64,000 bases of DNA, taken from contig FJOG01000041.1 of the NCBI GenBank assembly GCA_900073065.1, forward strand, positions 334,677 through 398,676, written 5' to 3'. Below are positions 1 through 64,000 of the stretch, one piece after another. Origin of the DNA: Phialocephala subalpina. Lineage: Eukaryota; Ascomycota; Leotiomycetes; Helotiales; Mollisiaceae. The notes under the pieces are model-generated. The model had not been told where the DNA came from. It ran no database searches and worked only from the letters and a program-made list of their open reading frames with translations. The stretch's first letter is position 1. Every line of letters begins with the position of its first letter. Both the position numbers and the translations under genes were made by a program.

Positions 1-300
1 ATCCCTACGGTAATATTAAGTCTATAATTATCCTTTAATAATTAATAAATTTATCGACTTTAAAGCTATAAATTATAAATTTATTCTCTATAATATATCG
101 AATATTTCTCGATATATTATAAATAACTACTATATAATACAAGGCTATAATACTGTAACAAATTGTGCACTCTATAATCGAGATTTTGAAGCATATTCCA
201 TTCTATATTTATCAATTGATCTATTCTAGAATGCCTCTTATTTTTTTGCTTATCTACTAATACTCAAATATACCATTATTCCCAAATCTAATTCTCGTAT

Positions 301-410
301 ATATGCCTGCCTCTTTTCCTTCTTTGCCTCCTTTTCTTCTCTGCCTCTTTTCCTTCTCTGCCTCCTTTTCTTCTCTGCCTTCTTTCTTTCTCTGCCTGCC
401 TCCTTATTTA
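301..410. repeat. Pyrimidine-rich degenerate tandem repeat
   Basis: Repeated blocks of the form TGCCTC followed by TTTTCCTTCT or CTTTTCTTCTC give an almost pure C/T strand for about 100 bases, with a period of roughly 14 to 28. The function is unknown; it sits between AT-rich sequence and the minisatellite. Confidence 0.7.
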
Positions 411-530
411 TTTACTTCCTCGATTATAAGTTTCCTCGGCTCGATAAGTTCGTTCGATCGTTCTATAAGACTTCAAAATTAAACAGAGTTTTTAAGAGGG
501 AGTAACGCGTACCTCTAATAACAATGCTTA

Positions 531-756
531 TGCCAAAAGTCCAATGGCAGAAGTCTAGTGGCAAAAGTCCAGTGCTTATAGTCTAGTGCCAGTGCCAGAG
601 GTCCAGTGCCAGAGAGTGCCAATGCCAGAGAGTGCTAGTGCCAGAGAGCGCTAGTGCTAGAGAGTGCTAGTGCCAGAGAGTGCCAGTGCTAGTGGTCCAA
701 TCCAAGGAGTGCAGTTGATGGGAGTGCAGTTGATGGGAGGAGTGCAGTTGATAGGA
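531..756. repeat. Minisatellite of AGTGCCAG-type units
   Basis: Repeats of AGTGCCAGAG or AGTGCTAGTG run through 590-690. They are followed by about three copies of a unit like GGAGTGCAGTTGATG at 706-755. Copies differ by C/T changes, which suggests mutation after expansion. Confidence 0.75.
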
Positions 757-1314
757 GAAAGCATAAGCCACGTAAATGAACCTCCGCGTCAGCCAATAAT
801 AGAAACGTTTTGGCCCACTTAGTGCTACGCTCGAGCGCTTCTCTTCGATTCATACCTCATTTTAATAGCTCGTAAAAGCAAAGCTTTTTGGAATCCGGTA
901 ATAAAAGACAAAAGAAGCTTTACGAGCAACTTATTTAATTATTATTTATCGAACTAATCGATGTCTACGAAGTTACGAATATAATTTAATCGAAATTTTA
1001 TTCAAGTCGATTCGATTTATCGATTTTAAGTCTATAATCTCTTTCTGTTTTTTGGACTTTATAAACAAATTTCTATTTTATCGATATTAAGTAGATAAAT
1101 ATCGATAATAGCTTTATATCTTAATAGGCCGCAAAAACTAATTATAGATTTATTCTTATTATAATAGACTAATAGCCTATAGAAATATCCAGAAAGTTGT
1201 AAATATGGACCCCGTGCCTCCGTAGGGAATCTGCCTTGATTGTTGTGTTTGGTAGAGAGATTATAAGGGGATGACAGTATGAAGGGCGAGGGAGGGGTGA
1301 TGAGTGGGGGATTA

Positions 1315-1550
1315 ATTGCTTGGAAGTTTGAGCAATGAGCAGGTGGGAAACCATGGGATGGGAAGGCGTACGTGTAATGTATTTGTTGGGATGTCAAGCG
1401 ACGTTAGAGATTTTGGAAAGCGAGTGGGACAATGCGTACTTGAGATTACAAGTTGTGGGAGAAGAGAGGGGGGAGGAGGGAGGAGGGGGAATGATTGAGG
1501 TTGATTGGAGTTTGAAATAGGAGATTGCTTGGGAGTTTGAGCAATGCGCA
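1315..1550. repeat. Direct repeat of 27 nt, copies 209 nt apart
   Basis: The copies at 1315-1341 and 1524-1550 both begin ATTGCTTGG and share 25 of 27 bases. The sequence between them is G-rich and low in complexity. This looks like a local duplication. Confidence 0.6.
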
Positions 1551-1841
1551 CATGGATTGGAGGAAAGGGGGTTGTTCAGATGCCAATAGATGTCGGGTAA
1601 CAAACGGACATTGGGTCTAGGTACTTAAGATGAGATGTCTGTCCTGAGTTGGGATGGTAAGACATTGCCTGATGACGTTGCATTGTATGGGTAAACCAAT
1701 AATCTTTTGAAAGACACTTCCCCATATTTGCATATCAAGATTTCATCAACTATTGTATCAACACTAAAAGAGACACCAATCTCCCAAAATCGCTTGCTTC
1801 GTTGATAAAAACGATCTCCCCAGCTCGAATACCAAGGCCAA

Positions 1842-2662
1842 TTACCAATATGGACAAGACCAGTTCATGTAAGGCCCCGCAGCAGTAGCCTCATACAAAG
1901 GCGGAAAATCAAACGTCAAGCTTGCACTTTCCTTCACACTCTCATCAATACTATACACAACAGCGAAATTGAAAAGTTCATTCGTGACATTGCGACACAC
2001 ATCTGGATGTATCTCCTCCCAGGCCCCAGGTTCGTAACTAGGACCAAATGTGCCGAGGACCTCGCATCCAACCAAGGAAGGGAAGCTGTGCACGACATTG
2101 TTCCAAGTGGGACGTTGATGAGGCCAGATGAGTGTCCGAGCAGCGACGATGGCAGAGCCGGTGTGGTGGAAAGGAGTGGTGCTGTTGCAGGGAATTCTGA
2201 AATTCAGAGAGCAGGTTCTATCGCCGAAACCTCCCCAACCTCCTAGATTTGCCACGGTGAAGATTCTGCTGCGTGGACCTTTCTTGGCCTTGCCATTCGT
2301 GACTTTTCCATAGTTAGCCTAACATTTCCCTTAGGTTTCCTAAGATAGGAAATAAGCTCACTTGGAATTTGATTTCCATCTGCATCATGCTCGACCTCAT
2401 CGTCGACTATCTGCGAGACTTCAAAGGTGCGTTTTGTGTAGTCTTGTTCTTTGCTAAAGTTTGGGTAATCCTCATATATAGTGTGCATATCGCCATATCC
2501 CCATGCGCAAGTCTTAATGGGAGGACATGATGTTGGGAGCCCTCCTGCAGAAGTAGAGGTAGAGGAAGAGGAAGTGGAAACGGAAACGCAGGCGGAAAGA
2601 ATGTCGGAAGCGGCCTTTTCAATAAAAGAGGCAAGCACGACCAGGCCAATTGACAAAAGCAT
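1842..2662 (-). CDS. Small secreted cysteine-containing protein
   Basis: Two exons (2662-2362 and 2302-1842) flank a 59-nt intron with donor GTGAGC and a GCTAAC branch; the acceptor is AAAG rather than the usual YAG. The product is 253 residues. The ATG at 2662 was chosen because it starts a hydrophobic signal-peptide-like stretch (MLLSIGLVVLASF); the open frame upstream has no ATG. A Ser/Thr-rich linker follows. The rest holds about eight cysteines and N-glycosylation sequons (NST, NVT, NWS), fitting an extracellular, disulfide-bonded protein. I do not recognise the family. An effector-like or cell-wall role would be speculation. Confidence 0.6.
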
Positions 2663-3468
2663 GATTCCAAGAAGTTTGTGCCTTGTAGGATTTTGATGTC
2701 GAGAATGGCGTAGTTTTCTTGATCCGAGAAACAAAAAAAGTAGAAAGTAGAAAGCTTAAGCTGATACTTAAGTGTGCGGGAGCATGCAGATCAGTTACTC
2801 CTATCAGTGCTCTTATCTGAAGAAACGACGATGTTAAGTTTTCCTGCGCTCATTGCGAACCGACTCACCCGTTTGCAGCGCTGTGGCGTCTCCAACCTTG
2901 GACGGAAGCTGTTTATGGCACTCTTTATCGATTTTCTTTGCGCCACTTAGCACATTGTATGCCGTCTCATACAACAAATGTCAATGCTTCACGCGACAAC
3001 GTGATGAATGGACAGGGTATGAATCGTGAAGCGGGGGTCTTATCATATCATTTTTGTCGAGTTTAGCGATAATCCCTGGGAAGCCCATACAGGCCCCCAA
3101 GGATCCCGAACTGGACCCTCATGAAAATAGATCCCACATTATATTATCTGTTCCGCTGCGGCCATGTCCCACAAGAATTTGAGAAAATGATAAATGAGGA
3201 AGAGTTGAGGAGTTAAAAGACGAAGTTTCTTAGTAAGCCAAGGCTTGAAACTAGACCAATGAAATAGATTGAATGTTCTGCAATAAGATAAAAATAGAAA
3301 TTAACCTTCGTGATCAGGCTGTCGAGAGTCTGGCGTCCTTGAGATAAGAAACTTTACAGAAGCTGCTTTACTCGCCTACAGTAATTCAGTACAGGAACGG
3401 ATTCTATAAGCGGTTCGTACTAGTAGGGACTTGTCTAGACGTGCGACTTGGAACTAACTGCAAGGCAG
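2663..3468. other. Intergenic, divergent promoter region
   Basis: No coding signal is seen. The stretch separates the minus-strand secreted protein from the plus-strand HET gene, so it should contain both promoters. No specific regulatory motif could be identified. Confidence 0.5.
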
Positions 3469-5454
3469 ATGGACACGCTGTATTCCGTTCTCAATGAAGA
3501 GAATCGCGAAGTCAGGCTCCTTACCATCCAGCCTTCTTCAATCTCAGAGCGAGTCCTTCAATGTTCGCTCCAGACCGTTTCATTGAAAGATGATCCCCAA
3601 TTTGCAGCACTGTCATACGTGTGGGGTGATGCTGCTGTCACAGAGAAGGTCGTCATCAATGGAGTCTCAATGGCAGTGACGACAAACTTGGCCGCTGCTT
3701 TTCGATCGCTGTGGATATGCTGGTCAAAGGACGAAGGAAATCCAGTTCAAGAGTTGCCAGTACTTATCTGGGTAGATGCAATTTGTATCAACCAGCAGGA
3801 TGTGCATGAAAGGAATTCCCAAGTCCGACTTATGCGGGATATCTATCGAAGCACGGCGAAAGTAGTTTCATGGTTAGGACCAGAAGCAGATGGAAGCACT
3901 GAAGTGATATCTATCTTTCGATCAATAGCTTCCGAGCGCTCCCAATTGGCCGAAGATGATGATCAATTTGAGTGGGTGCAAAGATATCCTCATCTCATGG
4001 AAGACTCTTATCACACCAAACGAGCTGCTTTGAAAGCTACATACCGGTCTACTTGTATACAGGCATTATGGAGGCGAGACTATTGGAGACGCACGTGGAT
4101 TCTCCAGGAGATTGTTCTGGCCCGTGATGTTTTGATTATGTGTGGCGAGGAGTGCATTTCATGGCAGGATGTGGCGGCCGTTGATAAGTGGTTGGGAGCT
4201 ATTAAGATCAATGATGAACATCCCCCGTTCATGCGAAATTTCCTAATGCCTCACTTGGCCCTTTTGGCGAGTAAAATGCGAGGGCCAGTGGAGATGATCG
4301 AAACGCTACGAAAGCTGTGGCATACCCCAAGTAGCGACTCAGAAATCAAGAGAGCCAGTCTCCAGATCTTGAGAGAAAACGCGAGTCTCCGTGCCACTGA
4401 TCCCAGAGACAAAATATACGGTCTTTTGGGTCTTATGTGCTTTGATATAGTTCCTGACTATTCCAAGCCCGTTCGAGATGTCTTTACCGAAGCAGCTGCA
4501 AAACATCTGGAATATTTTGGATTGAGAGAAACTCTGAATCAAGCGGGTATTGGGTACGAAGACACGTTTGGTCTACCTTCTTGGGTGCCAAATTGGAACA
4601 ATTTGCCAAGGTATTGGAACCAGGCTTCAGGTATCCTCATGGCGACCACCAAAACAGTTGACTTCGTTCTCGACAAGTCAAAGCCCGAAGCTCTAAAGGT
4701 CCTTGTCTTCCAGCTTGGTAAGATTACAGATCTCGAGCCGGTGGACTTTCCCGATCAGGGTTCTCAGGAGATGTCAAAGAGAGTCCTAGACTTCTGCCAG
4801 AACGCCTTGGCTAGATATGGTGATAGACCTTATCCCACTGGCATCCCTATTCTTCAGGCTATCTTAAGACTAGTCCTTGAGAGTAGAGCCTTGATTTCGC
4901 ACCCTAATCCGGGTCCAGGAGTTGGGATTGGGCAGCTCGATGTTCCAAGCGAAACTTTCTTCCATCTTGCCTTAGCTTTTGAGTTTTTGCTCTGTATTGC
5001 TGGTTCTCCTATACCGGCAACGGACGACGAGACCTTTCCCCATAACAGTTCGTTCGCGAAAAACCTACACAGGCTAGGGATACCTACTGATGAAAGATAC
5101 CATTACTATTTTTCAAAGTTGTTTCTAGGAAGTGATGGTCTTCTGGGATTCTGGAAAGACAAAGAGAAGCCATTAAAACCCTCGACGCTAGCAGAAATCG
5201 ATATCGAGGGGGGAATGAGGCATAACCTTACTGGAAGGAAAGTCTTTTATGCAGAAAATTGGTACATTGGTATCGGGCCACCTGCAATAAAACATGGTGA
5301 TTATGTATGTGCGATTGCGGGCTGCCCCTTTCCTGTTATCTTACGCGAAGATCTCGATGGGATCAAATATGTCGGTAGATGTTGTATTGAGGGTTGGAAG
5401 CAGTTTGTTGAAGAGGTGAACTGGGGCTTCTGCCAGGAGATCGAAATTCATTGA
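3469..5454 (+). CDS. HET-domain protein (heterokaryon incompatibility family)
   Basis: A single exon encodes 661 residues from the ATG at 3469; the open frame extends a few codons upstream but only from TTG. The HET domain is clear. Block 1, LSYVWGD, is near residue 50. Block 2, IWVDAICINQQD, is near residues 100-111, followed by LMRDIYRS and SWLGPEADGS near 134-143. The C-terminus (YIGIGPPAIKHGD, then VILRED) matches the usual tail of these proteins. HET-domain proteins take part in fungal nonself recognition and can trigger cell death when incompatible strains fuse. The partner and trigger cannot be read from the sequence. A second HET gene lies at 13602. Confidence 0.93.
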   Translation: MDTLYSVLNEENREVRLLTIQPSSISERVLQCSLQTVSLKDDPQFAALSYVWGDAAVTEKVVINGVSMAVTTNLAAAFRSLWICWSKDEGNPVQELPVLIWVDAICINQQDVHERNSQVRLMRDIYRSTAKVVSWLGPEADGSTEVISIFRSIASERSQLAEDDDQFEWVQRYPHLMEDSYHTKRAALKATYRSTCIQALWRRDYWRRTWILQEIVLARDVLIMCGEECISWQDVAAVDKWLGAIKINDEHPPFMRNFLMPHLALLASKMRGPVEMIETLRKLWHTPSSDSEIKRASLQILRENASLRATDPRDKIYGLLGLMCFDIVPDYSKPVRDVFTEAAAKHLEYFGLRETLNQAGIGYEDTFGLPSWVPNWNNLPRYWNQASGILMATTKTVDFVLDKSKPEALKVLVFQLGKITDLEPVDFPDQGSQEMSKRVLDFCQNALARYGDRPYPTGIPILQAILRLVLESRALISHPNPGPGVGIGQLDVPSETFFHLALAFEFLLCIAGSPIPATDDETFPHNSSFAKNLHRLGIPTDERYHYYFSKLFLGSDGLLGFWKDKEKPLKPSTLAEIDIEGGMRHNLTGRKVFYAENWYIGIGPPAIKHGDYVCAIAGCPFPVILREDLDGIKYVGRCCIEGWKQFVEEVNWGFCQEIEIH

Positions 5455-5921
5455 ATGGGGAAGTACACATCTACTATAGGCAGACATGACTTTTCTTGCT
5501 CTCTCAAGTGCTCACACTATAATATAACTATCTCTTCTAGAGTCAGGCAAGCAGCTTTGGTCGTGCACAATTCGTTGCACTAATCGCTGCGAAAGGTGGA
5601 GTATATGACCCTCAAAATATTGATGTCTTACTCCGTTTGTACGATAAGACACCCACTTTGTCATGGACATGGACAAAGACGTAAATACTTATCGGCTTCA
5701 AGAATAAAGGTTCTCTCGTCGTCCCGTGATTCTAATTATATGCATGTTAAAACTGTTTGCCTAGTCCTCGAGGAGATTACTTCCCTCTTTCAAATCATGC
5801 GCTATGAATATTAAAGCACGACTCGCATGGGGCTCGCACAGGCTTGAGACTTCCGCATAAGACAAAAATCAGCTTCTGTTGGAATAGATATCACGTGTTT
5901 TAGGCTATAGGCCTAGCGTGA

Positions 5922-5946
5922 GCCTGCTCTCCATTAAAGAGCAGGC
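5922..5946. repeat. Perfect 9-bp inverted repeat
   Basis: GCCTGCTCT and AGAGCAGGC are separated by seven bases, so either strand could form a short hairpin. It lies about 470 bases past the HET stop codon, too far for an obvious termination role. Confidence 0.6.
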
Positions 5947-6220
5947 CTCGAGCTCTTAGACAAGACAAGACAATAATGAACCAGCACTGCTTTTACTTTA
6001 CGACCTACCCTCCATCATAGACGCGTACGCCTAAGTGATACGTATCTCCGATTGTAACGACAATTGGAATTTTGTTTGATGCTAAGGAGATGGAGCAGAT
6101 TGAGCTCGCCGTCTCGATATTCGTGTTGCGGATAAATTCGGACTAGCGTGATAAATTGAGGTGTGCTATAAAGACTGACTATTCTAACTCTACAGTGGAC
6201 AGGTACGCTGAATTTATAAG

Positions 6221-6300
6221 CCTCAGGGCCCTATAGGGCCTGTGGCAATAGGCCCTGCCAGGGCCTTCCACGCCACTAGTGGCGCCGGGGCCTCAGGCTA
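6221..6300. repeat. Cluster of GC-rich palindromes
   Basis: A perfect 14-nt palindrome (GGCCCTATAGGGCC) lies at 6227-6240. Further GGCCCTGCCAGGGCC-like and CCACTAGTGG palindromes follow within 60 bases. The composition is unlike the flanking DNA. It could be a structured repeat or a remnant of a small mobile element. Confidence 0.55.
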
Positions 6301-7293
6301 CAACAATTCGAGGCCGGAACTGGTGTCACGTGCCTGACTTTTATGATGGCATCATTACCTATCATGGAAGGCTCTGTATTGAATGTCTGGTATCCATTTC
6401 CTCCTTACGTTCTCCGGAATGTCTGGAATGGCTTCAGAGGACTTACTTTGGGAATAAAATGCCTGTCAAGCACACCTCACCAAGTGTTTCCATGGCATTG
6501 AACTTTCAATCCATCGTACCCATACGAAGACCATATATCTCGTTGAGTATCTATCATACTCAGAGTTGTTCAAGGTTATTCGTGTAACGGTCACAGCTCG
6601 ATGACAGTCTCAGGCTGAGCCTCGGGGAAGTGTTGCATATTGAAATCCCGTGTTGCCATACATCACGGCATATCGGCGACGACATACGGTTCCGGATAGC
6701 CAGCGTGCAGAACTATCGAAAGTCCAGCCTCTGTACAGCATTTTCGAATCCTTGTAATATCTACAAAGCTGAGGGAAAGTTTGGGACGAAGTTCTGAACC
6801 GAGAAGCTCGAGCTAGTTCATGGTGACGTGGTGACGCGTTTTGACCCTGAATTTCCCTTCGACATGATGTCCTTGACGGGTCGGTCGCGACACTTATTTG
6901 GTAGAAGTTTCGCAGTCTCGATAGGACTCTTTTATTGTCTCTTGGATATTGGAATATCGTCTTTTGGTAAAGTCTTGCCCTTCCAAATATCCGCCATCTC
7001 CGCACCCCGTTCTTCAGCGACTCTGCGCAAGACTTCAGCGAAAACAGAGAACGATATCCTTACGAAAGACAACAACAGTCACATTTTGTTGACAGCAATA
7101 AGACAGCGTCGCATACTCACCCAATACACGTCTACTCCAATACCCCACGACGAAAGCCTCCTTCGTCCTCCCACCCCAGCTTCTCCGATTATTTCCTCCT
7201 TTCGTAATCTAGTCATACAGTCCTCCTACTACCTACGAAGAATATTGGGGCAATAATCTTCGAGACAGATAGAAATATCTGGATCTGGCTATA

Positions 7294-8382
7294 ATGGCGC
7301 CGTCACAGCAACCTGCTAGTGCATCTGCTGGCGGAAGACCAGAAGATAGAACTGCCACCATCAGTACAGCGGCACCTCCAGGTCGCATATACATCCACCT
7401 ACAATCTCTCATCGAAGCCGGAAGTGCCGCATACAAAGCGGAGATCTTTGCCTTGAGAGAGGATCCACGAAAGGCAATGGCCGCCTTTAGTGACTATTGC
7501 GAGCACCATCCGGCAATGAACCGTCGCAGACAACCTAGCAACTTGCAAAAGCACTGGTGGTGGGGTGTATGCAACGCCGTTATGTTCTCGCACAGGCGCT
7601 TCTTCTTCTGGAGATCATGCAGCGAGCAGCTGAGCAAAGTGCGGAAGCTCCGGGTCAAGAGGAAGCAAGACTCGTCCACTACGAATCTTCGTCCCGAAGA
7701 TTACGTCCGTGAAATCGCTACATTGTTGGCTTTCCTGTCCATGATGCACGCAACTTGCCTGGCTCGTGAGCTTAAACTGTTATTGCCAGGATCACCGGGG
7801 ATGAGAGGTCTATTCTCTTACAAAAAAGACGACACATCTGAGAACCCAAAGCTCATACCTTCAGAAGATCTTCCGCTCACGAATCTTTCGGTGTTGCTAT
7901 GCGGCCAAAATGGCTATCACACAACAGCACTAGATGAGATCATCCGCCTCCTCAGCTCCACAGAGGTGTCTCAGAATACCTCCCGCTTGGTGCTGATGAT
8001 ACTTTCGGACCTACAGGTCGTTCAGATCCTCCTTGATCATCTGATCCAGCCTTCCCATGAATGGACAACAGGGCTACAAAACGAAAAGGGTGCTATCCTC
8101 CGCACACCAAATGCAATGATCACAGAACTCGGCATCACCGCCATGTGGCTTCGGAAAGTGGAGGCGGCTCTTCGGCTTTCTTCTCATCCTGATTTCGAAC
8201 AGGACATGAAGGCCAAAGAGGAGCGGCACTTGGAATTGCCCCTCCAAGTTGGGTTGCCGAACTACTTGGATGGAATCTGGAAAAGTATCGACGACGTGTC
8301 CTACAACATCGTTGGATGGAGTCTGAAAGAAAAATTCAACCCCATGTTCAAGAACAGTGACGGGCTTAAGAAGGCAAAATAG
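7294..8382 (+). CDS. Uncharacterised helical protein, family member 1
   Basis: The intact frame encodes 362 residues from an ATG and is mostly predicted helix. I believe it belongs to an uncharacterised family frequent in leotiomycete genomes. The supporting block is FALREDPRKA (near residue 49), then a tryptophan-rich stretch (KHWWWGVCNAV). The stretch PGMRGLFSYKKDD aligns with PGMRDLYLLEESD of the copy at 19147, and ILSDLQVVQILLDHL aligns with ILSDLMLIDHL of the same copy. GIWKSIDDV followed by SLKEKF matches VWKTFDEHF and SLKELL in the 42 kb copy. The N-terminal module with NPEDLC seen in the other copies is missing here. The function is unknown. The stop at 8380 may be genuine or a lesion, because related sequence continues downstream. 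Confidence 0.7.
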   Translation: MAPSQQPASASAGGRPEDRTATISTAAPPGRIYIHLQSLIEAGSAAYKAEIFALREDPRKAMAAFSDYCEHHPAMNRRRQPSNLQKHWWWGVCNAVMFSHRRFFFWRSCSEQLSKVRKLRVKRKQDSSTTNLRPEDYVREIATLLAFLSMMHATCLARELKLLLPGSPGMRGLFSYKKDDTSENPKLIPSEDLPLTNLSVLLCGQNGYHTTALDEIIRLLSSTEVSQNTSRLVLMILSDLQVVQILLDHLIQPSHEWTTGLQNEKGAILRTPNAMITELGITAMWLRKVEAALRLSSHPDFEQDMKAKEERHLELPLQVGLPNYLDGIWKSIDDVSYNIVGWSLKEKFNPMFKNSDGLKKAK

Positions 8383-8485
8383 ACTAGCCCTAAACCTGTC
8401 TTGAAGGCATTCATCCCTACTCAACAAGCAGAGAGAAGCTTACTCGCATTCGAAACGTTCCTCTATTAGCCTGCGTCGACCACCG

Positions 8486-9251
8486 GTGATGCTCTGGAGG
8501 TTTCCTTGCCCTATTCTTCCCCTTGGTAAGGGCTTGCCTAAGGATACACCTTCCCCCCTCGAGAGTCCAAGCAAAATGGAAGAGGAGGATATCCCCAAGC
8601 TAGATCTTCCTTTGAAGGCTGATGGCAAAGAGGAGGCTGGACATGGCCAAGAAACACTCCAACTCCGGCTGCCAGACATCATAGTGAAGGGATGAGTGTG
8701 GAGACAGAGGTGGAGACATCAGAGCACAGTATCCATGCTGCAGTCAAGACGGCGAAAGACAGCTCGCCGCAAGTTCGGACCACTAGCGACAGCGCCCATA
8801 GTGCAGCTCTTGAACCAGATCATTTGCAGTCAAGGGTCTTCTCGACTCGCTACCAGATGGAATTTCCGAGCCATGAGCTACAGAAGCAAGTCCAAGAGTT
8901 CGACCAGTCAACAGCGAGAAACCAGCCCATCGTGTTTACCGAGATGCCATGCAAGATACTATCGATACGCCAGCGATACCCTCTCGCCCGGTGCAGAAGA
9001 TCCGGGTCAATAAAAGATCATTGGCAACCTTTACGATCTTGTTGCCGGAGTTGAGTAATAAACTTCTCTGGGAAGACACGAAGAAAGCGATGGGTGACGC
9101 TGGATTCGCTGTTATGCCTGCTAAAGGCGAGGACTGCCGTTGGATCTTCATTCCCAAACCGGAGCTGGGATTGAAGAACATATCCGTTCACGCCTCGCAT
9201 GAAGCAGAGATACGGCGGCAGACTGTTCTCGACATGCGGAAACACATCTGA
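8486..9251 (+). pseudogene. Frame-broken C-terminal part of family member 1
   Basis: Three open segments in different frames (8486-8695, 8692-9054, 8949-9251) follow the 7294 gene. The last encodes a compact module with AMGDAGFAVMPA and CRWIFIPKPE. It matches ALGEVGFSVVAI and SRWEFRPVRK near the end of the broken copy at 20.5 kb. This suggests the module once formed the C-terminus of the same protein. I could not find convincing introns that join the segments, so decay by small insertions or deletions is the simplest reading. A separate spliced gene cannot be excluded. Confidence 0.5.
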
Positions 9252-10046
9252 GATGAGTACGGACGGACTCTAGAGAGTTTCGCCCTGAGAGGAGCCAAAG
9301 ATCAGGAATGATCTCTGATAGCAGTTCTGGCGGGTGTGTGGAATTGTGACGAAAGAATTTGTTTGGAGTAACACGTCAACGTGGTGCTGCAGCCTGCTGG
9401 TAACTTGGATGTCATTCTGGGTACAGTTTTTGGTATTGGATTCTGGGCTTTGAGAACGCCATGGAAGGCTGAATTGAATATTGTGGGAGTGGGTAGTATT
9501 TGATTCCTATGTGGGGGGGCGTGTTTGAGCGTGAGCCCTTGTGGTTGTCTTAAATATTGAAACAGGACATGGTTGTCTTACTCAATACAATACATATTTT
9601 ATATCATATGTCATGTTGGGAAGGGAAACTTGCACTAGTTCTATCTCGGCCTATAGTTGGGATAACTGATTGTCTAGTTAATCATTATGAAATCCATACA
9701 AAGGAAAAGGTACTTGAGATCTTCTCGCCGTTTCGCCGCTCGGGAGCTCGCCCATTCCCAAAAGGAATAAATTAGGTTGCTGCAGCCCCTTCGGCGCCAA
9801 GGATTTCGGTGGGGGCATCATCGTGACTTGGCGAGAGCTTTTCATCGGGTCGGCCCTTCCTGCGCTGTTCAACGAAAGGCCAATCGTTCAATGTTGGATG
9901 CCTGGAGAATCCCTTTGCATGTACAAATAACGTATTGTCATTTAGTTGAATTCAAGTAGGAATGACTGGTTTTGTTTCAGTAAAGCCTGAAAAGCGGCCT
10001 AAAAGCACAGACTACTGCCGCTAAGCTCACTAATAGCAAGCCGAAA
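9252..10046. other. Intergenic, no gene seen
   Basis: Short frames on both strands lack motifs. The stretch just upstream of 10047 should hold the kinesin promoter, but no specific element stands out. Confidence 0.5.
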
Positions 10047-12086
10047 ATGGTTGCCTGGAGGGCTGCAACACAGCAAGTTGTTGATAAACAAAACAGCGCC
10101 CTCCTTCTTGACCTCAGTAATCCTGATCAAGAGAAGTTTTCAATCTGCATTATGGAAGCGTTCTTTCAGGAAAACAGAGATTCCTACATTAAGCAGGTCG
10201 CTACTTTTCAACCTTCTCAAGACCAAGCCCAGTGTGCTGGCTGCGAGTCAGGTGAAGAAGATACATCGATTGGTGTACGCGTTCGGCCGTTGCTCCCAAA
10301 CGAGATTGAAGATAGCGAAGTTGTCGGCATTTCAGTACGACCTGAAGCAGGATATGCAGATGTCCATGAGTTGCGGCGCAAAATCAATGGGCAGCCAACA
10401 TTAAATGTGAGGGGGTTCTTTCCTGTCTCGAAATCGAGAGTACTGATGTTTCTTCGCAGTCTTCCAGCTTCCGGCTCGACAAGGTCTATGGACCTGATCG
10501 GACATCAGAGGATGTCTACCATGGCCTTGTTGCACCGTTGGTACCATGGGCGTGGGGAGGTGGAATTAGTACTCTGTTTGCCTATGGCCAGACCGGATCT
10601 GGGAAAACGTACAGTGTGAGCGAGCTGGAGAGATTGGCTGCTGCAGAACTTATGAATGGGAATCTTGAAGGAAACCGTGATGTTTATATTTGCGCGTTTG
10701 AGCTCGTTGGGAAGGAAGCCTTTGGTAAAGTCCCTGCTGCTCTGCTTTTCATCAAGCGATAGGAGGTTACGAAGAGAGACTCTTTAATTCTGACAACCCA
10801 ACAGACCTCCTAAACGACCGCCGGAAGATCGTTGTCATGGAAGATGCCTTTGGCGAATCCCAACTCGTAGGTGCCGTCGAGGAAAAACCGTCCACTGCGG
10901 AAGAACTCCTTTCGCATATCGAGCGCAGCATGTCCTTCCGAAAGACCGCTCCCACTTCTAAGAACGACAGATCGTCTCGCTCCCATGCCGTCTGCCGTAT
11001 CAGGATCGCTAATAAAGACGTCATTGATGCTCCAGATGGCCAGCTCTTCCTCGTTGATCTCGCTGGTAGCGAGGTGGACAGGGACATAAAGGAGCATTCC
11101 CGGGATCGGATGATGGAGACTCGGGATATCAACGTGTCTCTTTCGACGCTTAAGGATTGTATCCGGGGGAGAGCGATGTGGAACATGACGGATGGCGTTG
11201 CCGCGAATAAGAGAGCAATGAATGTCCACGTTCCATTCAGGAGCAGTGTTCTTACAAAGGTGTTGAAGCATGTCTTCGATGTGAAAGGTGACCGATACTG
11301 TAAGACAACTGTCTTAGCATGCGTCAAGCCCAATGCAGCAGACGCCGGACCGAGCAAGAATACACTGCGATACGCCGAGCTCCTTCGAGTACCCGTTCCG
11401 AAGATCAAGCCTGCGTCATACAACGTCAATATACCGAGTACTTGGTCTCATCATGCTTTGATGGAATGGATTGAGAGGAATGTGAGTTATTCCATCTCAG
11501 ACGCGAAGATTCTTTGCTTACATTCACCCTGCAGTCCGGAAGCCCAACAATCTCCTCCTCCCTCCTTGCCCCAACCGAAAACGGGACACAGCTCTGCAAG
11601 CTTCCTAAAGGCGAGTTCGTCTCCCGCTGTCTCAAAACTCCAAATGTCTCCCCCGAACACGCCCGCGCCTTCTACGACAAGCTCTGGCGATTGCACATCG
11701 ACTCGCGCACCGCCAGGAGCGCTACTCCCTCCGAGGTCAGCTCAGCCATAGCGTCAGAAGACAAAGCGTCCCCGAAGCCAAATGTCCCCTTCCAGGAGCG
11801 TCTCCAGCCTGGGATGATTGTGCGTGTTAAGCGGCGATTGAGAACAGATTTCGTCCAGCATGCCATGATCCTCTGCCCTGAGGGAGCTTTCGAGAAGGAC
11901 GCGGTGAACCGAGAGGAGATGATGGGCAAGAAGAGGTATGTTTGCGCGCAGATTTTTGGAGCTGTCATGGCGGATGCATATAATCTTGCGATGGAGGCGA
12001 AGAAAGTGATTGCGGCGGAAGATATGGAGGCGGAGGTCTCCATGGAATGGGATGCCCCAACTCGGTATTGGTTTATGACGATTTAG
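10047..12086 (+). CDS. Divergent kinesin-like motor protein
   Basis: Exons 10047-10406, 10460-10724, 10805-11481 and 11535-12086 join in frame to give 617 residues; the introns are 53, 80 and 53 nt. The motor motifs occur in order: GVRVRPLLPNE (start of motor), FAYGQTGSGKT (P-loop), FDLLNDR, NDRSSRSHA (switch I), LVDLAGSE (switch II), HVPFRSS and NTLRYAELL. The protein should hydrolyse ATP and bind microtubules. Only about 35 residues separate the P-loop from the DLLNDR block, where typical kinesins have roughly 65-70. This suggests a divergent filamentous-fungal subfamily. The tail after the motor is short and lacks an evident long coiled coil. The gene appears intact and is not obviously linked to its neighbours. 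Confidence 0.9.
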
Positions 12087-13601
12087 GGAATGGAGGAGAG
12101 AGAGGAGAGGCCAGTGATAGTTGCAAATAACTTCAGAAGGCTCGATGAGGTTTCGTTCAGCGGTTTCTTTTTCGCATATAATGTAGACATGTGCTCCCAT
12201 CGCGAATTTTACACTCTTCAGATAACCTGATATATACTAGAATGCATTCTATTCCACTCCAAAATTTGTCAGACTCGCCGCTCTTGGATGGAAGCCCCTT
12301 CGGCTGGAGTTTCTAGCATTTGCAAAGGGCTTCTGTAACTACCTTCCTCTTCGACGGGTTTTTATTACCAAATCGTCTTTATAGGACAAATAGAGCGTTT
12401 CCAATTGGTCTTTGAGGATCTTGAATTCTAGGCTGTTCTGAAGCTCGTGCTGCCTTTCTACTGGGATTTATCAGGATCTTTAAGCGGCTCAGGTGAGCTA
12501 GATGAGGAGAGGGTGAGCCAAGGGTAGTTAGCGCCTGAGTAGAAGCGGCCAGCTAACTAACAAACCTTGGGACAAAGAAAAAAAAAGGTTGTATTTAACG
12601 CAAAGAGATTTGCTCAAACTTTTAAGTAATCTCTCGCCCCTCACTCAGCCCTTGCGAACAACTAGAACAATAAGCAACAGACAATGCAGCGATGACAATT
12701 CAAAATAAAGCTTGGAAGCAAAGTAGGTCACTGTCGGGCATTGGAAGTCCGAACGCCGGGTGAGGAATCAAGAAGTGAAGTCAAATTTGTCTTGAAATCT
12801 CAGCTTCACCTTCTCGACAAGTAGCGTACCCGATATAAAGCCGTTTGGTGAGATGCGGGGTAAAATAGGGGTTAGGGGCTGGACACAATTAGGTTTGATT
12901 TCTATTGAAATGTGAGTGTCCACCAAGTTTGTGAAGGTTTTCAAGATTAACCTTAAGTTTATTTTACCTTCAAATATCTAGATATTCACAGTGCATCAAT
13001 ACATTGCCTACGTTTCTTTCATTCGCGAGCTGAATGCATTGGGTCGGGGTGAGGCGGGGTTCACCGAGTTTTACGACTTTCCTATCGCTGTATTTTTAGT
13101 GAGAAAGCCTGCCGTGTATATATATATATATTAGAGGGAAAGACGCCTTATATATTCTAAAAGATAGTGCATGGCTGATAAGTTCCGCGGACGATATCCT
13201 GGTAACCAATATGTTTCTGGCTGACATGTTTGTGACCGCCATCTGTTTCTCTGGCTCTGCGCTGCTCCTCCAACTCAGTCACGTAGAGCGCGCTATGGGT
13301 CGGGTTCCTGTGTGGGAAGGTTTCTGAGTCGTGGTGGCAGTGAAGGTCGGCATTTCCCGCACACGTTTGCTCGCAGTCTTGGCACCAAAACTTCGCCAAA
13401 TCAGCAAGTAAGCAAGCGAGCGATGATGGGTGGCTGCAGTCTGGCGCACACGAGCAAGCGTGAGGCGCACGTGTCCTTCTGCAAAATAAGCCTCGAAGCA
13501 GTTCTATAAGAAGGCTGAGCACGTCTTGTGAACTATAACGCAACGCACTGACCTCGAGTCTTCGAGACAAAGGCGACGAGGACCGCACTAGACCACGAGC
13601 C
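12087..13601. other. Intergenic, no gene seen
   Basis: The region contains a short TA microsatellite near 13117-13132 and no supported coding region. The 211-residue minus-strand frame at 13157-13792 is an antisense shadow of the HET gene start. Confidence 0.5.
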
Positions 13602-15503
13602 ATGTATCGCTTTCGATATGAGGCTGTTCCCGAGTCAGGAGGTCCATGGATACGACTTCTTGAACTCGAACCCAGATCGTCGACGGACATACATATCCAA
13701 CTCAAGAACGTCAAACTCGGCGAGCACCCTGATTTTGAAGCGTTGTCATATAGTTGGGGCACAGATTTGTCAAAGGTTCCGATATGGTGCAATCAGCGGA
13801 AATTCAGCATTCCCCGTAGCCTTTGGGTAGCACTCAACAGACTCCGCCAGCCGCACTCTGGCCAGTCCCGCCTCCTTTGGGCTGACGCTATCTGTATAAA
13901 CCAGGATGATATGGAGGAGAAGACCGCTCAAGTTCAGCTGATGCGCCAAATCTACGGAGCGGCGAAGTTGGTTATCGTATGGCTAGGGGAGGAAGCAGAG
14001 GGCAGTCACGAAGCAATGCAGATGGTGAAGAACGTCGGAGAAGGCATCTGGCAATTCTCAAGCGAAAACCAGTCGATGCTGACAACCTTCAAGCGGCATC
14101 AAGAACTTGTGCTGGCACGACTGCCGGCGTTAACCGCCTCCACTTGGGCTACGTACTGGGCGTTACTTCGGCGCAGCTGGTACAGCAGGGTATGGATCAT
14201 TCAAGAAGTTGCTTCAGCGGAGGCCGTGTTGGTGGTTTGCGGAGCCGATGAGGTATCCTGGCGCGATTTCTGGAATGTCGGTTGTCACATAAGCCAGCTC
14301 GGGCTCCACACATATTTCCCTACTCAGGTGTCCTATTTAGCGGAGCTTATGGTAGTCGGTAATGCAAAGGAAAGTTTTCGGCGCAATCTACGACGGCCCC
14401 TTATCGAGATGCTATTCCAGTTCCGAAATTTCCAGGCTACGGATCCACGGGACAAGATTTTCGCGCTTTATGGTCTTCTGCACAGTGACTGCCGCGCTGG
14501 CGCTATCCAACCTGACTATAGCTGGAACCCAGAAGATGTTTTCAGGAAGACCACCGTTTCAATTCTAGAAGCTGAATGCAATCTCGACATACTAAGCGGG
14601 CCTGTGAATGGATACGCCGACCTGACAAACAGCCAGAGTCCTTCATGGGTGGCATGCTGGACAATGAAAGATACACCTTCTCCCTTAACTTATCAACATA
14701 TCAACCGAGATCCCCAGTTCCAGGCCAGTGCTAGTTCTCAGTATAACCCTCGCTTCTTAGAAGATGAGAGGATAATGGAAGTCGACGGCTTCATCCTCGA
14801 TACGATAACTTGCGTCGCCCAGCCTGCGATCCCGATGCAACCCCCCACGGGTAATTTTGCCTGGATCAAAAGCTTTTCATCACAATGTTATTTCCACAAA
14901 CTCTTCCTGGATTGGGAGCGGGTTGTGGAAGCTCGATCAAAGGGGATATACTTCAGCGGAGAGGATATGGTGGAGGTTTACTGGCAGACGCTGCTTGGAG
15001 GCTTCACTACCTTTACTGACCTGAATACCAATTTTGGCAACCCAGAAGCAGATGCAAAGATCTTCTACCGGACTCTTTTCGAGCGTTGGGATCGAAAACA
15101 TCGTTTCTACCTCTATTTGCACAAAACGCTTCATTGGCTTCCCGGGGTCGACTATCTATGCTGCGGTGTAAGATTGATCTTTGGGTTTGGAAACATTTTG
15201 CTTCATTCTATCAACTATATTCTTGGTAGAAGGACGATTACGGCCCCTGGCCCTCAATTCTCAGAGTTTAACTACCCAGGCATATGGCGGCGAATCTTTC
15301 GCACAGAGGGTGGCTATGTTGGCCTGGCTCCCCGTTTCGCAGACGTAGGCGACAAAATTGCAATTCTGAAAGGTGGGAGGGTTGCATATGCTCTCCGTCC
15401 TGTATCCACTAGGTGGCGGCTACTCGGTGATGCGTACGTCCATGGGGTTATGCGTGGCGAGGCATTCAAAGAGGAGCGCTGCGGACACATGTTGCTAGAA
15501 TAA
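13602..15503 (+). CDS. HET-domain protein, second copy
   Basis: A single exon with an ATG start encodes 633 residues. HET motifs are clear: FEALSYSWG near residue 48, LLWADAICINQDD near 91-103, LMRQIYGAAK and VWLGEEAEGS. Further in are YSRVWIIQEV and DPRDKIFALYGLL, both usual for the family. The C-terminus has YVGLAPRFADVGDKI and DAYVHGVMRGEAF, the standard ending. Its divergence from the 3469 copy shows it is not a recent duplicate. A role in nonself recognition is inferred from the family only. Confidence 0.94.
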   Translation: MYRFRYEAVPESGGPWIRLLELEPRSSTDIHIQLKNVKLGEHPDFEALSYSWGTDLSKVPIWCNQRKFSIPRSLWVALNRLRQPHSGQSRLLWADAICINQDDMEEKTAQVQLMRQIYGAAKLVIVWLGEEAEGSHEAMQMVKNVGEGIWQFSSENQSMLTTFKRHQELVLARLPALTASTWATYWALLRRSWYSRVWIIQEVASAEAVLVVCGADEVSWRDFWNVGCHISQLGLHTYFPTQVSYLAELMVVGNAKESFRRNLRRPLIEMLFQFRNFQATDPRDKIFALYGLLHSDCRAGAIQPDYSWNPEDVFRKTTVSILEAECNLDILSGPVNGYADLTNSQSPSWVACWTMKDTPSPLTYQHINRDPQFQASASSQYNPRFLEDERIMEVDGFILDTITCVAQPAIPMQPPTGNFAWIKSFSSQCYFHKLFLDWERVVEARSKGIYFSGEDMVEVYWQTLLGGFTTFTDLNTNFGNPEADAKIFYRTLFERWDRKHRFYLYLHKTLHWLPGVDYLCCGVRLIFGFGNILLHSINYILGRRTITAPGPQFSEFNYPGIWRRIFRTEGGYVGLAPRFADVGDKIAILKGGRVAYALRPVSTRWRLLGDAYVHGVMRGEAFKEERCGHMLLE

Positions 15504-17855
15504 TTTGTTATCCAACGGGTCCGTTTGCGCTTGGCCAACCCTCTCCAGTTCCGGATAATTGTTAGTTTACCACTAGCATTTATCTTATAAGGAGCTAAAA
15601 CAGACTCTTGAATGAAATATTATTGACCATCTTGATACTTGAAGGACGTGGCTATGTTCAAGGCCGCAAACATTTTAGATATCATAATAGGGGTAAGGTG
15701 AAACTTAACCGACTTGCTTCTAACGAGGTTAGTCAGCATTGCCGCGCTGCTTAGGCGTTGACGACGAGGTAGACAAGATCTAGAGTGGTGCCAAAGCCAC
15801 TGCGAGCACGCATCCCACCAACTCCTTCGCGACGGCGATTGCAGCACTGCAACCAAGAAATCCAAGGCAATCTCAATGATTTGAGGACAAGTATCGAGGG
15901 CTATGTTGGGAAACCCCGAAATCACGATATAGGCGGCCAAATTGTCGAAGCTCCTGCGATATCGGTTGCGAGTGTTATGTCAGTGAGGCCTCTGTTTGCC
16001 TTGCCGCCGATGCGGAACACAAGTGAGTTGGCCGCAGGGTTTTCGCAGGATCTTTGGCCAGCGGCGGAGCTTGATGATTATTATGATAGTACTGTGTGAT
16101 GAGGGGTGGGGAATAAGGTCCTCCTTCTGACAACGGCGTTCTCAATCTAATTAGCGGGATCCAAATTAGGCTCTTAGGAAATCCGTGCAGGGTTGACAGG
16201 GGAGCCGGAACAGATCCCTTGTCTGCAAGTAGTGGTCAGGCTGGCTCAGGGTATCCTATGACGCCCTCAGGTTGCTCAGGCCATATTTAGAAATGCTCAC
16301 CCTCGGCTCAGGTTAGAGCAGCGACTGCTCAGGTCCAAAGACGGACGTGAACTTGGTGGGGTCAGTTTTCGTGTGAGACTTTATCGGGAGTAAACTGAAC
16401 TGTTTGGGATAACAAATTGTATGATGGTATTGATTGATCAGGCCTAGGATGTGCTTAAGATGGGATGCTTTTATCGCATAATTTTTGGGAAGAGGGGAGA
16501 TTAGGATGAGGGTGACATGAACCAGGTAGTAGGGTGGCATATGAGGGACGATGAGTGGCAGTGGATATTATTTGAGGTCAATTTGGTGATTGAAGGATGC
16601 AAGTCGAGGCTTCCTCATCACAGGGGAGAGTCAAAATCCGCTCATCATCCTCGGTCACGTGCCGTTGGCGCACATCTAGACCACTACCAGGGACAGCCAA
16701 GCCTGCGAGCCGACCTTCTGATGTTCTGGATCTGGCTCAGGTTTTGAAGAAAGTCGGTAAAGTATCGTCAATTCCAAGCCCCTGGTGGTCCGTCCAAGAC
16801 CGGGCAAGATCAAACCCTACGATGTTTTCCTTGGGACATTTTTCAGACTCAACACGAATCCCTGAGAGTGGAATGAGTACGGTAAATGACAACTTATTTG
16901 AAAATTCTGACACAAAAGATGTTCGAACTCGCTGAAGTGGTTATGCCGGGAAAACGATGAAGTGTCTGATCATGCAGCAAAGTTTCCCCCTAAATCCGTA
17001 TCTTGGAACTAGTCTGCGAACCGTCAGGCCTATAGATGTATACGACTCCTTTTTATAGCGATTTTCGAATGTTTTCCGAGTTCTGTGATCACCAACGACG
17101 GAAAAACATTGAACCAGAAATCTTGGCCGTCATCCGTGTCGGAGTGTATGGTCACGACCGCCACATTTCTCAGAGCGTAATGGACCGTACGACCGACAAC
17201 GACTGACAACCATTAACGTGACGAACACTGCATTTCTCGTCGACTCTTACCTCGAAAGAAATCGAATCCTGGTGTTGGCAAAGTTCCGACCCTATTTTGC
17301 GAGCCTTGCACTCAAGTCTTCGACGATACCCCAATTTACTTTTCCCACCTGATACACCACCAACAACAAACTCTCACCAGCAAAAGGCGCAATCGCATAC
17401 AAATCCATGACCGGAGTCTTGGGGTGCAATTGTAAGTAAATTCAACTGTTGCAGGTAAGTGTGTGTACCTATTATCCAGAGAATCATGAATTTCGCTACG
17501 ATCTTGCGCCCCTGATTCCACTTCCACTTCCACGTCCTCTTTGCGTTAGCGCACAATACACTTGCTAACTAGCTGCATTGCTACATTCACAGAGCAGCAG
17601 AGTCTACACTTCGACGCGTGAACCACGACCTTTTATCGTGTCTTCGCTTTTCTCGATGAATAACGCACTCCGATGCTGGTAAATTGCCTTGGAGAGCCTC
17701 AAGATTTCATCTTCGAACCATCTTAATGGCACTATACCCTGCTTATTAAGTTCGTTCCCTGAGAGAGCTGGAAAGACGGCCGTACAAGCCATGTAATATA
17801 GATTTGGCTACCGTTGATGCACTCTTAGTAGGGTCTTCCCAATAAGTTCCGAAAG
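15504..17855. other. Intergenic with only weak open frames
   Basis: Frames at 15785-16099 (plus) and 15620-15940 (minus) overlap and neither has a recognisable motif. The stretch 16100-17850 shows only short frames and no RNA gene that I can see. Confidence 0.4.
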
Positions 17856-18119
17856 CTAGGGTTCATGCTCTGCGGCGTTGCACATAATCTTGTGGAGGAT
17901 GTTTACGTTTGCTGACTCAAGAATGTCGAGGAATTGAGGCGTCCGTTTTGCTCCCAGGCTAGCAATGAATGCTTTCGCAACTCCCTCCTGGGTCCAGGGA
18001 TGAGCACTGCCTGACATAGTATTTTGCTCCTTTAGCCAGGCTCGAAAAGACTCAAAGCGGTCAGGCTTTCTTGATTGAGATGGTTTGGTATCGGTTTGGT
18101 GTTCCTGCTTCCCGTCCAT
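17856..18119 (-). CDS. Possible small protein, 87 residues
   Basis: The ATG at 18119 opens a frame of ordinary composition containing RFESFRAWLKEQN and TPQFLDILESANVNILHKI, probably helical. No family is recognised. Its start lies only about 125 bases from the beginning of the broken gene on the other strand. The frame extends upstream beyond the ATG, so the start is uncertain and the whole call is tentative. Confidence 0.35.
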   Translation of the reverse strand: MDGKQEHQTDTKPSQSRKPDRFESFRAWLKEQNTMSGSAHPWTQEGVAKAFIASLGAKRTPQFLDILESANVNILHKIMCNAAEHEP

Positions 18120-18243
18120 TGTGACCGCGAGTTGACTTCGGGGTGGGGGAGGAGAGTACGGGGTATCGGAAGTACAGTACAAGGTGATATTGAAATTTGT
18201 GTGAAGCGACGTCGGTTGCGTCGTCGTTGTCGCGAGTTGGGAG

Positions 18244-20658
18244 ATGGGTCGGAAGGATTTCTTGGGAGTAGGGAGGAGGAAGGATATCGCGGAGGAGCCG
18301 ATACTCGAGAAGGCTCTGTGGAATGGGTTTCCGATCATACAACGTGCGAAAATACTGAAGACGGCCTGGCCAAATATTCCGAAGCTACATCAGCAGGACA
18401 TGCGAAAAATCCTCAGTGGCGACCTATCCTGGCCCCCGACGAAGAAGCATGACGGGCTGCGGCGATGTCCCACTTGAATCCGGAGGACCTGTGCACCGAT
18501 GATCTTTTCCTTGTGATGCATGCTTCACGGGTCAAGACTTGCCCAAGCCGTTTTGCTTGTGCCGATTTACAGGCAATGGAGCCAGGAATCCGGTTGGCAC
18601 GGTTCGATTCTATCGCTGCCATCACAGCTTCCATGATATTCTTCGCTGAGACCGACGATCCGCAGACATACGTGAGGATTGAGGAGTGATCTCCTTCGCA
18701 ATTAGAGGGAGGGCCGCCTCTTTTACAGCTTTTCAAGGGCCGCGATATTCTTCTTGCACATCTCGACATGTTCGAGGGTCTAACCAATTGCGCACAATCC
18801 ATCCTACTTGAGCCAACGATGGACGATCCTACCAGCACGATCGCCATAGGTCCAGCACCTACTTTACAATCCCAGGCTGATTTGAGAGTCTGCGATTCCT
18901 TGGGACGCCTGGAGTCTGAGGTGCCGTATCGAGTCCCTATAAACGCCGATATGGCCGCCCTTCTCTCCTTGGTGGAAGCTAGACGCAGCTACAGCGAGAC
19001 GTGCCTTTCTGCTGCGAGAACAGAATCCAGCTTGTGCTTTCGCGTTCATCGAAGACATATGTCAGCACGACTCTGTTTGGGTCAAGAATAATGCAGAAAA
19101 CATAGACATCAATCCTCTGGAGCTTTGGCCAGAAGCTGTCTGCAGCATGATGTCTGGGTTACACATAGATTTGATCTGCGGAGATTTCACTTTTCTCAAT
19201 CTCCAAATCGTGGCAGATCTCAAGGTCAAGCTGGGTAATCAAGTCGCTCCAAACACGCTACCACCAGCGATCTATCTCACAGCTGTGGCAAATTTGTGGT
19301 CGAGATTCCAGAGTTTCGAGAAGAATTTGATAGCCAGATTGAGCCAATATGCCCACGGCGCACCTGGAATGCGAGACTTGTATCTGCTCGAGGAATCAGA
19401 TGGGGAGAAAAAGCCGGAAGCATTAGTTAATACTCCTAACATGCTGCGAAATCTGATCCAAGCACTGCTATCTAGGCTAGATGGCCCACCTAGAGTTTTG
19501 TCTATACGTTTGATTCTTGACCAAATCGAACGACTCTTCATGACCTCAGAATCAGACAGGGATACCTCCTCGCTTATTTCCGGTATTCTGTCAGATCTAA
19601 TGCTCATCGATCATCTGGGGTCTGCGGTCTCACAGTTTTCCTGGGTGTACGGAATTGAGAGAAAGCTGGAACAAATTCCACATGATCTCCGCTCTAATGC
19701 CAGCCCCGTGTGGATCTGGAAAAGGCAGTGGTTAATTAAGGCTGAGGAGGAACTACGGGGCAAGTTTCGGGAAGATTGTGGTTCTGTGGGGGATTCAAAG
19801 TTTATGAACTCATAATACTTCTACTATTTTTGGAACGAGAAGGGCGGTGCCACTAGAGAACGGGCAGAGGTGAAATTAGATGGCTTCTAGAGAGACACTG
19901 ATGCTTTCGGCAAGGCTACGATCGGTGCGACCTTGGTTGAGAAGCTCCATTACTTTTTGGACGTCCAAATTTCCTCGCACCCTGCCTCAATTACTTCGAC
20001 ATCACATCCACTTTTATCCCCACGCAGAGAACGTCATCTCAAACCAGAGATTGCCGGCCCGAAACTTTCCAAGGCCTTAGAGCCAACTTCTGGAGAAAAC
20101 CTTCTCGATATCGCCAGTCTCGATGTCTCTGAGAGTGGAGGAACTGATGTTGACGATTACTAAGATCATAGCGCTACAAACACTGATGATACTGGTCCGC
20201 CACAAGGCGTGGAGCGAGAAACCCCTGTTGATGTTGAGGGAGACTGGGAATTACAGGGCAATGTTGAAGAGGCCAGTGTACCCAATGCATGGCCAACGGA
20301 AAGCGACAAACCGGGTCAGCGATACTATAAAGAGGGGCTTCAACAATCCGAGGAGCCCGAAGCAAAATCGGAGTTCATCACAGGCACGAAGACAATTGTA
20401 GTTCCCAGGCGTGCAAAGGATATTCTGGACTCCATTTTGTACAACCCCCGCCAAAAAGGCAAGCCAGCTCCAATCGCCTGAGTGGACTGTTGCTGGGCAT
20501 TGGGAGAAGTTGGTTTCAGTGTCGTCGCCATCGGCGGAAGCAGGTGGGAATTTAGACCAGTCAGGAAGGAACTTGTGGAGAACCATGATGTGAAGTCCTT
20601 TATCATCGACCGCCCGCACAAGAAGGGCAAGGAAGGGGCAAAGCTTCTTTACTACTAA
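18244..20658 (+). pseudogene. Uncharacterised family member 2, broken
   Basis: Conserved blocks occur in the right order but in shifting frames. TAWPNIPKLHQQD (18.36 kb) shifts frame near 18470 into LNPEDLCTDDLF. VPYRVPINADMAALLSLVEARR (18.9 kb) shifts near 19005 into a frame reading LREQNP and then IEDICQHD. A 222-residue open segment at 19147-19815 contains PGMRDLYLLEESD and ILSDLMLIDHL. A further segment from about 19880 is cut by TAA at 20161 and TGA at 20479, and ends at 20658 with the GEVGFSVV and SRWEF module. The TGA at 20479 sits where the 9.1 kb copy has Trp. With at least two frameshifts and two stops this is very probably a pseudogene, unless the assembly is faulty. Confidence 0.7.
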
Positions 20659-22043
20659 GCTCGCGACATCGGCAGTGATCTCTGGAGAAGGTTTGGGTGG
20701 ACTACGGAGACATTTGAGGTTATTCAAAGAGAGGTGGTAGAAGAGTAAGCGACGCCTTGATAGGTGATCTGAGATTTTGTGTGATTCAAGAAGGATACAA
20801 TTGGAAATGAGATGTTAGGATGATTCTGGATAGGATTCTTGGGCTATTGGATTGGACGCCATTCAGACTCGGCACAATACAAACTTCTATTGTAGCAAAA
20901 ATACTCTCATCATTGTGAAATGATGACTATAGACTTTATGTGAGATAAAAGTCGATCCTGTGAATAATTTACTGCAAGTCTAAGGGTTTCGCATTCTTTC
21001 GAAACCTTAAAATCTTTATTTACAACCCCGAGATTTTAGCGATCATATCATTGAGACAAGATATGAACCATATTGAAGTTTAGTGATCACGATCCTATAG
21101 GAAGATTATTTTTCCATTACTAGCGCTAGAGAATTATAATTTTACAACTAAATGCAATATTCAAGTATAATGGCCACCAAATTCAATAGGTTTAATTATT
21201 ATTCTATATAATAATTATCTTTATCTAAGGATTTATAAAGGGTAATAAATACGCTTATTTCGTTTATTACCGAAGATTTCCCGACTTAAAACTTATTACT
21301 CAAAAACGTATTATTTTATTTTATTCAAATTAAATTTCTTTTTATATATAAATAAAAATTAATTCGCTAAAATTAATTTTGATTTAATTATTAAAAATAC
21401 TAATTATTATCTAATTTATATAATATAATTATTCTAAATAATAAAATAAAATAATTTTATTATATTTTTCTATTCTTATATTTTCTAATAAATAATATAA
21501 AAATTATAAAACGAATTATTAGAAAAATCTTTAAATATATTCGAAATTTGATTTTTGGTATTTAATATAAAAGTTTTTAATTGGGCGTAAAAATATTATA
21601 TAAAAGGCTCGGGAAGTTTAACGGTTTATATAGGGTACTAAATAAATATTCGAGGTTTACTTTGAATTAAAGTATTATATTGACGTTAAATAGTAATCGC
21701 TCAATTTCGACGATAGCCATATTGGCATTGGGATGAAAATATAGTTGAAGTAAAAGGCAACGAGGCCCTGCTAAGGATTTTCCCCTGTATTTATATTATA
21801 GCGGATAGCGAGCCTTATGTAGTAACTCGAGATATCGTATTGATGAAACCACAATAAATACTAGCGGTTGAGATGGAGAGGAATAATCTATCTAGTCTTA
21901 CGATTATAAGAGCAGGACCGAGATCGATGGCATTCTGGCCCCGAAGAATGTTAACTTCTGTGAACGGAACGAATGGTTTTTAATTCCGCCAGTCTTCTCC
22001 CTTGCCCGACTCCAGCCCCTGATGTATTACTTCTCCTCTATCT
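20659..22043. other. Intergenic with AT-rich tract (about 21130-21680)
   Basis: The core is extremely AT-rich with long runs of alternating A and T and no open frames. This is typical of a RIP-mutated repeat. No transposon gene or terminal repeat is readable. It lies just beyond the 3' end of the sulfatase gene. Confidence 0.65.
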
Positions 22044-23573
22044 TCAATGCTCAGGCTCATCACCAATCTCCACCATTTTCCGATCCAACTCAGCCGTCAT
22101 CGTCCTCACTATCTCCTTAAACTGCGGATCACCATACACATTAACTAGCTCTAACGGATCCTTCTCACAATCAAACAACTCCCACTCCGTCTCCTCACCA
22201 CCAGCCTGTGTGCCAGGCATTCCAAACCCCTTATTATACCAGTAAATCAACTTGTACCTTTGATTGCGAATGCCGTAATGCGCTCTCGCGTCGTGGATCT
22301 TATCCCGATGCATGAAATAGCGATGATAGGCAACCTGAGGCCAATTTGGTGGAGTTGCGCTTTTCAGCAGGGAAGTGAAGGGTCTGCCTTGCATGTAAGA
22401 TGGTAAGGGAAGACCGGCCAGGTCGAGGAAGGTAGCAGCAAAGTCCACATTGCATACGATATCGTTGCACACTGTGCCGGGCTTGATCATCTTCGGATAG
22501 CGTATCATGAACGGCATCTGGAAGGATTCTTCGTACATGAAGCGCTTGTCGAACCAGCCGTGATCGCCGAGGAAGAAGCCTTGATCGGACGTGTAGATGA
22601 TGACTGTATTGTCAGCGACTTCTTTTCCTTCTGCGTCGAGGTAGTCGAGCATCCGTCCGACGTTCTCGTCGATGGATTCGATGGTTCGGAGGTACCGCTT
22701 CATGTACCGTTGGTACTTGAAATGTCTGAGTTCTTCTTGCGTCTTGAAGGTGAAATTCTCTCCGGTGTCTTTGTCGATAAGGCGTAACTTGGTTACATCG
22801 TCTGGATCGGGAATTTTTCGCTGAGTGAAAGATGGGTGGCCGGGTATGAGTCTCAAGCCGATCTTGTCGCCTCCTTCTGGCTGCACCAGGCCCAGATCGT
22901 AATATGTCAGATCAGCAGAGACCTTCATTTTTGCCAGGCCGGCAGCCTTTGCCCGGTTCTTGTAGTCGTCGTTGAAGGTTTCTGGGAGCTTGATGTCGTC
23001 TTGGTAGAGCTGTCTGTGCTTGGGGTTGCATTCCCAGGAACGGTGAGGGGCTTTGTGATGGCACATAAGAAAGAACGGCTTGTCTTTTTGGCGTTTCTGC
23101 ATCCATTCTATGCTTTGGTCTGTAATGATATCTGTTGCATAACCGGGAAAAACCTTGTGCTGTCCCATCTCTATCATCGCCGGGTCAAAGTAGTCTCCTT
23201 GTCCAGGGAGAACAGACCAGTGGTCAAAGCCCGATGGTTCGTGATCGCTGCCTTCTCCCAGATGCCATTTTCCGATCATTGCTGTCTGGTAGCCAGCCGT
23301 TCGCAAATGCTTTGCAACGTTGGGGATATGTTTGTTGATTTTGCTGTCCAGTGTTACAACACCGTTTACATGGTTGTAGGTGCCGGTTAAAATGCTTGCT
23401 CGGCTGGGCGTGCAGATAGAATTGGTTACATAACAATGGTTGAAAAGCATGCCTTGTTCTGCAATTCTGTCCAAATTTGGTGTTGAATTGATACCGGCTC
23501 CATAACAGCTGATGGACTTGCTGGCATGGTCATCTGCCATGATGAATATGATGTTTGGCTGAGTTGAAGGCAT
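22044..23573 (-). CDS. Sulfatase, type I formylglycine-dependent
   Basis: An uninterrupted 509-residue frame starts at the ATG at 23573; the longer frame begins with TTG and was not used. IIFIMADDHAS near residues 8-18 supplies the metal-binding aspartates. ICTPSRASILTG near residue 53 is the sulfatase signature, with Cys54 the residue converted to formylglycine. GKWHLGEG, MCHHKAPHR and YTSDQGFFLGDHGWFDKRF complete the active-site set. The enzyme should hydrolyse sulfate esters; the substrate cannot be told. No secretion signal precedes the catalytic domain at the chosen start. The gene is intronless in an intron-rich neighbourhood and is flanked by AT-rich tracts on both sides, so transfer from bacteria is possible but unproven. 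Confidence 0.92.
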   Translation of the reverse strand: MPSTQPNIIFIMADDHASKSISCYGAGINSTPNLDRIAEQGMLFNHCYVTNSICTPSRASILTGTYNHVNGVVTLDSKINKHIPNVAKHLRTAGYQTAMIGKWHLGEGSDHEPSGFDHWSVLPGQGDYFDPAMIEMGQHKVFPGYATDIITDQSIEWMQKRQKDKPFFLMCHHKAPHRSWECNPKHRQLYQDDIKLPETFNDDYKNRAKAAGLAKMKVSADLTYYDLGLVQPEGGDKIGLRLIPGHPSFTQRKIPDPDDVTKLRLIDKDTGENFTFKTQEELRHFKYQRYMKRYLRTIESIDENVGRMLDYLDAEGKEVADNTVIIYTSDQGFFLGDHGWFDKRFMYEESFQMPFMIRYPKMIKPGTVCNDIVCNVDFAATFLDLAGLPLPSYMQGRPFTSLLKSATPPNWPQVAYHRYFMHRDKIHDARAHYGIRNQRYKLIYWYNKGFGMPGTQAGGEETEWELFDCEKDPLELVNVYGDPQFKEIVRTMTAELDRKMVEIGDEPEH

Positions 23574-24579
23574 TTTGGCGACGGTTTGGGATAGTTGCAA
23601 AAGGTCGAAGCAGGCTGTGAAAATGATTGTCTTAAAGCCCAAAAATACAGAGCCAAATAAACACAGAAGAGAGAACGGGGCAAACAAATGAAGAGTATGT
23701 CTTGATGTTATTTTATGTTGAAAAATGGAAGACGTGTTTGGGCGATGATTAATGCTGCCCCGCCATCGCTTCCGTGTACCCCTGAACAGACCCTATCGCG
23801 GGGAACTCTGTTTTACCCTGGCACTGGTGGCCTGAAGCAAACCTGAAGCCGAAGGCTTCCAGGCGCACTAGGTGGGGTGACTGGAGAACGGATTTAAATC
23901 GCGGCATTTGCCCCGAAAATCAATTGTTTCTAAGTAAATATGCAACGAAAAATCTAAAAAAAAAAAATCTAAATATATATATTATTTATTTATTATTAAA
24001 TAAATATAAATTATATAAATAATTAATTGAATTTTTTTTTTTAGGAAAACTATTATAATTATTAAAAAAATTTAAATTATAATAATAAAAATAAATAAAA
24101 TATAAATATTTAAAACTTCAAAGAATCTTCTAACGAAAATTAAAAGTCTTACGAAATCTAAGAAAGCTTTAATACTTCAGAAGAAGGTAATTCGATTTGT
24201 TAATAATAATTCTAATAAAAATAATAAATATTATATTTATTAAAATTATAAAAATATATCGCATTATAAAAACTCTAATAATTTTTGAGAAAAGCGGATA
24301 AGAAGTTTATATTTGTAAACATTAACTATTAATCTATTTACTATTCAAACAACTAATTATTATTTTACGTGGTTATTTAATAATTAAATTTCAAAATGGG
24401 TAGTCGATTTGTTAGGGGAACCGTGCATTCAAGCGAACCGTGCATTCCGGCGGTTGCGATGTGGCTCGCCAAACCCCACAAAAACAACGACTCGCTGACC
24501 TTTAAAGAATTGCCCTCCCCGCTCCCCGCTTCCCGCATCATTTGCATGAGCACAATAATGATATCCGCGCATATCGATC
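23574..24579. other. Intergenic with AT-rich tract (about 23930-24380)
   Basis: The region separates the divergent sulfatase and Zn2Cys6 genes. The AT-rich core has no open frames and resembles RIP-mutated DNA. The last 200 bases return to normal composition and should hold the regulator's promoter. Confidence 0.6.
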
Positions 24580-27522
24580 ATGGAATCATCCCAATTCAGA
24601 AGACAAACTCAGCGTGGTGATCAGGAGCAGCGGCAGCCGCCTCCGCCGGTTCGTCAACTGGCTGACCAATACCCCGCGTCTTCGAGGCCATTCAAACGAC
24701 CTAGACTCAAGCTTGCTTGTCAAATATGCAGGGACCGGAAGATCCGATGCGATGGGGCTCGTCCTGTATGCGATTCGTGCTCGCGCAAGAAGTACATTTC
24801 AAGCCAGTGTGTTTATCCAGGCCATGAAGTTGAGCAAGCGGAAAGGCAAGTTGCTTTCATCCTGAACCCAGTCCTTCTTATATCGACATCAACGTCACAT
24901 CAAGCGAATTTCTACCTTTGCTGACTTATATCAGCTATGTAATTTCTCTCGAGCAACGAGTTAGAGAACTCGAAAGCCGTGAACTTAATGACCAAATTCC
25001 AAGACCCCACTCCGCCCTGGCGCCCATAATTCCTCCACCTGCGCCTCGAAGGAGCTCCTCAACTGCCCAACTTCCTCCTCCCTCGACGTCAGCAGTGTTT
25101 ATGCAGTCATCAAGGGAAGGCAGCTTTATGCCTCGGGGATGGCAGACTCTAAAGTCTCCTAGTGGACAGGGGTTTTCCCCTGCAGCAAATTCTCCGCCAG
25201 CCTCTGGACATAACCGGGTTGCCTGGGATCATCGAAGCAATAGCTGCGATCCGGGTACTGCTTCCCAAAACGATAATGCAGACGACAACACTCCCTCCTT
25301 CCTCGGCACCTCGAGCGCTGTAGGCTTTATGAAAGAAGTCTATGGAGTTTTTGAGGCGGACCGACAAGATGCGAGTACCGTGAGCCGCGATACTCCTGGT
25401 TCTGTTGAGACTTTATTTCCTGCCACATCCTTATGGTTCAATGATCGCGGGGCGGAAGATGATGACGTCCAACCTTCAATGCAGGAGCTTTTACTGCCGC
25501 CTAGACGTACTGCAGACGAACTCCTTCATTCCTATTTCAATGTTGTACATCCTGAGATGCCAGTCTTTTACAAACCATCATTTCTTCAACGGTATTTCTG
25601 TACCCTCCTACCCTTCTGGCTGTAGTCTCACGCAATTAACATAGTTATGAGCGCCTATGGACTGGCAGTCCCCCGCCACCTGATGGCCAAGAGAGGACAT
25701 TTGGCACAGATAGGAAATTAACACGTTCTGACCTACTTTTTCATTGCATGCTGGACATCATTTTTGCATTAGGCCACGTGGTGCGGTCTCTAAAAAGTCA
25801 CAGTTCCTCAAAATCTACACAACAAATTTTCATAAAGCGTGCAAGTAGAATTTTGACCCTCGATCTTATCGGAAAGCCTTCCCTGCGGCTGGTACACACC
25901 TTGATTCTCATGGCTCGGTACTACCAGCACGAAGGGTTATCAAATCGTAACTGGATCATAGTTGGGATGCTGATACGAGTTGCCCAAGGGCTGGGCTTAC
26001 ACTTGGATTTGCCGGGAGAAAGCCAAGCTCAAAAGGAGGAGAGGCGAAGGACATGGTGTGCTTGTACAACTCTAGACAGGTTCTCCACCCTTTCAATTTC
26101 TGAAATGCAGCAGATTTCAAGCTTCAGATAAATACTAATACCGCACTTTAGAATTCAGAGCATGACTTTTGGCCGGCCTCTAATGCTGTCTTCTCAAACA
26201 CACCCACCCTTACCTCAAGTTATTAATGATCAATATTTATCTACAGACCCACAAGGTCCAGACGGAGTACAGCCGGACGATGCGAGATCAGAATTGGCAT
26301 TCTTCGTTTGTGCTATGAAACTCTCTCAAATCAGTGGCAAAATCTTGAGGTGTGTTTTCAAAATTTTGTCCTATGACAATTATTGACTCATGAGAGCAGA
26401 ACATTTTACAACGCATCCACGGAGTCGGAACCTGGGGATCAGGGATTGAAAGCGTATAGTTCTGTCCTCGAGTTGGATGCACTTGTGCAAAACTATTGTG
26501 ATGAACTTCCTTCATATTTGCAGTATCATCAGAAAAACCTTGAGTCGGATGGGTTCTTCGCCCGGCAGGCTTCTTGGTTGCAAATAAGGTAAGATCCGGA
26601 CTAGACAGACATTATTCTCTACCACTCAATGTCTTCTATGTCTTGCCTCACTAACATCGTTCGGCTAGAATTTTACAAACGCGAATGACGGTATTCCGTG
26701 GGGCGATTGTCCGCCTCGCCACCAATCCCCTCTCACGCAACCATACAAGCCTAACTTCACTGCAACGACACTTTACATTGGGCTGTATTGATGGCTGCGC
26801 TTCAGCGTCTCGAGAACTAATTGACTTGGTTCATGAAAATGTCATCAGGAGTGGCAGGCCGGATTTTGTCCCACCAGGGTGGTATACTACGCTTCGTAAG
26901 CGATCTCCAGTCTCAACTCCATTCTCTTGATCTGAAGCTTATACGCCAATGCTAGTAATGTACACTGCTGGTACTGTTCTAGTTGTCATCTTACGAGCAC
27001 CATCGCTACGAAACACATTAACGGCCGAAAAACAACAAGAACTTCTAAGTTCCTGGGGTACATGTATCGCGAATTTGGAACATTATCATCGCACAGGCGT
27101 TGCAGCTGCAGCGAAATGCATCGCAACTCTACGTAAGATCTATGACGATGGAGAGGTTGAGCGACAGCAGCGCTCTGGTATGTTGTTACCACTCTCCTTT
27201 CCCCTTCACTACTCTATTACCCTCACAATAAACCAGAGAATTCCAACTATTGAACTTCCCAAGACATCTTTCTCACTGACCGTACTTAGGCAACGACCCC
27301 AACAGCGCGCGACGCGCAAATGCAAACACAGGCTCAGGCGAAACCTCAGAGCAAGCAGATGCAGCAAATCAGACTATGGGAGAGAATCAGTCGTGGGACC
27401 TAGCCGGCCCCGAGATGCCAGAGTTTTGGTGGGCCAATGGCGATACGGAGTGGTTGAATAACCTAGCGGATTTCGGACAGTTTGCGGAGGGGAATGCTTG
27501 TAATACGTTTATGGTGCTTTAG
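24580..27522 (+). CDS. Zn2Cys6 fungal transcription factor
   Basis: Eight exons (24580-24845, 24935-25591, 25645-26079, 26152-26349, 26400-26588, 26669-26895, 26956-27177, 27290-27522) join in frame to 808 residues. The zinc cluster near residue 47 has the spacing C-x2-C-x6-C-x5-C-x2-C-x8-C (CQICRDRKIRCDGARP onward). SLEQRVRELESRE follows as a short coiled-coil dimerisation segment. The central domain has FNVVHPEMPVFYKPSF, LVHTLILMARYYQHEG, IRVAQGLGLHLDLPG and SMTFGRPLML, all typical of the fungal-specific regulatory domain. Intron 1 uses a GC donor (GCAAGT). The targets are unknown; the adjacent divergent sulfatase is a candidate by position only. Confidence 0.92.
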
Positions 27523-28713
27523 AGTTGAAACATGTGTTGAGTGAATTGCTAGGTAGAGTATGAGGGTGTGTAAGCAAGGGAGGTGGAAATAGCGATGGGT
27601 TAGGGTGAAAGCTGCGTCGTTGTCACTAGCTTTGCGGTTCGAATCGCTAAATGCTCACATGCTTCCAATGATTACAATCGCAGATTATCTCATTTGAGCA
27701 CAAATTCTTTCCTGAGATAACATATCATCATACATAGGAACTATTCGTCTATTAACATTTCATTGTCTAGTAATGAAGTGTCAATTTGGGGTAAAAGGTC
27801 AACGTTGGTACTTTATGGCCATAATTAAGCGAGACGCAAAACTGGTGGGACGGGTAGGGCAGTGGATTGCATTGCATATAGTCTATTGATATGGTTTGCT
27901 AGGAGTTTAGGCGCTCAGGTTCTTATCAAAATCCATATCCTTTAGAGTCCCGATTCTTTTAATATATAATCGAATAATAATTTTAAAAAAAATTTTATAA
28001 TTTTTTAAAACTTTTAATATTTATTAATTTATTTTAAATTTCTATATAAAAATTACTTTTAAATTTTTTATTCTTTTAATTTAACTTTTTTTATTCGTTT
28101 AATTTTATTATAATATCCTTTAAAAATATTCAAATCGTTAAATCCTTTAAATTATTTTAATCAATTCGTAAATATATTAATATTTCCTTAGAAAGATTTC
28201 GAAGAATTTTCGATAAATAATTAATTTTTCGTTCTCGTAGAAAGTATACTTTCTTTATTTCTTTTACGCGATACTTAGCATTGGCCTTATATGGCTTGAC
28301 TCTTTGCAAACAGCGGAACTTGGTTCTATGCGTATCGATCGAATTAATGATTCGGAATGCTTAGTTTGTACGTAAGTTTATCGGCGTTATCGTCTCGCAA
28401 GGGGCGTTCTAACCAGCGTGGTTAAAAGAGGGCATTAAGTCCGTAGTCACCGCTCTATAGATATTCCATTGTAAAATGATTTATCTTAATCTTCTCTTTG
28501 GATAGAGAGCTTCGCAGAGTTGAGGAGATCGGGAGAGATAGAACCCTCCGGGGAAATAGGCTGGCCGGAGAGGTTCCGGTGGCCTTCCTGACCACTCTCG
28601 ACCACTCTCGACCACTCTCGACCACTCTAGCAGCTGCACCCTAGATACCAACTCGATTCTTCTTGTCTACTAAGCTCTCCTTCACTCTCTCCAATCGTAG
28701 TATGCCGCAGGCC
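27523..28713. other. Intergenic with AT-rich tract (about 27955-28270)
   Basis: An AT-rich, frame-free tract resembling RIP-damaged DNA occupies the middle. A tetrameric 10-nt repeat follows. The truncated monooxygenase ends directly beyond it. Confidence 0.6.
28591..28630. repeat. Four tandem copies of a 10-nt unit
   Basis: The unit ACCACTCTCG is repeated four times; the last copy differs in one base. There are no spacers. Confidence 0.9.
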
Positions 28714-29404
28714 TTACGGTAGTGTGCCGGTAGGTAGAAACTCGTAGTAGTGAAAACTCTGCAATTGCTCGGTTGCACCACCTAGTATCACTACCAACCT
28801 TTTCGAGATGATCTCACCGTCTGCACCGATAATGACATCCCATTCAACCATTTCTCGATTCACCAATATCACAGCCGGTGCACCCTCATCAATACTCTTA
28901 ATCCGACTCGAAAGCCTCACCTCGACACCCTCCTTCGCCGCAGCCTCATAAAGCATCCACTGATACTTCGCCCTCGGAATAGCCATTATCCTTTATATTT
29001 GATCAGTAAACACGCACATCAACTCCTGGAATGTCAACATACGGATAGCCAAATGTCTTCGCCATAGCATCGTAGCGGACATCCTCAAGCACACTCCCAT
29101 CTTCATATCTGTACGTCGTGTTTCCAGGCGGTATGCTTTCTGACGGCTTGAATGCCTCCCACAATGCATAGCTATCTAGAACACGGGCTGCACTGGGTGG
29201 GATAAGGAGGCTTCCGCCGAGAGTTTGAAGGGAGGATGTGCTTTCGAGGACGATCACGTGGTGGCCCTTCCGACGGAGGCCGACGGAGGCAGCGAGACCA
29301 GCGACGCCTCCGCCGCCTATTATGATGTGAAAGGGGGGGTCTTTGAGCTCGACATCGTGTATCAGAGAGTGGTAGCTCGAGATTGGGGTCACAATGATGT
29401 TCTA
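28714..29404 (-). pseudogene. Truncated FAD-dependent monooxygenase
   Basis: Exon 1 (to 29043) contains a dinucleotide-binding fold, IIIGGGGVAGLAASVGLRR followed by VIVLE near residue 50. A 52-nt intron (29042-28991; GTATGT donor, TACTGAT branch) leads to exon 2 with RAKYQWMLYEAA and WDVIIGADGE, both usual in FAD-binding-3 hydroxylases of the salicylate hydroxylase type. The product would be only about 208 residues, roughly half the family length, ending soon after the GADG motif. No in-frame ATG precedes the fold; a stop codon lies just upstream of 29392. Both ends therefore look lost, the 3' end next to the AT-rich tract. Confidence 0.8.
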
Positions 29405-30608
29405 TGGAGTTGTACACATGCTTCTTGACGTAAGCACTAAATGCCGAGGTTCAGGGTTGATGTCTGATTTGGTGATTTGGAGGATGCAGATCTGGAAAAT
29501 ATATTGTATCCCACCGCCAAGTCCCCCAAGGCTCTTCAAATAGTAGATTCGAGTTTGTTTAAGCGCTACTCTCGTCTTGCGGTATCGCAGCCATCATTTG
29601 CTTTGCATCTGTTCCACTCGCCTAATGCTTACCTTCGAGTTGCAAACCAACTATTCTCGCCATTTATAATTATCGATAAACTTTGAAAGAATCACTATAA
29701 TAACCTAAAAGTGTTGCAATGCTCTTTTGTATTGAAACTAATATCTTGGTAATATTATTACTCTACTCCAACGAGGGTAGAAAATCGAAGGTGGCAATGG
29801 CCGATTTGCGCAGAGAAAGTTATAGGATGGTAAGAACGGACATGATGGGTGGATGTTTATTGTGCGGTGATACAAAGTTAATTTCGCAAGTCTTTTCAGC
29901 ACCATTTGCAACGTATATATCAGGTGGCAGAGCGCGTACTTGGCAGCGAGAATGTAATCGCGCGATGTGTTTCTTCACCGTCTGTCCCTAAAATGGTGTC
30001 TCTTAATCCTGGTCAGCGTCGATCACTTCTGGGCAGAGTGATGGTGTTGTTAAAAGAGCGGATTTAGATGCAGGGTTGGCTACACTCTTTGTCAAGGATC
30101 AGAGTTGAGAGATTCTATAACATAACGTTCAAAAATTGCATTCACATTCTAATTATAAATTTCATGAAAAGAAACAAGAATTTTTCACAACCTGGAACTT
30201 CAGATGGTGAAGGACGTTGACGTATTATCTTTGTCGTGCGATAAGGTAATAGATTTATATAATGCCGGTTCTATAGTAGAAGGGAAATTCCTAGGAATAA
30301 ATCCCTGATAATTTCACGAAGCTCACTATGCTCCTAGCCAAGCTATCGGGTGGAGCGCAAGAGCTAGCACGCGTAAATAATAGAGCAAGGAGGATACAAA
30401 AACACATGATCATCTTCACATACCTCTGATCAAGTAATGGAAACGATGAGGATAAGCTACTGCTAAATCAACACTATCATTAAGGAGAATTTATCAAGCT
30501 AAACCAGATACCATGCTGTCCTTCACTATGATCAAAGACCCCACATCGTTAAAAGAACTCAAGTGTACAGAGCTCAAGTGTACTCTTTGAACTGTTCCCA
30601 AGTCTCAA
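29405..30608. other. Intergenic, no gene seen
   Basis: Only short frames with no motifs occur. The composition is ordinary and no repeats stand out. Confidence 0.5.
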
Positions 30609-31706
30609 TCAAGTGGTCACAATCACATAGTTCGAGCTAATAAACACCACCTGCACAGCAGCGAACCTGTAAATCTCGTCAGCGCAAATTTCCCACCCTT
30701 ATCACCACCACGCATTGATTACATGGCACAAAAGGGATAGAATACGCACGCAGAAGTCGCAGCAAACACCTCGGCTCTCTTCGCTTGAGTGATAAGAAGC
30801 AGAGTGATCGAGAACACCGCCGTGAACGCTACCACAATGCCTAATCTCACTACTGCATTGTTGACGAAGTACAAGATGACTATTGATGAGATAGGGAGCA
30901 GGGAGGCGACTAGTGTTCCGAGGATGTTGACGATTCGGAGCAAGGGCGTCTCGTTGTATTGTGATACCTCCGAGAGAGGAGATTCGGGGATGGGTTTCTG
31001 AGATTGTGAGCTCCAATCTTAGAATATCGGCAAAGCGGTTTTTTTTGTGCGGATAAAATAAGCCAAAATTGAGACCGGAAGATTTGAATATTTGTAGAAT
31101 GACTTGACTTACTTTAAATCTGCTACCAAACTTATTATGAAACCAAGGTATAAATCCATCTATAAACCAGCGAGAAACCGGATCAGCGTGCTCTCGACGT
31201 TTGATAGCTAGGAGGTCATCCGTATATTCTGTATCCCACGCATTTCTATCAAGGCCACGAAGTGGGAAGTTTCCCATTTTCGGCCGTTCAAGCCAATCCC
31301 GAAAAAATGCGAGATCGTATGAATTTGGACCTTTTTGGTTTGATAAGAAAACTTGTTCTGTTATTCTGGCGTCTGTTGAAAAGGTGTCAGGAGATTATTG
31401 TTCTCTATCCTCGGGCACGGACGTACTGTATTCCTGGAGCTTTCTCCTGATCTCTAAAACTATTGCCCACTGCTTCTGCCCTTCCTCATCCTGAGCATTA
31501 GCTAGCGACCACCAATCCCGAGAAAAGAAAACTCGTTCTGGGTGCTCTTTATCATCGAGCTCTATTTTTTTAAGCTCCTCTTTCAAATGTAGAATCTCTG
31601 CCTGTAGGTACAATATGTCTTGCATATTCAGCTCTTTAAACCGCCGCACAATCGCAAACTCATCGTGGCATCCCATTAGTTGAGCGATCGCCGGGTATCC
31701 TTCCAT
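30609..31706 (-). CDS. DUF6594-type membrane protein
   Basis: Exons 31706-31427, 31372-31113, 30997-30750 and 30666-30609 join in frame to 281 residues. The N-terminus MEGYPAIAQLMGCHDEFAIV with RRFKELNMQDILYLQAEI is the signature of this fungal family. The C-terminal third has three hydrophobic helices: VNILGTLVASLLPISSIVIL, a second from VVRLGIVVAFTAVFS, and a short final one after AKRAEVFAATSA. The ending FAAVQVVFISS is also usual. The role is unknown; related genes are abundant in Pezizomycotina. The introns are 54, 115 and 83 nt with good donors (GTACGT, GTAAGT, GTGCGT). Confidence 0.85.
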
Positions 31707-32379
31707 CTTGAAAGTTTGAGGCTGAAATGTTGTTTTGGACAATAGAAAGGACCGCTGTTAGGGTTAAGTCAGACATTTGAGGCGTCGTGGCGTCGTGGTC
31801 GCACACCGTTCGCCTCACTTTTCTTCGATTGCAGCCTAGAATTTTGCCCTATGAGAAAAGGCCTGCAGCAGACGAACCGCAAGGCTCAACTCATGTGCTG
31901 TTACTCGGCCAGGAATTTAATAAATTCGGCCTTGGACAGAAACAAATTGAATGAACATGCTAAAGAGCCTTGTAGAGAGTAGACGTGAAGGAGAATATAA
32001 TGGCGAGACGCTCCTCCAAATAGATGTAGTATCTTGGTGACTCTTTGGCTCCCGGAAGTTGCATCTTTGTTCCCAGCCTTGCGATAAGATTTTGACACTG
32101 GCCAGCCCATCAGTGCCCAATCTCACCAATGGCCTTCCAAGTGGTCAATACTGGGTGGTGTAGGGACCAGGGAGATATGCAGATTGTCAAGAGGTTGTGC
32201 TCAACTTTCTGGGTATTGGATGCCACACGCTGACTACCCTTTCTCCAAGAAATAATAAAAACGCAATGATCAGCACCTCGAAGCCTCATGCGCATCATTT
32301 CCTGCCATCTCCACATTTACGGCCTTGCTGCGATCAAGACTCGACTTCCTTTGCGCGCGAGAAAAGAACACGGTCTGCG
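31707..32379. other. Intergenic, divergent promoter region
   Basis: It lies between the minus-strand DUF6594 gene and the plus-strand retropepsin-like gene. No supported coding region or RNA is seen. Confidence 0.5.
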
Positions 32380-33241
32380 ATGTCTGACGAAAGGGAAAGG
32401 CGTAATCTGATACTTGGCCAAAAGAAAATTGACGCACTGGCGTTTGGTTTCTTCAAATTGCCAGTGAACGCTGATGATGAAGACTATCCCCCACGTCCGG
32501 CGACTGCAATGTCGTCTAGTGGGTTGACAGAACGGCCTGACCTATCGCCACGAGCACACACTTATCAATCCACTTCAGACGATGTCGTTATGGCTAGCGA
32601 GGTATGATGCCGGTGGAATTAGAGCGGAGCGACAAGTCAACTAATTAACAGTCGTAGTATGACGAGGACTCTGATCCGACGATTCAACGCATCATGGTAT
32701 ATCCTGGAGGCCCTGGCGCCGAGGTACAATTTTTGGCAACGCTGGACACTGGAACTCCTTCGAACTGGATCTCTGATTCGACTCTTCAGCAGCTCCAGCT
32801 TCAGCAGGGGCAGCTCGAGGCGGCAGTAGACTACCTCACGATTGATGGCAAGACCATCAGCTCTACAGAGGTCGTGGACCTTCGCTGGTATTCAGTTCCT
32901 GGTCGCAAAACTCGATACACAAGATTTCGCGTGATCGAGAAAGCACCATTCGATATCATACTAGGGTCAGACCTCATCTTCCAGGAGGGTATATTGACTC
33001 GCAATAAGCTGGCGTGGGTCATGGCTAAAAAGCCTACAACAAGAGGTACAGGATGTTGAATAGTCTCGCAAAGAGGGGCGCGCTGACAAGATGGCATGTA
33101 GAACAGGAGCAGATGAGGGAAAGGGAAAGAGTGAAGGCCAACGCGGAGAGTAAGACGTTGGAAGAGAGGCGGCAGGCAGCAACTTGGAGCCTCAAACAAC
33201 GAAAAGAGGACACGCGACGGGAGCCCGACTGGCGAAGATGA
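32380..33241 (+). CDS. Retropepsin-like aspartic protease domain protein, frameshifted
   Basis: Exon 1 (32380-32601) is joined over a 56-nt intron (GTATGA donor, CTAAT branch) to exon 2 from 32658. The protease-like domain has FLATLDTGTPSNWIS, with the catalytic DTG triad, then RWYSVPGRKT and FDIILGSDLIFQEGIL, the second conserved block. Such stand-alone domains occur in many fungal genes, often of retroelement ancestry. The frame stops at 33059, but a charged tail typical of the family (RERERVKANAESKTLEERR) continues in another frame to 33241. One missing base in the A5 run at 33027-33031 would explain this. It is a pseudogene, or else a sequencing error or a shortened protein. Confidence 0.65.
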
Positions 33242-34034
33242 CTTGACCCCCGATTGATGTCTGTGGCCGTCGCGGAGAAATGACATATCTTTGGCGAGCG
33301 TAATTAAATTGGTTTGGGTTTTATTTTGGTTTTGGGTGATGCTTTGCGTCTTGAATCAACACTGTTCACACCGTTTAAGGATCTCCCTGCCAAAAATGAG
33401 TGATTGATGACATAACATCCAATAAGTAATAGACAAAAGAGCAAATAATACTTTGCCGGCATAGAAACCTGCTTCGTGAGCACCTCCAGGTTCAATGAAA
33501 TGCCTACTGCTGACCGCATCTGCCCAGCAACACAAACTATGTACTGTACAGAACACAGCAGCCCGCAAAAGCCGACGACGGTAATGATACGGGCCGAGTG
33601 CCGTTATCTGGTCCAGTGCCGAGCTCGGGAAGCTCAGAGACGGGAGGTGAGATGACGACTACTTATCATAGGACTGAGATCAGATCAATGAGTGAACTGT
33701 GGACGATCACGTGTGTTTCGGATTTCTAGTTTGGTCCGGTGAGACCACCAGTCTGCTGCGGCCCCGCCTCGAGTCGCCGAAAATCAAACCAGGATTCTAG
33801 AATAATGATTCAAACCTCAATCGCCTTCCATGCCCTATGAATGGTTCTAGCCTCGTGCAATCTACTCTCCATCAATTGTCAGAGCCGCAGAACCAACCAA
33901 CTTTGACATCGTTCTTTCCTAATTGACGTCCAACGCCCTGCAGAGAGCTCATTGACCCCACGGCTGCCTGGATCGCAAGTCGACCAACAATCGCATTGTC
34001 GAGGCCGGAGAGACATGCGCGTCCATGATATAGC
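33242..34034. other. Intergenic, no gene seen
   Basis: Only short frames without motifs are present; the region separates the two retropepsin-like genes. Confidence 0.5.
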
Positions 34035-35078
34035 ATGACGAGTTACACTCCATCGCAGATACCGCCCTACCTAGAGAAAGCTGTCAAAGATCTCGCCGCA
34101 AGGAAATTCGGCTTGAAGTGGGATGGCAATGATGGCATCGAAGCTCTTTTGAAGGCCGAAGGCTTCTCTCATCAGATCCTCCAAATGCACCAGCGTGCCA
34201 TCAAAACCCTGTTCTTGACGGCTCGCCAGAAGCATGATGCAAATCAAATTTACCCATCACGGCCAGCACCACCGCCGTCCCCACCTCACCTTGAAGATTT
34301 AATATTAAACGGAAGTAACTCGTCTCAGCAAAGTCCACCTCCGCCTACACCGACCAAGCTTCAGGACCAGGTTAGTCTGCCGTGTATTCCTTGCAGGATA
34401 GATGCTAACTCTAGTCGCAAGAGTGATCTTCCAAAGACTGTGCATGTCCACATCGAAGGCAATACCTATGACCCGATCAATTGCGTACATACCCAAGGTC
34501 GCGACGAGAGTTGGATCTCCTATGACGTATTACAGAATAAAGGAATAACAGGGCGTATCGATAATTCGAAGATCCGATTGATTTGGAAAATGAGTTACTG
34601 CGACAAAACCACAACGACATTATTCCATGTCGTCGGTGGTGATAAGATAGAATCTTGTGACATAGATTTTGGCAGGATGTGGCTCGAAGGACTGCCTAGA
34701 CAAGAAGCCCCGCTCGACAAAAAACGCAAAGGATTTGCTGGTTGGTGGTACCGTCCTCGGGTCTTCAAAGGCGCAGATATGCTGACTACTTAAATCGCAG
34801 AGACCGATGGCGATGCTACACCAAGATATAAGCGTCACCAGAACGACCACAATATCGATCTGAATTCCGAAGGAGCTCAGGAATTAGTTTCAACCTTAAT
34901 CGCAAAGACGGTTCAAAAGTTCCTAGTATCCAATCGGCCCCGGCACGGAAGCTCCAGCGGCTTCCAGCCATCACCAGCTTCTTCCTCGACAAGAAGGGGC
35001 TGCAACACCGATGAGAGTGAAAGCCAGGAGATGATAGACATGGAGGGAAACGAGTACCAACAGTGGGATGATTCATGA
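34035..35078 (+). CDS. Degenerate retropepsin-like fold protein
   Basis: Exons 34035-34740 and 34801-35078 flank a 60-nt intron (GTTGGT donor, GCTGAC branch) and give 327 residues. The middle aligns with the 32.4 kb gene: ESWISYDVLQ with SNWISDSTLQ, IWKMSYCDKTT with LRWYSVPGRKT, and CDIDFGRMWLEG with FDIILGSDLIFQEG. The catalytic DTG is replaced by HTQG, so proteolytic activity is unlikely. An N-terminal helical segment (PYLEKAVKDLAARKFGLKW) and a proline-rich linker precede it; the C-terminus is acidic. A possible extra intron at 34371-34414 has perfect signals, but removing it would break the frame. Confidence 0.65.
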
Positions 35079-36800
35079 CGATCCTTGATGAGAATCTTTC
35101 GTACTCAAAGAGACTTGCTATAGGGGAGCGATCGCATTTCTGATGTTCTATCGCTTGCTGAGCCACCTTGTTCGACGGATTATCGAAGTGCGGCCGGCAA
35201 GGACCAACAACAATCCAATCCCGTGGTAGTGTCTACCACAATGAGGTGTGCTGGACTGCGGCCACGATAATAAGGCTTGTTGTCGTAGCAGTGTTCGGTA
35301 CAGCATCAAAATTCTTGGGCGCAAAACTTTGTGTCCTACTGCGACTCGCTTTGGCGATAGGAGAGGCCGCAAAAGCGCACTCGGAGAATCCCTGACACCA
35401 ACCGAATTCATTCGACGGGACTGTTGAGAAGATAATCTCTAGTACGAAGTATGGAGATAATGTAATACCAGCACATTGACGGGTCTGGACTTTGTGAGTT
35501 GGAGTCTCGTCCGCTTCGCAGAAAGTATGTCTTGACTGACTGAGAAATAGAAGATCTGGCACTTTACGAAAGGTCAATCAGACCAGCGGTGGCCATGTCC
35601 TATATTACTCATAATCAGCAAACTTGTTTGTGGGTATTGCGATCGGGGTAGTACCGGAAGGCTTCCAGTATTTGGGAACTAAGTTCTATTCGCTGCCTCG
35701 TTCTAGCTGCACCCCACTATGGCTTATTTCGCCCTACTCTGCAGGATGCAGGGCAACGATTCGTTCGGGTTGGTTTGCCTCGAGTTCTCGCTCCCTGCTT
35801 CATTTATTCTTGTCAAACAATTCCAAGGCGACAGCAATTATCGTTGCACTGTCACCGATACATACATATGCATTCGACGTGGGGACACTCGAGAATTGGG
35901 CCACCACTGCGTCACAGTCGGGTGACAATATAATCCAAAAGAGGGATAGCCGACAACATCTACTGGAAAGTGGACTTACACGAAGAGACATGCGTCTGCT
36001 TTTGGCCACCACCTTACTGAGGGGAACACTGGATCTCGAGCAATAGCTTCAAGGGATCACTGGATACTCAAATTCACAGGTGTCTTAGGTGCATACACTT
36101 GCAGCGCCTGAACTTTTACGGCCATTGATGCCCAAATCTCGTGACTCCTCTTGCGATCATCTGATCACAATTAGACTTCACTCTTTGTATACTAGAAACA
36201 AGTGTAGAGTACCGAGATGTGTTTAATAATTGTTCATTTATATTATAGTGATTTTCAAAAACACAGAAATCCAAAGGAATCGACTTCTTCGAAATTCGCT
36301 CTCAAACTGGTCTCAAAACACAAAGAACACTCGAACGCATCACTACCAGCTTGCGGTCATCAATTGCAGCCGCTGTTGCGGTTGTTATTGATGATCGAAA
36401 AGTAATAATGAGGATCAACTAACATAAACAGGAATCAAGTCCACTGTCCGTAATACGGTGCTGGGCGGCAAGGACGTGCAACCCATACCTGAGAGTATAG
36501 CATACCAGTGCAATGTCTCTGGAGATGCTATAAGAAGCGATCCTTTGACAACTCCGTAGCACTTTGAAGCAGGATAGGTGGGTTTGGCGGGGTTTAGCGC
36601 CTGTCACGTCTGTCAGGGCTTCTCTACAAGCATATGAAATGCCCCACTAACAAGACCCATTATGAATTGTGAACTTTGAAACTTCGAGATGACATTGCAT
36701 CGACCGCTATGTTACCTCTAACATGCCCTAATCCTGTAGCCAAAACAAACCAACCTTCCATACCATTACATTTTGCCGCACAAGATTGCCCGCCTCTTCT
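35079..36800. other. Intergenic, no gene seen
   Basis: Several short frames on both strands lack motifs. The longest (35624-36046, plus) is of uneven composition and I do not regard it as a gene. Confidence 0.45.
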
Positions 36801-38630
36801 TTACTGAATATTCTCTTCATGAACAATCTCCGCCTTCTCCTCCGGCAAATCCGACAACTTCCCCGCGTTAGCAGCATGAGCTTCCAAATCCGTAATCTTA
36901 GCTCCCGCACTATTCATATTCGAGGAAGTCCAAGCTACACTACACGTCAGCAACACGTTCCCCACTGACCATAACTCTCTACACGATTCATGGAAATAGG
37001 ACTTACTCTTAAATTTCCTAGTAGGTACTTTCTCGATAAACATCTCATCGATTTCCTCGAGCGAACGTCTGCGCACTTCAGGCAAGTAGAACCAAGCCCA
37101 GATGAGGAAGAGAAGCGCGAAACTGCCGTAGATGAAGCCGACTTTTGACCCTAGGCCGGCGTATTTGACATTTATTAGGTAGGGAACCGTGAAGGTTACG
37201 AGGAAGGCGCAGACGTTCTGCATGGACCAGCCTATGACGGCGGATTTGTCGCGGAGCTTGAGGGAGGGGACTTCGGCGACTATTACTGGGGTGCTGTCAG
37301 AGTGCGGTTAGTCGTCGTCTTACAAGAATGATATTGATAGTGGAGAGTCTGGGGTTACTTACATGCCACCGAACGACATAGTGTAGAAGAGCGGATAGAG
37401 GATCGTCATGGCGATAATCCCAGCTTTGTTCCCGAAGGTTGAGACGGGGACTCCGAGTCCCCCCATGACGAACAGGCATGCACAAGACATGCCTCCAGCG
37501 TACAAATACATGTTTCGTCTTCCCACGGGTTCGATGAGGAACCAACTCATGAATGGACCGAGACAGCCGAGAGCGTTGGCCACGAGAGTGAATGTGTATG
37601 GGTTCAGGGTGCCGATGCTCTTGACGAAGACGGTTCCGTATTGTGTGGAGAAGGCTTGACCGGTCAGTTGGTTGCCGCAGCTGATGATGAAGATGATTGC
37701 GGTTCGTCGCTGGAGTAGGAGTTAGCTTTATTTTTCTTCCTAAAGAGGTGGGGGACACGGGTGGGTGCTTACAAGATTCGTTCCCCGGACAAGATCTTTC
37801 CACGATCCTTTCTCCATCTCTAGCTCCAAAGACTCCTTCAATAATGCCAACTCACGCTCAGGAGCATATGACGGGTTCGATCCATAGATATACCGCATCA
37901 TCGTCAACGCCTTCTCCTCCTTCCCTTTACGAACCAACCAACGTGGCGACTCCGGAATCAGGAACGAAAGAGCCAGCGCAAAAGACGGAATGATAAACAT
38001 AACCGCAATCGGAATCTGCCAACTGGCGTCTGTCATCCACTGCGACGTCTTATACGTCACACACGCCATCACAAACGACCCAAAAACATGATTGAAGACA
38101 TAGCTCACGACAACCACGCCACGGATCTGAGCCGGGATGATCTCGGCCTGGAACATGGGTACTAGCCAGCCTTCCATGCCGGTGTACATCTGGTTAAGCA
38201 TGCGTCCGACGACGACTTGCGTGAAGGTCTTGGCTGTGTAGGAGATGATGGTGCCCATGATGCAGATGACAAGCATGAGGACGTAGATGGGACGACGGCC
38301 GAAACGCTCGCCGAGGACGCCGCCCATGAGTATGCCGAGGCCGAAGGTTATGCGCGGGAGGGAGTTCAGGAGACTGAGGTTTGTGGGGGTGATTTCCATT
38401 TTCTTGGTTTTTGGGTCGCGAGTTCCGAAGCGGTCGATGAATGCTATCAATGTCGTTAGTGGAAGATTGGTTTGGGTTGAAAGGGTGAGGGGCTTACGGT
38501 CCATGGCCTGGATGGTACTGAATCCAGTTTGATCGAAGCCATAATTGAAGACTGAGATCCCAATTAAGAACGTGCAAATCGCCAGATTCTTGGTGAAGTG
38601 CTTGGTGAATGGAAGGTCGCTCAATCCCAT
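36801..38630 (-). CDS. MFS sugar transporter
   Basis: Five exons (38630-38498, 38443-37773, 37709-37363, 37293-37007, 36934-36801) give 523 residues; introns are 54, 63, 69 and 72 nt. The ATG at 38630 was chosen because the longer frame starts with GTG. Sugar-porter signatures are present: FNYGFDQTGFSTIQAMD in helix 1, GERFGRRPIYVL, a loop with QAEIIPAQIRG, LIPESPRWLVRKG, and FYLPEVRRRSLEEID where the family usually has PETKG. About twelve membrane segments are expected, placing it in the plasma membrane with proton-coupled sugar uptake likely. It is divergent from the dead GH3 beta-glucosidase next door, suggesting a former sugar-use pair. Confidence 0.92.
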
Positions 38631-39290
38631 CTTGAAGGCTTTTGCAGGTACACTTCGAGGTATCTTTAGTAAGCAAGGGTGATCAGATAGGGTTGTTACT
38701 CTTGCAGATGGTTCCAAAATCGCGGTCCTGTCAAGGCTATATGTAGACACGCTCTAGGTTGGCAATATCTCGAACAGAGATCTATAAAGGATACAATGAT
38801 TGCATTGATCTAGATGGCCAACTCTTGCGGGGCCCCAACATTTCCCCTAGAATCACTGATAATGCGGGGTAACCGCGCATTGTCCGAAGCAACAAAATCT
38901 TAAGTGCAGGAACTAGAGAGTTGGAAGTAGAGATTCGAGATTGAGCATGCAGACAGGTAGTGTGATTCGGGGAGACTTGTGCAAGCCGCTGTTTTTCTGG
39001 ACTCGGAGGTATTTCAGCTCCCCGAGACGCAGGCTGGGCTCGGGGAGGCGGGTATTCTTCGGTTTGTGGGTTTGTGGGCAGGCCACCATCCGGGATACCC
39101 CAGCGTGAGAGCTCCCAACTTTCCACTCTGTAATGCTCGACAGTGATCGGAGGTGCAAACAATGATATTGTTTGCATTAAGATCTGTAAGTTCCTTTCTT
39201 CCTTCATTTGCTCAGCTTGAATTGAGAAGCTATTGAGTTTTCTTATTCTTTGGCTTTTTCTTCTCGCACTCTTCGATTCACATAGATACG
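38631..39290. other. Shared promoter region of transporter and GH3 remnant
   Basis: No supported coding region is seen between the divergent transporter and GH3 genes. No binding site could be assigned. Confidence 0.5.
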
Positions 39291-41234
39291 TTTGATGTTG
39301 ACTAACTTCTGGAAGAGCTCTCACTGGATGAGAAGATCCAATTGAATTCGGGTATGTTTCAAGCAGCTACCGCCTTACTAGTCAGCATGCTCATGATATC
39401 TGCGTAGGCAAGGATTTCTGGCACACAACTCCGATCAAACGATTGGGGATACCTTCGATGCGGCTAAGTGATGGCCCAAACGGTGTGCGAGGAACACGCT
39501 TCGTCAAAAGCGCTCCATCAGCATGTATTTTATGCGCGACAGGATTAGGAGCAACATGGGATACTCAACTGCTAAGAAACGCGGGGGGCCTCTTGGGGTT
39601 GGAAGCTAAGGCCAAGGGAGCTCATGTGGTTCTGGGACCGACCACAAACACGCAGAGATCTCCTCTTGATGGTCGTGGCTTTTGATCTTTTGCAGAGGAT
39701 CCGGTGCTTTCCGGATTGCCGGCTGCTGTCTACATCAATGGATTGCAAGGGGAAGGTATTGTGGCTACTCTCAAACACTTCGTGTGAAATGACTTGGAGG
39801 ACCAACGGCGAGGGGTGGACGTGATTGTTAGTGAGCATGCCTTACATGAGATTTATCTGATGCCGTTTATGTTGGCGATTCGTGATGGACATCCGCGTGC
39901 GATCATGACGGCATATAATAAAGTAAATGGAATACACCGCAGTGAGAACTGGAGGCTCCTCCAGGATATCTTGCGAGACGAATGGGGCTGGGAGGGATTG
40001 GTAATGGGTGACTGGCAAGTGATGCTCCCTAAAAGTTTTATCATTGGTATTAATATTTGCACAGGTTTGGTACATACAGTACTGTAGAAGCTTTAGCTGC
40101 AGGACTTGATCTCGAGATGCCCGGGCCAACACAATGGCGCAATATCACAGTCATGAATTCGTTCACGGCCAACAAACTCTCCGAAGAGACGATAAACGAC
40201 CGAGCCCGTAATGTTTTGAACCTTATCAAGCTCACACAAAAGAGTGGCATTCCCGAAAATGCAGAAGAGGGTAGCCGAGATGTTGAGGAAGATAAGGTCT
40301 TGTTGAGAAAACTGGCAGCAGAATCGATTGTCCTCATGAAGAACGAGTCGAGTATTCTATCTCTGAAAAAAGATCGAACAGTAAGGAACCCATGCACCCA
40401 CAGATTTATCTCAACTCACTAACGGAATAGACGGCTGTCATAGGCCCAAATGCGAGGACAGCAACCTTTTGTGGAGGTGGAAGCGCAGCACTAGCGCCAT
40501 CTTATGTCATCTCGCCCCTCGATGGTATATGGTCGAAGTGTAGCAAGGTGACATGCACAAGGAGTCTACTCACATCAAGAGCTTCCACTCATAGGCTGCC
40601 TCTACAACACCGTTGGCAAGCGAGGACTTACATTTCGAGCATACAACGATCCACAAGAAGTCACCTCTCGGGAATGTATTGAAGAGATCCACGTCATGAG
40701 CAGTAACTTCTTCCTAACAGATTTCGAGAATCCACAGTTAAACTCCACACTCTTCTATACCGAAATTGAAGCCTATCTTACTCCAGAAGAGAGCGGAGTT
40801 TGGGATTTCGGGCTGTCAGCTTCCGACACGGCGATATTGTTTGTCGATGGCAAGGAAGTGATTGACAATGAGACGAAACAAGTGCAAGAACACGCGTTCT
40901 TTGGCTCGGGCACAAGGGAAGAGGTTGGCAAGGTTATGCTTAGTACTGGGACGAAGCACAAGATTCTCGTCACGTTTGGTAGTGGAGCGACTTCGAAACT
41001 TCTTGCGAAAGGAGTTGTGTCGTTAAAGGCGGTGTTCGGTTGGGTGGTTGTTCTAGAATATCGTTTGCGGAAGCTACAGAAGTGGCTGTGAAGCTAGACC
41101 TAACGATACTGTGGTTGAGGATAGTATATCACAGTCTATCTTCACTGCAGGGAAGAATTCCTCTTGCTATGTGTTGGGTCCCAGTCTGTGGAGAACTTGG
41201 ACCACCTACCCAAAGTGTTAGAACGCAAGTGTAA
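39291..41234 (+). pseudogene. GH3 beta-glucosidase, inactivated
   Basis: GH3 blocks are unmistakable: [11 protein letters not shown], then [84 protein letters not shown], and a PA14 segment around YLTPEESGVWDFGL and LFVDGKEVID. Inactivating changes include TAA at 39303, TGA at 39683 (normally Glu after GRGF), TGA at 39785 (normally Cys in KHFVCND), no start ATG, a frame break near 40595 and another near 41040. The downstream C-terminal half of GH3 is missing. Introns at 39352-39407, 40015-40064 (GC donor) and 40381-40430 are still recognisable. Confidence 0.9.
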
Positions 41235-41598
41235 GCATTGTGGCCGAGATTCGTAGCATCTGCGCGCTTTCAACAGTACGAACGAGATGCAACGTCAACC
41301 AAGGTGCATGAACTTCAAGCCTTATATAACGTTGACTCTGTAGAGCTTGTAATGTTGCCACTAGCGACGCACTAGTCCTCTTCCAACGAGTCGAGTTCTT
41401 TGCAACGCGCCAGCAGCTACTTCTTCAGTACCTCAACGACCGCGCATCCCAACTTAAATCTTCTTGGAAACAACCCTCACTGACAAAACTCCTTTTCTGC
41501 TCTGAACCAGCGCATCCTCTTTCCTACCAACATCAACGAAAAAGATCGAACAACTCCTTCTTTCGCTCCTACCTCAACCACTCAGACACCTCTTCGAG
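41235..41598. other. Intergenic, no gene seen
   Basis: The stretch lies between the end of the GH3 remnant and the next open frame; nothing recognisable is present. Confidence 0.4.
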
Positions 41599-42048
41599 AT
41601 GCCTCTCCAACGACTCTCCGCAATGTTCCCTCGTGCTCCGAGCATCGTCAACGCCAATCATCTCGTGTACCTGCTCGCTGGTCTCGATTTTGGGCACATT
41701 CAAAGCGCGTTGGCATGCATCGAGCGAAAAGTGCAATTCATGCACCCACAATTAGTCCCAAGTCTTGCATACGCTCTTGTTAAAGTGATCCTGGAGCACC
41801 ATCCAGCGTCCCTACCAAGCCTCTTCGATAGGTTGCATACTATTGCTACGAATACAAATGTTGCGATCATGCAGGAGGTCGCCCGCACTATTGGAAATGC
41901 AACGGAAAGTCAAATCGGCAATAACCTTTCGATGCCATGCGAGACGATCCAGAAGATAACGGAAGCATCACACAGAGATCGCGCGACTATCGAAGATCGT
42001 CTTGGTATACTCGTGCATAGCAAGAAAACAGAGCCACTCAACGACTAG
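41599..42048 (+). CDS. Hypothetical helical protein, 149 residues
   Basis: The ATG-started frame has a normal composition and alternating hydrophobic and polar residues, as in VPSLAYALVKVILEHHPA and LFDRLHTIATNTNVAIMQEV, so it is probably all-helical. No family is recognised. It ends 52 bases before the 42.1 kb family copy on the same strand and could be a separate gene or a neighbour domain now split from it. Confidence 0.4.
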   Translation: MPLQRLSAMFPRAPSIVNANHLVYLLAGLDFGHIQSALACIERKVQFMHPQLVPSLAYALVKVILEHHPASLPSLFDRLHTIATNTNVAIMQEVARTIGNATESQIGNNLSMPCETIQKITEASHRDRATIEDRLGILVHSKKTEPLND

Positions 42049-42099
42049 TCCCGGGAGCTGGCTACACAGGTCTTACGGAAGCACAACACTATCAATCAA

Positions 42100-43523
42100 A
42101 TGCTACAAAGACACGAGCCAGAAATACGTCGTCGTTGGGGGAACAAGATAGTCACTCAACGTGGAAATACGCTTCGCACTGCTTGGAAGAATATTCCCAC
42201 AATGCACCGTCCAGACTTCCATAACTTTCGTCTTGGTCAGCAGCAGGGAAACAAACCACAAGATGACATGATCTACCGTCTACCGATGATCAACCCGGAG
42301 GATCTATGCAAGGGGGACAATTTCCTGCATCTCCTCAATTCCAGGGGCCGGCACTCACCACGTCTCTTCGCGAACGGCGATACAGAAGCAGCTGGTTTGA
42401 CTAGGTCTGCTCGAGGCAGGCAACGAAGAAGACGCCATAAGTTTCTCAAATGATACACTTGGAACTGATCCACTTGGAGAATACGGCAAAGTCGACGCGT
42501 ACGAGTAATATGTCATGTGGGAGATGGTGACGCTTGCTACTGAGGACGCCGCCAATCTTCAATCGCCATCTGGAGGAAACCACTCGCCAATGTTCTTTGA
42601 CGCGATTCGGACCTTACGAAGTGTTCTAGAGAGTCACTGTAACGTCTTGAGAGAACACTTTATCAATTATTTCCAAGCGTCACCAAGTTTCAGGCCGTAT
42701 TCATCCGAAGCCCACCCCCGAATGGCAATTTGGACATTGACGACCGACCCGTCGCCAGCAGGCTGAAGGATGACTACCTGTTGATATTGTTTACTCGCAT
42801 TGGTAACCCTGCCTACGGACTTCTCACATTGCGCGAGCTGCTGGACGAAGTTGCGGAAGAGATGAAGCTGGAGCAGGAGCGTGAGAGAGTCTCGGAATAC
42901 CTCGCAAGATTGATCTCCCAGCTTGGCTTCTTGTGCCACATTGACCGAGAACTCTCTTTGCTACCTGTTTCGAATTCTCGGGACAAGAAATTCAAGTTCA
43001 CTGGCACTCTAGCCTCTCGGAACAACCTCCTTTTCAAACTACCAGTATTTGACCACGACAAGATTGAGAACCTGGATGTTAGGGTCCTGAATGAAAGGGA
43101 TTTCGGGTATCCTCTTGGGCAAGAGGGACGACAGACTAGGACAAATTCGGAGGCCAAGCTCGCCGACGTTTGGAAGACTTTCGATGAACATTTCCAGGAC
43201 AAACATGGCGAGAGCCTGAAAGAGCTACTCCGCTCCCTCTTCATTCCGAAACCGCACTCAGTGAAGGAACCTTGCGCTGAATTGCTTTTGCATCCAGATG
43301 CCGGCTCAAAGGGGGAAGAAAAGTTGCCAGAGGCTCCACCACAATATCTAGCGGATCCGAACTAACACAGATATTGAGCTTGTCTCCTGCATCTCCTGTG
43401 CAATGCTTTGAGACACCATTGCATCCCAAATTTAAGATTCAGGAGCTTGAATACGAGCTGCAGACCCCAGTATCTTCAAAGTACGCACAAGTAGCCTCAG
43501 ATTTGGAGGAATTATCGCTCTAG
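42100..43523 (+). pseudogene. Uncharacterised family member 3, broken
   Basis: The segment at 42100-42450 carries TLRTAWKNIPTMHRPDF and INPEDLCKGDNFLHLL, matching TAWPNIPKLHQQD and LNPEDLCTDDLF of the 18.4 kb copy. The frame then shifts near 42404, meets TAA at 42506, continues from 42515, shifts again near 42740 into an open 211-residue segment (42730-43365), and appears to shift once more near 43365 with coding-like sequence to 43523. VWKTFDEHFQDKHGESLKELL matches the 8.3 kb end of member 1. No single set of introns that I tried restores one frame. The C-terminal GF/RWEF module was not found here. Confidence 0.65.
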
Positions 43524-44798
43524 GAGAGATCCCTGTCAGAAGAAAATGAATATATGGATTGGAATATGATACAAACCTGTTGGTTTATGATGATTCGGGC
43601 AGTTTGGAGGAAACTATAATCGCTTTGAATACGTGTCTTGGATATCACATTGTACCCGATGATTCAGGACATTCTGGCTAGGCATCTTTTGGGTGGGAAT
43701 TGGTTGACAATTTGGCTGTATTAAACAAATAGCAAAATACGTACAAAATAAGGACAGAGGTATACTTTTCTGTTCCGGTTGTGGTGGAAAGTGCATCCAA
43801 GTGGCGTGGAATCACTAGGATGCACATTTACCCTCGAATTGACACATTCCGTTCTGTCATTGCAGTTCGCGCCCTTACTTGCAATTTCTTCCCTAACCAT
43901 CAAGCACTGAATATATTTGCAAATTTGAACGCAGGTCCTTCATAACAGTCGAGATCTCAATTAACACATCATACCTTGCTCCTCTAGTGTGTTCTCGTCA
44001 TCACAAGATTTGAACTCTCGAGCTTCAAGTTTCGACTCTCGAGCTTCGTTGTCATACCGATCCTCATTAGCCCCGATTCTCGCAATCGGCGTGTTGCAAC
44101 ACGCGCCCATCCTTCTACGCAGGAGAATTATGTTCCATTATATGGGAAGTTTGTAGGCCAGGTGTTGAGGCATTTTGACCTGTGGTGACATTCCTCCTGC
44201 GTGATTGTGGAGGTTGGTTGAGGTGACTGAAAGAGGATAATTCCATTGGCGATTCATAGTGGAGTGATAGGCTCATCTTCGAATGCGGATTAGATGGAGA
44301 CAAGTCTTGATGAAAGTACATCACTTCACCATCTCGCGGTGTGCTGAGGGATCATGATCATAGTGAAAGCAGGCTTGTATTAGTCTTGAACTTAATTACT
44401 TGAATTGCACCTGCTTATTTCAGTCTATTCAACATCAATGTTTCAAGATACGAATCTTACTCCTCATTCACGATGATGTCGCGTTCCTTGAAATGGCTTT
44501 TAAGAGGTGGGTTAGGGATGGCTTGGAGGTATTTCCCTCTTGGGGTGGCTCGCAACTTCCGTTTGGGTATGCCATGTCAAGACCCGCATCCCCGAAACTT
44601 CACCTCTTCCAGACCTCCAAACCTCTTCACCTTCTTTCAATCAAACTAATTTGCAGCGTGCACCAACAGCTTGAGCGTTTCATGCGACAAGTGACAAGAT
44701 GGATCTCCTCAAGGTCGTGTTTCAATTTGGCAAGCGGCCACGAAGTGAGAGCGGCGAGTAAGCACCCCTCCTTCTCGTTGACTAGTTCAGCTTTGGTT
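43524..44798. other. Intergenic, with an open upstream frame near 44400-44798
   Basis: No independent gene is recognised. The frame of the next gene is open upstream of 44799 and contains further ATG codons, so that gene's N-terminus could be longer. Confidence 0.4.
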
Positions 44799-46236
44799 AT
44801 GGTTGCGATGGCCGTCTCCAATGTTCAAACATCAACAAAATTCACGTATGCACCTTTCCAGGGGCCGACTTGCTGACATCTTGCAGTCCCATTCAGGTCA
44901 CATACAATTCCGACCATCCAGCAAAGCAAATCAAGCTTAAAGTCGAACAAGCACCGAATCAAATCAAGCAAGAGACCGATTCTAAGAAGCGCCGCCAGAA
45001 CAAAATGACTACAAAGGGGAGCAAAAATTCAGGACCAAACGGCCTTCACGCGATTCGAGCCAGGGTGGCAGAAGTGTCCTTCGGGACTACTCCGACCTTT
45101 CCCGCTTTGTTGGACAAAGTCCACCGTATCCTCCAGACGGCAGACCCCATTCCCGAGGACAAAATCCGAATCATTGTCCCGTGTATCGTCTCTCACTTCA
45201 AAACCGACTTGAGCACGGCAGGCCCGGACTATATCAAAATGGCGTTGCGAAATCCGTACAAGAAGACTTTCGTCAAAGCAATTTACGATAGTATTACCGA
45301 CCGGATTCACAACGAGGCCATGAAGGTGGCTCAGGTGAGCTTTTATGGTCGGCTCTCTTCAACGATAATTAATGCTGACTAATGCCACAGTCTGCATCAT
45401 TCCAACAAGGACTGCTACTTCATCAACAAGAACTCGAAAAACAGGCCCAGGAGCAACAGGCACGAGAGCAAGCCGCGATGCAACGACAACAGGAACTGGA
45501 GCAACAAGTAAAAGAGAATCAAGCAAGAAAACAAGCAGCACAAGAGCAGCAAGCACGCGAGCACCATGAAATACAGCAAGCAGCACGCAGATGCCAGCAG
45601 GAGCTTGAGCAAGCAGCTCCAGAAAAAGCCGCTCGAGAGCAACAGGCAATGCATCAGGCAGCACTCCGGCAGCAGCAAGAAGAAGAGCGGCAGATACAAG
45701 AGAGACACGCCCGAGAGCAACAGCAGCGAGAGGCAGCGGCGGCAAGGGAGCGACAGGCACGAGAAGAAGTAGCACTCAAGCGACAGCGGGAACTCGAGCA
45801 ACGAGAAGCAGGACTCAGGCGCCAACAGGAACTTCTCCAAGAAGCTCTAAAGCAAAAGGCAGAGCTTGTAGAAAATTGGCTGAAGGACATCCCATTCATA
45901 TTTCCCTTCTCAAAGGATGATCTTGATGCCGTCAAGGAGCTTTTGGAGGCTGAGGTCAGTCGCATGGCAGCACAACCAGCTTCTGGAGCAAGTCCTTACG
46001 TGTGCCATCTGTGCCCAGACAGCAAGACTGGTTCTATCAGAGAATTTATTGGGCATATGTACGACAGCCACAACTTGCTGTTCGCGGAGCAAGATGCCAA
46101 GACCAACCTCAGTCCCTTTCGGTGCCCAGGCTGCCCGGGAAAGTGGTTGAGCCGAGACAGCCTCCTCAAGCATTACAAGAAGGAGGAAGCTTGCCATCTT
46201 GCAAGCCGAATGAGGAACCAATCTCTTGAATTGTGA
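44799..46236 (+). CDS. Glutamine-rich coiled-coil protein with C-terminal zinc fingers
   Basis: Exons 44799-44845, 44887-45334 and 45391-46236 give 446 residues. The first intron is short (41 nt) with a GCTGAC branch and TTGCAG acceptor; the second is 56 nt. After a basic N-terminus and a globular helical domain (RIIVPCIVSHFKTDLS) comes about 130 residues of Gln/Glu/Arg/Ala-rich coiled coil with QQAREQ-type repeats. Two C2H2-like fingers end the protein: YVCHLCPDSKTG with HMYDSH, and FRCPGCPGKW with LLKHYKKEEACH. A nucleic-acid or protein-binding scaffold role is plausible. The exact start is uncertain. Confidence 0.7.
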
Positions 46237-47116
46237 ATTCTCTCTCTGTACTCTCCTTTGACAGAGATCGTCACTAATTGCTAAGAGGATGCATGGGTTT
46301 TCATGCCTGGATGTTACTCTATTAGCATTATGGGGTTCTGATTTGTATTCTATCTGCCGTGGAAGGGGAAAATGGAAAGTAGGGTGGAATGAGGAGGGAA
46401 CGTAGCCCTGTGGAAGGAGGACATACTTTGCATTTGCATCTTGCTCTTCCATGCTTTCACCATTAAGCAGGCTTTGGAACATCCATCATCCATGTATACT
46501 ATGGAACAAAAAGATGTTATCGAGCACATTTCTGAGCGGATCTCAATTCGAAGAGCTGACATTCGGGGCGCCATGATTACCTGCAAATTCAGCAAGGTTC
46601 AAGAAAGATGAGCAAAAGGGGTACACATGAGAGCATTCAGATGGAATCGACAAATGCCCCTGCGTCTTCTGTTGCCGTTCCTCTTCCTCTTCCCAGCAGC
46701 ATCTCAGCCCTCGAGATCTCTTCTGTGAACATCTCGACCGCAAAATGGGCCCTTCCCGAGTCCTTGACATTCTGCCCTCTCTTTTATCGATCACCAGCTA
46801 GGAGTAGTAGTCCCAGCATGGCTAGAAAGCCTGTAGGCCAACCGTGGCGCGGGATGCACCGACGCGTCTGCAAGAAACAACAACATCAGCGCCGCCACCT
46901 CCGTACGCCTGCTAACGACTGGATGATACTATACTTGGCAAGATCTAGGATTGCAGGACTTTCCAGACGCATCCACTTGATAGGCGCGCCAACGCTAATT
47001 TGGCTGGCAGTTCAATGACCTCATTATGGGGGCTATCAACAACACCCACCGGATCGCAGCATTTCTCGACACGGAACACTCGACCTTCGATTCCTCGAGA
47101 ACTCCTCAGACTCGGC
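46237..47116. other. Intergenic, no gene seen
   Basis: Frames on both strands lack motifs. An in-frame ATG at 47015 could extend the next gene by 34 residues. Confidence 0.45.
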
Positions 47117-48136
47117 ATGGCGTCTCCAACCACGATCGAAGCTCCTGCACAATCCTCAATCCGAGTGACTTGTCGAGAGAATCGCTCTGCTGCCAATGCA
47201 GCCGTACAACACATCATCAAACCCTTTGCGTCCCTCATATTGAGACCGGGCAGCGGCGAGCCCAAGGGATCTCCTCGATTGAATCCCCATAAGCACGCCG
47301 AAAGGATATGCAAGATACGAGAGTCGCAGACCGAAGATACATGGATATACACGTTCGAGAATCCTCTGGAGTCGGAGCGTCGGACCCCACCAGCACACAA
47401 GATATACTATTTTGCTGGCGGAGGATTTCGAGGCGTGCCTGAGAAGGAGCACTGGCTGCTATGCGCAGAGCTTAGTATGAAATTACCGGAGTACGAGATC
47501 AATCTTGTCAGCTATCCTTTGGCACCGAACTCCCCCGCGTCACACTCTTTCGCACACCTCGAACGGCTCTACGATGCTCTCGCCGAACGATCGAGAAAGG
47601 AGAACTTCCGCGTAACATTGTTTGGAGACTCGTCAGGAGGGAATATCGTGTTGGTACTGGGGCTTTATGCCGCTTCCAAGTACTTGCAGTCCCCGTCGGG
47701 ACAGTGTCCTGTTGAGACCATCATGGCGATGTGTCCAGCCACGGATCTTCGAAACGAGAACCCGGACATCGATGTCGTAGATCCTCGTGACCCAATACTC
47801 AGTCGGAAGACCACAACAGAGGTAGCCCATGGATGGAAAGGCGAGCTCTCACTCTCGGACCCCAGAGTATCCCCCATTCTCGCAGATCTGAGTGCGTTTC
47901 GGAAAGCTGGCATAAAGGTCGATGGAGTGACAGCAGGAAACGATGTCCTTACTCCTGATGCGATCCTCTTTCGAAAGAAGCTTGGAGAATGCGGTGTCCA
48001 GGGAGATTGGCTCGATTGGGAAAAGCAGATGCATTGCTTCCCTTTACTATTTCCATTCCATGTGCATGAAGGAACGGCTGGAAAGGACTGGATCTTGGAT
48101 GTTCTGAGGGTGAATGTAAAATCCGGAGCGAAGTAA
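47117..48136 (+). CDS. Alpha/beta hydrolase, hormone-sensitive-lipase type
   Basis: A single exon encodes 339 residues from the ATG at 47117; another ATG at 47015 is in frame. YYFAGGGFRGVP corresponds to the HGGG oxyanion-hole loop, here with Ala in place of the His. VTLFGDSSGGNI carries the nucleophilic serine. TAGNDVLTPDAILF and KQMHCFPLL supply the likely catalytic Asp and His. PLAPNSPASHSFAHLERLY is the usual YPLAPE-like segment. The enzyme probably hydrolyses a carboxylic ester; the substrate is unknown. No signal peptide is evident, so a cytosolic location is likely. Confidence 0.88.
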   Translation: MASPTTIEAPAQSSIRVTCRENRSAANAAVQHIIKPFASLILRPGSGEPKGSPRLNPHKHAERICKIRESQTEDTWIYTFENPLESERRTPPAHKIYYFAGGGFRGVPEKEHWLLCAELSMKLPEYEINLVSYPLAPNSPASHSFAHLERLYDALAERSRKENFRVTLFGDSSGGNIVLVLGLYAASKYLQSPSGQCPVETIMAMCPATDLRNENPDIDVVDPRDPILSRKTTTEVAHGWKGELSLSDPRVSPILADLSAFRKAGIKVDGVTAGNDVLTPDAILFRKKLGECGVQGDWLDWEKQMHCFPLLFPFHVHEGTAGKDWILDVLRVNVKSGAK

Positions 48137-49739
48137 ACAACCGGCTTGAATATTTGGCCCATACCAAAGGCTCGTCGCGAAGTCCGTGGCATCCATCTCT
48201 TTCCACCGTCTCCAGCGTTCTGATCCAAACCTCAAATGAGATTCGCACTCGATGACGCTGACAGCAATCACTCAACACATTACCTATGACCACATCACTT
48301 GCTGGCTGGGGCTTACGATAGTGTTTGCATCGGCATTTTCCCGTTCCAGATTGTCTCCTCAGATCATCATCCTTTCTCTTTCGAAGCGCCCGGGAGTTGG
48401 GTCATTGAATCCTGTCAGGAGCAGTTATCAAAGGAGCAGAGTGCCTTGGGTGAGGTGATGGTTGCCGATGATAGGATATCAAGGATGTTCACTATACCAT
48501 AATTTGGCTTTCAGACTAGCAGACAAAGCGGGAGCTGAACCAAACGTCAGCTTCGTGTTCCATCGCGCTTAAAGAACGCCTTTTCTCATCACAGATGCGG
48601 TGAGAAATCTACCGAGATGGCTTGGCTCTACCCCACGAATCCATTGCCATGATTCCATCACACCGTGCTGTGGATGCCTCAGTCGTCGTAGGAAAATCGC
48701 TTATGCACGAATTCTGCACGTTTCGATATGTCCGGCTGTGGGTTTAGTAATCAAAGTGCCACTACGGAACTCGTAGACCTCTATTTTTGTACATCTTTGG
48801 ACACGAGCACTAGCAGTGGCCAAAGTATACCATCGCCATCGTGTTGATGGCAGAGAACTGATGGAAGGTTTGCTATTTGGAAACTTCGCCTTTAGTGCCG
48901 GCGATGGGAGTTTGTGAAGTTTAAGAGAATAGCACCTCCGTACCCGGCCCGGCCATGGGTTATCGCCTTCGGCCGAGGGGCCGCACCACCACAGTGGCTG
49001 ACAATACCATCATTGGCCTGTACCTGCGGGCGCGCTTCTAGGCGATGCAGCCCAAATCTATCATTTCCCTCTCTCGGACTAGTCACAAACATGTCATCTC
49101 AGTTTTGAGTTTTCCCTTTTCGGGAGAGCCCGAGTCCAGTTCAATTCCCGGTTGCTACTAGTTTTCATCGATGCAAAGGCCAAGTCCGGCTGATGTCGGG
49201 GAATGCAGTTGTACATCACGTAACTCTGGGGGTGATCTGCCGGTGCTTGTATGGATGAGGAATATGGCTTTCCCCTTGCTGTTTGGTTCGGCCAACATTT
49301 ACCTCCTCTGCACTGCTCGTACAGTAACCTTATTTTCGTCCCCGGTAGGCTGCGTCCATACGCCTATTTCAGCCTCGAATTCAGACACTTGCAGCGGTCG
49401 CACACTTGCGTGTCGTTCTTGAAGAGCCCTACGGCCTTGACTCCTTGCCCCTGAAATGTCCAATCTCAGGCGAGACTTATCCCTTCTTGCATTTTGTAGT
49501 CCTTCACAGGGCTGAGCATGAACTTTTGGTGCTGATTAATTTGGCGCCACTAAATCGAGCGCTGACAGATCGAGGAGATCACTGTTAGCCAGTTTGAGCC
49601 ACTGGGAGAGCACTGGAATATATACTGATCCCGTAACTCGCAATCACTGCGGCCGACAAGTCTCAACGATCACGCCTTTTTTCATCCACTTGCCATCGGA
49701 TCGGATCAGGAGACTACATCTGGAAATTGTTGAAACATC
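48137..49739. other. Intergenic, no gene seen
   Basis: Only short frames without motifs occur over 1.6 kb. The last few hundred bases should hold the promoter of the regulator at 49740. Confidence 0.5.
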
Positions 49740-52089
49740 ATGGCACACGCCGAAAGCCATGATTCATCTCGTCGGGCGCCACAAGTCTGCTCGCATTGCA
49801 AGAGTATAAAAAAGGGTTGTGACAAGAAGTTGCCGAGTTGTAGTCAGTGTATTAAGTGAGTAAAAAATCTCGTTCCCGTTTTGGAATGCGTCGGCTTTTC
49901 ACCCGCCATAGGGCTGCAACAATACTTCCAGCCAGTATACATTACTAACTGAGCTGCAGACGACGAGCGGTATGCCGATATGGAGAACCAGACGAAGAAC
50001 GGCGGTCTAGGAGCGAAAATGGGTCTCCTCAGGGGAGAAACGCGGTTCCGACCTGGGCGTCAATTCCTCCGTCATTACGATCTAGGTTCTCCCCCAGCGT
50101 CAGGCTATCTCTTTTGCTGATGAATTCACTCTCCGACGTCTTTCCATCAAATCCGCATGATCCAAATGTTTCCCAGGCCTCCATGAACACGGACAGCGTC
50201 GTCAACTCTCAGGTACTACACATCATCAAAGCGGGTGGAAGGAAACCAGAAGAAGTTGTCCTCCGCTATTTCAGAGGCGTGCATCAATGGCTACCAATAA
50301 TTTCACGAAATCGTTTCCGGGACCGGTACAAGCATTTTCAAGCCAATCCAGCAGCAGACTTCTCTGTCCTGCTTCTAGCGATGCGACTTGTCACCCAACA
50401 CCCATCAATCGACCCTGAAGCCGATCAAGATCGGGAAGTCCTCTATCTGGCTACAAAAACACTACTCGCTCAAGTACAAGCTTTTATGCCATCGTCTCTA
50501 TTCCTCATCCAGGCTGGCGTGATATTGGGACACTATGAACACGCGCATGGGATGATTGAGGCTGCATACGTTACCGTCGGAACATGTGGCAGAATGGCTT
50601 GTGCGATAGGCATGCACAACAAACAGTGCTCTGCAGAGATGCAAGGCACTGATGCCTGGGTGGAAGACGAAGAGGTTCTTTGTACTTGGTGGGGCTTAAT
50701 GATCTTGGACCGGTATGCAGATCCACCACACTCCGAAAGTTTGCAGTTGGCTAACGTGCACTAGTGTTGTTTCGTGCGACCCTCAGATGCATGGCAGGCC
50801 GTTGGCTACGAGGCCTGTTCGAGAAGACGACTATTTGCCGTTGGAGTCTTATGACTNNNNNNNNNNNNNNNNNNNNNNNNNNNNNNNNNNNNNNNNNNNN
50901 NNNNNNNNNNNNNNNNNNNNNNNNNNNNNNNNNNNNNNNNNNNNNNNNNNNNNNNNNNNNNNNNNNNNNNNNNNNNNNNNNNNNNNNNNNNNNNNNNNNN
51001 NNNNNNNNNNNNNNNNNNNNNNNNNNNNNNNNNNNNNNNNNNNNNNNNNNNNNNNNNNNNNNNNNNNNNNNNNNNNNNNNNNNNNNNNNNNNNNNNNNNN
51101 NNNNNNNNNNNNNNNNNNNNNNNNNNNNNNNNNNNNNNNNNNNNNNNNNNNNNNNNNNNNNNNNNNNNNNNNNNNNNNNNNNNNNNNNNNNNNNNNNNNN
51201 NNNNNNNNNNNNNNNNNNNNNNNNNNNNNNNNNNNNNNNNNNNNNNNNNNNNNNNNNNNNNNNNNNNNNNNNNNNNNNNNNNNNNNNNNNNNNNNNNNNN
51301 NNNNNNNNNNNNNNNNNNNNNNNNNNNNNNNNNNNNNNNNNNNNNNNNNNNNNNNNNNNNNNNNNNNNNNNNNNNNNNNNNNNNNNNNNNNNNTTGGATA
51401 GGAACGCGGATGAGTTGCTGGAACCGACGTTTCGGTATTTTGTTTCTGCTATTTCCCTCCCTGGTGTTGGGACTTTCGGGAGAGAAGCGCAGGCTACGTA
51501 TCTTTTTGATCGGGTGCGGTTGTCGATTGAAGGAGGAGAACTCTCGAGCAACGCTTATCATGTTGGACGTGACCTGCAGAACCTGCTTGCGTCTGTTATG
51601 GAGCAGGTTGCTGGAAGATGGGGCATCTATTGTGGCGCTACACAGATGCTGATCACGTATGTATCTTCTTTTGGTCCTCCAATATTGTGTCTGCTAACGC
51701 GTTGACAGAGGCTTGTATAACCTGCACCAAACACTGCACATGCATACCGAGATTATGGCAACAGCAACATACAAAGAAACAACAGAAGTAGCTCTCAACA
51801 CTCTTACGCGAATGGTAATCGACATTGCCTACGCCTCCAATCGCGAGTGTGGAAATTTCGACATCGAGATTCTGCACCCCGCCATGGCGCACATTGTCAG
51901 ATGTGCTCAACAGCACATTCTGACTGCGGAGGACTTCAATGATCCGATGTGGCTGGAAGACTTCGATCAGTTGAGGAAGGTGTTAGGATATTTTAATCGA
52001 AGATGGGTGCTTGCTGGTGAGTGCATTGTTGAATTGCTGATGGAATGAACCTGACAGAAGGTAGGGATGGAGTTACATCGGTTGAATGA
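49740..52089 (+). CDS. Zn2Cys6 fungal transcription factor, interrupted by assembly gap
   Basis: Exons visible are 49740-49855, 49960-50712, 50765 to the gap, from the gap to 51656, 51709-52016 and 52058-52089. The zinc cluster is VCSHCKSIKKGCDKKLPSC then SQCIK, with its last Cys (RRAVCRYGEP) in exon 2, so an intron splits the cluster. The regulatory domain shows YFRGVHQWLPIISRNRF, LIQAGVILGHYEHAHG and WWGLMILDR before the gap, and GREAQATYLFDRV and WGIYCGATQML after it. The frames before and after the gap differ, so the gap must hold an intron or be mis-sized. The last exon is short and less certain. The targets are unknown. Confidence 0.85.
50857..51393. other. Assembly gap, 537 N
   Basis: This run of N lies inside the regulatory domain of the Zn2Cys6 gene. 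Frames translated through it are meaningless. Confidence 1.
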
Positions 52090-54688
52090 GACTGTGGAGA
52101 TGTCTATGGCGATGAGGATGTAATGCGAAGGGGGGAGTTGGTTTCAACCACTGTGGAAGATGGAGATCCAGCAAGCGGAGTACGGAGAACCGACTTCAAC
52201 ATTCGCATGGCCATGAGTTTCAACAAAATCCCAACGATGGTTACGACTGCTTTGTCGATGTTACCAGCCTGATTGCTTGTCTTCTTGCGACCAACTGCCA
52301 TGGCCTGCAACCATCGGCGGATACCGCAGCAAATGCGCTAGCGTCGGAACATCTCGACCAATTCGATTCGCCCTCATCAGCGCCACTTCATCTCACCTAA
52401 TGGTGCAAATATGCCCTCCGGAATTTCGGAATCTGAAGCACATTCCATGATTCCGCCGTAGGCAATGGCAAATTTCATCCGGCCTGCGCAGCAGAATCGC
52501 ACGATCCAAAACGGGTTTGAACTTCACAGACCTTGCAGAAGTGAAGTGCGAAGCAAGATTTCCCATTGGAAGGGATAAATATACAAGCAAAGGCTGCACG
52601 AGCACTGCGAAGGCAATATCGAGATATCACAAAGGCCGCGCCACCTGCAGCCCTATTTCACTGAGTCAGCTTTGATTCAGACCTGCTGTCATGCAATACG
52701 GAATGTTGCCAGTTGCAGACCAATATTCTGCGTCGTTTGTGGTGTGGAGAAGGATTTTCGGTGCTTCGGTTAAGTCCTTTGGAGGCAAGAATAGATCTGA
52801 TGACTGGTATGGGTATCTAGCATGGTTTGAGCTTTTGAAAGCTCTGATTTTAGGTCAATGCGCTCCTTCAACTTGCACTTTTAGTAAGGTATAGAGCGCT
52901 TTGCATAAGATAGATTATTGCAATCAATTTTCAAAGAACGTCAGCCAAGTCCCAATGCGGTTTAGAAGTCCAGATGAAACCTCTTGCAAGAAGATCCTCT
53001 CATATTTTCCCAATATCAAACTCGTTGCCAAGCAATGCCATGCATTGTAGCGGTCAAGGCCTTTGTACAACCTCACAATCTGCCTTACCCGTTACCCGGT
53101 ACCGAACCCGAACCTTGCTTGGCTCCCAATCGCCTCCCTACTCAATTTGTCAGCCAGCGAGGCACAAATCTCCTACGTCCAATCCCGACAAAGCTCCATG
53201 TAACCTTACATCAAGACGTAATCATATCTTGATCACCAAAACCAAATGCGCAAACGCTCGACATCCTTACCGGCTGAACGATCCCTGCAATTTCTCACCA
53301 TGCAAGCTGACGCACACCGTCGAAACTCTATCTGCACTGCGGAAGGAGCTACCCGGCTGCGGGTTTCTGCGGTATGCTGACCCCGCTAAGGTAAGCTTAT
53401 TCTTTCCCTCCCATTGCATTTTCTTGCTCGTAAATTGAAACTTCTAGACTCACGGCCGCACTCCCGTGTTTACGAGGTGTTGAAGTAGTGTCTACCTCGC
53501 GGCGCTTATTTCATCCAATTGGAGGCTGTGTTAAGATGGATTTGGAAAATCGGTGCGTGCTGCTGTAAGATGGCTCCTTCCGGGGATTATTCTTTGATGG
53601 AAGCGAGCACCCGGAGGATATTCTGGATGGAGATCCGGGTTCGGACGCGTTAAACGTCATCTGCATGCCGGTTGCTTACCTGATGCCCGCGCGCGGGAGT
53701 TGGGTGCGGGTGTCGTATTTGGAAGGTGGAGGTTTGGGCTCACGATGCCATACCTCCGGGGACGGAGGAGGAGGGGTACAGTAAGATATATGGTCGGGCT
53801 ATGCCCGACGTCTGTGGATGTTGAATTCGGATTTTGTCGCATATGGCCGGCAATGTTTCATTGTTTCTCCGGAGTCTCTTCCTCTCCAGAACGTCGATCC
53901 AGGTATGGAGAAGCATTGCGTATGATACATTGGTGTGCACGAGGTGCATGGGCCTCTGAAGTCGAAAAGTCTCAACTATTGGTTGGCAGTTCGGTGAAGC
54001 AAGCCAAACATCGTGAACTTTGACAATTGACTCGGTCTCATTCAAAACTCCGCAAGCCATGCGGAGTTGCGGAGTTTTGAACATGATGATAGCATAAACT
54101 GCCCTTCTGTCTTCAGACTGAAAGCTGTATTCTCCTATTTATTTCCAGCATATAAGCTAAAGTTTTCCTGTGAATCTTGGTCCAGCAGTCAGGCTACTTT
54201 GGGAAATCGGTGTTTCGTGTACCTCGACATTTCACGTACAACGCGACCTCAAAAGGTCAGCTGGAAAACTGAGCAAGTTTCCGTCACCGGCAAGATTTTG
54301 AGTGTATTCTATAATCCAAAGCTGGTTTTGGCCTGTCAACATCAATTGAAGTCAGAAACATGTTCCCCGCATTCTTCAAAGTGCCTGCGAGATCGACCTT
54401 CAGCTTCGTCGGAAAGAGGTCCCTCCTGGTCATTTTTAAGCGAGAACGTTTTCTTATTGGGGATGAGACTGTGAATCGCGAGCGTAAGCATGCATGTTCT
54501 CAATCGAGAGCATCTTCTCTGCAAATGAGGAGAAGTGCGACTCGCATCTCGAACGAGAACAACTTCCTATCTTGGAGCGAGGAGGCACAAAATTTGTACT
54601 ATTTCAATGCTGACCCCGCTCTCATCACTTGAGAATCTCAACTTGACCTTTCAAACCTCTCGCCAGGAATCATATCTCGGTTTTCAAG
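52090..54688. other. Intergenic, 2.6 kb, no gene seen
   Basis: Short frames on both strands lack motifs. The only structure noted is the inverted repeat at 54041-54081. Confidence 0.5.
54041..54081. repeat. Perfect 15-bp inverted repeat with 11-nt loop
   Basis: TTCAAAACTCCGCAA at 54041-54055 is the exact reverse complement of 54067-54081. The loop includes a further copy of GCGGAG. It would form a stable hairpin in either strand. Confidence 0.8.
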
Positions 54689-56487
54689 ATGACAAACAGA
54701 TCAACATACGTATCTGCTGAGATCAGTGCGCTGCCAAAAATCCTCGATGAGCTCAATGCGACATTCGAGAGTGGAAAGACACTCGACATTGAATGGCGAA
54801 AGGAACAACTAAGATCACTCTGGAGGATGTTGGATGTGGGCCTCAGAACTGTTCAATCCAAAGAAGTGAAGTGTCGCTGATATAATTTCCAGGAGAACGA
54901 AACGGCAATTTCAGATGCAATTTTCGCAGACATTGGCAAGCCCAGGGTGCAGATCCAGGTTCTGGAGATTGGAGCCGAGAAGAATGATGTGAGCATGAAA
55001 AGGCGAAGATATCAGGCAAACTCTGATGCATGCAGTAGATCCTTCACTTTATTGCAAAGATGGATGAGGTCGGTGGTTGATCTAATACCTTGGGAGTGTC
55101 CTTGCTTATTTGCGGGGTAGTGGCTTGCTACCGAGACAGTCGAAACCCCACCACCTTTTGAGAACTGGTCTCCTGTTATTGTTCGAAGACCGAGAGGAGT
55201 TTGTTTGGTCATCGGGTATGCTCGTCAATCTCCCGTTGCTTCGGGGAGACTTTGCTAATCAGAAGGCAGGACATGGAATTATCCTATCACTTTGAGTAAG
55301 TCTTGAGAATACTTCTGTTACTTTGTACTGACACATCAAGCGATCGGCCCCATGATCGGACTCATTGCGTGTGGAAACGTTGGTATCCTAAAACCTAGGT
55401 ACTTGAATCTCGCAGTTCCTGTTAAAAAGGTGCAGCCATGCTTACTTGTTGACAGTGAACACGCACCCCAAACAGCAGCGCTTCTTGCAGAGCTATTTCT
55501 CAAGTATTTAGATCCAGACTGCTTCCGCATCATCAACGGAGGAGTAGACGTAGCACAAGCGCTTCTGAAATATCCATATGGGCACATCCTCTACACTGGA
55601 AGCACTAATGTGGGAAAGTTGGTGATGAAAGCAGCTGCCGAGCACCTCACTCCTGTCACTCTGGAGCTTGGTGGGGCGAATTCGGTGATTGTGACTGAAA
55701 AGGCAAATGTCGAGCTCGCCGCAAAGAGAATTGCTTGGGGAAAGTTTGCAATTGCTGGACAGACTTGCTTTGCACCTAACGTTGCCATTGTGCATGAGAG
55801 TGTCTATGATGCTTTCATAGTGGCACTTGAGAAAGTAAGCAGTTCTCAAACTCGTGCCTGTAAGGATATTGACAACACCAGGCACATCGGGACTTCTATG
55901 GAGAGAAGGTTGAGATCGCCAAAGTCGGCAAAATCGTCAACGCAATTCACTGGAAGCGCGTCATGTCTCTCCTCTCCTCAACTCAAGGCTCCACAGTTTT
56001 CGGAGGAACGGGCACCGAAGCAGAACTGTTCATCGAGCCCACAGTCATCAAAGACGTAAGCTCAGACGATCCCCTCGTACAAACGGAAATCTTCGGCCCC
56101 ATTCTCCCAGTCCTCAAATACAGCACCGATATCGAAGCAAAACAGCTACTCAAAAAGCTATCTCAAGATGCACTCGCACTCTACGTCTTCACCGAAGACC
56201 TCGAAGAAGCACGTCAAGTCCTCACTTGGTGCAATGCCGGAACTGCATGTATCAACGATGTGATGGGACAAATTGCGCCTGTCAGCATGCCTTTTGGTGG
56301 AGTGAGAGGAAGCGGGTTGGGAGCTTATAGGGGGAGGGCGAGTATTGACACTTTCTCTCATAAGCAACCGATGGTGACGGTACCTACCGTGCCAGAGTTC
56401 GAGGCGATACTTGCTTGGAGGTATCCGCAGATGGAATCAGGGGAGACGGTTGCGTTTGTGAAGGCGAATTTGGAGATGAAGATGTAG
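54689..56487 (+). CDS. Aldehyde dehydrogenase, class 3-like
   Basis: Seven exons (54689-54835, 54893-55072, 55121-55215, 55270-55295, 55341-55398, 55456-55834, 55882-56487) join to 496 residues, the normal family length. Exon 1 has SGKTLDIEWRKEQLRSLWRM. Later come TWNYPITLTIGPMIG with the catalytic Asn, GNVGILKPSEHAPQTA, ILYTGSTNVGK, TPVTLELGG with the general-base Glu, and GQTCFAPN with the nucleophilic Cys. PLVQTEIFGPILPVL and SMPFGGVRGSGLGAYRG close the fold. It should oxidise aldehydes with NAD(P)+. The usual ELGGKSP is ELGGANS here. A 47-nt intron-like segment at 54989-55035 must stay in the mRNA to keep the frame. Confidence 0.88.
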
Positions 56488-56873
56488 CTGTGACTGATTA
56501 GCTTTTTGTCAATCTTAGTAAAGAACGTTGACTTGGAAATAGTGAAAGAAATTGATACTTTAGATTGGCTTTCAGTAGCCCCTTTCAAAGAAGAAAGACC
56601 CTTGTTGCTTCGTACATTGTCTGCTTCTACACCACGAAATTCAATGCTTTGAGATCGGCTTGAATTTAGATAGTCCAGCTAATCTTTATTGCAATCTTAG
56701 ATGTGAAATTTGAAACTAAATTCACAGGATATATTTCGGCAATGACTCACACGCTAGATATTGACCGCGGTCGTTCCCCACTCAACTTTGGGCCTTCTTT
56801 TGCTAAAGACATATAGATTTAAATAACAAATTTTCTACCAATCAAAGCTCGAATCACTTCAAGCTCATTCCCA
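56488..56873. other. Intergenic, no gene seen
   Basis: AT-rich sequence between the aldehyde dehydrogenase and the tRNA-Tyr gene; nothing recognisable. Confidence 0.5.
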
Positions 56874-56962
56874 CCCTCGGTCGTCTAGCTGGTTTATGGC
56901 GTCCGGCTGTAAATTGTATCAGTCTCACCGGAATGTCGCGCGTTCGACTCGCGCCTGAGGGA
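56874..56962 (+). tRNA. tRNA-Tyr (anticodon GTA) with 14-nt intron
   Basis: The acceptor stem CCCTCGG pairs with CTGAGGG with one G-U pair. The T arm is GCGCG-TTCGACT-CGCGC and the anticodon stem TCCGG pairs with CCGGA. The anticodon loop starts CTGTAA, giving anticodon GTA at 56909-56911. A 14-nt intron (56913-56926) sits in the canonical place after position 37, the same length as the yeast tRNA-Tyr intron as I recall it. The discriminator base is A. T-rich runs just downstream can end Pol III transcription. Confidence 0.92.
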
Positions 56963-57330
56963 TTGTTTTTTGGCTTTTTTGCTTTGTAAATAATATATAT
57001 ATAATTTTTTTATTTATTTTAGTAGATGGATGGGCTGAGGATCTAATGTGTATTAATAGTAGATTGTAAGTGAATTATTATATTGTTTCTACTTAAGGAA
57101 TGCAACATAAAGCTGAGTGGAAAGGTGGTTGAAAAGACTTTTCTTTTTTTTGAAAAATCTACCACTCGGCTATGCTCAGGGGAGTTACCTCGTTAGCGAG
57201 CTCGCTTCCAAAATGCACCAAAAATCTCTGCACCCACCACACAAACAGCCAAAGCCAAAGTCAAGCAGCAGCAAAAAGATATAAAAAGAGTGTGTTCATT
57301 ATTCAAGGTTAACCTTGAATCGCAGTAATT
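56963..57330. other. Region between the convergent tRNA genes
   Basis: It contains T-rich runs next to the tRNA-Tyr 3' end, AT-rich sequence, and the 20-nt palindrome at 57301-57320. No coding signal is seen. Confidence 0.6.
57301..57320. repeat. Perfect 20-nt palindrome
   Basis: The sequence ATTCAAGGTTAACCTTGAAT equals its own reverse complement. It starts 11 bases beyond the 3' end of the tRNA-Phe gene, in its direction of transcription. Confidence 0.95.
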
Positions 57331-57366
57331 TGCGGCTTCTGTGGATCGAACACAGTGCCTCCAGAT

Positions 57367-57384
57367 TTCAAATTCCGAAGTTTT
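57367..57384 (-). other. Canonical tRNA-Phe intron after position 37
   Basis: Eighteen bases beginning AAAACTTCGG, close to the start of the yeast tRNA-Phe intron as I recall it. It should be cut by the tRNA splicing endonuclease. Confidence 0.88.
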
Positions 57385-57396
57385 CTTCAGTCTGGC

Positions 57397-57449
57397 CTGA
57401 GAGACAATTAGTACACAATATTATGAGCCGTCAGTGCAATGCGACTTAC
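57397..57449 (-). other. Spliceosomal-type intron inside tRNA-Phe
   Basis: The insert begins GTAAGT, has TACTAAT near its 3' end and finishes CTCTCAG. Its 53-nt length is typical of the mRNA introns in this window. It separates D-stem base 25 from position 26. Signals and exact restoration of the tRNA are seen in the sequence; removal by the spliceosome is inference. Confidence 0.8.
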
Positions 57450-57474
57450 GCTCTCCCAATTGAGCTAAAGCCGC

Positions 57475-58214
57475 ACTTTGGGTATGGATATATAATTTTC
57501 TTTTATTTAAATCTATGTGGGCTTTCAAAACGTGGTGCGGCTGTAGGAAAGGTGGCCTTGGGAGTCATAACTTCCTGACGACGCGCTCACGAACCTCTTC
57601 TTTTTTTCATTTCTTTATAGCGGAATTCCAGACCCTGTTGAGCAACAATATTCCCAGCAAAAATGATATTTGACTATGTGTTAGGAGTGGAAATGCGCTG
57701 GGAATCGTGGGATCGATGATGAGTCGCGACTGGGCCTGATATGCAGCGAAGGTCTTGAGCGATCTTGACTGAAGTTGTGGTATGGCTTGGTTGCTAATTC
57801 TGAGATGTTGGGAAGATATGATCCTGTGAGGTGGCCTTTCATGTTGGATTTTAGTTGTTGCAATTGTTTCAATAATTTATTGCTTCACCTTCGCGATCGC
57901 ATGTTCAGGCTTTGAAAGTTGAGTTTTCAGCGCCTGCCAGGCCTCAAACCGCTGTCACCCCAGGGCTTTGTCGCTAATTTTCAGCGTGTCAGTTGTGACA
58001 GCATTCGAGTCACCAGCCACATCTTCCAAACCGAGGAAAGATTATTCGCGCGCAATCAAGTGATTGTCCCAGTAGATTTGAAAGCTGTCAATCATATCCT
58101 GCTGCATATGTACTGTGAGGTTTCTATATCTTCCAAGTCTCAAGTTCTCCCTTTCTCACCTTCCAAGCATATTGCATCGATCAGACCCTACCATCACCCC
58201 TCGAATAGACCAAG
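57475..58214. other. Intergenic, divergent promoter region
   Basis: It lies between the minus-strand tRNA-Phe and the plus-strand coiled-coil gene. No other feature is recognised. Confidence 0.5.
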
Positions 58215-60445
58215 ATGGACATCATCATAGAAGCAACTAACGAGTACCAAGTCGGTTTTCTCGTCGCATTCATCACTGCACAGTCACAAGGTCTAGCAAT
58301 AGAGACATGGTCTGAGAAGTCTAGCCGCATGACCTCACTCTGCGCCGAAGCCAAACATCGATACGAAGCACTTCTCTTAGCCAAAGTGCGACAAGTAGTA
58401 GACCTCGCCAGCTCCTCCTTCGCCCAAAGTCAGCTACAGGAGGGACAACAAAGGGTTCTCAATGATGCAAAACGCCGTTTCGACGAAGTGATCAATTCCG
58501 CCAAAGTCGAACTCGAGGAAGGGGAGTGGAAGAAAGGAATGTTTGTTTCACACGAGGATCTCGAGCAGAAGGAGATCATCGAAGAGATTTCGAACTTGAG
58601 CGATGCCATTAGAGCTCGCCAGGAAAGTGCGGTGAAGGCTGATCGCAATGCAAGAGGTGCTGGGAGTAGTGCGTGGAGAGAAATGTACCAAATGCATGCA
58701 GCGGAAGATCGAGCCGAAATCGAGAAGCTTCGAGGGCGAGTAGCTCGACACGATGCTACTCTGAAAAGGATGCGCCTAGAAGCTAAGCATAAGAGGATCA
58801 ACGAGGAGACGACCCGGATCTTAAAACTCCGAGATACCATCAAAGGCCTAGAATTAGATGCAGCTCAAGCCGATGCTAATGCGAGATACCAGCATACAGG
58901 TAGATGGGTGAAGTATTACGTCAAGCAGGCAGCGAATGCTCGAGCGGATATCAAGAAACTTCAAAAGCAGATCATAGAGCATGAGGTAGCTCGATGTAAG
59001 CTTCTCCAGAGAGATGACACACAAAGCAATGTCCAGCCTCAGAACGTTCTTCCAGGTTCATCGCCTATCGGTCAAGAGGATGAAGCTAGCAAGAAGGCTG
59101 AATCGGGGTACACAAAGCCAGACTGCGGGCAAAATTTCAACATCCATCAGACTGGACTCACGAAGAGCTCATGTCCGAGTATCTGAGCCCGAAGAAGCAA
59201 CTTGAACAACAAGAAGAAGAACGGCATATCAATTTAGCGGAGATTGAGAGTCTGAGACACCTTGCTTCGAGGGAAGTAGAGCCTCGACAATCGCAACTCG
59301 AAAGCGAGGCAGCAACAATGCAGCGAAAGCTAGAGGACCGCAAGCTAGTGACTGCGGAGGTGGCTAAGTTGAGAATGCAGGCGGAGCAGCTGGCACAAGA
59401 GAATGGAGTCCTCGTGAACCAGTGCGCTGCTGCAAAGCTGCAGCTTGAGGAGCATACGAAGCGTGAAGAAGAACGCAAGGTCCAGGAGGCAGAAACCGAA
59501 AGACAGAGAGCTGCGACTGAAGCTGAATCGGAACAGAAGCAGAAAGTACTCGAGGACCGAATGGCTGATATGAAGCTTGACTGGGAGGACCACGTTAGAA
59601 GACAAGAAGAAGAGTGCACGCAGAAGGGGGCAGAAACGGCCGAAACGAGAGCCCTGGCAACCAAACAGCAGGTAGAGCAACGAAATGAAGCCCGAGAACT
59701 CCGGGAACAATTATCTACATCACAACAGCAAGCCAATGAGCACGCAAAAGATATTGAAACTGGCAATTTCATGCTCAAGGAAACAAACAAACTTCTCGAT
59801 GCAGTTAAAGCTGAATTAGACCAGAAGAAAGAGGAACTCCGTGAGCAGAAGCAAGAGACCAAAACTCTATTAGACACTTTCCTGCAAAGGGAGGACGAAC
59901 TGGAAGCCGAATTCGATAGATTGGATGATCAAAAACGAGAACTTCTTGCACGTGAGAGCGCTGTCGAAGAACTTCAAAGTCAATTGTCCGCAGCACACGA
60001 CTCCCATGTCATGGCGCACCTTCAGGGGCAATTATATACCGCACAGGTGCAAGCGCAAGATCGGGTCTATATCCTGGAAGAAGAGTTGAAGGTTGGTGAG
60101 CACGGCATCCAACAGCTTCAGGCACAATTGGCTCTGGCTCAACATCAAGCGCACGATCGCATCAGAACTTTGTTGGAGGAGCTCAGGTTCAAAGAGGTAG
60201 AGATTCAAGAATTTAGGGCTTCTGCAGAACGGAAGAAAGAACTGGCACATGAAGATACGAAGAGGCAAATCGAGCAGGACGAGTCCCGTGATGGCGGAGA
60301 TGAAGGAGAGCTTGCTGAACTGGAAACGGATGGTGGGAAAGAGAAGATATGGAGGGACGAAGGCGGATCTGGATCGGAGGATGGGGAGTGGGAACAAGTG
60401 GAGAAAGAAGTCGAAGGAGTAAGGAAGGATGTGCAGTCGAAGTAG
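58215..60445 (+). CDS. Long coiled-coil protein, array copy 1
   Basis: Exon 1 (58215-59070) and exon 2 (59151-60445), joined over an 80-nt intron with an unusual GTCAAG donor, give 716 residues; the junction keeps the frame but is tentative. The N-terminus EYQVGFLVAFITAQ matches EFQSGFLAAFLARQ in the copy at 60823. Two repeats of the form EAKHRYEALL and DAKRRFDEVI follow. From about residue 90 to the end nearly everything is charged coiled coil with heptad spacing, ending in an acidic tail (EDGEWEQVEKEVEG). No motor or enzymatic motif is seen. A structural or tethering role is likely. The family is not recognised. Confidence 0.65.
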
Positions 60446-60822
60446 AGGCGACAGAGGAGTGAATGGTACCTTGTGGGGGCGGAAATTGCGGGGTAGGCTC
60501 ACAGCGGAGTTAGTCTTCACCTATGGGTGTGGTATTCCCATCCTGTTCCTCAAGTCTGGCTTTTCACTGTAATATTAGCTGTTTCATTGAACGAGGTTTT
60601 GTTCGTGTGGTAGTTTACACATGGGAATCATCCAATTACCAAGTAGTGCATTCGAGTCACAACGGAATGTTCGGGACATACATAAATGACTGTCTTTGAC
60701 TGACTGACCTTAATTATGCACTATTTTCAAGAGATATATATCCACACATCCCATCATTTGTCCCTGATCTTGTCTAAAATCATACAGCTTCGGATAATTC
60801 TCAAAATACCTACCACAGCACA
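60446..60822. other. Spacer between coiled-coil copies 1 and 2
   Basis: No coding signal; it probably carries the 3' end of copy 1 and the promoter of copy 2. Confidence 0.5.
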
Positions 60823-61629
60823 ATGGAAGTGACCACCGAATTTCAGTCCGGCTTCCTCGCTGCGTTCCTCGCAAGACAATTTCGAACATTTCTAAGCTCA
60901 ACTACCTCCACGACCTCCTCCTCTATCCCAAGCAGGACAGAAATCGATACCATCTTCACCGAAGCTAAACTTCGATACGAAACTCTTCTCGCTTCTCGCA
61001 TCTTGCGTCTACCTTCACCTCTAAACGAAGCCGACACTTCATCGACCGCAGCAACTGAAGACCAACTCGCTTTGTACACCGAAGCAAAGTCTCGCTTCGA
61101 GACCCTTCTTCAACGAGCGCAACTCCGTTATGAGACTGAGGTGATGAATCAGAGTGAACTCTCTCAAGCTGATCAAGAGCAACGCGAGGCATTAGCAGCA
61201 GAAGTGACTCGCCGTCAGGCCGAGATTCAAAGATTCCAAGAACAAGCTACCGAACAAGAGACCGCCCTCAAAAGGGAGAGCGATGAATTCGCTGAACGGC
61301 TCCAGAAAGCTACTGATCTCAGACTTAGCAAGGAGGCTTTGGATAAGCAGAGAGTGAGCATGGAAATCGAGCTCGCCAAGCTTAAGATACAAAGCGAACA
61401 AGCGGACACTGAGCGTAAGCTTGTACTAGCAAGAGAAGAGAAGGAGAAGCGAACCCAACTCGAGAGAGTGTGTGAAGAGAGAGAAATACAGAAGGATAAA
61501 AGATGTACTGATCTCGAGGCAGAGCGATGAAGTTTGGAAGCAGAACTTGGCCGCAAGAATGATGAACTAATTAAGGGTCGAGAAGAGGCAGAGAGAACTA
61601 GTTCAGTCGGAGTACCAGCGGCTTTGTAG
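60823..61629 (+). pseudogene. Coiled-coil protein, array copy 2, with early stop
   Basis: The frame opens with ATG and 235 residues run to TGA at 61528. The N-terminus (GFLAAFLARQF) and paired motifs (EAKLRYETLLASR, EAKSRFETLLQRAQLRYE) match copy 1, and the rest is coiled coil. Directly after the TGA the same frame continues with typical coiled-coil sequence (SLEAELGRKNDELIKGREE) to TAG at 61627. The copy is therefore probably truncated by a nonsense change, or it makes a shorter protein. It is much shorter than copy 1. Confidence 0.65.
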
Positions 61630-62274
61630 GCATCTTGCAAGTGCGTATAGATTTTAGTCAGATTCGAGGCTAGATGTTGAGTCTCGTAAAGCCTGGCTTT
61701 ATGCATATCATCGTTTCTTTCCCAATCACCTGTCATGCCACGCTCCCTAAATCATATCAGTGCACTTCGGATGCTCGACTTAAGCATCAATATCCAACAT
61801 CGTTAGTTTTCAATATTCCTTCTTCTTGTGAATGACCCGCGGACAATAAGACATTAAAGTACCGACAGAGTTGGATTCAGCTCCATCATTCACTACGTAC
61901 GGCCTTTAATCATCTAGCAGTTCCGCACTTATTTACACCTCCCTCAATCTTTAACTTCTCTGTTGCCCCACGCCACCCTCCTTTCCGATCATCACTTCAA
62001 CCAACATCCTCACATAATGACAGAACATACCATAAGCAACATGAACTCTCCAAGGCAGAAAAGACAGAAAATCAGTTTGGCTACCTCAGTGTATCGATCG
62101 ATACACAGTCCCCAAGCTTCCCTCGCGAAATCTGGACTCAAAGGTCCGCCCGTATGCACGCTGTCTACGCCGAAGCTAACGCCGATACTTGTATATTCTT
62201 TCAAACACACTGAATGACGTAGTGCATAGATCAACATCATCCTCGGTCTGTCATGAAACTCAGCTCTGATATTA
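61630..62274. other. Intergenic, no supported gene
   Basis: A plus-strand frame at 61963-62217 is short and unsupported. Confidence 0.45.
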
Positions 62275-62838
62275 TTATTCCTTACGAATGCGCTCTCGTG
62301 TCCATCTCTCCATATCCTCCCGTTGCTTCCTCTTCGTGTAAGCCTCCTTGACCTCCCCGATATCTTCGCCATAGAGCCATTCGAACATTTCAGTCCACCA
62401 GCCGTTAGTGTCGTCAATTTGCTTTTGTATAGGAGCAATTTTCGGGCGCAAAATCCAGCAAGCAAGTACACCTGCTATTCTATCCTCGTGCGGACCATCA
62501 TGATCTATGAATTCTCGGTCGTTTGCAAGCTTGCGCATAACTTCCAACGTGCGATCTTGAAGACTTGTTGGTAGACCAGCTAGTGAAAGTTCATCCTTTG
62601 TCCAGAACTCCGTATTTGTCAACGACTTCGTATTACGTGGTATGAATCCGGGCTGTTTCGCGGCGATTCTAGTCGCAATGGTTGAGTTCACCGCGTCGTA
62701 CATCGTTTGCTTGGCATCTCGAGCCCGCCATTGATCGCTGAAGGCCCTGTCTTTCAGTCTTTGTTCGGTACGCCAGCGAAGTATCCGCTCTGCCGAGGTC
62801 TCGGGGTTGCCATTGCGATCATACAATTGACCTGGCAT
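62275..62838 (-). CDS. Hypothetical protein, 187 residues
   Basis: A single exon from the ATG at 62838; the longer frame begins with TTG. Composition is even, with many charged residues and Trp: YDRNGNPETSAERILRWRTE near the start, PGFIPRNTKSLTNTEFWTKD in the middle, WWTEMFEWLYGEDIGEV near the end, then a basic helix. No membrane segment, signal peptide or known motif is seen. The family is not recognised. It lies between coiled-coil copies 2 and 3 on the opposite strand. Confidence 0.6.
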   Translation of the reverse strand: MPGQLYDRNGNPETSAERILRWRTEQRLKDRAFSDQWRARDAKQTMYDAVNSTIATRIAAKQPGFIPRNTKSLTNTEFWTKDELSLAGLPTSLQDRTLEVMRKLANDREFIDHDGPHEDRIAGVLACWILRPKIAPIQKQIDDTNGWWTEMFEWLYGEDIGEVKEAYTKRKQREDMERWTRERIRKE

Positions 62839-63401
62839 GATGTGCAAAGAGGATAAAAGGTAGTAGGTTCGTTGGAATTTTGATACAGAGTGGCGACTGG
62901 CGATCGATAGAAGTGTAAATCTTTGTATGAAAAGGTGAAAATGCGCCTTTTGGTATTTGTATCTGAGTTATCGGTCAGTCGAGTTCAGAACAGCAAGACC
63001 AAGGGAAAGCGCCTGTCTGCATTTGTGCTAGCTTAATCCCTCACGTGAATCCTCTTCAAATCAAATCGGATCCCACAGCCTCTTTCTACGCGAGTCGGAG
63101 CTTCATAAAAATATAAAATAAAAAAGAATTAATTTAAATATTCTTTTATTTATTTTCTTTTATCATAAATTTTATAATTTAAATATTAATATTTCTTGGA
63201 ATTTAATTAAAAATGATTTTATTTTTAATAAATTAAATAATAAAAAATTATTGGTAAAATTATTAACTTATTTACCCAAAGCCAAAATTTGGTAGGTAGC
63301 TCGATTTATTGGCCAATAAATTAATGGGCGAGTAAATTAGAATAGATCGAGCATATCTTTACTATAGGATCATAGGACTTGAGAGAGTATCTACTAAGTT
63401 G
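62839..63401. other. Intergenic with AT-rich tract (about 63105-63300)
   Basis: The AT-rich, frame-free core resembles RIP-mutated DNA and ends about 100 bases before the coiled-coil fragment at the right edge. Confidence 0.55.
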
Positions 63402-64000
63402 AAATAAGTCCGATCTAGTGATAGAGATTGAAGCCCTCCACCAACGCTTAGAAGAAGAAGAGCGTCTTGTCAAAGAGGCAGAACTCCAGAGCCTGAGGGA
63501 ATTTCGCGGCATGGAAGCGGGTCAGATGCAAGAAAAGTTTGAGAGTGAGAAGGCAGCACTGAAGCAGGAAATGGAGAATCTCGTCAAAGAACATGAGGAG
63601 GAATTGAAGGCCGAGATCAAGAGTCTGGAGGAGACACGAGCGCGCCTAGCTCGAGAGAAAGACGAGCTTCTGAGACAGAAGTCTGCTGCTGCAAAGGAGG
63701 CAGCTCAGGGGCCTTGGCCAAGACTAGTTGAGGCGTGCAAGCCCATGCAAGCGGAGTTAGTGAAGATCAGAGAACCGCTGCCACGAGCCCAGGAAGTGCA
63801 GCCGAGTGAGCACGCCGATCTACAGAACAATCTTGAGGAAGTTTCCAAGCGGGGAGAGGAGTGCAAGCTGAAGGACGAAGAGATCCGACAACTGAAAGAA
63901 GCAAACGAACAATTGAAACGCGAGAAATACGATCTCAAGAGCGACAAAGTTATGGTACAACATTTACTAGAGGACTCTGAGAACGCACTACAAGGATACG
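63402..64000 (+). CDS. Coiled-coil protein, array copy 3, partial
   Basis: The frame is open from about 63402 to the window end and is rich in Glu, Lys, Gln and Leu with heptad spacing (QEMENLVKEHEEELKAEIKS, KDEEIRQLKEANEQLKREK). The first in-frame ATG is at 63511. The N-terminal EAK-RYE motifs of copies 1 and 2 are absent, and the AT-rich tract lies just upstream. This is either a 5'-truncated third copy or a later exon of a gene whose start is elsewhere. The 3' end lies beyond the window. Confidence 0.55.

Follow-up and report, generated by a model that had tools for sequence, protein, structure and literature searches.

The window, a 64,000-nt stretch of the genome of Phialocephala subalpina, contains a 144-nt tRNA-Phe(GAA) gene on the minus strand (57474–57331) that can be read directly from the sequence. 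Exon 1 (nt 1–25; 57450–57474) comprises the acceptor 5′ strand, the D arm and the A box, and is followed by a 53-nt intron of spliceosomal type (GTAAGT...CAG; 57397–57449) that is absent from an intact tRNA-Phe gene elsewhere in the genome (C43). This intron carries the branch-site motif TACTAAT (57407–57413), with 11 nt of intron after the branch A. Exon 2 (nt 26–37; 57385–57396) contains the anticodon GAA, and exon 3 (nt 38–73; 57331–57366) the anticodon 3′ strand, the T arm with the B box, the acceptor 3′ strand and A73. Between them is an 18-nt intron after nt 37 (57367–57384), in keeping with the established 37/38 position rule for canonical nuclear tRNA introns. On the same strand, an exact match to a putative Pol III TATA element, TAGATTTAAATA (57504–57515), precedes tRNA nt 1 by a 29-nt leader (57475–57503), and the gene is followed by a 3′ trailer hairpin, ATTCAAGGTTAACCTTGAAT (57301–57320), recognisable in other tRNA-Phe copies, and by a T5 run (57283–57287) that likely acts as a Pol III terminator.

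An ordinary tRNA-Tyr(GTA) gene with a 14-nt canonical intron (56874–56962, plus strand) lies ~370 nt away on the opposite strand, with the same TATA element at 56814–56825. The window also contains HET-like reading frames (the family was recognised by eye) and a sulfatase frame whose best named matches are from Coleophoma (82–83% identity) and Phlyctema (77%), both members of the Helotiales.

A reading of the window made without database searches (the sequence-only reading) had described a 53-nt insert with GTAAGT, TACTAAT and CTCAG signals in this gene, and the insert indeed lies after nt 25 (57449–57397, minus strand). That reading had mentioned neither the TATA element nor the T5 run. Taken out together, the 53-nt insert and the 18-nt intron leave, as had been proposed, a 73-nt tRNA-Phe whose stems (7, 4, 5 and 5 pairs) are fully paired; ARAGORN makes no call in the natural sequence and reports tRNA-Phe(gaa) after removal of the 53 nt. 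An Rfam gathering search of the window reported nothing, missing also the tRNA-Tyr gene found by ARAGORN. A motif-free scan of the gene, in which every deletion with a start at 20–189 and a length of 35–109 nt was tried, gives seven registers (four products) at the top fold score, one of them GT-AG. Two registers, the GT-AG one and a one-base slide with the same product, yield the C43 sequence except for one D-loop base. The same reading had argued that such a restoration is hard to get by chance, and the controls bear this out: a scan for GT-AG inserts with a branch site restores a tRNA in none of 2000 dinucleotide-shuffled TATA-site sequences; of 5100 overlapping window tiles it does so in two, both at the tRNA-Phe gene itself.

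A DNA search of the assembly (68.1 Mb in 119 contigs) with the window gene finds five tRNA-Phe loci, of which three are complete and interrupted, one is intact (C43) and one is truncated (C46). A count of the other tRNA-Phe genes had been proposed as a check, and it gives one intact, two more interrupted (C36 and C63) and one truncated copy. C43 has the tRNA body without the insert and thus represents an empty site. C36 has a 52-nt insert (GTACGT...AACTAAC...CCAG) at the same place as the window gene (C119), and C63 has a 48-nt insert elsewhere, in the D loop (GTAAGG...TTCTAAC...TAG). The mature sequences differ from C43 by one (C119), none (C36) and none (C63) of 73 nt. The insert cores of C119 and C36, which occupy the same place, are 46.7% alike compared with a shuffled mean of 48.2%, and so are no more similar than shuffled sequence.

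The C46 locus contains a 3′ half only. A first half is not found in ~9.7 kb upstream with probes allowing up to one mismatch, and exact matches to the first 14 nt of the tRNA-Phe gene are confined to four places, those of the four complete copies; for both reasons C46 looks truncated, and it is probably dead. Trans-splicing of the C46 half gene was considered and rejected, neither the exact 14-nt search nor the ~9.7 kb upstream providing a separate first half. Because the probably dead C46 also retains its 3′ half, exon identity alone proves little about function, and because an intact tRNA-Phe gene is present at C43, the window copy need not work. A trailer of ~45 nt is common to the copies at C119, C36, C63, C43 and C46 and consists of CTGCGA, a hairpin, GAACA and a T run; the paired bases of the hairpin vary by copy, and C46 forms it differently.

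The TAGATTTAAATA element occurs in 226 copies in the genome, compared with nine of the reversed pattern. A 14-mer extension ending AAG occurs 134 times and a 16-mer ending AAGCA 100 times, with no reversed copies of either. It lies upstream of ordinary tRNA genes, a U6 snRNA gene and an SRP RNA gene, and a role as a Pol III element is therefore very likely. Of the first 55 sites in contig order, each of which was read, twelve are flagged by ARAGORN or by the tRNA matcher, and ten of these were taken as plain tRNAs; the remaining two are an interrupted gene that is misread (L071) and an unclear locus (L066). Among the ten plain tRNAs the two programs disagree on the anticodon of L062, L077, L088 and L045, and L058 and L059 are called by ARAGORN only. 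Four of the 55 sites head interrupted tRNA genes (Phe C36, L068, L071 and L087). An upstream TATA element is present at all eleven of the interrupted genes described below (nine exact, two close variants), with a leader from the element to tRNA nt 1 of 28–41 nt in nine of them. A run of five or more T residues is present downstream of ten of the eleven; at the eleventh, L125, only 6 nt of downstream sequence are covered.

Other loci headed by the TATA element do not resemble plain tRNAs. Twelve that end in T runs are non-tRNA loci (L105, L110, L096, L086, L073, L085 and L111; L104 and L106; L074, L118 and L123), and by eye the L105, L104 and L074 types form repeated families. An Rfam search with 20 TATA-locus sources (including L074, L096, L104 and L105) gives matches only to U6, SRP RNA and tRNA, and the non-tRNA families look like uncharacterised Pol III RNAs or SINE-like elements. 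Four further TATA-headed genes (L066, two at L100, and L101) have tRNA-like ends, A and B boxes and a long middle part, and three of these (L066 and both at L100) exceed the Rfam tRNA cut-off. Both tRNA-His genes (L039 and L041) are followed by similar trailers containing a B-box-like stretch (GGTTTGATTCC and GGTTCAATTCC).

The genome contains at least eleven complete interrupted tRNA genes with 14 inserts, as counted in 298,570 examined bases (a figure in which overlapping loci are each counted). The set comprises three tRNA-Phe genes, two tRNA-Arg genes and one each for Glu, Cys, Pro, Ala and Asp, together with L087, which is Gly(TCC) by ARAGORN and Trp(CCA) by the matcher. A single freak gene is thus rejected as an explanation, and what the sequence-only reading described for the window tRNA-Phe gene extends to many tRNA genes.

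The genes were recovered in three scans. In the first, motif-free deletions of 35–109 nt were tried at 100 looser TATA sites without a plain tRNA by the matcher; a tRNA fold is obtained at nine sites, and GT-AG is among the top registers in six (Phe C119, C36 and C63, Glu(TTC) L068, Cys(GCA) L071, and L087). At the other three (L101, L115 and L124) a single deletion gives a fold without a GT-AG register, and L115 and L124 are solved by pairs of introns. The second scan, at the same 100 sites, required GT, AG and a branch motif with up to two introns per gene and added Pro(AGG) L115, Ala(CGC) L124 and Arg(TCG) L125, each with two inserts; several register pairs tie in the tRNA-Ala gene, and the pair with the best donors was taken. 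The third, across the 298,570 bases with the motifs required, added Arg(TCT) L044 and Asp(GTC) L051; of its 15 distinct hits, L030, L037 (twice) and L050 are intact tRNAs with re-cut ends and were left out. Five of the eleven genes (L115, L124, L125, L044 and L051) therefore come from scans that required GT, AG and a loose branch motif.

Also left out of the gene count were C46, L101, where the deletions lack GT-AG, and L139, a tRNA-Ser-like locus containing two insert-like stretches with splice signals, one of them in the acceptor stem. The matcher does not accept the L139 fold; the locus is possibly a decayed interrupted gene, and some interrupted copies may thus be decayed. An Rfam tRNA search of the genome, in which 63 of 2196 candidates were scored, gives two hits (C75:1047862–1047922 and C62:340554–340614) that span model positions 6–65 in 61 nt, like L044, and these may be further interrupted Arg copies. 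Interrupted or diverged copies can be missed by sequence search, since the concatenated query did not list the tRNA-Pro gene L115 or the tRNA-Glu(CTC)-like L077. In the natural sequence ARAGORN makes no call for nine of the eleven interrupted genes and misreads the other two, for which reason surveys of fungal tRNAs may lack whole isoacceptors; run without its linear option it gives spurious calls, probably from pieces treated as circular.

All 14 inserts are 48–54 nt long with GT-AG ends. All have G at +5, which was required in none of the scans, and ten have T at +6. CTAAY is present in all 14, with the branch A 9–12 nt before the intron end; GT-AG and the branch motif were required for the inserts of the five scan-dependent genes, and neither was required for the six motif-free ones. 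Twelve candidate mRNA introns of the window, chosen by frame joining with the donor pattern and CTAAY required, have a similar look and are 50–105 nt long. The longest T run in the 14 inserts is three, and runs of four or more occur in 0 of 12 inserts and in 3 of 12 mRNA candidates, a difference too weak to count.

The inserts are found in many parts of the tRNA body. One is in the acceptor stem after nt 6 (Arg(TCT) L044), four are in the D arm (both of Ala L124, Phe C63 and Cys L071), and three are at the border of the D stem and the anticodon stem (Phe C119, Phe C36 and one of Pro L115). The other insert of L115 is in the variable region, and both of Arg(TCG) L125 are in the T stem. Inserts in Glu L068, Asp L051 and L087 lie between the same two T-loop bases and split the B box. 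Comparison of the cores of 12 of the 14 inserts gives only one of 66 pairs over the threshold (Phe C119 with the second of Ala L124; z 3.0), and these twelve are therefore not visibly one sequence family. The L125 inserts have an unusual GTTCGT donor; both begin with the same 7 nt (GTTCGTT) and finish alike with AATTACTAATTGA...CAAAG, and one was perhaps copied from the other, the ends being alike by eye and the cores under the threshold.

Canonical introns of 10–34 nt are present in eight of nine genes (three Phe, L071, L087, L115, L124 and L125, with L068 the ninth), and the Asp gene L051 has one of 15 nt; both Glu L068 and Arg(TCT) L044 are without one. After removal the acceptor stem is paired 7/7 and the T stem 5/5 in all eleven genes, and the anticodon stem is paired 5/5 in ten and 4/5 in L087 (by the matcher's reading). 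The D stem is 4/4 in seven genes and 3/4 in Pro, Ala, Arg(TCG) and Asp, as it also is in the intact genes Pro L088, Arg L036 and Arg L037. The matcher finds a cloverleaf in all eleven; ARAGORN calls a tRNA in all eleven and the expected isotype in eight, being one base off (gga) in spliced Phe C36 and C63 and giving Gly(tcc) for L087, which the matcher reads as CCA.

How strongly the fold dictates the insert ends varies among the genes. Each of the six genes recovered by the motif-free scan has exactly one GT-AG register with the top score, the tied top registers numbering seven for Phe C119, three for Phe C36, 65 for Phe C63, two for Glu L068, 34 for Cys L071 and two for L087. The two registers of L068 (one product) are the only ones that restore its fold at all, and L087 likewise has only two. 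The ends in Phe C63 and Cys L071 are less forced, as these are D-loop inserts with 65 and 34 ties. In the three tRNA-Phe genes the C43 sequence is obtained from the GT-AG register only (plus a one-base slide in C119 and C36), when C119 is allowed its one D-loop base. At the 100 TATA sites without a plain tRNA, the scan for GT-AG with a branch site restores nine, compared with 0, 2, 2, 1, 1 and 3 for six other pairs of end dinucleotides at the same sites.

An indication that the joined RNA matters comes from tRNA-Pro. The interrupted gene L115 and the intact L088, a second empty-site paralogue, differ at only 2 of 72 nt, at mature positions 5 and 67, which pair with each other in the acceptor stem (C-G in L088, T-A in L115). 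Both inserts and the canonical intron of L115 fall between these positions, and such a paired change would require either that selection acts on the joined RNA or that two hits coincided by luck. The tRNA-Ala(CGC) gene L124, with its two inserts, keeps a G3-U70 pair, the known alanine identity element.

For tRNA-Glu(UUC), the sole locus identified by a mature-sequence search (E up to 10) is the interrupted gene L068. A pattern comprising its D arm and anticodon, with up to two mismatches, likewise gives one hit (L068) and no control hits; these searches would miss a tRNA-Glu(UUC) gene with a diverged or L077-type D arm. L077 itself is tRNA-Glu(CTC)-like, with the anticodon CTC by the matcher, although ARAGORN reads the gene as Met. 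Under standard wobble rules a CTC anticodon cannot read GAA, and GAA codons are common in three frames of the window, where they number 14, 25 and 18. A wider pattern of Glu anticodon and T arm gives three hits (C115, C112 and C57), with two and zero control hits. The C115 hit was rejected as its spacing does not fit a tRNA. C112:399308–399341 has 4 nt more than L068 between the anticodon and the T arm and no L068-type D arm; because of the additional 4 nt it would need a canonical intron of ~3–4 nt, and it could be an intact tRNA-Glu(UUC) gene with such a very short intron. C57:45896–45951 has a TATA element ~180 nt upstream of it and could represent a further interrupted tRNA gene.

For tRNA-Cys(GCA) a mature-sequence search finds the interrupted L071 only. 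A Cys pattern gives 12 hits, all with two mismatches, and three control hits, and none of the 12 is tRNA-Cys-like by eye. The uninterrupted L062 is Cys(gca) with a 5-nt intron according to ARAGORN and has a CTC anticodon by the matcher.

Taken together, these features point to spliceosomal (U2-type) introns having entered the tRNA genes of this fungus, whose Pol III transcripts would be spliced, folded and used; we put the probability of this reading at roughly four in five. On this reading, nuclear tRNA genes would have acquired introns of the mRNA type at several points along the tRNA body. Pol III would transcribe the interrupted genes from the upstream TATA element and the remaining internal boxes, although the T-loop inserts should weaken its recruitment because they split the B box in three genes. 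The spliceosome would remove the 48–54-nt inserts, the tRNA endonuclease would separately remove the short intron after nt 37 where one is present, and the joined product would fold and then be used in translation, the order of the steps being presumed.

The alternative that survives best, itself unlikely, is that the interrupted genes are pseudogenes struck by intron-like insertions (e.g. of the introner type) and spliced too little to matter, with intact copies doing the work. Intact tRNA-Phe (C43), tRNA-Pro (L088) and tRNA-Arg(TCG) (L035) genes exist, C46 is truncated and L139 looks degraded, and the C112 locus could provide an intact tRNA-Glu(UUC), all of which suits a set of dead copies. 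However, dead copies would not be expected to pair fully in the acceptor and T stems of all eleven genes and the anticodon stem of ten, nor to show the paired tRNA-Pro change across introns, and random insertions would not all bear G at +5 together with a branch site in a suitable place. The sequence-only reading had itself offered a dead gene as one of two options; the tRNA-Pro pair and the folds argue against this as a general account, and the window copy itself may be dead, given the intact C43. Its other option, that a Pol III gene took up an mRNA-type intron whose splicing the tRNA needs in order to work, is now the better supported of the two, with 14 inserts in 11 genes, two empty-site paralogues (C43 and L088), the compensatory tRNA-Pro change and the interruption of the only tRNA-Glu(UUC) locus identified.

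It is very unlikely that the endonuclease removes the inserts as ectopic tRNA introns by cutting at a bulge-helix-bulge (BHB), as in Cyanidioschyzon merolae, with GT-AG coincidental. Red algae and the Guillardia nucleomorph do have ectopic tRNA introns, many of those in the nucleomorph without a defined motif (PMC3978253), and 1 of 12 inserts reaches seven of the eight motif pairs. The other eleven have only one to five of the eight, near the random mean of 3.1; twelve canonical introns of the same genome score 2–5 as well, which makes the test a weak one. Introns removed by the endonuclease would have no reason to share GT, G at +5, CTAAY and AG.

More doubtful still is the proposal that the interrupted genes lie within longer Pol II transcripts, from which the inserts would be removed by ordinary mRNA splicing and the tRNA then cut from the spliced RNA. 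The split B box of the three genes with T-loop inserts leaves their use by Pol III unassured, but a TATA element shared with U6 and SRP RNA genes, exact (nine) or variant (two), heads all eleven, and T5 or longer runs follow ten of them.

Least credible of all is an identity of the inserts as group I introns, degenerate and very small. Group I introns require a U as the last exon base, yet a T precedes only 2 of 12 inserts, and the agreement of the splice signals would be left unexplained. Group I introns as small as 63–75 nt do occur in fungal rDNA, in Phialophora, and those end in U (PMC3160393), whereas the present inserts all end in AG.

Spliceosomal introns in non-coding genes are not without precedent in fungi. 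Introns of the mRNA type were reportedly found in fungal U6 snRNA genes (Tani and Ohshima, 1989, and Canzler et al., 2016, both cited in PMC5832005), and spliceosomal introns are likewise reported to occur in ascomycete and lichen rDNA (Bhattacharya et al., 2000). The U6 case is alike in being a spliceosomal intron within a small structured Pol III RNA, the hosts here being tRNAs. The rDNA introns are also short, of mRNA type and in a non-coding, non-Pol II gene of ascomycetes; there the host is Pol I rRNA and here it is tRNA. At least seven U6 copies of the present genome are above the cut-off (48 of 3913 candidates were scored), and because the full model is matched within 103–112 nt these seven are without an intron.

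PMC8527467 describes spliceosomal introns at ectopic sites in the rDNA of ascomycetes and lichens and the splicing of a 57-bp intron from yeast rRNA. Normal spliceosomal introns are reported in fungal U3 snoRNA genes in PMC5832005 (2017), according to which no small structured RNAs other than U3 and U6 were so far known to carry introns often. The U3 introns resemble the present ones in being spliceosomal introns of a small structured non-coding RNA; the difference is that tRNA genes of several isotypes are interrupted here, at several positions and with up to two such introns per gene. Ectopic tRNA introns of C. merolae and the Guillardia nucleomorph, located in the D loop, the T loop and elsewhere besides 37/38, share with these the ectopic positions and, at times, the presence of several per gene (PMC3978253); they are discussed there as BHB-type, whereas the present inserts have spliceosomal signals and mostly lack a BHB by the weak test above. 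Canonical nuclear tRNA introns differ from the 48–54-nt inserts in position, length and signals.

A 2026 review of non-canonical splicing (PMC13149111) presents tRNA splicing as a process in which the spliceosome takes no part, and passages of PMC12730881 and PMC11782384 make no mention of a spliceosomal intron in a tRNA gene. Among the titles and abstract openings listed by the literature searches, which mostly lay outside subscription journals, none reports spliceosomal introns in tRNA genes.

Whether tRNA-Glu(UUC), and perhaps tRNA-Cys(GCA), exist only as genes with spliceosomal introns, so that decoding would depend in part on the spliceosome, stands at even odds; if true, each such tRNA would be a joint product of Pol III and the spliceosome, with the tRNA endonuclease added where a canonical intron is also present, and the supply of tRNA would be tied to splicing capacity. 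The textbook division assigns mRNA to the spliceosome and tRNA to the endonuclease, and many tRNA genes with mRNA-type introns, some with two beside a canonical one, would break it. It becomes testable whether the spliceosome can act on Pol III transcripts that are short, fold tightly and have exons down to 6 nt, and how a split B box is dealt with by Pol III. Intron gain is not necessarily limited to protein genes, and the cell of this fungus probably has to use its mRNA splicing machine to make some of its working tRNAs.
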